Virus record (IMG/VR): IMGVR_UViG_3300045051_000667
Location: 1 to 37,925 of that record
Source: a virus
Strand: one strand, 5' to 3'
DNA: 37,925 nt
How positions within the stretch are numbered: position 1 is the stretch's first letter; the number at the start of each line of letters is the position of its first letter. Made by a program: the position numbers and the translations under genes. Below, one piece after another: positions 1 through 37,925 of this stretch. The notes beneath the pieces were generated by a model. The model worked only from the letters and a program-made list of their open reading frames with translations, did no database searches and was not told the origin of the DNA.

Positions 1-2
1 CG

Positions 3-815
3 CCCCCTCCTCCCGGCGCCGCGTCGGCCGTACAGCAGTGGACCATCGACCCGAAGTGGCCGGCCGGCATGCGCAACAACAACCCCGGCAACATCAAGTA
101 TGTCGGCCAGCCGGGCACGCGCGCATCGAAGAACCTCGACCAGGGCGACCCGCAGGCGGTGTACGACAGCCCGCAGGCCGGCATGCGGGCGATGTACGAG
201 CTGCTGTCGAAGAAGTATGCGGGCGGCATGCTGACGCCGAACCAGATCATTGCGGCGACCGGCGGGTGGACCCCTGGCAACACCCAGGCAGCAATGAACA
301 TCGCCAAGGCCGCCGGTCTCGACGTCAACGCCGACATCGGCTTAAGCGACCCGGCCAAGGCGCAGAAATTCATGCGCGCCCTCATGCTCCAGGAGCACGG
401 CGCCGCTTCCAGCGCCTACACCGACCAGATGATCGCCGAAGCGGTCAGTGGCAAAGCGTCACCGACGCCGGAAGCCACCGCCTCGCCCGGCCACGTGCGG
501 CATCCGCCGAACCCCAAGGTCGGCTCGCTCGACGATGCCAACACGCTGATCGCCAGCGGCCAGATGGCGCCGGTGCCACAGCCGCAACAACAGGACGACG
601 AAGCGCCGGCCTGGGGCAAGCGGATCGCCGATGCGGTCGGCGGCATGGCGAGCCCGTTCGGCGCCGGCGGCGGTGGCGGCCCCGGCGTGGTGCCGAAGCT
701 GCCGGCCTACGCCCCGCCGCAGATCGAGCCGTTCGCCGCGGCGGCGCCCAGCCTGGCCGACGAGAACCGCCGCAACATGCTCGCGGCGCTGATGCAGAAA
801 TACTGGATCGGATGA
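3..815 (+). CDS. Virion-associated peptidoglycan hydrolase-like protein (5' end outside window)
   Basis: The frame stays open through the left edge: codons before the first ATG (69) read WTIDPKWPAG and run straight into MRNNNPGNIKY, so ATG 69 is internal and the N-terminus is missing. The RNNNPGNIKY motif marks a phage lysozyme/transglycosylase-like domain found in injected or tail-associated proteins; here it covers roughly the first 120 residues after ATG 69. A Pro/Gly/Ala-rich tail follows, ending in a short helix (DENRRNMLAALMQKYW). It is followed after one base by the next virion gene. Likely role: local cell-wall digestion during DNA entry. No separate endolysin is visible in the window, so a second role in lysis is possible but is inference. 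Confidence 0.75.
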   Translation, partial: PPPPGAASAVQQWTIDPKWPAGMRNNNPGNIKYVGQPGTRASKNLDQGDPQAVYDSPQAGMRAMYELLSKKYAGGMLTPNQIIAATGGWTPGNTQAAMNIAKAAGLDVNADIGLSDPAKAQKFMRALMLQEHGAASSAYTDQMIAEAVSGKASPTPEATASPGHVRHPPNPKVGSLDDANTLIASGQMAPVPQPQQQDDEAPAWGKRIADAVGGMASPFGAGGGGGPGVVPKLPAYAPPQIEPFAAAAPSLADENRRNMLAALMQKYWIG

Positions 816-816
816 C

Positions 817-1959
817 ATGCCAACCATCAACCTGTTCGGCGGTAGTGGCTATCGGGACGCGGCACGCGGAGCGACCATCAAGGCATTGGAGGATCGTCGC
901 AAGGCGGCGGAGGAAGCCTTCAACACCTCGCTGGCGCCGCGCCAGATCAATCACCCGCTCCAGGGCATCGCCGACGTGCTGGGCACCGTCAGCGCCGGCG
1001 TCCGCGAGGGCCGCGCCGATGCGCAGGCGGCCGACGCGCGCGACCAGCTGGCCAAGCTGATGGCCGGCGGTCTCACCCCCGACGAGTACGGGCAAGCCAT
1101 GGGGCTCGATCCGGAACTGACCGGCAAGTACATCGGCCACGACTGGGACGTGCAGTCGGCCAAGGACCGCGTGCAGGCCGAGAAGGAGGCCGCCGCCGCC
1201 CGCGTCCAGGCCGAGACCACCGAAGCGCAGCGCAAGGAGCAAGCGGAGCCCGGCGTCGAGGCGGCCAAGATCACCGCCGCAGTCGAAGCCCGCAAGGCCG
1301 AAGCGCTCAAGCTCGGCATGAAGGAGGGCTCGCCGGAATACAACGCCTACACGACCACCGGCCAGCAGCCGACGATGGCCTCGCAGCCCTTCGCCGGCCC
1401 GCAAGGGGTCAAGGATCTCCAGGAATACAAGTCGGGCATCGCCAAGATCGACAACACGATGGACGACCTCAACGAGGCGCAGGGCCTGTTGCAGAACGTC
1501 CAAACTGGTGCGCTGAACCGCAAGGTGCTCGACACCGCCATGTCGGCCGGTGGCCCCGGTCACGATGCCTTGCTGCACATGGGCTGGACCGAACAGCAGA
1601 TCCAGGCGACGCAGCGCTTCAACCAGCTGATGGATTCGATCGCCACCGCCAAGGAGGCCGGCACGCTCAAGGGCGCGCTGTCCGACCGCGAGATGGCGAA
1701 GTTCATGGAGATCTACAACAACCCGAACTCGACCTACGAGAACAGGCTGCGCGGGCTGCAACAGCTCATGGCCAGCTTCACAGGCGACCGCCAGACCTTC
1801 GTCGAGGCGCTGCGCTCCGGTGGCTATGCGGCGCCCGAATACGAGCGGCGCGACCGCGGCAGCGGCGGCAATGCGGCCACGCAGAAAGACCCGTCGAGCA
1901 TGACCCCTGAAGAGCTCGACGCCGAGATCGCCAAGGAAAAGGCGGCGCAAGGAAAATGA
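817..1959 (+). CDS. Putative internal/ejection virion protein, mostly helical
   Basis: 380 residues, starting one base after the upstream stop. Residues about 110-180 are Ala/Glu/Lys/Arg-rich with heptad-like spacing (AEKEAAAARVQAETTEAQRK), suggesting a coiled coil; the C-terminal third (ALSDREMAKFMEIYNNPNS and after) looks like a helical bundle. There is no signal peptide or membrane segment. It lies between a virion hydrolase and a Gly/Ala-rich protein, upstream of the tail appendages, which is where podophages keep proteins ejected with the DNA. No catalytic motif recognised; the ejection role rests on context and composition. Confidence 0.6.
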   Translation: MPTINLFGGSGYRDAARGATIKALEDRRKAAEEAFNTSLAPRQINHPLQGIADVLGTVSAGVREGRADAQAADARDQLAKLMAGGLTPDEYGQAMGLDPELTGKYIGHDWDVQSAKDRVQAEKEAAAARVQAETTEAQRKEQAEPGVEAAKITAAVEARKAEALKLGMKEGSPEYNAYTTTGQQPTMASQPFAGPQGVKDLQEYKSGIAKIDNTMDDLNEAQGLLQNVQTGALNRKVLDTAMSAGGPGHDALLHMGWTEQQIQATQRFNQLMDSIATAKEAGTLKGALSDREMAKFMEIYNNPNSTYENRLRGLQQLMASFTGDRQTFVEALRSGGYAAPEYERRDRGSGGNAATQKDPSSMTPEELDAEIAKEKAAQGK

Positions 1960-2876
1960 CCCGTCTCGAACAGCTTCTGGCCGAGAAGGCAAAGCGCACC
2001 GGCGGCGGTGTCACCGGCGCCGGCAAAGTCGACTTCGGAGCCACTGCTCCAGCACCGGCAACGACTGCTCCAGCACCGGCGGCAACGGCCAGCAACAACG
2101 ATCGCCTGGCTGTACTGCAACGCGAAAAAGAACGCCGCGCCACGATCGCCGACTACACCAAGCCGGAAGACACCGTCATTCCCGGTGTGCACACCGCACG
2201 CGGCTTCCAGGCGCTCGACGACGCCATGCGCATTTCCGCCAGCGGCATGACCGGCGGCTGGGCCGACACGCTCGCCGCCGGCGCCAACACCGCCGTCGGC
2301 AAGGTCGGCTCCGCGCTCGGCATCAGCGACCCGACCACCTACGCCGACGAGCTCGCCAAGGAAGAGGCGGCGACGCGGGCGTCGAGGGACCGTTACAATT
2401 ATCGCGACCCGCACAGCGCCGACGTGCTGGAGACGGCGACCAGCATGATCACGCCGATGGGCGTCGCCGGCGACATCCCGAAAGCCTGGGGCTGGGGCAA
2501 GCGCGCCGCCGCGCTGAGCGGCATCGGCGCCGGCTGGGGCGCGCTGTCGGAATCCGGCCATGGCCGCGACCCCATAACGGGCGCGCTGGTCGGCGGCTTG
2601 AGCAGCGCCGCCGTGCCGGCACTCGGCGCCGCCGGCGGCAAGCTGCTGCCGTGGGCCACCGGCGGCGCCGCCGGCGCTGGGACGGCCTGGCTGGGGCACG
2701 CCTTAGGCATGCCGGAAATCGGCTACGCCGGCACGACGATGGTCACGCCGGCCGTCAAGAAGGGCACCGAGGCGCTGATGTCGAAGATCCCGGTCGAAGC
2801 CTGGCGCAATGCGCTCGCCGAATTGTCGGTCGCCCCCGTGGCGGCCTGGGGGTCGCGGGACACGCTACGGAGATAA
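1956..2876 (+). CDS. Putative Gly/Ala-rich DNA-ejection (pore-forming) virion protein
   Basis: 306 residues, start overlapping the previous stop by four bases (ATGA), so probably translationally coupled. A charged N-terminus and an Ala/Pro/Thr linker (about 25-50) lead to GWADTLAAGANTAVGKVGSA and a YADELAKEEAATRAS helix, a pattern I associate with phage internal virion proteins. Residues about 190-270 form Gly/Ala-rich, weakly hydrophobic stretches (SGIGAGWGALSE, GGAAGAGTAWLGHALG) that could insert in membranes. Third of three consecutive candidate virion-interior proteins; function inferred from composition and position. Confidence 0.55.
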   Translation: MTRLEQLLAEKAKRTGGGVTGAGKVDFGATAPAPATTAPAPAATASNNDRLAVLQREKERRATIADYTKPEDTVIPGVHTARGFQALDDAMRISASGMTGGWADTLAAGANTAVGKVGSALGISDPTTYADELAKEEAATRASRDRYNYRDPHSADVLETATSMITPMGVAGDIPKAWGWGKRAAALSGIGAGWGALSESGHGRDPITGALVGGLSSAAVPALGAAGGKLLPWATGGAAGAGTAWLGHALGMPEIGYAGTTMVTPAVKKGTEALMSKIPVEAWRNALAELSVAPVAAWGSRDTLRR

Positions 2877-2880
2877 CCAC

Positions 2881-4185
2881 ATGCCCTTTGATTCTTCGGG
2901 AACATTCACTCGTACTCGCGGCCGCAATTCGTGGGTGGGCGACGCCACTGCGTCGACGCCGATCAAGGCCGATCTGCACGACATCAACGACAACGACGTT
3001 GCCGACGGCCTCAGCAACGTCCTCACCAAGAACGGCGTCACCCAGCCCACCGCCGACATCCCGCTGGCCGGGCACAAGCTGATCAACGTCGGCCAGCCGG
3101 CCAACCCTCAGGACGCCGCCACCAAGAAGTATGTCGACGAGCTGCCGGGCTGGCCGACGGCGAAGAACATCTCCGGCTCCGATGCCAACGGCCGCCTGAA
3201 CTTCACTTCGCTCACCGGTGTCAACGGCATCACCTGGTCGTCGATCGACGCCGCTTGGGTGGCCAAGAAGGCGGATTCTTCCGGCCAGAAGGAGCGCGAC
3301 CGCGTCGTTCTCAACAACAAGGCCGACTGCACCGGCAGCGACGTGGTCGCGATCGACGACGCCGACGGCTCGATGCAGTGGCCGGGGCAGACGGAGATGC
3401 GGCAGAACCTCGTCTTCGACGGCGTCAGCTATCGCACGCCGGCAGCCGGCACCGGTGGCCTGTGGCGCAAGGCCGCGAGCGGGCTGAGCATGCTCGCCAA
3501 CTCCGTTGCCACGACGCTCGCCTACGGCGTGGCCACGCTGGAGACCTGGTTCAACCTGTCCTACACGTCCGGCAACGTCGCGCTGACGCTCAACAAAAAG
3601 GCAAGCGGCAACCAGAACGCCCTCTCCGGCCAGATGAACGGCGTGGCGCGCTGGATTGCGCTGTTCGGCAACACCACCGCCGAGGTCGCCGACAACAGTG
3701 GCTCCGACTTCTCGCTCACCGCTTACACCAATGCCGGTGTCGCGGTCGGTCCGGCAATGATCGCCTTCCGCAAGACGGCCAAGGTGCAGTTCCCGCAGGG
3801 CCATCAAGGCGAGTTCCAAGCGGATGCCGTCAATACCGACCAGGTCTACAGCGATGCCGGCCTGACGCTCGGGGCCACCAACCTTTCGATCTACATCCGC
3901 CCGGTCGCCTACAACAGCACCTCGCACCAGTCGGTCTTCAACAACCTGGGCGACCTCACCCTCGACCGCTACCTGATCTGCAACGGCATCTCCGAATGCG
4001 CCGGCACCGGCGGCACGCCGAACGCCGGCCAGATCTTCAATTTCGACTACGTGGATAGCACCCACATCAACGTCTACGTCGGCACCACGATCGTCGGCCA
4101 CATCACGCCGGGTGCCTCCTTCGACGCGCGCGGCATGATCGACGACCTGATGGCGCGCGTCGCCGCACTGGAGGCGCGTCCATGA
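2881..4185 (+). CDS. Tail fibre / tail appendage protein
   Basis: 434 residues. ATG 2881 is preferred over an in-frame start at 2809 because it follows ACGGAGATAACCAC and avoids a 70-bp overlap. The N-terminal half carries the fibre signature ADIPLAGHKLINVGQPANP then DAATKKYVDEL, found in trimeric phage fibre and collar-attachment proteins. The middle and C-terminal parts are rich in Gly, Asn, Thr and Ser, as in beta-structured fibres; the last 15 residues (GMIDDLMARVAALEARP) look like a short trimerising coiled coil. It overlaps the next gene by ATGA. Probable virion surface component for host contact. Confidence 0.7.
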   Translation: MPFDSSGTFTRTRGRNSWVGDATASTPIKADLHDINDNDVADGLSNVLTKNGVTQPTADIPLAGHKLINVGQPANPQDAATKKYVDELPGWPTAKNISGSDANGRLNFTSLTGVNGITWSSIDAAWVAKKADSSGQKERDRVVLNNKADCTGSDVVAIDDADGSMQWPGQTEMRQNLVFDGVSYRTPAAGTGGLWRKAASGLSMLANSVATTLAYGVATLETWFNLSYTSGNVALTLNKKASGNQNALSGQMNGVARWIALFGNTTAEVADNSGSDFSLTAYTNAGVAVGPAMIAFRKTAKVQFPQGHQGEFQADAVNTDQVYSDAGLTLGATNLSIYIRPVAYNSTSHQSVFNNLGDLTLDRYLICNGISECAGTGGTPNAGQIFNFDYVDSTHINVYVGTTIVGHITPGASFDARGMIDDLMARVAALEARP

Positions 4186-4868
4186 ACCGTCTCGTCCACA
4201 TCAACCCGGTCGAGCCGGCGATGTTTTCCGGCCGCGCGCCGATGGGCTTCGACCTGACGATCAACATCACCTACCGCACCGCGGCCGACGCCAAGTGGTC
4301 GACCGACGTCGCCTCAAGCGTCATCCTCACCGGCCGCACCGACAGCAGTTCCACCACCTACAACGCGCCGGCGGTTGACATCGTCAACGGCAAGGCCAGG
4401 GCGGTGATCCCCGGCGGCGACCTCAGCGACTCCAACGGCTACGATATCGCGCTCGTCGGCACCATCGACGGGCACCGCCAGATCCTCGCATCGGGAGTGC
4501 TGCAAATGACCGGCGGCGGCGTTCAGGAAATCATCCTCACCGACGAGATCGACACCGTCGACCTCACCTTTGGCTACGGCAATCCGGCGAGCTTCGACGT
4601 CACCTTGTGGCAGGACGCCGACGGCTCTATCTCGTTCGACCCGGCCGACGCCGGCGTGACGATCGCCGGCCGCGTGCTCAACGCGAAGGGCGGCACCATC
4701 CTGGTCGAGTTCAGCCAGGAGTTCCTGTCCGACAACGTGATCCGGCTGTCGCTGACCAGCGCCCAGGTCGACGCGCTACCGGCGTCGTGCTGGTGGACGC
4801 TGACGGCCGGCACTGCAACGGGCGTCACCACGCTCTGCCAGGGCACGGTGACAATCACGGGGCCATGA
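4182..4868 (+). CDS. Tail-associated beta-domain protein of unknown role
   Basis: 228 residues, coupled by ATGA to the fibre gene before it. Probably two beta-sandwich-like domains: residues about 1-115 (MGFDLTINITYRTAADAKWS, later VNGKARAVIPGGDLSDSNGY) and about 120-228 (VDLTFGYGNPASFDVTLWQ). The composition (Asp, Thr, Val, Gly; few Lys) and alternating hydrophobic pattern resemble small baseplate or fibre-associated adaptors such as BppU N-terminal domains, but I cannot assign a family. Position between two fibre genes suggests a linker or chaperone of the appendage. Confidence 0.5.
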   Translation: MNRLVHINPVEPAMFSGRAPMGFDLTINITYRTAADAKWSTDVASSVILTGRTDSSSTTYNAPAVDIVNGKARAVIPGGDLSDSNGYDIALVGTIDGHRQILASGVLQMTGGGVQEIILTDEIDTVDLTFGYGNPASFDVTLWQDADGSISFDPADAGVTIAGRVLNAKGGTILVEFSQEFLSDNVIRLSLTSAQVDALPASCWWTLTAGTATGVTTLCQGTVTITGP

Positions 4869-4869
4869 C

Positions 4870-6888
4870 ATGGTGAAGGTCGTCATCACGCATCCCGGCG
4901 ACGTCGTCGTCGACGAGTTCGAAGCCTGGGTCGAACAGCCGACGCTGCCGCCGCTGGCGGAGCCGCCGACGATCGGCCTGGTCGAGATCGCCACCTCGCA
5001 GCCGACCGATTCGGCCGCCGACATCCTGGCCAAGCTGCTGACGGTCGACGGCGCCGGATCCGGCCTCGACGCCGACTTCCTCGACGGCCAGCACGGCGCC
5101 TATTATTTGCCGGCGGCGAGCTACACGGCGGCCGACGTGCTGGCCAAGCTGATCACCGTCGATGGTTCCGGATCCGGGCTCGACGCCGATCTGCTCGATG
5201 GGCAGAACGGGTCTTACTACACCTCGCTCTCCAACCAGAGCGGCGTCATCAGCCCCAGCCAGCACGGCAACCAGGGCGGCGGCACCCTGCATGCGTTGGT
5301 GGATAACAGCGGCACCAACGGCTTCATGGCGTGGCCCGACAAGGCCAAGCTGGACGGCATCGAGCAAAACGCCACCGCCGACCAGACGCCAGCCGAGATA
5401 CTCACCGCCATCAAGACCGTCGACGGCTCGACCAGTGGCCTCGATGCCGATCTGCTCGACGGCCAGGACGGCGCCTATTACCTGGCGCTGGCCAACGGCA
5501 CCGGCAGCATCTCCGACACTCAGCACGGCAACCGTGGCGGCGGCGCGCTGCACGCCCTGGCGACGGCGGTGGTGGCCGGCTTCCTGCTCGACGCGCCGTC
5601 GGACGGCACCAGCTACGCCCGTCGCAACGCCGCATGGATCGCCACCAGCGCCTTCATCGACGCGCCGTCGGACGGCTCGTTCTACGGCCGGGTGAACGGC
5701 GCATGGTCGGCGCAGTACACCAAGGCCGCGCTCGACACGCTGCTCGCCGCCAAGGTCGCCGGCCCCGCCACCTCGACCGACAATGCGCTCGTCCGCTTCG
5801 ACCTCGCCACCGGCAAGCTGGTGCAGAACAGCGGCGCGATCCTCGACGACAGCAACAACCTGTCGGGCATTGGCGCCTTCACCACGACCGGCCAGATCAA
5901 CGCCGGCACCAACGTCATTGCGTCGGCCACCGTACAGGCCGGCAGCGGCATCTTCCAAGCGCTCAACACTGGCAACGCCGCCCCCGCCGTCCTGACCAAC
6001 GCCACTGCCGGCAACATCTTCTTGCGGCCCAACGGCTACGCCAGCGGGACCGGGCAACTCATTCTCGACACTTCCGGCAACTGTAGCGCCGCCGGCCAGG
6101 TTATCGCCGGCACCTCGTTGCAGGCAGGGAACGGCTTCTTCGTCGGCGTTGGCGCGAGTGTGTTTTTTGGCAACGCCTCTGGCGCGTCCACGCTCTACTT
6201 CCGCCCCAATGGCGTATCCGCCAGTGCTGCCGGCCAGATGTCCATCGACAGCAGCGGCAACATGTTGGTCGCTGGTCAGGTCAACCCGGCCAACGTCGTG
6301 GAGACCCAGTCGAACGCCACGATGATCCTCAGTGTCACGGCTGGTGCCACCGGGACCATCTATCTCAGGCCAGACGGCAGCGGCACCACGTCGATGCAAT
6401 CGACCTACAACGACAGCGGCAACTTCAACATCGCGGGGCCGAGCGGCGTGAAGAGCACCGGCACGACGTGGGCGAACCCCAGCGACGAGCGCATCAAGGA
6501 GGTCGTCGGCGACTACGAGGTCGGGCTCGATGCGATCCTCGCACTTCAGGTGCGGCGGTTCACCTACAAGGGCAACGAGACGCCGACGCTCGACGACGAG
6601 AACGATCCGGCGTTCGCTTTCGCCATGCGGGCGCGGACCAAGGAGAACGCGCCCTACCACGACAGCCCGCACTACAAGTTGGCAGTCGATGGCACCGAGG
6701 TCGCCGGCCTGGTCGCGCAGGAGGCCGAGAAGGTCATGCCCAGCCTGGTGACGCAGCACAGGATGCTGATCGACGGCGTCGAGGTCACCGACTTCCGTAT
6801 CCTCGATGCCGGCGACATCACCTGGGCGCTGGTCAATGCCGTGAAGACGCTGGCGGCCCGCGTCGAGGCGCTGGAGGCCGGCGGATGA
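4870..6888 (+). CDS. Tail fibre/spike with C-terminal S74 autoprocessing chaperone domain
   Basis: 672 residues. Three repeats of GLDADLLDGQ[HND]G[AS]YY occur at about residues 65, 95 and 193, each after a VDG-S-GLDAD turn, a common shaft repeat in phage fibres; two DAPSDG[TS].Y modules follow at about 238-275, then a Gly/Asn/Thr-rich beta region to about 530. The C-terminus is a peptidase S74 intramolecular chaperone: SDERIKE with the candidate catalytic Ser at 538, then VGLDAILALQVRRFTYKG, GLVAQEAEKVMPSLV and a terminal coiled coil (VNAVKTLAARVEALEAG). In this family the domain trimerises the fibre and cuts itself off at the Ser. Likely main receptor-binding protein. Confidence 0.85.
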   Translation: MVKVVITHPGDVVVDEFEAWVEQPTLPPLAEPPTIGLVEIATSQPTDSAADILAKLLTVDGAGSGLDADFLDGQHGAYYLPAASYTAADVLAKLITVDGSGSGLDADLLDGQNGSYYTSLSNQSGVISPSQHGNQGGGTLHALVDNSGTNGFMAWPDKAKLDGIEQNATADQTPAEILTAIKTVDGSTSGLDADLLDGQDGAYYLALANGTGSISDTQHGNRGGGALHALATAVVAGFLLDAPSDGTSYARRNAAWIATSAFIDAPSDGSFYGRVNGAWSAQYTKAALDTLLAAKVAGPATSTDNALVRFDLATGKLVQNSGAILDDSNNLSGIGAFTTTGQINAGTNVIASATVQAGSGIFQALNTGNAAPAVLTNATAGNIFLRPNGYASGTGQLILDTSGNCSAAGQVIAGTSLQAGNGFFVGVGASVFFGNASGASTLYFRPNGVSASAAGQMSIDSSGNMLVAGQVNPANVVETQSNATMILSVTAGATGTIYLRPDGSGTTSMQSTYNDSGNFNIAGPSGVKSTGTTWANPSDERIKEVVGDYEVGLDAILALQVRRFTYKGNETPTLDDENDPAFAFAMRARTKENAPYHDSPHYKLAVDGTEVAGLVAQEAEKVMPSLVTQHRMLIDGVEVTDFRILDAGDITWALVNAVKTLAARVEALEAGG

Positions 6889-7139
6889 CCATGCGGTGGC
6901 TGGTCGTCTTGCTCATGCTCGCTGGCTGTCAGTTCGAGACGAAGCGGACGATCGGCGTGCCAATAACCCAGCCGGCGGCGGCGGTCGCTCAAGCTGATGT
7001 CGACACGGCCAGGCTGCGCATGGAAGATCAGGATGTGTTCCAGCCCAGCTTCCGCATCCTCGACCTGCCGAACGGCCGCACGCGGCTGATCGTGCAGGAT
7101 CCGAACACCCATCACTACAAGGTCGTCGGCGGCTGGTAA
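6885..7139 (+). CDS. Small phage lipoprotein
   Basis: 84 residues from ATG 6885, which overlaps the fibre stop (ATGA); a second in-frame ATG at 6891 is also possible. The N-terminus MTMRWLVVLLMLAGC is a short signal peptide with lipobox LAGC, so the mature protein should be lipid-anchored at Cys15. The rest is soluble (FRILDLPNGRTRLIVQDPN). It sits between the fibre gene and a two-helix membrane protein, so a lysis or surface-modification role is plausible. It lacks the proline-rich make-up and the embedded partner of Rz1 spanins, so I do not call it Rz1. Confidence 0.7.
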   Translation: MTMRWLVVLLMLAGCQFETKRTIGVPITQPAAAVAQADVDTARLRMEDQDVFQPSFRILDLPNGRTRLIVQDPNTHHYKVVGGW

Positions 7140-7152
7140 GGAGGCTCACCCA

Positions 7153-7368
7153 ATGATCAATCTGTTGGTCAACCTGATCATCTATTTGGTGGTGATCGGC
7201 ATCCTATTGGCGCTGGTCTGGTATGTGTTGGACGCGATTCCAATACCGGACCCGATCAACCGCATCATCAAGATCGTCTGCATCGTGCTGTGCTGCCTGG
7301 TGATCATCCTGCTGTTGCTCAGCGTGGTTGGCGGCGGCGGCGGTTTCGCGCTGCCGAAGCTCGGCTAA
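7153..7368 (+). CDS. Two-helix small membrane protein (holin candidate)
   Basis: 71 residues with a strong AAGGAGG ribosome site before ATG 7153. Two hydrophobic helices, about 3-26 and 39-60, are joined by a short polar turn (DAIPIPDPINRI), and a Gly run closes the C-terminus. It resembles the Thivi_2564-type small membrane proteins often found in phages. Position after the lipoprotein and at the end of the plus-strand morphogenesis block fits a holin, but there is no recognisable endolysin beside it, so this is inference. Its TAA overlaps the TAG of the convergent DNA polymerase gene: both stops lie within CTAA at 7365-7368. Confidence 0.65.
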   Translation: MINLLVNLIIYLVVIGILLALVWYVLDAIPIPDPINRIIKIVCIVLCCLVIILLLLSVVGGGGGFALPKLG

Positions 7369-9485
7369 AGCTTCCTGTAGCGGAACCCACGCCAGCCGTC
7401 GGCGAGGAGGGGCAGACCCTTTGACCATGCGGGCAACTCCAGCAATGCATCCAGGAACGCGTCGAGATCGCCCTGGTTCTGTGGCAACTCTGCTATCGCT
7501 TCGTCATGGATCGACATGACGATCGGATACCCTTTGTCCTCCGCACGCTGCATGCCATGGGCGAGGATGTCGCGTGCGATAGCCTGTACCGCGTGCTGGA
7601 ACGTCAGGCCGGGATAGAAGGCGTAGCGATCTTTCGCACCACTTGGCAGGAAAGAGAGGACGGTGAGCATGTCCTTGTGTTCCTGCTCATTGAGCGGGAG
7701 GCGTTTGTCCGACCAGGGGACGACGCGGTTCTCGACGGCGGGTGAGGGATAGGCGAGCGGCCGGCCGGACGGCAGCGTCATCCACAGGAAGCCGTTCTCG
7801 CGTTTAAACGATATCCTGCCGGCGCTGTGCGGGGCGCTGTCTTCCAGCGCGTGCCAGGCGGCGCGGTGGAACTCGTCCCACATGGCCACCGTCGGCTTGT
7901 TCGCCTTCCGCCACGCCCTGACGATGAACTTGGCCGCGAGCCATGCGTCCGGTGACAGCGTTCCCTTGAAGTTCCCGGTTTCAACCGTCTTGATGTACGA
8001 TTCGTACACTTTCTCGCGCTCTTCGGGTGACGCTGCGTCACGCACCGACGGCAGCGTCTCGGCGAGGTCGAGCCGGTAGTTGATCGCCATCGAGGCGAGC
8101 GCATCGACGCCACCGCCGAAGCCAAGCGCGAGCTCCGAGACCTTGCCGACCTGGCGCTTTGGCTTGGTGATATCCATGACGTCGCAGTGATAGATCGACG
8201 CCGCGGAGATCGTGTAGACCTCGAAATGCGGGTCGTCGGGGTGCGCGTCCTGCGTCTCGAACTGGGCGAGCTTCTCGGCATTGTCGGACAGCCAGGCGAT
8301 GATCCTGGCCTCGATGTTCTTGTAGTCGCCGGCGAGCAGATCTGAGCCGGGCGCGGCCGTCATGATGCCGCGCAGGCAGTCGGAGATCACCGTCAGCGGC
8401 TCGTCCCAGAAGAATTCAAGGGCCGCCGGATCTCTGAGCTTGATCATGCCGATGCCGAAGTCGGGATCTTTGACCAGGCCGGTGCCGCGGGTGAAGTTCT
8501 GCGGCTGCAATAGCTGACCGCTCCAGCGCCCCGTAGAGGCGCCGTGGAAGCGCAAGAGGCCGCGGGCGCGCCTGTCACCGTTGGCGCAGAGCTCCGCCGC
8601 CTGGAGCTTGCGGACGGACGCCTTGGAGGCTTCCCGCCACAGATGGAGGGTGGCGAGCGCCATGTCGTCCAGGCCAGGGTGCTTGAACACCTCGTCGATG
8701 ACGCCCTTGGCCAGCGACGGGACATCGACGCCGCAACGATTATAGACCCAGTCCTTCAGCCGCTCCGTCTGCGAGCAGCGCTGGACGCAGCTGTCGGTGA
8801 GCAGCGCCATCTGGAGATTGAGGTCGCCGAGATGGCGGTCGACGATGAAGCGCATGTCGTCGACCAGGTCGAGGTCGATCGTGATGCCGCGGTCGTTGAT
8901 CTTCTGGTCGAACCGCCACAGCAGCATCTCCTCGTAGGAGAGCGGCTTCAGCCGGCGGCGGATGTCGCGCTCGACGACCACGTCCTGCTTGCAGTAGGCG
9001 AGGAGGCGATCGATGTCGCCGTCGTTCCAGTAGACGCCAGGCGGCTCGCCCTTGTGCGGCCGCCGCGGCTTCGACATCTGGAGCATCAGGTTGTAGCCGT
9101 CGTGGTCCTTGCGCTGCGGCAGGCGAAGCACGTCGGCTGCGTCCTCCAGCTTCCTGGGGAGCGTCTGGGCGGCCGCCTGGGCGGCGGTGTCCCTGAACTG
9201 GTTGAGGTGCGGGATCGGCCAGCCGTGCTGCTTGGACAGGATGTTGGTCCAGCCCTGGCGCTCGAAATTGACGTTCCAGCCGCTGATCTCGCCGCCGGCG
9301 GCAACCAGTTCGAAGATCTCGCCAGGGCACGGCTGGCCAGGCAGCCAGCCGTGCACCGGGCCGTCGTCTATCGCCCACGCCGCACACAGAATCGAGGTCA
9401 ACGGGTGTTCGAAGTAGCGATAGACGCCGGACCTCTTGAGATCGACCGGCGAGCGCGTTTCGAGGTCAATCGACAGGATCGGCAT
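7365..9485 (-). CDS. Family A DNA polymerase with 3'-5' exonuclease
   Basis: 706 residues, the replicative polymerase. Exonuclease motifs: SIDLET (Asp7, Glu9), GWNVNFERQ (about 69-77) and YCKQD (164-168). Polymerase motifs: HGASTGRWSG (314-323), motif A LLAGDYKNIEAR (Asp387; Lys replaces the more usual Ser after DY), motif B region KRQVGKVSELALGFGG (443-458) and motif C SIHDEA (His660-Asp661-Glu662). No 5'-nuclease domain, as usual for phage enzymes. Its start overlaps the winged-helix gene by 20 bp. Last gene of the minus-strand replication operon, ending head-to-head with the lysis/fibre block. A GCGTTTAAACG palindrome lies inside it at 7802-7809, coding Phe-Lys-Arg. Confidence 0.95.
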   Translation of the reverse strand: MPILSIDLETRSPVDLKRSGVYRYFEHPLTSILCAAWAIDDGPVHGWLPGQPCPGEIFELVAAGGEISGWNVNFERQGWTNILSKQHGWPIPHLNQFRDTAAQAAAQTLPRKLEDAADVLRLPQRKDHDGYNLMLQMSKPRRPHKGEPPGVYWNDGDIDRLLAYCKQDVVVERDIRRRLKPLSYEEMLLWRFDQKINDRGITIDLDLVDDMRFIVDRHLGDLNLQMALLTDSCVQRCSQTERLKDWVYNRCGVDVPSLAKGVIDEVFKHPGLDDMALATLHLWREASKASVRKLQAAELCANGDRRARGLLRFHGASTGRWSGQLLQPQNFTRGTGLVKDPDFGIGMIKLRDPAALEFFWDEPLTVISDCLRGIMTAAPGSDLLAGDYKNIEARIIAWLSDNAEKLAQFETQDAHPDDPHFEVYTISAASIYHCDVMDITKPKRQVGKVSELALGFGGGVDALASMAINYRLDLAETLPSVRDAASPEEREKVYESYIKTVETGNFKGTLSPDAWLAAKFIVRAWRKANKPTVAMWDEFHRAAWHALEDSAPHSAGRISFKRENGFLWMTLPSGRPLAYPSPAVENRVVPWSDKRLPLNEQEHKDMLTVLSFLPSGAKDRYAFYPGLTFQHAVQAIARDILAHGMQRAEDKGYPIVMSIHDEAIAELPQNQGDLDAFLDALLELPAWSKGLPLLADGWRGFRYRKL

Positions 9486-9774
9486 CGGTCCTCACCGTCC
9501 ACACGATTTGTCTGGCAATGCCGCCGTTGCTGTTGACCCGCTCCTCCTTGCCAGCGCGCCTGACCCAGCCCAGCCGCTCCATCGGCTTTAACGAGGGCGA
9601 CACCGACACCAGCGGTATGCCGGTAATCAGAGAGATCTCGTTGAAGCACAGCGGATACGGCGCCCACCACAGCAGCGTCTCGTAGATGACGAGGTGGTTG
9701 TGGCCCTTGCTGGCACGTGCAGCCGCCTCGTGCGAGGTGTCGGGATCGGTGTTGCGAGCCCGGTACTCAAGCAT
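9466..9774 (-). CDS. Small winged-helix DNA-binding protein
   Basis: 102 residues. The start MLEYRARNTDPDTSHEAA and the later region FNEISLITGIPLVSVSPS followed by KPMERLGWVRRAGKE match small phage winged-helix proteins with a DP-TSH-AA N-terminus. Its ATG shares one base with the stop of the methyltransferase gene (TGATG), and its end overlaps the polymerase start by 20 bp, so all three are probably translated together. Probable DNA-binding accessory of replication or a regulator; target unknown. Confidence 0.7.
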   Translation of the reverse strand: MLEYRARNTDPDTSHEAAARASKGHNHLVIYETLLWWAPYPLCFNEISLITGIPLVSVSPSLKPMERLGWVRRAGKEERVNSNGGIARQIVWTVRTDADPVD

Positions 9775-10313
9775 CACATCACCCGCATCGTCTGTGGCCA
9801 CAGGCGGGCCGCGCCGGTGTCCTTGGCCTTGTGCATGCGCACCCAGGCGCAGTTGTCGAAGCCGGTGTGCTTGGTGTCGGGCACCCACTTCAGGCGGCCG
9901 ATCGGCACGACATCGGTGCAGAGTTCGGCGACGAGCGTCGCCGACTGCTTGGTGAACAGCCAGTCGCTCGATACCAGGAACCACGCCGGTACGTGGCAGG
10001 CGTGCCGCTCCATGATCGACGCCATGAGCTCGTGCTCCCACGGCGGATTGGTGATCGTCGCATCGGCCTGGCGAAAGTCGTCGGCGCACCAGTTGCGAGC
10101 GTCCCAGCCGCTCTCGATGTCGCCATGCTCGACGCACTTCAGGCCTAACCCCTCAAGGTGCCTGGTGAGGTCGCCCCAGCCGTAGCATGGCTCGACGAAA
10201 GTGCGGACGTTGTCGCGATGGAGGAAGGGGAGCAGCGGCAGCACCGCCACGCGCGGTGTCGGGTAAAAGTCGCGTGCGTTGCGTTTAAACGCGCCGCTGG
10301 CTCGCTTGGTCAC
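9774..10313 (-). CDS. DNA methyltransferase (Dam-like/N4-N6 amino-MTase fold)
   Basis: 179 residues from a GTG at 10313 that overlaps the previous gene by GTGA. The N-terminus has RDFYPTPRVAVLPLL, typical of small phage adenine methyltransferases; the SAM-binding region is TFVEPCYGWGDLTRHL (38-53) with an acidic VEHGDIE strand end, and the catalytic motif is TNPPWE (NPPW at 89-92), the amino-methyltransferase motif IV. No target-recognition domain or companion endonuclease is seen, so it is an orphan enzyme, perhaps protecting phage DNA or marking origin or promoter sites. GCGTTTAAACGC falls 23 bp inside the start (10283-10290). Confidence 0.8.
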   Translation of the reverse strand: MTKRASGAFKRNARDFYPTPRVAVLPLLPFLHRDNVRTFVEPCYGWGDLTRHLEGLGLKCVEHGDIESGWDARNWCADDFRQADATITNPPWEHELMASIMERHACHVPAWFLVSSDWLFTKQSATLVAELCTDVVPIGRLKWVPDTKHTGFDNCAWVRMHKAKDTGAARLWPQTMRVM

Positions 10314-10513
10314 AGGTGGTCTTTCCGCGTCAGGAAGGCGGACAACTGCGCCTCAGAGTAGATGTGATAAAACTCGCCGCGGCCGCCCTCGATATTGTGG
10401 GCGACGACGTAGCGGGGATGGCCGTCCTTGCCGAGAAAGCCGACGACCACCTCGCCCGGCCCGTTGTAGCCGGCGCCGTTCTTCATGACGCGATCACCGG
10501 TGCGGAACTTCAC
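10310..10513 (-). CDS. Small conserved hypothetical protein (SH3-like barrel predicted)
   Basis: 67 residues from GTG 10513, chosen because GTGA overlaps the stop of the upstream gene and the product begins MKFRTGDRV as in other small phage proteins. The pattern KFRTGDRVMKNG, GEVVVGFLG, PRYVVAHN, GEFYHIYSEAQL suggests a five-strand barrel with a short C-terminal helix. No catalytic residues recognised. It sits in a chain of overlapping genes ending with the polymerase. Confidence 0.6.
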   Translation of the reverse strand: MKFRTGDRVMKNGAGYNGPGEVVVGFLGKDGHPRYVVAHNIEGGRGEFYHIYSEAQLSAFLTRKDHL

Positions 10514-10740
10514 AGCCGCCCCTTGATCATCGCCAGTTGCTTCTCGCCCTCTTCGGCGGCCTTTTCCATGGCCTCCGCCAGGCGTTCGAGGCGGTGCATC
10601 GCGTCGTGCACGCGCACCATCGTGGACACCGGCGACGGCGCCCTGGCCGGTGACCGGTCGAGCAGCGATTCGCGCAGCGGCACGGCGGCGCCGCCCTTTG
10701 GCGCGAGCGTTGCGGGGTCTCTTGAGAATTGGTCGGACAT
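10510..10740 (-). CDS. Small helical hypothetical protein
   Basis: 76 residues, ATG 10740 preceded by AGGAGTGTGAGCC. The N-terminal 40 residues are Pro/Ala-rich and flexible; the C-terminal half (VRVHDAMHRLERLAEAMEK and on) is a helix with heptad-like spacing, so probably a small coiled coil. First gene after the hairpin at 10781-10802, it heads the chain methyltransferase - winged helix - polymerase. Function unknown. Confidence 0.6.
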   Translation of the reverse strand: MSDQFSRDPATLAPKGGAAVPLRESLLDRSPARAPSPVSTMVRVHDAMHRLERLAEAMEKAAEEGEKQLAMIKGRL

Positions 10741-10780
10741 GGCTCACACTCCTGTTCGCCTTGATTGGAACTCGAAATTC

Positions 10781-10802
10781 GGGCCGCCCTCGCGGGCGGC
10801 CC
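10781..10802 (-). terminator. Intercistronic GC-rich hairpin, possible terminator
   Basis: Perfect 9-bp arms GGGCCGCCC and GGGCGGCCC around a 4-base loop, 14 bp after the stop of the ssDNA-binding protein gene. In the minus (coding) direction only a weak GAATTTCGAG follows, so termination may be partial; in the other direction it is followed by TTCTGTGTTT. Confidence 0.5.
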
Positions 10803-10815
10803 TTCTGTGTTTGCG

Positions 10816-11430
10816 TTAGTCGAAGATGTTGACGGCCGGCTCGCCGCTGGTGCCGCTGCCATCATCACCGGTCTCGATGAACCACTTGTCGACGTCGACA
10901 GGGGTTCTTCCACCCAGGCTCTCGCCGTCCTTCAGCTTCTGGAAGATGCGGATGTTGAACGTCACGCCGCGGCCACCGGTCGGGTGCTCCCACGAGTAGG
11001 CGTTGAGCACGGCGATGCCGTAGCAGCCCGAGTAGACCTCGTCCTTCGTGGCATCGACCAGCTTCGAACGAAACAGCACGCGCGGCGGCGCATCGTTGTT
11101 GTTCTTGCAGCGGATGAAGATCGTGCCGGGGCCGAAGCCGGCCCAGAGCTCGCCGGTCTGCTTGGAGTGCGCCTGCGGCGAGGTGCCCGAGAAGATCGGG
11201 TTTTTGATGAGCCCCTTGTCGAAGTCGGCCAGCCCCTTGTCGCCCCACTTCAAGTGGACGACCTTCTTGACCTGGGTGAGGAGCGCGCCGCGGTGCTTCT
11301 CGTCGAAAATCAACGTGCAACCGAACTTGGTCTCGCCTTCGCCGCCCTGGCTCGTCGGCTCCCACAAGCCCTCGCTGAACGACAGTCTGCATTCTGGCGA
11401 CTGGAAGTCACCGCTATTCGCCTGTGCCAT
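10816..11430 (-). CDS. Phage single-stranded DNA-binding protein (DUF2815)
   Basis: 204 residues. ATG 11430 is chosen over an upstream ATG at 11472 because GGAGGTATCTTCTG directly precedes it and the conserved domain starts just after. DUF2815 features: an N-terminal strand SPECRLSFSEGLWEPTS, then TKFGCTLIFDEK, and the family core DEVYSGCYGIAVLNAYSWE followed by GVTFNIRIFQKLKDGESLGG. The acidic tail (DVDKWFIETGDDGSG) is as expected for an SSB. It overlaps the DUF2800 nuclease gene by 17 bp; this SSB-nuclease pairing is characteristic of the phage module that also carries a family A polymerase. Confidence 0.88.
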   Translation of the reverse strand: MAQANSGDFQSPECRLSFSEGLWEPTSQGGEGETKFGCTLIFDEKHRGALLTQVKKVVHLKWGDKGLADFDKGLIKNPIFSGTSPQAHSKQTGELWAGFGPGTIFIRCKNNNDAPPRVLFRSKLVDATKDEVYSGCYGIAVLNAYSWEHPTGGRGVTFNIRIFQKLKDGESLGGRTPVDVDKWFIETGDDGSGTSGEPAVNIFD

Positions 11431-12718
11431 CAGAAGATACCTCCATAGGTTCGATAAAGAATCGGTCGACAAGCGACGGCACTGTCGTTCGCGACGTCTG
11501 GGTCGAGCGGATCAGGTCCGTCCCGGTGACGGGGCGGATGATGAGGTCGTCGAGGAAGGTGGCGACCGTGCTCTTGCCGACCGACCGCTCAAGGCCGGCA
11601 GGAGATTTGACTTTTAAGTCAAACAACTGCTGGTCGGTGATCGGCATCCGCTCGCGGATGGCGTCGACCAGGGCGGCACCTTCCAGCGTGTATTTCCGGT
11701 TGCCGATCTTCTCGACCAGTTCGTAGTGATCGAACTTATGGCCCTGCGCCGCCATCTCGTGCGCCAGGGCGCGCCGTTCGCGGATCCACGCCTCCAGCGT
11801 CTCCAGCATGTCGAGGTCAGCCTCGACCGCCTCGACGGTGTTCTCGCGGAACTGGTTCGATTTGTAGTGGACACCCGAGTCGTCGTACCAGGCGCCGGAT
11901 ATCGCCATGGCGTTCCGCCTTAGAGCCGGGCAAGCACCGGCCGCCGGGCAGAAGGTGCACTGGATCTCGCCGACGTTGAGGTAGGTGTCGACCCAGGTGT
12001 CCATCGCGACAGAGTTGTCGCGAGCTTGTTCGTAGAGCTTCAGCGCGGTGGCCGCGGTCCTGGCCTTCTCGTCGAGGTCGATGAGCCAGTCCATCAGTGC
12101 GCCAAGCGGAATGGTCTCGGAGCGGATGATGCCGTCGCGGTGCTGACAACGGGGTTGGACGATCGTCGTGGTCACCGTCTGCACCGGCGTTGGATCCTGG
12201 TCCATCTGGAGCAGCCCGCCGACGGCGTAGAGCCGCTCCTGCGGGTTGCCCTTGGCCTCGACCAGCTTGCCTTTGCCGGTCTTCAGATCGACGATCTCCA
12301 GGTCTTCGATGGTCGGGTTGTAGAGCATGGTGTCGACGGTGCCGCCGATGTCGATGCCGAGACCCAGCGAGTTGAGGTCGAACTTCTGCTCGACCGCATA
12401 GAGGGCGTAGCCGTCCTCCTCGATGCGCTTGCGGATGTAGCTTGTGTAGACGGCCGACACGTCGAGCATCTCCTGGTCGACGTAGAAAACGTGCCGCTCC
12501 GTCTCGATCTTGGCGCCGCTGTCGAGCGGCTTGCCGTTGAGTTCTGCCTCGCTGACCTCGTGGCAGGCGGTGCCCCAGGCGGCCGCCTTGTTCTCAGGCG
12601 GCGTCACCACGTCGAGCGCCAGCGCGATGTTGCCGGGGCACAGCCAATTGCGCTCCGTCGAGGAGGCGCTCCATTGGGCGTGCGACCGGTCCTTGTGGCG
12701 TCCCAGTCGCTTAGCCAT
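11414..12718 (-). CDS. DUF2800 Cas4-like PD-(D/E)XK nuclease
   Basis: 434 residues. Nuclease core: SASSTERNWLCPGN (about 18-31), GTACHEVSEAEL, GTVDTMLYN, LEIVDLKTGKG (the D..hxDhKTG catalytic strand) and ERLYAVGGLL. A C-x2-C-x5-C cluster (CTFCPAAGACPAL) plus the earlier Cys27 resembles the iron-sulphur cluster of Cas4/AddB nucleases. In these phages DUF2800 proteins sit beside DUF2815 ssDNA-binding proteins and are thought to act in recombination or end processing. Its ATG shares a base with the preceding stop (TGATG), so the two are coupled. Confidence 0.85.
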   Translation of the reverse strand: MAKRLGRHKDRSHAQWSASSTERNWLCPGNIALALDVVTPPENKAAAWGTACHEVSEAELNGKPLDSGAKIETERHVFYVDQEMLDVSAVYTSYIRKRIEEDGYALYAVEQKFDLNSLGLGIDIGGTVDTMLYNPTIEDLEIVDLKTGKGKLVEAKGNPQERLYAVGGLLQMDQDPTPVQTVTTTIVQPRCQHRDGIIRSETIPLGALMDWLIDLDEKARTAATALKLYEQARDNSVAMDTWVDTYLNVGEIQCTFCPAAGACPALRRNAMAISGAWYDDSGVHYKSNQFRENTVEAVEADLDMLETLEAWIRERRALAHEMAAQGHKFDHYELVEKIGNRKYTLEGAALVDAIRERMPITDQQLFDLKVKSPAGLERSVGKSTVATFLDDLIIRPVTGTDLIRSTQTSRTTVPSLVDRFFIEPMEVSSDGTGE

Positions 12719-13338
12719 CAGTTCACGTCCGCCCGCTTGCGGCCGAACGGATTGGCCTCGATCGCCCCGGCGACCACGGCGACCGCCTGGTCGAGGTTAT
12801 CGTCGGTGACGTCGGAGGACTTGCGGACGCCGGGGCCAAAGGTATCGGTCAGCATCTTCGAAACGTCGGTGTACCCGTAGTTGGTCCCGTACCTCTGCAC
12901 ATAGCTGGCGAAGGTCTTCATCAGGTCGTCGCGGGTGGCGGTCCGCCCACCTTTCGACGAAGTCGGTTGCGTGACCGGTGGGGCGCTCACGGTCGTATTC
13001 GCTGCCGTAGAAGGGGACGCGGCCGCCTCCGCCTTCTTGCCTCGCCCCCGGGACTTCTTCGCCTCCACGGGCGCCGCTGCGGCCGCCGCCGGCTCCGCAG
13101 GGGCGGTCTGCGGAGACTGGGCCTCTACGGGAGCCGACGGCACCACAGGAGCAGTAGCGGCTGGCGGCTGCTCCTGTTCCTGTTCCTGTTCCTGCCGCGC
13201 CGCCGCAAGCGCGATCCCTGGTTCCTGGACCACCGGCGGAGTGAACATCCTGACGCTGATCGGCCGCGTGTTGATCGCCTCGATCGCGGCGGTGAACTCC
13301 TCGACGGTCTCAGCTTCGATGACGAGCGAAATTTTCAT
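12718..13338 (-). CDS. Hypothetical protein with Ala/Pro linker and (EQ)n repeat
   Basis: 206 residues, ATG 13338 preceded by AGGAGAGACCTACA inside the end of the helicase gene (29-bp overlap). Three parts: a beta-alpha N-terminus (MKISLVIEAETVEEFTAAIE), a low-complexity linker about 48-130 starting with QEQEQEQEQ (coded by a 6-bp tandem repeat) and rich in Ala, Pro and Lys, and a C-terminal helical domain (RDDLMKTFASYVQRYG, SSDVTDDNLDQAVAVVAGA). Its place between helicase and nuclease suggests a recombination accessory or mediator; no family assigned. Confidence 0.65.
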   Translation of the reverse strand: MKISLVIEAETVEEFTAAIEAINTRPISVRMFTPPVVQEPGIALAAARQEQEQEQEQPPAATAPVVPSAPVEAQSPQTAPAEPAAAAAAPVEAKKSRGRGKKAEAAASPSTAANTTVSAPPVTQPTSSKGGRTATRDDLMKTFASYVQRYGTNYGYTDVSKMLTDTFGPGVRKSSDVTDDNLDQAVAVVAGAIEANPFGRKRADVN

Positions 13339-14647
13339 TGTAGGTCTCTCCTAAAGTGTGGGCGATCGAACGGGAGAGATCGATGAGCCTGCCCTGGATG
13401 AGCTCATCGATCGAATCGGACAGGGCGGCGACGCGCACCAGGCACTGCCGCTTCTGCTTCAGGTTGGTGATGCGCGCCCCCATCTGGGCCATCTGCGCCG
13501 GCGTGAAGGTCGATTCGACGAACCATGTCTCGCAGGCGGCGCTGAGGTCGATCGCCTCGCCGCAGGCGGCGATCTGGGCGAGGAAGACGCGGCAGTGGTC
13601 GTGGCCGTGGAAGCGCGTCACCTTCTCGGTGCGATGGTCACCGGTGATGGATCCGTCGACGCGGACGGGGCCGTATTTGGCCAGCCCCTGCTCCAGCGTG
13701 TCGCCGACGTCCTTGTGCCAGTAGGCGAGCACCAGCTTGTCGGTGTTGTTGTCGAGGTAGTCCTTGGCGTCGGCGACGATCGCCTTGGCCTTGTAGGTGC
13801 CGGTGATCCTGCGGACGGGGGCGAGCATCGGTTCGAGATCGACCAGTGGCTGGCGGTTGCGCATCGCCCTCAGGATGGCGTCGCCGTCTATGGCTGCTTC
13901 CATGCGAGCGCGCTCGCGCGGCTCGATCTCAACCGGCAACAGATCCCAGAAGGCCGGCTTGATGCCGACGTCAGACTGGCGTCGTCGCAGGAAAAGCCCC
14001 TTGAGGCGGCGCTGGAGCTCGTCGGTGTTCTGGCCTCTGACGACGACCCTGATGAGCCGGTTGTGGATCCGCTTGAGTTGCATGACGCAGTAACGCGTCC
14101 TGAACTTCTCGAACGTCGTGACATCGGGGAAACCCTCCTTCGGGTTGGGCAGCAGAACCTCCGGAAAGAGCGCGATCAGCACCGGGAACAGGTCGCCGGG
14201 ATCGTGCGGCGCCGGCGTGCCGGTCAGGTGCCAGACGCGGCCGGCGTGGGGGACAAGAGCGCGCGACTGCTCCAGCTTTGTCCCCGCGAGGTTGCCGTAG
14301 GTGTAGCGGGTGCGGGCGGCGCCGAACGATTTGGCGTAGTGGCCCTCGTCGAGGATCAGCAGATCCATCTGGCCCTTGACGGCGATGCCGGACGACATCT
14401 TCGACCAGGGGATGATGTAGGGGGTTCGGTTCCAGCGGTCCCATTGCTTCCACTGGTGGCGCCACACGCCGACGCCGGCGACGGTGGTGACAATTCCGAC
14501 TTTGACCAGACCAAGCTCCCCAGACGCGACGATCGCCTGGGGAGTCTTTCCGACGCGCTGCTCGTCCCAGAGAAGGGCGTGGCGCGGACGGGATTTGAGG
14601 AAAGCGACACCAGCGTCCTGGTGCGGATAAAGCGACAAAGCTGACAC
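13310..14647 (-). CDS. SNF2-family DEAD/DEAH helicase
   Basis: 445 residues from GTG 14647 (a TTG at 14701, overlapping rusA, is the other option; neither has a strong ribosome site). Starts SALSLYPHQDAGVAFL (Q-like motif). Walker A is LLWDEQRVGKTPQAI (DEQRVGKT, 28-35, for the usual DEMGLGKT), motif II ILDEGH (99-103), motif III LTGTPAP (141-147). The second lobe contains RVFLAQIAACGEAIDLSAA and ends QMGARITNLKQKR, equivalent to the arginine-finger motif VI though the usual QA-GR-HR is degenerate. Likely remodels DNA or protein-DNA complexes during replication or recombination with the adjacent nuclease, SSB and resolvase. Confidence 0.88.
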   Translation of the reverse strand: MSALSLYPHQDAGVAFLKSRPRHALLWDEQRVGKTPQAIVASGELGLVKVGIVTTVAGVGVWRHQWKQWDRWNRTPYIIPWSKMSSGIAVKGQMDLLILDEGHYAKSFGAARTRYTYGNLAGTKLEQSRALVPHAGRVWHLTGTPAPHDPGDLFPVLIALFPEVLLPNPKEGFPDVTTFEKFRTRYCVMQLKRIHNRLIRVVVRGQNTDELQRRLKGLFLRRRQSDVGIKPAFWDLLPVEIEPRERARMEAAIDGDAILRAMRNRQPLVDLEPMLAPVRRITGTYKAKAIVADAKDYLDNNTDKLVLAYWHKDVGDTLEQGLAKYGPVRVDGSITGDHRTEKVTRFHGHDHCRVFLAQIAACGEAIDLSAACETWFVESTFTPAQMAQMGARITNLKQKRQCLVRVAALSDSIDELIQGRLIDLSRSIAHTLGETYNENFARHRS

Positions 14648-14675
14648 GTGACAGTCCCAAACAAGGCGACGATGA

Positions 14676-15113
14676 TTAGGCCCCGGGCAGCCATTCGTCA
14701 ACCGACAGAGTTATGCCCGGATCGACGGCATATCGTTTAAACACAGTGGCGGTAACTATGAGCGCGTCGTCGACCCAAACGATGAGGTTACACGCATCCG
14801 CCACAGTCTTGAGGTAGTTGTCGAGGTCGGGCTTGCCGGTGGGTCTCAGGTGATCCAACTCCGCGGCCATCGCCCTCTTGAGCGGCCACGAGGTCGGCAC
14901 CGGCAACCTGACCTCAAGCACAACGGCCACCGGTGTCTCCACCGGTGGCCGCCCGTCCATCGCCGCCTGGGCAGCCGCTGCTACCCTACCCTCGTATGCG
15001 ACCGTCCGCTCTGGCGTGTACGCGTGACCTGTACGCGGAGCGAACCGCACACGGCCCTTGGCCATCGGCTTCCCGGCGACGACGAAACTGACAATCCTCA
15101 AAACTCCACCCAT
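14676..15113 (-). CDS. rusA: RusA-like Holliday junction resolvase
   Basis: 145 residues. The N-terminal strand FVVAGKPMAKGRVRF and the catalytic region GKPDLDNYLKTVADAC then VWVDDALIV carry the three acidic residues of RusA (the two Asp in KPDLDN and the VDD Asp). Length fits the family. Cuts four-way junctions made by recombination or replication. ATG 15113 has no clear ribosome site; GGTGGAG lies just inside it, so a start a few codons later is possible. GTTTAAAC at 14735-14742 codes Phe-Lys-Arg near its end. Confidence 0.87.
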   Translation of the reverse strand: MGGVLRIVSFVVAGKPMAKGRVRFAPRTGHAYTPERTVAYEGRVAAAAQAAMDGRPPVETPVAVVLEVRLPVPTSWPLKRAMAAELDHLRPTGKPDLDNYLKTVADACNLIVWVDDALIVTATVFKRYAVDPGITLSVDEWLPGA

Positions 15114-15122
15114 TTGTTACGC

Positions 15123-15162
15123 GGCTGCCGCCCCGATCGAGGGGTCAAAAGGGGCGGCAGCC
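15123..15162 (-). terminator. Large stem-loop upstream of rusA
   Basis: Perfect 12-bp arms GGCTGCCGCCCC (15123-15134) and GGGGCGGCAGCC (15151-15162) with a 16-base loop. The CCCC at 15131-15134 could pair instead with GGGG at 15141-15144, giving two exclusive folds. It lies in a 159-bp gap between the 100-residue gene and rusA, 9 bp before the rusA start; no T-tract follows. Terminator, mRNA stabiliser or attenuator; I cannot tell which. Confidence 0.5.
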
Positions 15163-15272
15163 CTTCCCGACGCTGACCCAGGCGAGCCCGCGGCGAGGTG
15201 CTGAGGCGTGGTCGCGGGCGGTGCTTCGACCAGTAGCGCACCGCCAACTCCCACGCGATTCGGACGTAGAGA

Positions 15273-15575
15273 TCAGTCGAGGATGCCAGGCTTGACCTCG
15301 ACCTTCTTGAACAGATTGAGCGTAGTCGCGGTGCTGACCTTGCAGCAAGCGTCGACCTCCTTCTTGCCGAACGTCAGTTCGAGCTTCTCGCGGTCGAGGA
15401 TGCGGCGATCGGTGCTCTTGGGCACCGCCAGGTAGTCGTCGCCGACGTAGTCGCCGGTGCGCATGATGTCGTTGCGCAGGGTGTCCGCCTCTTCCTGTAA
15501 CTGTTTTATCTGCTCGCGTAACGCAAACAGCCTATCGACAGGATGACGGTTGGTGGCTATCTTCTTTTTGGGCAT
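15273..15575 (-). CDS. Conserved phage hypothetical protein with coiled coil
   Basis: 100 residues. ATG 15575 follows AACCTGGAGA-GAAGCG, one copy of the start-associated element. Residues 10-38 (HPVDRLFALREQIKQLQEEA) form a coiled coil; the remainder (GDDYLAVPKSTDRRILDREK, then STATTLNLFKKVEV) resembles small proteins near phage replication modules that carry a D-Y-h-A strand followed by LDRE-L--FG. Function unknown. Between primase-helicase and rusA. Confidence 0.65.
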   Translation of the reverse strand: MPKKKIATNRHPVDRLFALREQIKQLQEEADTLRNDIMRTGDYVGDDYLAVPKSTDRRILDREKLELTFGKKEVDACCKVSTATTLNLFKKVEVKPGILD

Positions 15576-15651
15576 CGCTTCTCTCCAGGTTGCGGTGTCA
15601 AGTGGCGGCCGGCGGTCTCATCACCCCGGCCGTTGCGATTCCATATAAGCG

Positions 15652-17838
15652 TTACCACTCCCAAAGTCCATACAGCTTGGCGACGTTTTTGCTGACGTTC
15701 GTGGGTTTTTCGCCCATCTCCTTGAAGATGCGCTGGGTCTCGTCTCGACACATGCGCGTCAGCATCACGGTGGTGGCATGGCGCGTGCCAAGCTTAATGC
15801 CTTCCAACTCAGCGGCGGCGTGGATGTCACCAACCGCCATAGGCTGGCCGTGCTTGCGCAGGATGTAAATGACGCTGTCGCGTCGTGTCATCTCAGCCGT
15901 GTTGCCACCGGCCTGCGGGCTGGGACCGTCGGCCCACTGCACGATGCACGTGGTGATCGGCGCGCCGCTCCGCTTCTTTCCGACTATCAATCCGGTCTTT
16001 AGCGCGAACTTGTGCCGGAACTGCCCCTCGTCGCGCGACTTGGTGACGTCGAACCAATTGTCGTGGATCTCGATCTCGGCGTCGGTGGCCGCGCGCAGCG
16101 CGCTCGAACCGCGGGCTCCGAGAGTCCGGTCCTTGCCGCTGTGGTGAACCCAGACGACGTTGGCCTTGAAGCCGTCGCGCAAGTGGTCGCCGTTGGCGAC
16201 CAGCTGGCTCATGTCCTGGGTAGAGTTCTCGTTGCCGCGCATGGTCCTGGCCAGCGTATCGATGACGATCATGCCGACGTCGACCTTGAGCGCCGCGATC
16301 TGCTTGCCCAGGGCGTCGACGTCCTCCGCCTTCGGATCGGACATCTCCGGGGTGGCCTTGACGACGTGGAAGTGGTCGCTGACGCCGTAGGTATCGGCCA
16401 GGGCCCGCAGCCGGCGGCGCACCGACCGCGGCGATTCGGCGGCGATGTAGACGACATGGCATTTCAGCGTCTTGCGGCCGCACCATTCCATGCCCATGGA
16501 CACGCGGTAGGCCAGGTCGAGCGTCACGAACGTCTTGCCGGCGCCGCTCTCGCCGTAGATGACGGTCACCGACTGGCGCCCCATCAGCCCCTCGACGAGC
16601 TCGTCGTCGAGATCGTCGTCGGTGGCCAGGAGCTCCGCCAGGGGGATCGGCCGGAACCGGTTGAACTTCGCCTGCGCCTTCTCGGCGGCCTGTTCGCGCT
16701 CTTTGGCCGCCAGCACCTCGTCGAAGTTGGCGGGATCCAGGAGGTTGATCGGATCCTTGGCGAACGCGTTGCTGATCGTGGTGCGCACGTAGCTGAACAG
16801 GCGGTTCTGGTCGTAGTGGGTGGTCTTCACCTTCTCGCCGTAGGCGCACAGGATCAGCGCCATGTCGCCTGGCGTGATGTGCAGATTGATCATGGTCATG
16901 CACAGCGCCATGTCTTTCGCTGAGGTGTCGTTGGGATCCGGCGGCCGCTTCGCGGCGGCGTAGAGGGCCTGGTTGGTGGTGACCAGCGCCCTGAGGCGCG
17001 CCGGCAGCTTGTCGGGCTTGGCCAGCACCTCGATCAGGTCGCCCTCTTGGATGTCGCCCAGGTCGACGCCGTGGCTGTCCTGTGGCGTCGGATCGGCGGG
17101 CCCGCCTTCCCGCAGGGCCAGGCTGCGGAGCTCCTCCAGCGTCGTCTTTGGCCCGCCGTCGAACCATACGTTGCCGAACGAGATCTCGCGCCCGGCCTTC
17201 CTTTTGGACGGCGTCGGCCAGTTCGTGGTGCCCGGCGTCCTGAACAGGTTCTTGATCGGGTGGGTGGCCGGGTCACCGCCCAGCGCCCTGGCGACGTCCT
17301 TGTAGAGGTTCTCGATCTCGATCGTGACGCGGTGGCGGTTGTTCGGCGTGATGAGGATCGGCTCGACGAGCTTGAAGATGACTTGCGCTCCGCCCCCTGT
17401 ATTGACAACGGCGAACGGCTGCACCGGGCCGTTGAGCAGGCCGTGTACAACCTGGCGGATGCGCATGCGCTCCTGGTCGATCGGCTTGTCCTTGTCAGGA
17501 TCCAGGTCGATGACGATGGCATTGATCTCGACGACGTCATCGCGAGCCGGGACACCGCGGGCACCGACGGGGCCGCTGACGAAATTGGGGATGTAGAAGA
17601 TGTTGTGCGGCTGCGTCTCGTTGAACCGCAAGAACGAGCGCAGCGCCTCTACTTCCTTGGCTTCGGTGATGTCGTAGGTGATCGCCCCGTGATAGCCGTT
17701 CACCGAGAAGGAGCACACGGTAACGCGGCCGTGTACCGCCATTTTGAGTAGGAAATTCGTTGCTAAATTTGCGTCACAAGCGGTCGCGTCGGGGTAACGG
17801 CTCTTGTAATCGCGGAATCCTGCTGTATTTTCAGCCAC
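15652..17838 (-). CDS. Primase-helicase fusion: AEP-like primase plus RecA-fold (RepA-type) helicase
   Basis: 728 residues from GTG 17838, chosen because AAAGGAGCAAGAC precedes it and the conserved region starts soon after. N-terminal archaeo-eukaryotic-type primase: INAIVIDLDPDKD (Asp111, Asp113), VVNTGGGAQVIFKL (about 145-157) and FRTPGTTNWPTPSKR (199-213). C-terminal RecA-like ATPase: Walker A YGESGAGKT (428-436), IAAESPRSVRRRLRAL, Walker B MIVIDTLAR (523-531), VVWVHHSGKD and GARGSSALRAATD (575-587), the order of AAA_25/RepA helicases. A short winged-helix-like tail ends the protein (ILRKHGQPMAVGDIHAAAEL). Unwinds and primes DNA for the family A polymerase. The stop codon lies in GGTAACGC. 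Confidence 0.9.
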   Translation of the reverse strand: MAENTAGFRDYKSRYPDATACDANLATNFLLKMAVHGRVTVCSFSVNGYHGAITYDITEAKEVEALRSFLRFNETQPHNIFYIPNFVSGPVGARGVPARDDVVEINAIVIDLDPDKDKPIDQERMRIRQVVHGLLNGPVQPFAVVNTGGGAQVIFKLVEPILITPNNRHRVTIEIENLYKDVARALGGDPATHPIKNLFRTPGTTNWPTPSKRKAGREISFGNVWFDGGPKTTLEELRSLALREGGPADPTPQDSHGVDLGDIQEGDLIEVLAKPDKLPARLRALVTTNQALYAAAKRPPDPNDTSAKDMALCMTMINLHITPGDMALILCAYGEKVKTTHYDQNRLFSYVRTTISNAFAKDPINLLDPANFDEVLAAKEREQAAEKAQAKFNRFRPIPLAELLATDDDLDDELVEGLMGRQSVTVIYGESGAGKTFVTLDLAYRVSMGMEWCGRKTLKCHVVYIAAESPRSVRRRLRALADTYGVSDHFHVVKATPEMSDPKAEDVDALGKQIAALKVDVGMIVIDTLARTMRGNENSTQDMSQLVANGDHLRDGFKANVVWVHHSGKDRTLGARGSSALRAATDAEIEIHDNWFDVTKSRDEGQFRHKFALKTGLIVGKKRSGAPITTCIVQWADGPSPQAGGNTAEMTRRDSVIYILRKHGQPMAVGDIHAAAELEGIKLGTRHATTVMLTRMCRDETQRIFKEMGEKPTNVSKNVAKLYGLWEW

Positions 17839-17905
17839 GTCTTGCTCCTTTGCTGGGTTGCGAGGCACGTCGAGCTCCTTCCGGCACGAGGGAGTGAGAA
17901 ACATG

Positions 17906-17937
17906 AAGGGCCGGCTGCGTGGTAACAGCCGGCCCTT
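17906..17937 (-). terminator. Strong hairpin between the small early genes and the primase-helicase
   Basis: Perfect 12-bp arms AAGGGCCGGCTG (17906-17917) and CAGCCGGCCCTT (17926-17937), loop of 8. It lies 14 bp after the stop of the zinc-ribbon gene and about 70 bp before the primase-helicase start, with a short T-containing run (CATGTTTCTC) on the minus strand. Probably terminates or attenuates the upstream small-gene operon. Confidence 0.6.
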
Positions 17938-17951
17938 TGCACTTTGCCCTC

Positions 17952-18152
17952 TTACGGCAGGACTCTCAATAGCAGTTCTTCGGCGCCGTAGACTGTCGGC
18001 TCGCCGCACGCCTCGCACTCGTATCCGCGGGCGTCTGGCTCGACATTGGTCTGCTCGTTGCCGCACGTCAGACACAGCCCGGGGTCGTCGAGCGTCATGC
18101 GGTGGCGCTCGCACGCCTGCATGATCCGCTCAACTGTTATCGACGGGTGCAC
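17952..18152 (-). CDS. Small zinc-ribbon protein
   Basis: 66 residues from GTG 18152, chosen because GGGAGGTGGTC precedes it; longer in-frame starts (18179, 18230) overlap the upstream gene more. Sequence begins MHPSITVERIMQACERHRMT and holds a four-Cys zinc site: CLTCG then, after about 15 residues, YECEACGEPTVYGAEELLL. A common small phage protein; binding of DNA, RNA or protein is unknown. Overlaps the previous gene by 23 bp. Confidence 0.75.
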   Translation of the reverse strand: MHPSITVERIMQACERHRMTLDDPGLCLTCGNEQTNVEPDARGYECEACGEPTVYGAEELLLRVLP

Positions 18153-18465
18153 GACCACCTCCCAAGCGTTTAAACGCATCCTTGCCCTCCTCCGACTGCG
18201 CCCAGGCCGCAGCTTCCTCGTCGGTGGCATCGAACTCGCCGTCGATCAAGCGCATGCGCAAATGGTGGGCGGCCAAGCGCTCGCGCTCCGTCATGCCGGG
18301 CTCGCCGACGACGGCCGCCAGGATCTCGGCCAGCACCATCTGCGGCAGGGCATGCGGGCTGAAGAACTCGTTGAACTCGTTGGCTTCGGCGCGCTTGGCG
18401 AGCGCCTCGAACTTGGCGGCACGCAGCGCGTCGGCCAGCTTCTGCGACGTCGGCATCGTGGTCAT
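18130..18465 (-). CDS. Hypothetical small acidic helical protein
   Basis: 111 residues, ATG 18465 after AGGAGGGACGA and overlapping the XRE gene stop by ATGA. Ala/Glu-rich and almost entirely helical (SQKLADALRAAKFEALAKRA; MTERERLAAHHLRMRLIDGE; ATDEEAAAWAQSEEGKDAF). No catalytic motif. GCGTTTAAACGC at 18168-18175 codes Phe-Lys-Arg near its end, 16 bp before the next start. Confidence 0.6.
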   Translation of the reverse strand: MTTMPTSQKLADALRAAKFEALAKRAEANEFNEFFSPHALPQMVLAEILAAVVGEPGMTERERLAAHHLRMRLIDGEFDATDEEAAAWAQSEEGKDAFKRLGGGRAPVDNS

Positions 18466-18725
18466 TCGTCCCTCCTGGCGGCGGTGATCACCCAGCCAAG
18501 GGCGCCGAGTAGGCGCACGATCGTCTCCAGCCGGGGAAAGCGTGTCTGGCCGGAAGCGATGTTGCTGACCGTGCTGCTGGCCACCGCCGCCTTCTGGGCG
18601 ATGGCCGTATAGGTCGTCTTGGCGCGCAGGAGCTCCTCCTGCACCAGCTTCGTGGCGGCCATGCTGTCGGTCAGCGTGACCAGCGAGCGCGTGCCGGGAA
18701 GCAGCCTTGTGACGGTGGCGCTCAT
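18462..18725 (-). CDS. Cro/XRE-like helix-turn-helix regulator
   Basis: 87 residues; start overlaps the preceding stop by ATGA. The HTH spans about 40-75: YTAIAQKAAVASSTVSNIAS then GQTRFPRLETIVRLLGALGW, the XRE/Cro pattern with recognition helix ASSTVSNIASG. Small size and early position suggest a repressor or anti-repressor acting on phage promoters; the GTAACGC palindromes and GCGTTTAAACGC sites are candidate targets, which the sequence alone cannot settle. Confidence 0.75.
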   Translation of the reverse strand: MSATVTRLLPGTRSLVTLTDSMAATKLVQEELLRAKTTYTAIAQKAAVASSTVSNIASGQTRFPRLETIVRLLGALGWVITAARRDE

Positions 18726-18931
18726 TTGCGCGCCTCCGCAGCCATGACACGGCTGAATGACTTCACCACTATCTTGTCGGCGTAGATGTTGAGGGCGTTG
18801 GCCCAGATCGGCGCCGCCTGGGTGTCGAGGCGCCGATCGAGCAGCAATTGCAGCCCCTTGGCGGCATCCTTCTCGGTGAGCGGATGGCTGGTCGTGAATT
18901 CGATCACGAGACGATTCTTGCGTCGCTTCAT
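18722..18931 (-). CDS. Small conserved hypothetical protein
   Basis: 69 residues, coupled by ATGA to the XRE gene. MKRRKNRLVIEFTTSHPLTE begins with a basic patch and a beta strand, followed by a helix (KDAAKGLQLLLDRRLD) and a strand (DKIVVKSFSRVM), a beta-alpha-beta arrangement. No known function; co-transcription with the regulator is likely. Confidence 0.55.
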   Translation of the reverse strand: MKRRKNRLVIEFTTSHPLTEKDAAKGLQLLLDRRLDTQAAPIWANALNIYADKIVVKSFSRVMAAEARK

Positions 18932-18932
18932 C

Positions 18933-19169
18933 TCAGTCGCCCTCCGCCTCGCCGACCGGCCACAGGTTGGCCACCTCGCGGGTGACGCCGCCGGCGCGCA
19001 CGTGGGTCACCGGCTCGTCGCTCTCGACGCTGCGCCAGTGGCGCACGGCGGTCCATCGGAACGCCAGATCGCGGCCGTAATCGTCGGCCTCGTCCTGGCT
19101 GGCAAATCGCAGGGAATTGCCCGCCCAGGTGCCGGTGGAATCGGCCTGCACTTCTACTTGGTAGCTCAT
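18933..19169 (-). CDS. Small conserved phage protein (MSYQVEVQAD family)
   Basis: 78 residues. ATG 19169 follows AACCTGGAGA-AAACGCA, the start-associated element, and overlaps the preceding stop (ATGA). The sequence MSYQVEVQADSTGTWAGNSL, RFASQDEADDYGRDLAFRW and VESDEPVTH looks like a small alpha/beta protein seen in many phages of GC-rich hosts. Function unknown. Confidence 0.6.
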   Translation of the reverse strand: MSYQVEVQADSTGTWAGNSLRFASQDEADDYGRDLAFRWTAVRHWRSVESDEPVTHVRAGGVTREVANLWPVGEAEGD

Positions 19170-19360
19170 TGCGTTTTCTCCAGGTTCTTGAGGCGGTCGG
19201 ACACCGCCAGGATTTGCTGTGACAGCTTGTCGGCGGCGACCTTGAGGATGGCGGCGCCGTGCGGCGATAGTGGCCGCTTGTCGAACTTGGCGAGGAGCGC
19301 GAACCACTCCTCGCCGGTGAGCGTCACGGTGACGTCGGTTTTTCCAAATCGATCAGGCAT
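19166..19360 (-). CDS. Small hypothetical protein
   Basis: 64 residues, ATG 19360 preceded by AACCTGGAGA (9-base spacing) lying inside the end of the upstream gene. DVTVTLTGEEWFALLAKFDK is a strand-helix, then a long helix AAILKVAADKLSQQILAVSD ending in a Lys-rich tail. No motif recognised. Confidence 0.55.
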   Translation of the reverse strand: MPDRFGKTDVTVTLTGEEWFALLAKFDKRPLSPHGAAILKVAADKLSQQILAVSDRLKNLEKTQ

Positions 19361-19366
19361 TGCTTT

Positions 19367-19546
19367 TCATCTCCAGGTTCCTTGCAGTTTTCGGATGTCG
19401 ACCTCAAGCAAGAGGCGCTCAAGGTATTCCCTACGCCAGCCGTGGCTGCGCAGGATGAGGGCGATGGCATTGTGCAAGTGCCGGTCGCTCATCTGCGAGA
19501 CCAGCACCGTGGTGCCATCGCGACAGGTCCACACGGTGTCGCGCAT
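19367..19546 (-). CDS. Small conserved phage protein (WTCRDG motif)
   Basis: 59 residues read directly from the minus strand: MRDTVWTCRDGTTVLVSQMS then DRHLHNAIALILRSHGWR and a basic helix to the end. The pattern WT-RDG----h--M-D-HL-NAI-hh recurs in small phage proteins. ATG 19546 lies 5 bp after the RHH gene's stop. Its last codons (Gly-Thr-Trp-Arg-stop) are written by the start-associated element that serves the next gene, so the element is both coding and signal here. Function unknown. Confidence 0.65.
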   Translation of the reverse strand: MRDTVWTCRDGTTVLVSQMSDRHLHNAIALILRSHGWRREYLERLLLEVDIRKLQGTWR

Positions 19547-19550
19547 CGGA

Positions 19551-19730
19551 TCACAGCACCGCCCCTCGCCGCCGCTCGTTGGCCTCGCGCTTCTTCAATT
19601 CGGCGAGGACGGCCGCGCGGACGAAGGCCGATTTGACCTCGCCGCCCTTTAGAACCTTGGCGATGCGCTGCCAGACTTCGGGCTGAATGCGAACCGTCAT
19701 CGGCTTGGTGAAAGACTCGTTTGTCTGCAT
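19551..19730 (-). CDS. Ribbon-helix-helix DNA-binding protein
   Basis: 59 residues from ATG 19730 (AAAGGAGGGCGCACGCA upstream); an in-frame ATG at 19757 would put the ribosome site inside the gene. KPMTVRIQPEVWQRIAKVLK is a strand-helix of the Arc/MetJ/CopG fold, followed by a second helix SAFVRAAVLAELKKREANER. Such proteins usually repress their own promoter as dimers on short tandem sites; the upstream gap holds the repeats TACGTACG and TACGTGCG (see 19758-19795). Likely early regulator. Confidence 0.7.
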   Translation of the reverse strand: MQTNESFTKPMTVRIQPEVWQRIAKVLKGGEVKSAFVRAAVLAELKKREANERRRGAVL

Positions 19731-19740
19731 TGCGTGCGCC

Positions 19741-19785
19741 CTCCTTTCAGAACGCACGTATTACATAGCGTACGTAGGTTAGGAT
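19741..19785 (-). promoter_or_regulatory. Candidate RHH autoregulatory site
   Basis: In the gap before the RHH gene the minus strand reads CCTACGTACGCTATGTAATA followed by CGTGCG, which gives two near-identical octamers, TACGTACG and TACGTGCG, 16 bp apart centre to centre, around a TATGTAAT that could serve as a -10. Tandem octamers fit RHH operators, but binding is inference. Confidence 0.35.
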
Positions 19786-19795
19786 TGCCATAGCC

Positions 19796-20434
19796 TCATG
19801 TTGCCTGGCAGACGAAGGGACTGTCGCAGCAATTGCACGTTGCGTCGAAGTCGGGCCGCGCGACGCGCACCTTCATCGGCGGCACACAGCCGCACTCCCA
19901 CAGCTTGAGCCGCGATCCGGATCCGGCGCCGCGCGACTTGCCGCCCTTGGTGCCGAAGCCGGCGCCGCACGGCTTGATGTGCATGGCGGCGCCGTTGGGG
20001 CGCGCGACCAGCGGCAGCGGCGCGCCGTCCACCGGCCTGGGCAGGCGCACGATGGCGTTGCGGATGTCGGGTGCAAAATGCGCCCAGGTGTAGTTGGTGC
20101 CGGCCGCCTTCACGCAGCGCAGCCCCAGGCGGTCGCAGGCCTCGTGCCATTCCTTGCGGTGGCCGGCCTCCCAGCCGGCGAGCACGTGGCCGAGCTCGTG
20201 CAGCGTGGTGCCGGCCAGCTGCACGATCGATTCCTGGTGCAGCGCATTGATGGCGACGAAGGGCACCGCCTCGCCCGGCTTGGCGTTCCACCTATCGAAA
20301 TATGTGATGCCGCGGGTGCCGTCGGGCGCATTGCCGTAGCAAAGCTTGACGGCGCGGACCTTGTCCTGGTCGGCGCTGCTCAGCTTGGCGGCGGCAACGT
20401 CGGCGATTGCGGTAACGAATTCTTCGTGGGTCAT
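19796..20434 (-). CDS. SprT-like zinc metalloprotein (HELGH)
   Basis: 212 residues, ATG 20434 after CTGGAGTTTTGTCCC. The zinc-protease motif TTLHELGHVLAGWEAGHRKE (about 77-96) has HExxH as HELGH, with a later EWHEACDRLGL giving the third ligand region typical of SprT-like domains. A C-terminal zinc ribbon has ECGC, then DATCNCCDSPFVC. SprT/Spartan-type domains cleave or bind DNA-associated proteins; phage copies are common but poorly studied. Sits downstream of an operator-like region with a GTTTAAAC site and a GTAACGC palindrome. May act on host DNA-bound proteins or DNA-protein crosslinks (inference). Confidence 0.8.
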   Translation of the reverse strand: MTHEEFVTAIADVAAAKLSSADQDKVRAVKLCYGNAPDGTRGITYFDRWNAKPGEAVPFVAINALHQESIVQLAGTTLHELGHVLAGWEAGHRKEWHEACDRLGLRCVKAAGTNYTWAHFAPDIRNAIVRLPRPVDGAPLPLVARPNGAAMHIKPCGAGFGTKGGKSRGAGSGSRLKLWECGCVPPMKVRVARPDFDATCNCCDSPFVCQAT

Positions 20435-20460
20435 GGGACAAAACTCCAGTTGTCCGTTGC

Positions 20461-20494
20461 GTTTAAACGATCAGGTAACGCATTATGCGTTACC
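20461..20494 (-). promoter_or_regulatory. Operator-like region before the SprT-like gene: GTTTAAAC site plus GTAACGC palindrome
   Basis: GCGTTTAAACGA (core 20461-20468) lies 27 bp before the SprT-like start, followed 5 bp away by a 21-bp perfect inverted repeat (20474-20494): arms GGTAACGCAT and ATGCGTTACC around a single T. The 69-bp gap between two minus-strand genes holds nothing else. Both dispersed motif families meet here, which argues for regulatory use. Confidence 0.55.
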
Positions 20495-20503
20495 CGTCAA
20501 CGG

Positions 20504-20779
20504 CTATTTGCGGTCGGCCAGCCATTTCCTGCACTGCGCGCGGAGTTGGTCGGCGAAACTTTCGCTGTCCTTCATGCGGCCAAGGACGTAGCCGCAATGC
20601 GTGGCGTTCCAGGTGTCGATCTGGCGCTCCCACCCACGCGTGTTGTACTCGGTCAGCCAACGCAGGCCGGCGAACAGGACGAAGGGACTGAGCAGGAGCA
20701 CGATCGCCGAAGCGAGCAGCGATTTGCGGATCAGCTTGCCGGCAGCTGCGGCAAACTCGCGGATCAATGCGTCGCTCAT
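20504..20779 (-). CDS. Single-span small membrane protein
   Basis: 91 residues, ATG 20779 overlapping the previous stop by ATGA. MSDALIREFAAAAGKLIRKS precedes one hydrophobic helix (LLASAIVLLLSPFVLFAGL, about 21-39); the remaining 50 residues are soluble with two Cys (THCGYVLG, RAQCRKWLADRK). Topology N-in/C-out is likely from the positive residues before the helix. Early-region membrane proteins of this size sometimes block superinfection or act as inhibitors, but nothing here proves it. Confidence 0.6.
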   Translation of the reverse strand: MSDALIREFAAAAGKLIRKSLLASAIVLLLSPFVLFAGLRWLTEYNTRGWERQIDTWNATHCGYVLGRMKDSESFADQLRAQCRKWLADRK

Positions 20780-21012
20780 TGCTCGATCCCCGTCGGTGCG
20801 GCGCGGCGCGCCTTGGCGTGGTCCATCAGGCGGATGATCTGCCGATCGACGTTGGCAGCGTTCACGCCCAGGGCGGCGAGCGCATCGACGACGCCCTGGC
20901 CGTGATAGACCACGCCGTAGTCGTCGGCGTTGGAATTGGCCATGAGCATGTCGGCGTAGTGCCGCATGGCCGCGCGCACCTTGTCGGTTTGCGTTGGTGT
21001 CAGTTTCAGCAT
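20776..21012 (-). CDS. Small hypothetical protein
   Basis: 78 residues. ATG 21012 follows AACCTGGAGA-CCACA, so the longer frame to 21084 is rejected. Helical: LTPTQTDKVRAAMRHYADML, a polar turn (NADDYGVVYHGQG), then VVDALAALGVNAANVDRQII. Coupled by ATGA to the membrane-protein gene after it. No motif recognised. Confidence 0.55.
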   Translation of the reverse strand: MLKLTPTQTDKVRAAMRHYADMLMANSNADDYGVVYHGQGVVDALAALGVNAANVDRQIIRLMDHAKARRAAPTGIEQ

Positions 21013-21080
21013 TGTGGTCTCCAGGTTGTCGGCTGAATTGCCGCCACAGGCGCCGGCGTGCCGGCGCCTCAAGCAGGAAT

Positions 21081-21272
21081 TCAAAGATCCGGGTCGTAGT
21101 CGCCCCGCCCGTCCCGGCGGTCGAACGCATCGCCGATGCGCGCGTCGATCACCGCATTGAGGAGCTCGATGAGCTTGGCCGCCTTCTCGGCGGCGCGGGG
21201 AACGCCGATGATGCTCGCTTCGATGAAGTCCGCCAGGGCGTCTTCGGCGTTGCCGATTTCACGGTAGCTCAT
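21081..21272 (-). CDS. Small acidic hypothetical protein
   Basis: 63 residues from ATG 21272, overlapping the upstream stop by ATGA; no start-associated element here, consistent with translational coupling. EIGNAEDALADFIEASIIG, then AEKAAKLIELLNAVIDARIG, then an Asp/Arg tail (FDRRDGRGDYDPDL). Probably a helical hairpin. Function unknown. Confidence 0.55.
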   Translation of the reverse strand: MSYREIGNAEDALADFIEASIIGVPRAAEKAAKLIELLNAVIDARIGDAFDRRDGRGDYDPDL

Positions 21273-21658
21273 TTGTGTGCCTCGACGAAGGCGGTGTTGA
21301 TCGCCGGCACGCTGTCGAGCATGCGGCGCACTTCCCTGGTGCCCTTGCGCTCGCAGGCGGCATCGAGCCAACGCTGCGCCTCGCGGCGCCAATCGCGGAT
21401 CACCTCGCGGTAGGCCGCGGGATGGCGCACGTAGCGCTCCAACATGAGCGGACCGAGGTCGGTCAGGCGATAGCCCGATGCGAAGTCCGCCAGGATGCGC
21501 GGCCGCGTGTCGCCGGGCTCGCATTGCAGCACGAACGGCCGCATGTCGCCGGTCTCCAGGCCGAGCTCCAGCTGCACGCGATAGCCCTCGCGTTGTTCCA
21601 GCTTTGGTTCATCGGCGCCCTTGGCGAAAGTCGGCACCAGGAATTTACACCTACGCAT
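21269..21658 (-). CDS. Hypothetical protein of the small early block
   Basis: 129 residues; ATG 21658 after AACCTGGAGA-GAAAA. MRRCKFLVPTFAKGADEPKL, a strand YRVQLELGLETGDMRPFVLQ, then helices including WRREAQRWLDAACERKGTRE. Resembles a small alpha/beta protein with an exposed Arg-rich helix. No family recognised. Confidence 0.55.
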   Translation of the reverse strand: MRRCKFLVPTFAKGADEPKLEQREGYRVQLELGLETGDMRPFVLQCEPGDTRPRILADFASGYRLTDLGPLMLERYVRHPAAYREVIRDWRREAQRWLDAACERKGTREVRRMLDSVPAINTAFVEAHK

Positions 21659-21705
21659 TTTTCTCTCCAGGTTTTTGGTCTCATCAGCGCCGGCCTCACC
21701 GGCGG

Positions 21706-21722
21706 ACCGGGCAAAGCCCGGT
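21706..21722 (-). terminator. Short intercistronic hairpin
   Basis: Perfect 7-bp arms ACCGGGC/GCCCGGT around AAA, 7 bp after the stop of the 82-residue gene and before the next start; a second weaker GC stem (GCCGGCCTCACCGGC) lies beside it. Together they fill most of the 70-bp gap. Possible partial terminator or mRNA processing site. Confidence 0.4.
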
Positions 21723-21728
21723 TTCGAC

Positions 21729-21977
21729 CTATGCAACGCCCCATGAAGTGTCGCGGGCGCGGCGCACGCGGCCGATGTCATCGACATAAAGCGGCGTGCA
21801 ATGCGGCCCGTCGGCGAGCACCCAGCGGTGCGCATATTCCCAGCCGACGCGCGTGAATTCCTGGTTCGCGTCGGCCACCGCGACAGCGGCCGCCAATTCG
21901 GCCTCGCTCATCTCGTGCAGCATCGACCAGCACAAGCGGCCGTCGGCGTTGCGGTTCCTATCTTCGATAACGTACAT
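21729..21977 (-). CDS. Small hypothetical protein
   Basis: 82 residues, ATG 21977 after AACCTGGAGA-GACTGAA. MYVIEDRNRNADGRLCWSML, HEMSEAELAAAVAVADANQE and YAHRWVLADGPHCTPLYVDD: a compact alpha/beta protein with two Cys. GCGTTAC lies 25 bp upstream (22002-22008), beside the start-associated element. Function unknown. Confidence 0.55.
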   Translation of the reverse strand: MYVIEDRNRNADGRLCWSMLHEMSEAELAAAVAVADANQEFTRVGWEYAHRWVLADGPHCTPLYVDDIGRVRRARDTSWGVA

Positions 21978-22012
21978 TTCAGTCTCTCCAGGTTAGGATT
22001 GCGTTACACCTA

Positions 22013-22594
22013 TCACGCCAGGCATGCAACGTGATAGGCGCTGACCGCGTCGGCGGTCGCCAATGTGCGGTTGGCGCGGTTGCCGGCGACATATTCGCAC
22101 CATGAATTCCACCAATGGCGGGAACCGCCGGTTCGCGCGCACAGCGCGACATAGGAAGCGATTTTCCGCCGCCGCGTTTCGGGCTTCACGGATTTGGCCA
22201 ATTTCAGAGCGGACTCGGCCATGCCGAGGCGCTTCAAATTGTGGCCGTCCAGGCATGCGACTTCGTGGCCGCATATCTGAGCGATGAACGCGGCTTTCAC
22301 GATGCCAAGCCCGGGAATGGATGTGAGCACATCCACCGCCGCGGCCGCATCGGGCGCTTCGGCCACCGCCAAGCGCAACTCAGACGCGTGCGCCAAGGCG
22401 TAACGGTAGCCTTCGCGCTTGGAACCGAACAACCATTTGCTGTCGGCGCCGTTCAAGCGAATATCGGCCATTTGGCCGCCGACAGATCGCAGCGGCTGGC
22501 GAATGGTGCATAGGACGAATGCGACAACGTCGCAAAAGCCCTGGTCCGATGCGAGCGCATGCGCTCGCATCAATGGCATGTCGCGGTCGTACAT
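22013..22594 (-). CDS. HhH-GPD-like DNA-repair-fold protein
   Basis: 193 residues, ATG 22594 after AGGAGCGGGTC; the first gene leftward from the control region. Residues 90-120 read LTSIPGLGIVKAAFIAQICG then HEVACLDGHNL. This matches the helix-hairpin-helix plus catalytic-Asp layout of endonuclease III-type glycosylases (LPGVG-KTA ... VDTH): HhH at 93-98, candidate catalytic Asp116. The Lys (100) is one position later than in bifunctional glycosylases, so lyase activity is uncertain. No iron-sulphur cluster at the C-terminus. Could recognise modified or damaged bases, or be a structural DNA-binding relative. Confidence 0.65.
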   Translation of the reverse strand: MYDRDMPLMRAHALASDQGFCDVVAFVLCTIRQPLRSVGGQMADIRLNGADSKWLFGSKREGYRYALAHASELRLAVAEAPDAAAAVDVLTSIPGLGIVKAAFIAQICGHEVACLDGHNLKRLGMAESALKLAKSVKPETRRRKIASYVALCARTGGSRHWWNSWCEYVAGNRANRTLATADAVSAYHVACLA

Positions 22595-22664
22595 GACCCG
22601 CTCCTGTTTCGTTCATTTCCTATGCCCGCAAGATAGGTGAAAGCGTTACACTAAACCAGTACCA

Positions 22665-22689
22665 TTTTTGCATGGCAGGCATGCAAAAA
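22665..22689. repeat. Inverted repeat TTTTTGCATG / CATGCAAAAA
   Basis: Perfect 10-bp arms (22665-22674 and 22680-22689) around GCAGG, ending directly at a GCGTTAC half-site. AT-rich for this genome; candidate melting element or binding site in the leftward promoter area. Confidence 0.55.
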
Positions 22690-22704
22690 GCGTTACCTAA
22701 TTTC

Positions 22705-22932
22705 CCAGGTCACATCCCAGGTCACATGAGGTAGGCCTGTGACCTGGGATGTGACCTGGAAGGACGCAAAGCCGTGTGACCTGTGTGACCTGGGATGTGA
22801 CCTGGATGTGACCTGGATGTGACCTGGGATGTGACCAAAAACCAACGTCTCCAGGTCACACCATAGCAGGTGTGTAGGATACACCTGCTGTGACCTGGGA
22901 AGGGCGCCACAGCGCATTTGCGCTGTGACCTG
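22705..22932. repeat. Iteron-like array of TGTGACCTGG
   Basis: Plus-orientation copies start at 22738, 22750, 22784, 22796, 22807, 22818 and 22889, with TGTGACCTGT at 22775 and 22924 and a partial TGTGACC at 22830; inverted copies lie at 22705, 22717 and 22851. Neighbouring copies are mostly 11-12 bp apart, about one helical turn, so bound proteins would face one side. The two inverted copies at 22705-22726 and the pair at 22738-22759 form perfect 22-bp arms around an 11-base centre, able to extrude a cruciform. Secondary inverted repeats lie inside it (22865-22889, arms AGCAGGTGT; 22908-22927, arms CACAGCGCA). Such arrays are typical of replication origins. Confidence 0.8.
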
Positions 22933-22953
22933 TAATGTTGCTGCCGGTGGCCG

Positions 22954-22991
22954 AAAAGCCCTTCGGCGCCGACGGCGCCGAAAGGCCTTTT
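22954..22991. terminator. Large GC hairpin with flanking A/T runs
   Basis: Arms about 17-18 bp with one bulge, AAAAGCCCTTCGGCGCC and GGCGCCGAAAGGCCTTTT, loop GAC. A-run on the left and T-run on the right give it terminator form in both directions. It separates the iteron array from the GTAACGC palindromes, perhaps insulating the two halves. Confidence 0.55.
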
Positions 22992-23066
22992 GGAGCTCTT
23001 GCCGGTGGCATGCCGCCAGGCATGCCGCCGGGCGCCCTATTCGCCAGGCCTATACAGTAAAAGCCA

Positions 23067-23127
23067 AGTATAGGTAACGCGTTACCTATACTGAGCCTAT
23101 ACTGTAACGCTTTAGTAAAGCGTTACA
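23067..23127. promoter_or_regulatory. Twin GTAACGC operator palindromes
   Basis: First: a perfect 26-bp palindrome (23067-23092) with half AGTATAGGTAACG. Second: a 25-bp inverted repeat (23103-23127) with arms TGTAACGCTTTA and TAAAGCGTTACA around one G. Centres are about 35 bp apart. CCTATAC recurs at 23049, 23085 and 23096, and inverted at 23068. The half-site GCGTTAC recurs at 23231 and in other intergenic regions. The form is that of repressor operators. Confidence 0.7.
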
Positions 23128-23220
23128 CGTTTTGGTTGCGACCGGCCGGCGGGGGCATCGTCGAACCCGGGTACAACCCGGGGTTGCGCGGGCCCCCTGG
23201 ATTTTGCGCAGCCTTAGAGT

Positions 23221-23237
23221 TATAATGAAAAGCGTTA
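23221..23237 (+). promoter_or_regulatory. Rightward promoter -10 with overlapping operator half-site
   Basis: TATAAT at 23221-23226, a perfect -10 in a GC-rich genome, is followed 4 bp later by GCGTTAC (23231-23237) where transcription should start. No good -35 is visible 17 bp upstream (region TGGATTTTGCGC), so an activator may be needed. The first gene starts at 23258 behind AAGGAG (23246-23251). Confidence 0.6.
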
Positions 23238-23257
23238 CTCGTCCCAAGGAGCAGGCT

Positions 23258-23449
23258 ATGCCCAACCTGTCGTCGTCCGCCATCGCCAGCGTCGACTACG
23301 AGAACGGCTACCTCACCGTCGTCTTCCGCGACGGCACCAGCTACATCTACAAGAACGTGCCGCAGTCGGTGTATGAGGAGCTCGTCGTCGCCGGATCCGC
23401 GGGCGCCTACTTCAACCGCAACATCCGCGACAGTTACGACACGACCTGA
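23258..23449 (+). CDS. KTSC-domain protein
   Basis: 63 residues from ATG 23258 (AAGGAG, 6-base spacing); upstream in-frame starts lie within the control region and before the promoter, so are rejected. SSSAIASVDYENGYLTVVFR, DGTSYIYKNVPQSVYEEL and SAGAYFNRNIRDSY match the small KTSC domain (SS-I-SV-Y----L-V-F-DG--Y-Y--VP). Found in phages and near nucleic-acid enzymes; function unknown. First gene of the rightward early operon. Confidence 0.8.
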   Translation: MPNLSSSAIASVDYENGYLTVVFRDGTSYIYKNVPQSVYEELVVAGSAGAYFNRNIRDSYDTT

Positions 23450-23461
23450 GGGAGATGATCG

Positions 23462-23659
23462 ATGCCGAAGTTCATCGTGGTGAGCCAGAAGTCGGGGGGC
23501 TCGTTCAAGCCGCTGGCGGTGGCCGTGGACGAGATCATCGCCATCGGGCTCGACAACGCCGGCGAGACGACGGTGACGCTGCCGGCGCCGGTGGGCGTGG
23601 TCGTCGTCAAGGAGACGGCCGACGTGATCAACAGGAAGATACGCGGCAAGGCGGCATGA
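23462..23659 (+). CDS. Small hypothetical protein
   Basis: 65 residues, GAGGGAGATGATCG before ATG 23462. MPKFIVVSQKSGGSFKPLAV, AVDEIIAIGLDNAGETTVTL, APVGVVVVKETADVINRKIR: strand-rich with a short C-terminal helix, a small beta barrel or FlbD-like fold by pattern. Coupled by ATGA to the next gene. Function unknown. Confidence 0.6.
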   Translation: MPKFIVVSQKSGGSFKPLAVAVDEIIAIGLDNAGETTVTLPAPVGVVVVKETADVINRKIRGKAA

Positions 23660-23868
23660 TCATCGACCTCAAGGACGAACTCGGCGAGCTTGAGGGCCTG
23701 ATCGGCCGCAAGCTGACGCGCGACGAGACGATGAAGATCGGGCTGCTGTTCGTGCAGCTGATCGACCGCGGCATGAGCATGTATCGCAAGCGGGCGGTGG
23801 CCACCGTGCAGAAGATGGCGGTCAACCCTTTGGCCATCGTGCGCGAGCTCAACCGGCCGCTGCGATGA
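23656..23868 (+). CDS. Small helical hypothetical protein
   Basis: 70 residues from ATG 23656 (ATGA overlap). MIIDLKDELGELEGLIGRKL then DETMKIGLLFVQLIDRGMSM and MAVNPLAIVRELNRPLR. Amphipathic helices; the middle one is fairly hydrophobic but too polar for a confident membrane span. Coupled to its neighbours on both sides. Confidence 0.55.
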   Translation: MIIDLKDELGELEGLIGRKLTRDETMKIGLLFVQLIDRGMSMYRKRAVATVQKMAVNPLAIVRELNRPLR

Positions 23869-24161
23869 GCGCACGGCCGACCGAGACGATGCTGCGCTGG
23901 CTGAACACCGTGCGCCAGTTTCCCGGCACGCGGCGGAGCCGCAGCCGCACCGGCTACGTCTGCATGCAGCGCGGCTGGACCGAATGGAACTACCGGGTGC
24001 TGGGCGCCGAGCGGGCCGCCACTGCGGCCGAGGCGCGCGAAGTGTTCGGCGATCGGTGGTGGGGCCACGTCGAGATCGACGGCGAGCGGATCACGGACGA
24101 GGGACTCCGGGTATTGCGGGAGGCGGGCGACTGGCAGCCGGTGTTCAGGATCGCGGTCTGA
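23865..24161 (+). CDS. Small hypothetical protein, Arg/Trp-rich
   Basis: 98 residues, ATGA-coupled to the gene before. TMLRWLNTVRQFPGTRRSRS, TGYVCMQRGWTEWNYRVLGA, REVFGDRWWGHVEIDGERIT. An Arg-rich N-terminus followed by an alpha/beta fold; nucleic-acid contact is possible. It converges with the minus-strand zinc-ribbon gene, overlapping by 17 bp. Last gene of the rightward early operon. Confidence 0.55.
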   Translation: MSARPTETMLRWLNTVRQFPGTRRSRSRTGYVCMQRGWTEWNYRVLGAERAATAAEAREVFGDRWWGHVEIDGERITDEGLRVLREAGDWQPVFRIAV

Positions 24162-24339
24162 CCGGCTGCCCGGGAGACGGCGGCTTGATCTGCGGCGGCA
24201 CTCGCTGCATGGCGACGTCCTCGCCGCCGATCGAGCACAGCGGGCACCAGAACTGCGGCTTGCCCGACAGCGTCGGCGGGAACAGACAGGTGTAGCGGCA
24301 CTTCGGGCAGCGCCAGCGGTCGTGCGATCGGCGGATCAC
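24145..24339 (-). CDS. Small zinc-ribbon protein
   Basis: 64 residues from GTG 24339, GTGA-coupled to the preceding gene. RWRCPKCRYTCLFPPTLSG then FWCPLCSIGGEDVAM: two C-x2-C knuckles about 20 residues apart make a zinc ribbon; the last 20 residues are Pro-rich. Similar small zinc proteins occur beside phage regulators. Last gene of a five-gene minus-strand operon. Confidence 0.6.
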   Translation of the reverse strand: MIRRSHDRWRCPKCRYTCLFPPTLSGKPQFWCPLCSIGGEDVAMQRVPPQIKPPSPGQPVRPRS

Positions 24340-24560
24340 CGCGTCACCAGTTCGAACGGGATGTCGAGGATGGTGCCGGCGTACATCGGCGGTGGCACCG
24401 GTTCGGGGGTGCGGCGCAGCAAATTGAGGTGGTTGCCGATCTCCAGCGCCGCCTGGTGGCGGGCGCCTTCGTCGTCGAAGCGCAGCGTCAGGAAAACCGA
24501 CGACGGTTTGATGTGCATGCCGCGCAGTTCCCGGCGCAGCGCGCGGAAGACATCGATCAT
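24336..24560 (-). CDS. Small hypothetical protein
   Basis: 74 residues from ATG 24560 (ATGA overlap), preferred to a longer Arg-rich frame. MIDVFRALRRELRGMHIKPS, SVFLTLRFDDEGARHQAALE, RTPEPVPPPMYAGTILDIPF: a helix, a strand, a helix and a Pro-rich stretch ending in a strand. No family recognised. Confidence 0.55.
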   Translation of the reverse strand: MIDVFRALRRELRGMHIKPSSVFLTLRFDDEGARHQAALEIGNHLNLLRRTPEPVPPPMYAGTILDIPFELVTR

Positions 24561-24799
24561 CGGTTTCTCAAGGCGGCGTCGGCGATGTCGAGGGCGGCCA
24601 CGTCGGCGCTGCAATCCGTGATGTCCCCCACCGCGCGGACGAAAGCCTGAAGCCGCCCGCTCGTTAGTTGCAGCGCCTCGCGTAGCCGCTTGTTCTCGGC
24701 TTCGGCCCTGTCGGCGCGATCATAGGCGGCATCGGCGATCAGCTGATTGTCGTGCAGGCGAGCCCTGGTCTCGGCCAACTCGGCTTCGATGTCGGTCAT
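24557..24799 (-). CDS. Coiled-coil hypothetical protein
   Basis: 80 residues, ATGA overlap on both sides. DIEAELAETRARLHDNQLIA then DRADRAEAENKRLREALQLT is a long heptad coiled coil, followed by a short helix (SADVAALDIADAALRNR). Probably a dimer; possibly a partner of the adjacent XRE regulator. Confidence 0.55.
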   Translation of the reverse strand: MTDIEAELAETRARLHDNQLIADAAYDRADRAEAENKRLREALQLTSGRLQAFVRAVGDITDCSADVAALDIADAALRNR

Positions 24800-25032
24800 G
24801 CCGCCTGGCTCCAGTCGCGCGTCAGCCGGCCGATCTGGCTCTTGGGCAGACGCCCGCCGGTGCGCTTGAGCTCCAGCATGGCGTCCTCGATGTGCTCCGG
24901 GATCGGGCGCCGGTTGTGCGGACGCTCGAACTCGGAGATACGGATCTTGTGGGCGTAGCCGAGAAGGTCGGCGAGCTCCTGCTGGGTCAGCAGGAGACCC
25001 TGGCGTATGGCTTTGAATTCACTGGGCGTCAT
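24796..25032 (-). CDS. XRE-family helix-turn-helix regulator
   Basis: 78 residues. MTPSEFKAIRQGLLLTQQEL and ADLLGYAHKIRISEFERPHN form an XRE DNA-binding domain with recognition helix GYAHKIRISEFE, followed by IPEHIEDAMLELKRT and a basic tail. Second gene of a minus-strand operon whose divergent promoter region (25295-25374) has two GTAACG half-sites, so autoregulation through those sites is a reasonable guess. ATG 25032 has only a weak ribosome site. Confidence 0.75.
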   Translation of the reverse strand: MTPSEFKAIRQGLLLTQQELADLLGYAHKIRISEFERPHNRRPIPEHIEDAMLELKRTGGRLPKSQIGRLTRDWSQAA

Positions 25033-25039
25033 GGTTCTG

Positions 25040-25294
25040 CTACACTGCTTTTCGGCGCTTGAGTTCGAATGATTCGAAGGGCTGCTTTCCCCCCTTGAGC
25101 CATTGACGAACCATCTGGGTTACGGCGAAGTGGGTGACCTCCGGAGGGGTCGTAGCACACAGCTGGGTGTCGAGGGTGTCACCGACTTTGTGCATCACGA
25201 TGATGGCGAGGCCAATCGCGGTGCGGTCCGTATCGAGGTTGCGTATGTCCTCCCACGCCATCTCGACGACGGCCGCGATTTCATCACGTGTCAT
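25040..25294 (-). CDS. Small hypothetical protein
   Basis: 84 residues, ATG 25294 after CTGGAGGGCAACC, the strongest ribosome site of this operon. MTRDEIAAVVEMAWEDIRNL, AIGLAIIVMHKVGDTLDTQL and FAVTQMVRQWLKGGKQPFES: mostly helical with a basic C-terminus. First gene leftward of the divergent promoter. Function unknown. Confidence 0.55.
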   Translation of the reverse strand: MTRDEIAAVVEMAWEDIRNLDTDRTAIGLAIIVMHKVGDTLDTQLCATTPPEVTHFAVTQMVRQWLKGGKQPFESFELKRRKAV

Positions 25295-25374
25295 GGTTGC
25301 CCTCCAGGGTCACCCAAAATATAAGTAACGCAAAAGGCGAGTGCCAGCACTTAAATACGTTACAGGGGTCGGTC
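25295..25374. promoter_or_regulatory. Divergent promoter/operator region
   Basis: 80 bp between divergent genes, AT-rich for this genome. GTAACGC (25325-25331) and CGTTAC (25361-25366) face each other about 35 bp apart, the same centre spacing as the twin palindromes of the main control region. TATAAG (25320-25325) and TTAAAT (25351-25356) are -10-like. Probably controls both the XRE operon and the rightward late/accessory genes. Confidence 0.5.
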
Positions 25375-26013
25375 ATGGCCGCTTCCGCCGCCGAGTACAA
25401 GAAATTGATCGAACGCGAGATGGCCAGGAAGGCCGGACCGCAGACGTCGAGGGACGATGCCGTCAGACGCGCCAACATCGCCGCCGGCTTCGGTAACTCC
25501 ACCGCGGAGCGCTTCCTTGGCGGGCCGTTTAAGCTGGCACCAGAGAGTGGCGGCGGTGGCGGCGGCAAGAGCCGCGGCGGCGGTGGCGGCAAAGCTGCTG
25601 GCGGACCGCAAACGAGCTCCGTGACGCCGTCCTCGCCGGCGCGCGACCCATCGCTGATGTGGGAGAGTCCGCCGCCGGCGGCCTCGCCGGCGCGCGACCC
25701 CTCGCTGATGTGGGAGAGCCCGCCGCCCAATCCCTCGCCGGCGCGCGACCCCTCGCTGATGTGGCAGGGCGGCACGGCGCAGAACGGCGTCGACCCCTTC
25801 CTGCATATCGGGCCCGGTCTCCATCCGCAGGACGCCGGCGTTCCGGTGCCGACGCCGCGGCCGTCGCCGTTCACGAACGACCTGGTGCGGCCGGGCTTCT
25901 CCGACTTCGTGCGCGGCCAGCACGTCTTCCCGAACTTCCACCCGGCGTCGATCTTCCAGGCATCGCCGCCCGATCCGAACGAGCCCTGGTGGCGGGCGAT
26001 GCTGAGGGGATGA
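25375..26013 (+). CDS. Proline-rich protein with 17-residue tandem repeats
   Basis: 212 residues from ATG 25375; an earlier in-frame ATG (25288) lies inside the divergent gene's start. The N-terminal helix MAASAAEYKKLIEREMARKA leads to a Gly/Lys-rich linker (GGGGGGKSRGGGGGKAAGG), then three tandem units SPARDPSLMWESPPP (51-bp DNA period), the last degenerate. The C-terminus has LVRPGFSDFVRGQHVFPNFH and ends in PNEPWWRAMLRG. Linker-plus-repeat design suggests a multivalent binding or virion-associated protein. Family unknown. Confidence 0.6.
   Translation: MAASAAEYKKLIEREMARKAGPQTSRDDAVRRANIAAGFGNSTAERFLGGPFKLAPESGGGGGGKSRGGGGGKAAGGPQTSSVTPSSPARDPSLMWESPPPAASPARDPSLMWESPPPNPSPARDPSLMWQGGTAQNGVDPFLHIGPGLHPQDAGVPVPTPRPSPFTNDLVRPGFSDFVRGQHVFPNFHPASIFQASPPDPNEPWWRAMLRG
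25633..25770 (+). repeat. 51-bp tandem repeat, about 2.7 copies
   Basis: Units begin TCGCCGGCGCGCGACCC at 25633, 25684 and 25735, differing at a few bases, and code the SPARDPSLMW repeat. Exact 51-bp spacing keeps the frame, so copy number could change without breaking the gene. Confidence 0.85.
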
Positions 26014-26016
26014 CCG

Positions 26017-26310
26017 ATGAAGAGTAGATCGCCGTTCAAGCTGCACGGCAAGGAAGAGGTCGGCGAGAGCGGACCGGATCCGGACGACGTCGCTGCCCGA
26101 AAGGGCAAGGGCGCCCCTTTCTACACGGCCAAGGGGTCCGACCAGAACGCCGCGATGAAGGGCGACTTCGCGCAGCAAGTGCCGCGCTCGACGGCGCCGG
26201 CGGCCAAGCCGAAGCGGCCGAAGGTCAAGAGCGGCGGCGCCTACAAGCTCTCCGCGACCCGGCCGAAGACCGTCGCGCCGGCGGTGCCGCGCGTGAAGAT
26301 GAATGCCTGA
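26017..26310 (+). CDS. Small basic, disordered protein with SPFKL motif
   Basis: 97 residues. MKSRSPFKLHGKEEVGESGP then KGSDQNAAMKGDFAQQVPRS and KPKRPKVKSGGAYKLSATRP: Lys/Pro/Ala-rich and probably disordered. SPFKL and QNAAM also occur in the 59-residue protein at 27824-28003, so the two may be related or share a partner. Function unknown; DNA or head-assembly binding is possible from charge. Confidence 0.6.
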   Translation: MKSRSPFKLHGKEEVGESGPDPDDVAARKGKGAPFYTAKGSDQNAAMKGDFAQQVPRSTAPAAKPKRPKVKSGGAYKLSATRPKTVAPAVPRVKMNA

Positions 26311-26318
26311 GATCGGGC

Positions 26319-26477
26319 ATGGACTGGCCGGTGCCGCTTGCTTCCTTGCGCTTGCCTACATCCTTTGGCGGAGAGCCGGACAACGGCGACAAGCTCGCCC
26401 CGTCGCGCGGATTCCTTATCGGCCTGTCGGTGGCAGTGCTGCTCTGGGCAGGGATCCTGCTGTGGGTGTTGCTCTAA
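26319..26477 (+). CDS. Single-span small membrane protein
   Basis: 52 residues: MDWPVPLASLRLPTSFGGEP, a polar linker NGDKLAPSRG, then one helix FLIGLSVAVLLWAGILLWVLL to the stop. The SRGFLIGL...LLWA pattern recurs in small phage inner-membrane proteins. This frame is preferred over the overlapping 26303-26575 frame, whose N-terminal half looks like a shadow. Unknown role. Confidence 0.65.
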   Translation: MDWPVPLASLRLPTSFGGEPDNGDKLAPSRGFLIGLSVAVLLWAGILLWVLL

Positions 26478-26575
26478 CCCCCGAAGAGCTCTGTGTGCAT
26501 GCGTCGTGGACGTGGGAAGAGTGGGGCCGCCGCTGCCCCGACTGCGGTGTCGTGATGGTGGATCCCGGTGACTGA
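26462..26575 (+). CDS. Very small zinc-binding protein
   Basis: 37 residues from GTG 26462, inside the end of the membrane-protein gene (16-bp overlap). GVALTPEELCVHASWTWEEW then GRRCPDCGVVMVDPGD: C-x-H plus C-x2-C, a short zinc knuckle common in tiny phage proteins. The start is uncertain because no ribosome site is clear. Confidence 0.5.
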   Translation: MGVALTPEELCVHASWTWEEWGRRCPDCGVVMVDPGD

Positions 26576-26909
26576 CCTCGCCGACTACACGCCTGGGCCC
26601 GCGCTGTTGGCGGCGCGGCAAAAGCTGCTTGAGGGGATCGCGGCGACGTGGAAGCGTCCGATCACGCGCTCGTCGCCGAAAGCCGCGCCGCCATCCCGTC
26701 ACGAGCGCGTGATCGACCTCGACGAGGCCGCGGCCGCGGTCGACCGCTATACGGCCGAGTGGGCCAAGGCGCGGCAGACGAAGGTCGAGATCGTCGAATA
26801 TTCCGCGCGCACCAAGACATCGCCGCCGAACAATTACTGGGTGCCAGAGCACCAGGCGCGCGGGCGCCTGATCGCCGCCATGGCGGTGCTGGAGGCGTTG
26901 CTGGCTTGA
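26568..26909 (+). CDS. Hypothetical protein
   Basis: 113 residues from GTG 26568, overlapping the previous stop. TDLADYTPGPALLAARQKLL, ERVIDLDEAAAAVDRYTAEW and QARGRLIAAMAVLEALLA: helical N- and C-termini with a variable basic middle (KRPITRSSPKAAPPSRHERV). No motif. Just before the Gp49-like gene. Confidence 0.5.
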   Translation: MTDLADYTPGPALLAARQKLLEGIAATWKRPITRSSPKAAPPSRHERVIDLDEAAAAVDRYTAEWAKARQTKVEIVEYSARTKTSPPNNYWVPEHQARGRLIAAMAVLEALLA

Positions 26910-26989
26910 CGATCGTCACGCGCTGGACCGAGATCTGGCATGGCGAGGGCCGGGAACGCGTCAACATCCTCGCCGACAGGGAGAAGACC

Positions 26990-27382
26990 ATGGGCGACAG
27001 CCTCAGAGAAACCGACAAGGCCGCTGCGGCGGTGGCCGTCAACCCGAAGAACCGGGTGACGTTGGACCAGATGCTCGCGCGCATCGAGCACGAGGAGTAT
27101 TGGCACCCCTCGCACACGCCGCACATGACGATCTGCGTGCTGACGATCGACAACGGCTTCGTCGTGGTCGGCTCGTCGGCGCCGGCCGACCCGGCCAACT
27201 ACGACGAAAACCTGGGCCGGCAGTTCTCCAAGGAGGATTGCATCCGCCAGATGTGGAGGCTTGAGGGCTACCGGCTGCGTGACAAGCTGTGGATGATCGA
27301 ACGTGAGCAAGACACCGACCCGGAAGCTGCGCAAGTGGACACCGGAGGACCGCAAGAAGGGGCAGGAGACCCGTCGAGCTAA
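26990..27382 (+). CDS. Gp49-like phage protein (phage_gp49_66 family)
   Basis: 130 residues, ATG 26990 after AGGGAGAAGACC. The family core is clear: RVTLDQMLARIEHEEYW, then MTICVLTIDNGFVVVGSSAP, NYDENLGRQFSKEDCIRQMW and RLEGYRLRDKL. The family is widespread in tailed phages, usually near packaging or head genes; function unknown. The gene overlaps the small terminase by 80 bp, unusually long here; the C-terminal Asp/Glu/Gly tail after about residue 105 lies in the overlap. Confidence 0.8.
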   Translation: MGDSLRETDKAAAAVAVNPKNRVTLDQMLARIEHEEYWHPSHTPHMTICVLTIDNGFVVVGSSAPADPANYDENLGRQFSKEDCIRQMWRLEGYRLRDKLWMIEREQDTDPEAAQVDTGGPQEGAGDPSS

Positions 27383-27824
27383 GGCCGACGAGCTCAACGA
27401 CCGCGAGCGGGCGGTGTGCCGGGGGATCGTCGAGGGTCTCTCGGTCACCGAGGCGTTTAAACGCGCCGGCTACTCAGAGGCCTCCAGCCTGCAAAAGAGC
27501 GAGGTGCTCGCCCGGCCGCGCGTCATCCGCTACATCGAGGAGCTCCGCGAGCGGATCCTGCAAAAGTTCGACTACACGATCGAGGCGCTGTGCAACGAGC
27601 TTCGCTCGATCGCCGAAGCGGCCAAGCTGGACGGCCAGTATGCGCCGGCGGTGAGCGCGATCATGGGCATCGCCAAGATGCATGGCTACCTGGCCGACAA
27701 GACCGAGATCGAGCTCCATATCCTGTCGAAGCCAATGCGCGAGCCGACCAAGGAAATCACCCTCACGCCAGAGGAATGGCAACGTCAGTTCGCGCCGCTG
27801 CCGCCAGAAAGGCAGATCCAGTGA
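27303..27824 (+). CDS. terS: Terminase small subunit
   Basis: 173 residues from GTG 27303. A basic start (TRKLRKWTPEDRKKGQETRR) is followed by the terminase DNA-binding HTH: LNDRERAVCRGIVEGLSVTE, AFKRAGYSEASSLQKSEVL and PRVIRYIEELRERILQKFD. The central helical part oligomerises in this family. Recognises the packaging site and loads the large subunit (28365). GCGTTTAAACGC at 27455-27462 codes the FKR of the recognition helix. Placement two genes before the large subunit supports the call. Confidence 0.8.
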   Translation: MSKTPTRKLRKWTPEDRKKGQETRRAKADELNDRERAVCRGIVEGLSVTEAFKRAGYSEASSLQKSEVLARPRVIRYIEELRERILQKFDYTIEALCNELRSIAEAAKLDGQYAPAVSAIMGIAKMHGYLADKTEIELHILSKPMREPTKEITLTPEEWQRQFAPLPPERQIQ

Positions 27825-28003
27825 TGCCGATGCAATCGAAGGCTCAGAACGCCGCCATGCACGCCGCCAAGGAGGGTCACAGCACGATCGGCATCCCGCA
27901 GTCGGTCGGCGCCAAATTCGTCGCCGAGCAGCATGGCCACTCGCTCAAGGGGCTGCCGCGAAAGGTGAAAAAGGCCAAGGGCAAGAGCCCGTTCAAGTTA
28001 TGA
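27824..28003 (+). CDS. Small basic protein with QNAAM and SPFKL motifs
   Basis: 59 residues, sharing one base with the terminase stop (TGATG). MPMQSKAQNAAMHAAKEGHS, TIGIPQSVGAKFVAEQHGHS and LPRKVKKAKGKSPFKL. Strongly basic C-terminus. Contains the same QNAAM and SPFKL strings as the protein at 26017. Lies between the terminase subunits; may assist packaging or bind DNA (inference). Confidence 0.55.
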   Translation: MPMQSKAQNAAMHAAKEGHSTIGIPQSVGAKFVAEQHGHSLKGLPRKVKKAKGKSPFKL

Positions 28004-28368
28004 CCCGACGCATCCTGTGTCTCGATTTCGATGGCGTGATCCACGACTACCGTGCTGGCTGGCAGGGTGGTGTCATCTACGGCGAGTTGACGCCTGGTTT
28101 TCTCGAATGGGCTGAGCGCGCCGCGCCGCTGTTCGAACTCGTCGTCTACTCGTCGCGCTCGAAAACGCAGTCCGGCATCGACGCGATGAAGGACTGGCTC
28201 AAGGCGAAGGGCTGGGACGAGACCAAGGTAAGACTGCAATTCGCCCACGAGAAACCAGCCGCCTTCCTGACGATCGACGACCGCGCGCTGCTGTTCAGCG
28301 GCAATTGGGGCCACTTCAATCCGGCGGGCCTCGCGACCTTCCAGCCATGGATGGTGAAGCCGCGATGA
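28000..28368 (+). CDS. HAD-family phosphatase
   Basis: 122 residues, ATGA-coupled. HAD motif I LCLDFDGVIHDY (nucleophile Asp9, acid Asp11), motif II VVYSSRS, and motif IV LTIDDRALLF; a Lys between them (for example EKPAAFL) fills motif III. No cap domain, so probably a phosphatase acting on large or nucleic-acid 3'-phosphate substrates. Between the terminase genes; may clean DNA ends or nucleotides during packaging. Confidence 0.75.
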   Translation: MTRRILCLDFDGVIHDYRAGWQGGVIYGELTPGFLEWAERAAPLFELVVYSSRSKTQSGIDAMKDWLKAKGWDETKVRLQFAHEKPAAFLTIDDRALLFSGNWGHFNPAGLATFQPWMVKPR

Positions 28369-29792
28369 CGGCGGCCCTGGCAAACGTCATAGTCCGTCTC
28401 GGCTTCGTGCCGCAGCCGGGGCCGCAGACCGCCTTCCTCAAGTGCCCGGTCGACATTGTCGTCTATGGCGGCGCCAGAGGCGGCGGAAAAACCTACGCCA
28501 GCCTGGGTGAGTTCTGGATCCACGCCGAGGACCACGGCGCCAATGCCGTCGGGCTCATCGTTCGTCGGTCACGCGAGGATTTGAAGGACACCATCGCCAC
28601 CGCCATCCGCATGTACGGCAACGCGGCGCACTACAGCGAAAAAGGCAATGTTTTCAAGTTCCACAACGGGGCTCGCCTCAACTGCGCCTACCTGGAGAAC
28701 GACAAGGATGCTGAAAACTATCAGGGCTGGTCTCTTACGCGGGTGTACGTGGAGGAGCTCACCCAGTTTCCTCTGCCAGATCCAGTTTTCAAATTGCTTG
28801 CCACCTTGCGCTCGTCCGCCGGCATCACACCCCAGCTGCGAGCGACATGTAACCCTGGCGGACCCGGCCATGGCTGGGTCAAGGAGTGGATCATCGACCC
28901 GGGCCCCTACACGCTCACCAAGGACGACGACAGCGGGCTGATCCGGACCTTCATTCCGGCCAAGGTCGAGGACAATCCGGCCCTTTTGGAGAATGACCCC
29001 AACTATCTCAACCGCCTCAGGGCCGTCGGCAGTCCGGAGCTCGTCAGAGCCTGGCTGTTGGGCGATTGGACGGTGATCGAGGGCGCCTTTTTCCCCGAAT
29101 TTTCCGCTGCAAAGCACGTCGTCGAGCCGTTCCAGCTGCCCGACCACTGGACCCGCTGGCGGGCGATGGATTGGGGCTCCGCCAAGCCGTTTTCGATCGG
29201 CTGGTATGCCCATGTCGGCGACGACACGGTGCGCGACGGGCGAATCATCAAGCGCGGCGCGATCATCCGCTACGCCGAGTGGTACGGATGCTCCAAACCG
29301 AACGTTGGGCTACAAATGACGGCGGAGGAAGTGGCACGGGGCATCGTTTCACGTGAAACACCCGAGGGCGTTCGCCGCAAAATGGCTTATGGGGTGCTCG
29401 ATCCCAGCGCTTTTGCAGTCATATCGGGACCGTCGATCGCCGAGACCTTGCTCCGTAACGGTGCGGTATTCAGAAGGGCCGACAACACGCGAGTATCGCG
29501 CGACAAGCGGATGGGAGGATGGGACCAGATTCGCAATAGACTTAAGGGTGACGTTGACGGTAACCCGCTGCTCTTCATTTTTTCGACCGGTAAACACCTG
29601 ATTCGTACTTTGCCGATGATGCAGCACGATAGCTACAACCCTGAGGATTTAGATACCGAAGGCGAGGACCACGCCGTCGATGAATTGCGTTACTCGTGCC
29701 TGTCGCGGCCCTTCCACGTCAGGGTAACGCCGCTCCAGGACCGCAACCCATACTTGATCAAGAACGTCTTCAAGCTCGACAGCCGCGTTTAA
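28365..29792 (+). CDS. terL: Terminase large subunit
   Basis: 475 residues from ATG 28365 (ATGA coupling). Motor: Walker A YGGARGGGKTYAS (35-43), VGLIVRRSREDL, Walker B TRVYVEEL (catalytic Glu130), coupling motif TCNPGG (161-166). RNaseH-like nuclease: RAMDWGSAKPFSIGW (Asp269), YGVLDPSAF (Asp346) and DHAVDELRYS (Asp435 or Asp439). Drives DNA into the head and cuts it. The stop TAA is inside the palindrome GCGTTTAAACGCT (29787-29794). Confidence 0.93.
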   Translation: MTAALANVIVRLGFVPQPGPQTAFLKCPVDIVVYGGARGGGKTYASLGEFWIHAEDHGANAVGLIVRRSREDLKDTIATAIRMYGNAAHYSEKGNVFKFHNGARLNCAYLENDKDAENYQGWSLTRVYVEELTQFPLPDPVFKLLATLRSSAGITPQLRATCNPGGPGHGWVKEWIIDPGPYTLTKDDDSGLIRTFIPAKVEDNPALLENDPNYLNRLRAVGSPELVRAWLLGDWTVIEGAFFPEFSAAKHVVEPFQLPDHWTRWRAMDWGSAKPFSIGWYAHVGDDTVRDGRIIKRGAIIRYAEWYGCSKPNVGLQMTAEEVARGIVSRETPEGVRRKMAYGVLDPSAFAVISGPSIAETLLRNGAVFRRADNTRVSRDKRMGGWDQIRNRLKGDVDGNPLLFIFSTGKHLIRTLPMMQHDSYNPEDLDTEGEDHAVDELRYSCLSRPFHVRVTPLQDRNPYLIKNVFKLDSRV

Positions 29793-29878
29793 ACGCTGCC
29801 TCCCTCGACAGTTACCTGATCGGGTGTTAATCCTCGCGGCGGACCACGAGGCCGGTCCGTAGATGCGGAGCCGAGAGG
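29793..29878 (+). other. Gap between terminase and portal
   Basis: 86 bp without a gene: it starts inside the GTTTAAAC palindrome, holds GTTACCTGATCGGGTGTTAA and a weak stem GGACC/GGTCC, and ends at the portal ribosome site GAGAGG. No confident promoter seen. Confidence 0.4.
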
Positions 29879-32302
29879 GTGGCTCAAGACCCAGCGATCA
29901 CCAGACCGCTCGTCGCAGATGCTGCGTCGTCGGAAACTGGTCGTCCAAACGCTGCACCTGTGGTTGATTCCGGCCCGGCGCCGGATCCAGAGGTCGACAA
30001 GGGCTATTGGGAACGCTGTCTGTCCGACGCCGAACGCGCCGAACAGACCTGGCGCAAGCGCGGCCGCGACATCGTCGTCTCCTACCGCAACGAGGGGCCA
30101 GGCACCTCGTCGCCCAAATCGGCCAAGAACGCTGGCGGCCAGTATTTCAACATCTTGTTCGCCAACACCGAAGTGATGCTGCCGGCGGTCTACAGCCAGC
30201 CGCCACAGCCGGTCGTCCGCTCGCGATTCATCCAATCGCGCAAGCTGGTGCCGGTGATGCCACCGCAGCCCCCGCCGATGGGGCCTGCGGGTCCGATGAT
30301 GGGTGGTTCTGCACCACAGCCGCCCGTAGGACCGGACGGTGCGCCTCCCGGCCCGCCCCTCCCAGGCGAGCTCACCGGTGCTCCTGATGCTTCGGCCTTA
30401 CCACCAGGTGCGCCAAACGAGGCGCCTCCACCCGGATTAAGCTCTCCAGGTTTGCCGGGTGGAGGTGCGCCAGGCGGTCTTGCGGCCATGCCCCCGTCAC
30501 CAGGAGCGGCCGGACCGCCTGGCCCCGGTCCGATCACGCCGCCGACGCCCGCCCAAATCGCGCCGCCGCCACCGCCCGGCATGCCGCCGATGCCGTCGTT
30601 TGCGGTGAAGCCGCCGCCGGGGCCGAAGATCGAGGACATCGACACCGCCGCATCGGTGATCGAGAAGGCGCTTGAGATCGTGGTTCAGGAGGAAGCCTCC
30701 CACGAGGCCGTGAAGACGGCGATCAAGGACGTGCTCCTGCCGGGCCGCGGTGTCTGCCGGGTGAGGTGGAACCCAAAGCTGGTGAAACAGCCGCTTGCAG
30801 GAGGACCACTCCCCGACGGCACGGCGCCGACCGAGACGGTCAAGGTGTGGGAGACCGTCAACTGCGAGTACGTCTATTGGGAGGACATCCTCCTCGACCC
30901 GGTTCGGCAGCACACCGACTGCAAATGGGTCGCCTTCCGCCACCTGTTCACCGGGCCCGACGCGGTCAACGAATTCCAGGGCACGCCCGAGTTCGACAAG
31001 CTCGTCGCCGCCGGCAAGCTCGACACGCTGCTGGTGTGGACCGAGGAATCGGCCGCCAAGTCGCCGCCGTCCGGCGGCTCCTACACCAAGAGCGCCTCGA
31101 CCCTGGGCGATGCCATCAAGAAGATGATGGCGTGGGAGATCTGGGACAAAACCGACCCCAACAACCTCCGTATCATCTGGTTCGTGCGCGAATCGAACGG
31201 CCTGGTGCTGCGCGTCGACCCCGACCCGCTGGGGCTCGACGGCTTCTTCCCGATCCCGCAGCCGATGCTGTCGATCAAGACGTCCGACACGCGCGTCCCC
31301 AAGCCGTTCTACGACCTCTATGCGAAGCTGGCCGAGGATCTGGAGACGACCTCCGTCCGCATCTCCAAGCTCACCGAAAAGATCCGCGTGCGCGGCGCCT
31401 ACAACAGCGCCTCCAGCGAGATCGCCGATCTCTTGAAGGCCGACGACGGCAAGATGATCCCGGTCGACGGCGTCGACATGATCAACGGCGGTCTCCAGAA
31501 CCACATCTGGATGGTGCCGATCGACATCTGGATGTCGGCGCTCGACAAGCTGATGATCGCGCGCGAGCAGCAGAAGCAGTCGATCTACGAGATCATGGGG
31601 ATCTCGGACATCATGCGGGGCGCGACCAAGGCGAGCGAGACCGCCACCGCCCAGCGCATCAAGGGCTCGATGGGCGTGGTGCGCCTGTCCGACCAGAAGG
31701 ACGCCGCGGCGACCTTCGCCCGCGACATCATGCGGCTTGAGGCGCAGATCATCTGCAAGAACTTCGACGCGGCGACGCTGACCAGGATGACCGGCGAAGA
31801 GGTGACGCCGGAAGTGCTGGCGGTCCTGCGCGACGATTTCTCCAGGACGTGCTCGATCGACATCGAGACCGATTCTACCGTCCAGGTCGACGAGCAGACC
31901 GCCCAGCAGTCGATGGCCATGACCATGCAGGCCATCCAGGCGGTGATGATGGGCGTCCAGCAGATGCTGATGACGCAGATCCTGCCGCCGCCGATGGTGC
32001 TGCAACTCGGCATCGAGCTCCTCAGGATGGCGCTGCACTCGATCCGCTACAGCCGCGGCGTCATCGAGCTCCTCGACGATTTCAAGGAACAGCTAACGGC
32101 ATTCGTGGCCATGCAGCCACCCATGATGCTGGGAGCACCTCCGCCAGCCGGTGCGAAACCCTCGCCGGGTGCTCCGCCGGGCGGACCGTCGGCCGAGGCA
32201 GGCGGTCCGTCCGGTGCGGGTCCGCGACCAGGCACCATGAATGGCGGCGGTGGCCCGCCGCCCGGCCCGCCTCCCGGCGCACAGCCCGGGATGATGCAGT
32301 AG
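29879..32302 (+). CDS. Portal protein with large Pro/Gly-rich insertion
   Basis: 807 residues, GTG 29879 after GAGAGG. The N-terminal part RDIVVSYRNEG, GQYFNILFANTEVMLPAVYS and QPPQPVVRSRF, then DTAASVIEKALEIVVQEEAS, LLPGRGVCRVRWNPKLV and GISDIMRGATKASETATAQR are the portal core of short-tailed phages. Between the 'YSQPPQPVVRSRF' strand and the IEDIDTAAS helix lies an insertion at residues 123-250 with 49 Pro and 23 Gly (hand count); a second Pro/Gly-rich tail closes the protein. Portal rings normally lack such a linker here. The 86-bp gap upstream has no gene. Confidence 0.88.
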   Translation: MAQDPAITRPLVADAASSETGRPNAAPVVDSGPAPDPEVDKGYWERCLSDAERAEQTWRKRGRDIVVSYRNEGPGTSSPKSAKNAGGQYFNILFANTEVMLPAVYSQPPQPVVRSRFIQSRKLVPVMPPQPPPMGPAGPMMGGSAPQPPVGPDGAPPGPPLPGELTGAPDASALPPGAPNEAPPPGLSSPGLPGGGAPGGLAAMPPSPGAAGPPGPGPITPPTPAQIAPPPPPGMPPMPSFAVKPPPGPKIEDIDTAASVIEKALEIVVQEEASHEAVKTAIKDVLLPGRGVCRVRWNPKLVKQPLAGGPLPDGTAPTETVKVWETVNCEYVYWEDILLDPVRQHTDCKWVAFRHLFTGPDAVNEFQGTPEFDKLVAAGKLDTLLVWTEESAAKSPPSGGSYTKSASTLGDAIKKMMAWEIWDKTDPNNLRIIWFVRESNGLVLRVDPDPLGLDGFFPIPQPMLSIKTSDTRVPKPFYDLYAKLAEDLETTSVRISKLTEKIRVRGAYNSASSEIADLLKADDGKMIPVDGVDMINGGLQNHIWMVPIDIWMSALDKLMIAREQQKQSIYEIMGISDIMRGATKASETATAQRIKGSMGVVRLSDQKDAAATFARDIMRLEAQIICKNFDAATLTRMTGEEVTPEVLAVLRDDFSRTCSIDIETDSTVQVDEQTAQQSMAMTMQAIQAVMMGVQQMLMTQILPPPMVLQLGIELLRMALHSIRYSRGVIELLDDFKEQLTAFVAMQPPMMLGAPPPAGAKPSPGAPPGGPSAEAGGPSGAGPRPGTMNGGGGPPPGPPPGAQPGMMQ

Positions 32303-32311
32303 GAGATCGCC

Positions 32312-32596
32312 ATGGCGAAAAAGACCGACAAGGAAGAGGCAGCGGAGCGCGAGGAGGCCGAACGCAAGGAGGCCGAACGCAAGGAGGCCGCGCGCAAGGG
32401 CAAGCACGAAGAGGGCCCCGGCAAGTCAGAGGACGCGCCCGGCCACAACAAGCCGGCGCCGAAGGGCGAGGCGACCGCCGACGAGGCGGCCAACCCGTCG
32501 CAACTCCAGCCCTACCCGCACGGCAACCCGCCGGATCCCGAAGACGAGTTCGAGAAGATCCACGGCTTCCGCCGCGAGGCGCCGAAGGAGGCTTAG
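32312..32596 (+). CDS. Charged coiled-coil/disordered protein
   Basis: 94 residues, GGAGATCGCC before ATG 32312. AEREEAERKEAERKEAARKG comes from a 15-bp tandem DNA repeat (GAGGCCGAACGCAAG); the remainder is Pro/Glu/Asp-rich (NPPDPEDEFEKIHGFRREAP). Position after the portal suggests a head accessory; no family recognised. Confidence 0.55.
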   Translation: MAKKTDKEEAAEREEAERKEAERKEAARKGKHEEGPGKSEDAPGHNKPAPKGEATADEAANPSQLQPYPHGNPPDPEDEFEKIHGFRREAPKEA

Positions 32597-32872
32597 ATGG
32601 GCCAGACCTATCCCGTAGCGGCGCCGCAGGCCGCCTGGCAGCGGGTCGAAACCGGCACCCCGATGACCAATCCGACGCCGACCGACGCCACTGCGGCGAC
32701 ACTCGCCAGCGGCAACCCCTACGAGCCGAATACCTGGGCGGAGAAGGCCAAGAACCACCCCGGTAGTTCGACCTACAACACGGCCGGCTGGGAGAACATC
32801 CCGGCGGCCCCGGCCGACCCCGACTTCGTCAATGTCGTCTTGGTCTCCAAGTCGCACAACATGCCCTACTGA
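32597..32872 (+). CDS. Small head-cluster hypothetical protein
   Basis: 91 residues directly after the previous stop. MGQTYPVAAPQAAWQRVETG, SGNPYEPNTWAEKAKNHPGS, and a C-terminal strand VNVVLVSKSHNMPY. Low-complexity N-terminus, aromatic C-terminus. May be a capsid-decoration or connector component given the neighbours. Confidence 0.5.
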   Translation: MGQTYPVAAPQAAWQRVETGTPMTNPTPTDATAATLASGNPYEPNTWAEKAKNHPGSSTYNTAGWENIPAAPADPDFVNVVLVSKSHNMPY

Positions 32873-32883
32873 GGGAGAGTTCG

Positions 32884-33537
32884 ATGGCGCAGACGCTGCC
32901 AAGCCCGATCACCGCCGCCATGCTGGCACCGGCTAATCCTGCGGCCGGCTACCCTCGCTACAACACCCCTGGCGACTGGGCTGTCGGCAATGCCGGCGCT
33001 GATGCTGGGCGACCGGACGCGGTCAACGCAGCGGTTGCGACATCGAAGGCCACCGTCGCGCTCGCCTCCGCATCAGGCGGCGCGGCGGCGGCCGATTACG
33101 CGCCGCGCAGCCAGAACGCCAAGCTGTCGCTCAATTCTGCCGACGGCAGGCTATGCATGGGCTCGATCAGCGGCAGTGGCACGGTCACCGCCAATGTGCC
33201 GGCCTCCGACATCACCCGCGATCGAGGCTGGATCGCACCCAACCAGCCCTACCAGGGCAACGCATCCGCACCGGCAGCGCCGGTCGTCACCTCGCTCTCG
33301 CCGAATACCGGCGCGCAGGCGACGCTGCCGCTCCTGGTGACGATCACCGGCACAGGCTTCACGCCGTTCAGCAAGGTCTTCACCGGCGGCGCATCGGTGC
33401 CCGATGGGTCGGCCAGATATGTCGATGCCACGCATATGACGGTGCCGATCTGGGCGGCCGCCCCGGGCACCGTGTCGGTGGCCGTCGAGGACCACAGCCT
33501 GCTCTCCAACACCAACGTCGTCTTCACGGTGAGCTAA
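32884..33537 (+). CDS. IPT/TIG-like Ig-fold head protein (decoration candidate)
   Basis: 217 residues, GAGGGAGAGTTCG before ATG 32884. N-terminal Ala/Asn-rich region, then a C-terminal Ig-like IPT/TIG pattern: VTSLSPNTGAQATLPLLVTI, TGTGFTPFSKVFTGG, YVDATHMTVPIW and GTVSVAVEDHSLL. Such domains decorate many phage capsids and bind surfaces. Next to portal and scaffold genes, so a capsid-decoration protein is the best guess. Stop shares one base with the next start (TAATG). Confidence 0.65.
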   Translation: MAQTLPSPITAAMLAPANPAAGYPRYNTPGDWAVGNAGADAGRPDAVNAAVATSKATVALASASGGAAAADYAPRSQNAKLSLNSADGRLCMGSISGSGTVTANVPASDITRDRGWIAPNQPYQGNASAPAAPVVTSLSPNTGAQATLPLLVTITGTGFTPFSKVFTGGASVPDGSARYVDATHMTVPIWAAAPGTVSVAVEDHSLLSNTNVVFTVS

Positions 33538-33803
33538 TGCCACTGACGCCGAAGGACACGCCGCACCGCTACCCGCTGACCAACCCGTCGACGGGCGCGC
33601 TGCTGACCGACCAGCAGAAGACGTATCTCGACAACATCGAGACGGCGAAGGTGGCGCTGTTCGAGGCCATGCATCAGGCCGAGGGCTCGATCAACCCGGG
33701 CGAGAACCAGGAGCACGTCTTCACCACACGCCGCATGAACATCGCCAAGACCCACATCGAGACCGCGTGCTTGTTCGCGCGCGAGGAGGCGATGGGGTCA
33801 TGA
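33537..33803 (+). CDS. Small helical-hairpin protein, Acb2/Tad1-like candidate
   Basis: 88 residues. After a Pro-rich start (PLTPKDTPHRYPLTNPSTG) two long helices follow: TDQQKTYLDNIETAKVALFE and FTTRRMNIAKTHIETACLFA, separated by a Gly/Asn turn (SINPGENQEHV). The second helix motif R--IA-THIE-AC-FA recurs in phage proteins annotated as Acb2/Tad1 hairpin domain, which bind cyclic nucleotides and block CBASS or Thoeris signalling. The match is by eye and the gene lies in the head cluster, so a structural role remains equally possible. Confidence 0.5.
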   Translation: MPLTPKDTPHRYPLTNPSTGALLTDQQKTYLDNIETAKVALFEAMHQAEGSINPGENQEHVFTTRRMNIAKTHIETACLFAREEAMGS

Positions 33804-34078
33804 CGACCTGGGTCTTCCGCGACGGCGTGCTCGTCGACAAAAGTACAGTCGGACCGCCAGAATTCGCAAAAAGAGCGAATTTCCCCACGCCGCGTGTATC
33901 GCGGTTCGATGAAATGCTCTCGCCGGTGACCGAGAAGACGATCTCGTCCTGGCGCGAGCGAGACAGGGACATGTACAAGGCCGACGCCGTGGACCCGCGG
34001 GACATCCCCGCCAAGGTCGTGGAAAAACGCAAGGCGAAGGTCGCGGCCATGAAGGAAGCAGATGTCGGATCAGGGTAA
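33800..34078 (+). CDS. Small head-cluster hypothetical protein
   Basis: 92 residues, ATGA-coupled. VFRDGVLVDKSTVGPPEFA, NFPTPRVSRFDEMLSPVTEK, RERDRDMYKADAVDPRDIPA: a recognisable small conserved phage protein with the FP-P-VSRFDEM---T---I-S motif, commonly beside scaffold genes. Ends in a basic helix (VVEKRKAKVAAMKEADVG). Function unknown. Confidence 0.6.
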   Translation: MTTWVFRDGVLVDKSTVGPPEFAKRANFPTPRVSRFDEMLSPVTEKTISSWRERDRDMYKADAVDPRDIPAKVVEKRKAKVAAMKEADVGSG

Positions 34079-35225
34079 GCGCAGTCTGCGCGACATCGCA
34101 GAAGCGACATACGACGACGTTGTCGAGAACGCCGGTTCGGAAGAGCCAGGCGGCCCCGTCGTCGAGCACGAGGCTCCACCGGAGCCCGTCGAACAGCCAT
34201 CAGAGCCCGGCGAGCGCCCGCGCGACGAGCGCGGCCGCTGGGTCGCCAAACACCCGGTCGAGGGAGAAGCAGCGGCTTCGAAAGAGCCACCCAGCCCCGC
34301 GCCGAGTACCCAGGAGCCAGAACAGCCGCACCCAGCGCCGCAGGAACTTCCTGCGGGCCAAGCAGCGCAGGCGCCGGCAAACTGGAGCGCAGAGGATCGC
34401 ACCATGTTCGGCAAGCTGCCGAAGGAGGGACAAGACTTCCTCCTTCGGCGGCACTCCGAGATGGAGGGCGATTATCAGAAGCGCGTTCAGGCCAACACGT
34501 TCAGCAACCAATTTGTCACTGCGGTCGCGCCGGTCTTTGACGATCCTGACATCGTCAGATCCCTGCGCGCCGAAGGGAAGACCCCGATCGACGCTGTCTA
34601 CCAGTGGGCGAACTTCAACAAGCGCGCCCTCAGCCAGGATGACAACGTCCGCATCGAGCTTCTGTTCGAGCTCGCCGACCGCATGCAACTTGATCCAGCA
34701 GTGGTTTTTGGCCGCGTCAACAACGCCGTTCCGGGCTTCACCCAAGAGGAGCTCGCGAACCCGGCAACCAAGAAATTTGCCGACCACATCGGCTATCTCC
34801 AACGGCAGTTGAGGGCCAACCAGGAGTTCATCGAGAGCTTCCGAAAGGGCCAGACTGAGCAAGCGGTCGGAGCGCGGCGCTCCGAGATCGATGCTTTCGC
34901 AAACGCCAAGAACCCGGATGGGTCTCCCGCCCACCCGTACTTCGACGCGCTGTTGCCGATCATCATGGAGCACTACCGGGCGTCACCAAACCTGACGATC
35001 GAGCAGTGCTACCAGTCGGCTGTCCAACCCCTGATCGAGCCCATGCGGGCCGCGGTAAAGGCAGACGAAGAGAAGCGACAGAACCTCGCGCGTGCCCAGG
35101 TGGCGGCGCGGTCCAACGTGCGCGGCATCACCGCGCCGGTGGCCAAGCCGCAAGCACCACCGGGCAAGCAGAGCATGCGAGACGTCCTGGAGGCAGCGGC
35201 GGATGAGGTCGGCTTCAGCGGGTAA
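34062..35225 (+). CDS. Capsid scaffolding protein
   Basis: 387 residues, overlapping the previous gene by 17 bp. Disordered, Glu/Pro-rich N-terminal third with a conserved RDERGRWVAK patch, then helical NWSAEDRTMFGKLPKEGQDF and a long helical core to a C-terminal basic helix (VKADEEKRQNLARAQVAARS). Composition, length and position directly before the coat gene fit a scaffold that templates head assembly and is later removed. Confidence 0.75.
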   Translation: MSDQGKRSLRDIAEATYDDVVENAGSEEPGGPVVEHEAPPEPVEQPSEPGERPRDERGRWVAKHPVEGEAAASKEPPSPAPSTQEPEQPHPAPQELPAGQAAQAPANWSAEDRTMFGKLPKEGQDFLLRRHSEMEGDYQKRVQANTFSNQFVTAVAPVFDDPDIVRSLRAEGKTPIDAVYQWANFNKRALSQDDNVRIELLFELADRMQLDPAVVFGRVNNAVPGFTQEELANPATKKFADHIGYLQRQLRANQEFIESFRKGQTEQAVGARRSEIDAFANAKNPDGSPAHPYFDALLPIIMEHYRASPNLTIEQCYQSAVQPLIEPMRAAVKADEEKRQNLARAQVAARSNVRGITAPVAKPQAPPGKQSMRDVLEAAADEVGFSG

Positions 35226-35243
35226 CCCCCGTCGGAGGCCACC

Positions 35244-36209
35244 GTGGCAGAACCTACTGTCAATCAGCTACTCGCGACCACCATCGCCAACTACCACAAG
35301 GAGTTCGCCGACAACGTCTCGAACTCCAACGCGGTCACTGCCATGCTCAAGCAGGGCAACCGCATCCGCATCGTCGACGGCGGCAAGAACATCGCTTGCC
35401 CGCTCAGCTACGCCGAAGAGACGTTCGCCTGGTATTCCGGGACTGAACTGCTTTCGCGCGCCGTGAAGGAGACCATCAGCGAGGCCGATTACTCCCCGGC
35501 CAACGCCGTGGCCTCCGTCACCCTGTCCGGACCGGACCTGGCCAAAAACCGCGGCCGTGAGCGCGTCTTGAACCTCATGGAGGGCAAGCTCACCAACGCC
35601 GAAAACACGATGAGCAACAACATCACGAAGTGCATCTACTCGGATGGCTCGTTGGCCAAGTCGTTCGCTGGCCTGAAGGCGATGGTCACCGACGACGGCA
35701 CCGGCACCGTCGGCGGCATCGTGTCGGGCACCTGGACCTTCTGGAAGAACCAGTTCCAGGGCGTCGTCAGGGCGACCGGGCTTCAGTACCCAGCCTTGAA
35801 GACGGGAATGAACGCCTTGTGGATGAAGTTGGTGCGCGGCACCGAACACCCGGATCTCCTGGTGCTCGATGGCGAGACCTACGGCACCTACGAGTCCGGC
35901 CTCCAGGAAAACCAGCGCTACGCCGACGCCAGGCTGGGTGCGTTGGGCTTTGAAACCTTGAAATATAAGCAAGCAGCGGTTGTATTCGACGGCGCTGCTA
36001 CTGGTATTTCAACGCCGACCGGCGGCGGATACTTCCTCAATACCAAGTATCTCAAGTTGGAAATCTACACCGGCTATAATTTCGAGAAGCTCGACCTTCC
36101 CGACCAGTCGCCGGACATGGACGCCGTCACCAACCACATCGGTTTCATGGGCGCTCTCACGCTCGCGAACCGCTCGATGCAGGGAAGGCTGGTGCTGTCC
36201 GGCACGTGA
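35244..36209 (+). CDS. Major capsid (coat) protein, HK97-fold expected
   Basis: 321 residues from GTG 35244 with GGAGG upstream. AEPTVNQLLATTIANYHKEF, QGNRIRIVDGGKNIACPLSY, TFAWYSGTELLSRAVKETIS, SEADYSPANAVASVTLSGPD, KLTNAENTMSNNITKCIYSD: the pattern RIRIVDGG-NI--PL-YAEE--F-WYSG and NAE--M-N--TK-IYSDG matches short-tailed phage major capsid proteins. Follows the scaffold and is followed by a strong terminator, as expected for the most abundant virion protein. Confidence 0.87.
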   Translation: MAEPTVNQLLATTIANYHKEFADNVSNSNAVTAMLKQGNRIRIVDGGKNIACPLSYAEETFAWYSGTELLSRAVKETISEADYSPANAVASVTLSGPDLAKNRGRERVLNLMEGKLTNAENTMSNNITKCIYSDGSLAKSFAGLKAMVTDDGTGTVGGIVSGTWTFWKNQFQGVVRATGLQYPALKTGMNALWMKLVRGTEHPDLLVLDGETYGTYESGLQENQRYADARLGALGFETLKYKQAAVVFDGAATGISTPTGGGYFLNTKYLKLEIYTGYNFEKLDLPDQSPDMDAVTNHIGFMGALTLANRSMQGRLVLSGT

Positions 36210-36243
36210 TCTGCGTCGCTGCCTGAGACGACGCGGATGAGTG

Positions 36244-36281
36244 CGGAGCGGCCAGGTCTTTCCCTGTCCTTGGCCGCTCCG
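36244..36281 (+). terminator. Rho-independent terminator after the coat gene
   Basis: Perfect 11-bp arms CGGAGCGGCCA (36244-36254) and TGGCCGCTCCG (36271-36281), loop of 16, followed by TTTG. Directly after comes TTGACA (36283-36288), a perfect -35 sequence, so the next genes may have their own promoter. Confidence 0.75.
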
Positions 36282-36282
36282 T

Positions 36283-36309
36283 TTGACAGGGAAACGGAGC
36301 GTTTAAACG
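36283..36309 (+). promoter_or_regulatory. Possible promoter overlapping a GTTTAAAC site
   Basis: TTGACA at 36283-36288 lies 13 bp before TTTAAA of GCGTTTAAACG (36301-36308), with GGAG at 36296-36299 and the ATG at 36310. Spacing to any -10 is short, so promoter function is uncertain, but the site between ribosome binding site and start codon would control the next gene if bound. Confidence 0.35.
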
Positions 36310-36846
36310 ATGTCTGACCATGCTGCCCTTGTGACCTTCTACGAAGGCTGGGCCGATACCGGCAAACTGAGCCCCGACGGATTTCCGGCCTTCGCCGACA
36401 CCGTCATGATCCGCATCGAGCGGCCGCCATTGCTGCTCATCGAGCGGGTGGCGACGCCGCAGGAATTCCGCGACTACCCGGAGGAGTATGCCGCCTTCCA
36501 GGCGGTGCAGAAGGCCAAGCGCAACACCGGCGATGACGGTTACCCGCTGGTCTATTGGCCGGCCGCGTCAGCGGCAGAGGTCAAGATGCTCGCAGCGCGA
36601 AACATCCAGACGGTCGAGGCGCTGGCGAAGCTCGCCGGTGACCGCGATCTGCCTGGACAGTTGGCGGACCTCGCGCTGCGAGCCGAACGCATGCTCGATA
36701 TGCAGAAGAACTTCGGCAAGTACGAAGCCCTGCTCAAAGAGCGCGACGGCGAGATCGAGGTGCTGACCGGCCAGGTCAAGGAGCTCCAGATCTCGCTGTC
36801 GGCGGCCAACGCCCTCGTCGACACGCTCAAGCTAAGGGCGGCATGA
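36310..36846 (+). CDS. Conserved phage structural-region protein
   Basis: 178 residues; ATG 36310 with GGAG at 36296 and GTTTAAAC between. VMIRIERPPLLLIERVATPQ, EFRDYPEEYAAFQAVQKAK, GYPLVYWPAASAAEVKMLAA, RNIQTVEALAKLAGDRDLPG match small phage proteins with a TVE-LA helix motif; a coiled coil follows (YEALLKERDGEIEVLTGQVK). Likely a head or neck component; function unknown. Confidence 0.6.
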   Translation: MSDHAALVTFYEGWADTGKLSPDGFPAFADTVMIRIERPPLLLIERVATPQEFRDYPEEYAAFQAVQKAKRNTGDDGYPLVYWPAASAAEVKMLAARNIQTVEALAKLAGDRDLPGQLADLALRAERMLDMQKNFGKYEALLKERDGEIEVLTGQVKELQISLSAANALVDTLKLRAA

Positions 36847-36847
36847 C

Positions 36848-37267
36848 ATGGGCCGGCTCCTCACCGTCAAGGAGATCGTCAACCAGGCGGCGCTGGAATG
36901 CGGCACGACGCAGACCGGCGTGTCGCTCGTCTTCAACAGCGCCGACCAGGACATCGTCCAGATGGGTGCGCTGCTGTCGGCGGTGGCCGACGAGATCGTG
37001 CTTGAGGAGCCCTACAAGTACCAGCTGGGCGACCGCGTCTGGGTCACCGACGCGGGCGGCAATCCGCTGGTCTATCCCAGCCAGGACACCGACATCGTCC
37101 TGATCGACCAGCGCTTGATGATCGACGGCTTGAAGTATCGCTTTCTCCAGGCCAAGGGGCTCGAATTCGCAGAGCAGCTGCGCGACTACACCAGCCGCAT
37201 GAACAAGCTCGCCGGCCGCGGCGCCAAGGTTCTCGACCTCGACAGCGACGAGGATCGCGTCCGGTGA
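36848..37267 (+). CDS. Head-tail adaptor protein (P22 gp4-like candidate)
   Basis: 139 residues. GRLLTVKEIVNQAALECG, QDIVQMGALLSAVADEIVLE, DIVLIDQRLMIDGLKYRFLQ, KGLEFAEQLRDYTSRMNKL: mostly helical, with an N-terminal helix pair and a DEI-hE-PY pattern of podophage neck/adaptor proteins. Order coat - small protein - adaptor - large nozzle matches P22-type gene order. Overlaps the next gene by GTGA. Confidence 0.65.
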   Translation: MGRLLTVKEIVNQAALECGTTQTGVSLVFNSADQDIVQMGALLSAVADEIVLEEPYKYQLGDRVWVTDAGGNPLVYPSQDTDIVLIDQRLMIDGLKYRFLQAKGLEFAEQLRDYTSRMNKLAGRGAKVLDLDSDEDRVR

Positions 37268-37925
37268 GGATGCTGGCCAGCCATTACGCCGGCAAGGCGC
37301 AGCCGCTCACCGCCAAGAAGCTGCACGGCGAGGTGCACACTTTGCTGGCGCCGCTGAAGGGGCTGTCGCTCCAGTCGAAGGCGTCGGAGGGCGATGCGCT
37401 CACCGGGCTGGTCATGAAGAACGTCGTCATCCAGAACGACCGCGTCGAGGTGCGCGCCGGCTACGCCCTCAAGGCGACGCGCGGCACCGCGCCGATCTGG
37501 CACCTGATCCCCTTCTATGGATCCGCCAGCGGCGCGATCATGGCGGCGTCCAACAACGAGCTCTGGAACGCCGTCAACGGCAACCTGGTCAGGGGCGGCT
37601 TCACCTCCAACGACTGGTATTGGTCGGCGTTCGCCAACTTCGCCCAGACCAAGTTCACCGTCATGGTCAACGGCGCCGACGGCGTCTGGTCGTGGGACGG
37701 CGGCAGCACGCCGTCGGGAACGGCACGCAACGTCAGTGCCTGCACCGCGGCCAATCCGGCGGTGCTGACGGTCGCCGACGTCACCGGCATCACGGCAGGA
37801 TCTTCGGTCAGCGTCTACGGTGCCACCGGCAGCTGGAATGTGCTCGACGGCGTCCACACGGTCGGCACCGTCACCACGACAACGGCGCCGGCCGGCACCA
37901 TCAGCCTGCCCGGCGTCAACACGAC
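37264..37925 (+). CDS. Tail hub/nozzle protein (3' end outside window)
   Basis: Frame open from GTG 37264 (GTGA overlap) or ATG 37270 through the right edge, about 220 residues visible. MLASHYAGKAQPLTAKKLHG, VEVRAGYALKATRGTAPIWH, DWYWSAFANFAQTKFTVMVN and GADGVWSWDGGSTPSG form repeated strands with Trp-rich turns, like the beta-propeller hub of P22 gp10/tail-needle-adjacent proteins or T7 gp12-type nozzles. Continues beyond the window. Confidence 0.6.
   Translation, partial: MRMLASHYAGKAQPLTAKKLHGEVHTLLAPLKGLSLQSKASEGDALTGLVMKNVVIQNDRVEVRAGYALKATRGTAPIWHLIPFYGSASGAIMAASNNELWNAVNGNLVRGGFTSNDWYWSAFANFAQTKFTVMVNGADGVWSWDGGSTPSGTARNVSACTAANPAVLTVADVTGITAGSSVSVYGATGSWNVLDGVHTVGTVTTTTAPAGTISLPGVNT

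Follow-up and report, generated by a model that had tools for sequence, protein, structure and literature searches.

The initiator helicases SaPI Rep and SCCmec Cch2 recognize, through their C-terminal domain, short iterons lying directly downstream of their own gene (PMC7581432). P4 alpha is a single protein in which primase and helicase are joined to a C-terminal winged helix for binding the repeats of its origin, and at the oriV of RSF1010 these roles are distributed, with iterons for RepC, a RepA helicase, and a RepB' primase acting at the ssiA and ssiB hairpins (PMC4234260). In Vibrio PLE, origin swaps have shown that only the DNA-binding domain of the RepA initiator and the origin co-vary and that they are swapped as a module; the selection probably comes from an origin-cutting, origin-directed nuclease (Odn) (PMC8263062). 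Lambda O is a phage-encoded initiator reading iterons beside an AT-rich region, and extra copies of the origin block the phage (PMC4488673).

The window analyzed here, the 37,925-nucleotide stretch of IMG/VR virus record IMGVR_UViG_3300045051_000667, encodes a large terminase subunit, a portal and a major head protein, together with a replication block of PolA, SSB, a DUF2800/PD-(D/E)XK exonuclease, an SNF2 helicase, RusA and a primase-helicase. It also carries, at 22705–22933, an intergenic array of iterons on both strands, with the unit CCAGGTCACA or, on the opposite strand, TGTGACCTGG. Judged from sequence comparison, this array is very probably the DNA replication origin of the phage, a conclusion that is well supported. 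The fuller reading that we prefer, with a probability of about 0.8, is that the array is the origin and that the C-terminal winged helix of the primase-helicase binds to the iterons and loads the enzyme, replication then beginning at a palindrome.

The array contains twelve full or near-full copies and one partial copy, arranged as two rightward copies, eight leftward copies, one rightward copy, the palindrome and two further leftward copies. The plus strand has seven exact copies of TGTGACCTGG (starting at 22738, 22750, 22784, 22796, 22807, 22818 and 22889), two with one mismatch (22775 and 22924) and a partial TGTGACC (22830), and the minus strand has three exact copies (22705, 22717 and 22851); this confirms the nine full or near-full copies plus a partial in one orientation, and three in the other, that had been counted in a sequence-only reading of this DNA. 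The main run of eight iterons, including the partial copy (22738–22836, plus strand), proceeds in steps of 9–12 bp with one step of 25 bp, and the start-to-start steps inside the runs (9, 11, 11, 12, 12 and 12 bp) bear out the helical phasing proposed in that reading. Copies of TGTGACCTGG with 0 or 1 mismatch are absent from the rest of the 37,925-base window. The array has 12 occurrences of CAGGTCAC, and for comparison there were no clusters of at least five copies of any 8-mer per 350 bp in 60 first-order Markov sequences generated from the window; a repeat cluster such as this is not expected by chance. The 300-bp stretch of lowest GC content in the window starts at 22601 and overlaps the array, a modest dip (0.517 vs 0.650 overall). 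The GC skew of the window gives no origin signal and is uninformative on the origin because it follows gene direction, and an Rfam search at the array locus gave no match.

The first two iterons (22705–22726, minus strand) are the left arm of a perfect 22-bp inverted pair, the right arm of which is at 22738–22759, with 11 nt between them. These arms had been put forward as able to form a cruciform and are present as described, but the relatives instead conserve a 25-bp palindrome at 22865–22889 (AGCAGGTGT-GTAGGAT-ACACCTGCT, with a stem of 9 and a loop of 7; shuffle p 0.005 in the window). The palindrome sits between two iterons that face it, one on the left (22851–22860, minus strand), in an arrangement shared with the relatives, and one on the right (22889–22898, plus strand); an outer iteron with one mismatch (TGTGACCTGT) follows at 22924–22933 on the plus strand. 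The palindrome at the corresponding place in the relatives consists of other letters and is still paired (ATATACCCTAAAGGGTATAT, ATACGAGTATACTCGTAT, TTGTGTCTATGGGACACAA, TAGGGGGTATACCTACCCCCTA and others). With close and distant phages pooled, a strict test put the stems between inverted iterons above those of shuffled gaps in 19 of the 34 arrays; it missed visible palindromes in three relatives (L048, L056 and L059), chiefly because of a degenerate or more distant right-hand iteron. A palindrome between inverted sites also looks like a recombination core, and the array could be imagined as the site of a protein other than an initiator, acting in recombination, packaging or as a protelomerase at a hairpin. 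This is very improbable, as no integrase or protelomerase match was found among the window proteins scanned, the terminase genes are 4–5 kb away, and the unit tracks the primase-helicase in distant phages (see below).

Close relatives of the window were taken to be IMG/VR loci with a related terminase (76–84% identical). In eight distinct ones the sequence covers the whole gap from the HhH-like gene to the KTSC and XRE genes, and that of a ninth (L049) starts within its palindrome. All eight have a comparable repeat array in this gap, each with a different unit; in the orientation of CCAGGTCACA these are GAGAGCACAA (L050/L018), GCCCGACA (L048/L017), CAAGGACA (L053), GAGCGTGACA (L055), TTGAGCGGACA (L056), GTGCGCGACA (L059/L011), TGACGGACA (L097/L010) and AGCGGCGCA (L100). 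The order is nevertheless kept, with one or two rightward copies, a leftward run, one to four rightward copies, the palindrome and at least one leftward copy. Conservation of the array in relatives, which had been suggested as a check on the origin proposal, thus extends to the gene gap, the number of copies (about 9–14), the phasing (10–13 bp) and the orientation pattern, but not to the unit itself.

A DNA search of the annotated phage collection with positions 20001–27000 gave no match, and the bacterial and archaeal genome collection yielded no terminase relative. A search of IMG/VR for the window's own unit yielded three contigs (L007–L009), which were set aside as having short or differently built repeats and as not being relatives of the locus; one of them, the 62.7-kb viral contig L009, has a dense, unrelated field of CCTGGGAA and GTGACCTGG units at 900–1400. 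Long GC-rich tandem repeats adjoin the iteron array in L059 (about 6190–6800, CGAGGGCG) and L097 (about 560–680, GGTCGGAC), and a TTGATTTCATTGA-like element is found within the arrays of L050, L048, L056, L059 and L097 but was not seen in the window.

The gap also contains invariant, operator-like GTAACG sites, which flank the array between 22644 and 23238 (at 22644, 22691, 23074, 23080, 23104, 23121 and 23233). In all ten loci compared (the window, L050, L048, L053, L055, L056, L059, L097, L100 and L049) their density is 2.7–10.5 per kb in the gap vs 0.2–1.0 per kb elsewhere, and they are unchanged from phage to phage, forming a regulatory layer separate from the iterons. They are likely read by an XRE-like regulator (24796–25032, minus strand) with a recognition helix conserved in all relatives, which is unlikely to read the variable iterons. 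The list of binders suggested earlier is narrowed accordingly: this XRE protein was rejected as the iteron binder, its recognition helix being invariant while the iterons differ, and so was a second XRE protein (18462–18725), which has no homologue among the relatives examined.

Given the intergenic position next to the XRE gene, and GTAACG sites on its flanks, the array could alternatively be an operator array, at which a cluster of phage repressors or activators controls transcription of the flanking operons. We regard this as improbable, since the gap contains other conserved sites that probably serve the conserved regulator, and the arrays of distant phages come after the primase-helicase gene and not in a promoter region; the absence of a promoter-like match in 22400–23400, a weak check, points the same way. 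The setting between divergent operons on which the sequence-only reading drew is itself not conserved, as the KTSC gene (23258–23449) is on the plus strand here and on the minus strand in relatives; the difference between the window and six relatives may reflect a local inversion. On the left, the conserved gap is marked by a 193-aa HhH-like gene (22013–22594, minus strand) without a Pfam or PHROG match, the product of which stays about 70% conserved even where the phage has different replication genes. We also note at 19796–20434 a conserved protein with a HELGH (HExxH) motif, SprT-like by eye and with no Pfam match.

The proposed initiator is the primase-helicase (15652–17874, minus strand, with an approximate start set by alignment with relatives). 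It consists of N-terminal AEP-like motifs recognized by eye, a RecA/RepA-type helicase (AAA_25, E 2e-35) and a C-terminal domain. The C-terminal 110 residues (15655–15984, minus strand) are predicted to form a winged-helix domain, the proposed iteron reader; the model of this domain resembles winged helices (Fur, Zur, Z-alpha, Rok, ORC1 and LexA), a weak fold match with Z of 5 or less and a pLDDT of 63. In a low-confidence AlphaFold model of the full-length protein (pLDDT 55, 5 sequences) only the RecA/DnaB-like helicase is clear.

A profile search with the primase-helicase gave 80 loci, and 49 gene ends were examined for arrays, defined as at least five copies of an 8-mer within −100 to +300 of the stop codon. 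Arrays are present at the 3' end of the gene in 21 of these 49 distant loci, compared with 13 of 1784 positions drawn at random from these contigs (0.7%). They follow the primase-helicase gene, several overlapping its last codons, and their units vary from group to group. Cultured phages with such arrays include Roseobacter phages CRP-823 and CRP-811 (both ACTACAAA), CRP-831 (GTATAAA) and CRP-406 (GGCTGGAA), Idiomarinaceae phage 1N2-2 (CGGTACA), Alteromonas phages PB15 and XX1924 (GGTTCA) and Salicola phage CGphi29 (GGGGACA), and palindromes again lie between facing copies (e.g. AACCCTTTAGGGTT and ACACACCTATATAGGTGT). No origin is marked in any of the cultured-phage feature tables examined. 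There is no array after the helicase gene in Escherichia phage K1ind1, Caulobacter phage KcrB, Mycobacterium phage Hedgerow and two Manatee Spring phages.

The partition sites parC and tubC also have short direct repeats with helical phasing, and an array with similar repeats of 10–12 bp might be a partition or centromere site of this kind. Such a role is scarcely credible here, as a Pfam scan of 28 window proteins, a subset of the ORFs, gave no member of the ParA, ParM, ParR or TubZ families, and the arrays associate with the primase-helicase rather than a partition NTPase.

By sequence comparison, the part of the protein that changes with the unit in the distant relatives is the C-terminal domain of the primase-helicase. 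In one group (L159–L181) the body of the protein is about 89–100% identical, and the last 80–100 residues or so fall into types that match the unit. For example, a body segment is 100% identical between L170 and L171, with C-termini of 41% identity and the units CATCCGAA and TGTACCGA; L159 and L164 have 99% identity in the body, 42% at the C-terminus and a changed unit; and L172, with a one-letter unit change, has an intermediate C-terminus (about 60–64%). CRP-823 and CRP-831 are a separate case, with 99% identity in the body, 70% at the C-terminus and the units ACTACAAA and GTATAAA. Unit and C-terminus are correlated given the body in a partial Mantel test (r 0.85, 0 of 5000 permutations, 13 sequences), and also in a wider set (r 0.36, 2 of 2000 permutations, 28 sequences), although the permutation counts overstate independence because the sequences within a group are related; the 13-sequence group is phylogenetically non-independent and reflects perhaps three or four swaps. 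The end of the gene and the array are physically linked in the distant phages and could be moved together by a single recombination event; in L171 they are separated by a gene of 278 codons, yet the match between unit and C-terminus holds.

Roughly 4.8 kb separate the array from the primase-helicase gene in the window clade, and because of this distance the window protein is proposed as the iteron reader by analogy with the distant phages; we infer that it behaves as theirs appear to. Among the five full proteins of this clade that are paired with arrays, the closest C-termini (81%) have the most similar units (0.53), an observation from too few proteins for a statistical test. The same distance would suit an origin with iterons read by a different phage protein, a separate RepC-like initiator, with the primase-helicase recruited secondarily, and there is precedent in RSF1010, where the iterons are read by the distinct protein RepC (PMC4234260). 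We consider this unlikely. Among the window genes examined, several small ones of which were compared across less than the whole clade, no other is both present in relatives and varying with the unit; the recognition helix of the XRE regulator is invariant, the second XRE protein was not found in relatives, and in the distant phages it is the C-terminal domain of the primase-helicase that tracks the unit.

With the primase-helicase as the preferred initiator, and building on the array, its conserved locus and layout, the palindrome and the co-variation seen in related phages, we infer a sequence of physical binding, melting and ring loading. The C-terminal winged-helix domain would bind the iterons cooperatively, the 11–12 bp phasing bringing adjacent subunits to the same side of the helix, and the facing iterons at 22851 and 22889 would position assemblies on both sides of the palindrome. 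The palindrome adjoins the most AT-rich stretch of the genome, and the duplex may open there, allowing helicase rings to load and the fused primase to begin synthesis. The unit would then be a private recognition code, replaceable if the DNA-reading domain is replaced too.

These phages may represent a widespread and as yet unannotated class of phage origin, in which a RepA-type primase-helicase with a C-terminal winged helix acts at iterons accompanied by an iteron-palindrome-inverted iteron element, and the reading domain and its code are exchanged as a cassette; we lean slightly towards this generalization. If the class is real, fast change of the code would exclude cross-initiation, decoys or the origin-cutting enzymes of rivals, and we offer the avoidance of rivals as a suggestion for its cause; the block of lambda by extra origin copies provides a reason for private codes. 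The arrays probably mark where replication starts in a large number of environmental and cultured phages with origins unannotated in the records examined, and they suggest a search rule, namely to look for phased repeats, two of which face each other across a palindrome, either after the primase-helicase gene or between operons. The natural domain swaps are ready-made pairs of protein and site for studying DNA recognition by winged helices and the reasons for the fast diversification of origins.

Among the nearest known systems, SaPI Rep and Cch2 share with this one an initiator helicase with a C-terminal domain as the iteron reader (both roles proposed here) and, in the distant relatives, a downstream array. 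They differ in serving satellites or islands, with another kind of helicase to which no primase is fused; the window's array is set about 4.8 kb apart from the gene, and here the iteron-palindrome-inverted iteron dyad is the regular feature. P4 alpha likewise combines primase, helicase and a C-terminal winged helix (here predicted) in one protein, but, comparing by description, it has a TOPRIM primase, whereas here there are AEP-like primase motifs and a RepA/RecA-like helicase (AAA_25). The window system may be said to work like the SaPI Rep and P4 alpha type without being a member of it, because its array is not directly downstream of the gene. RSF1010 has a RepA-type helicase, iterons and nearby hairpins in common with the window, but uses three separate proteins and iterons of 20 bp, rather than a fused primase-helicase and a 10-bp unit; no Pfam RepC match was found among the window proteins scanned. 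As in Vibrio PLE, the DNA-binding domain of the (here proposed) initiator co-varies with the origin, although the PLE initiator is of the RepA_N family, without predicted helicase or primase activity, and has semi-palindromic iterons of about 30 bp. Lambda is similar in having iterons beside an AT-rich stretch and a phage-encoded initiator (again, proposed here), but its four 19-bp iterons are inside gene O, the binding domain is N-terminal and the helicase is recruited, whereas here the array is intergenic and the helicase is fused. Searches of the open-licence literature found no account that connects iterons with phage primase-helicases of the RepA type, and the paper describing CRP-823 mentions neither iterons nor an origin. 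Features known separately – module exchange, C-terminal iteron reading, a fused primase-helicase, and iterons with hairpins – come together here in a family of helicases, and in phages, for which no such combination turned up in that literature.
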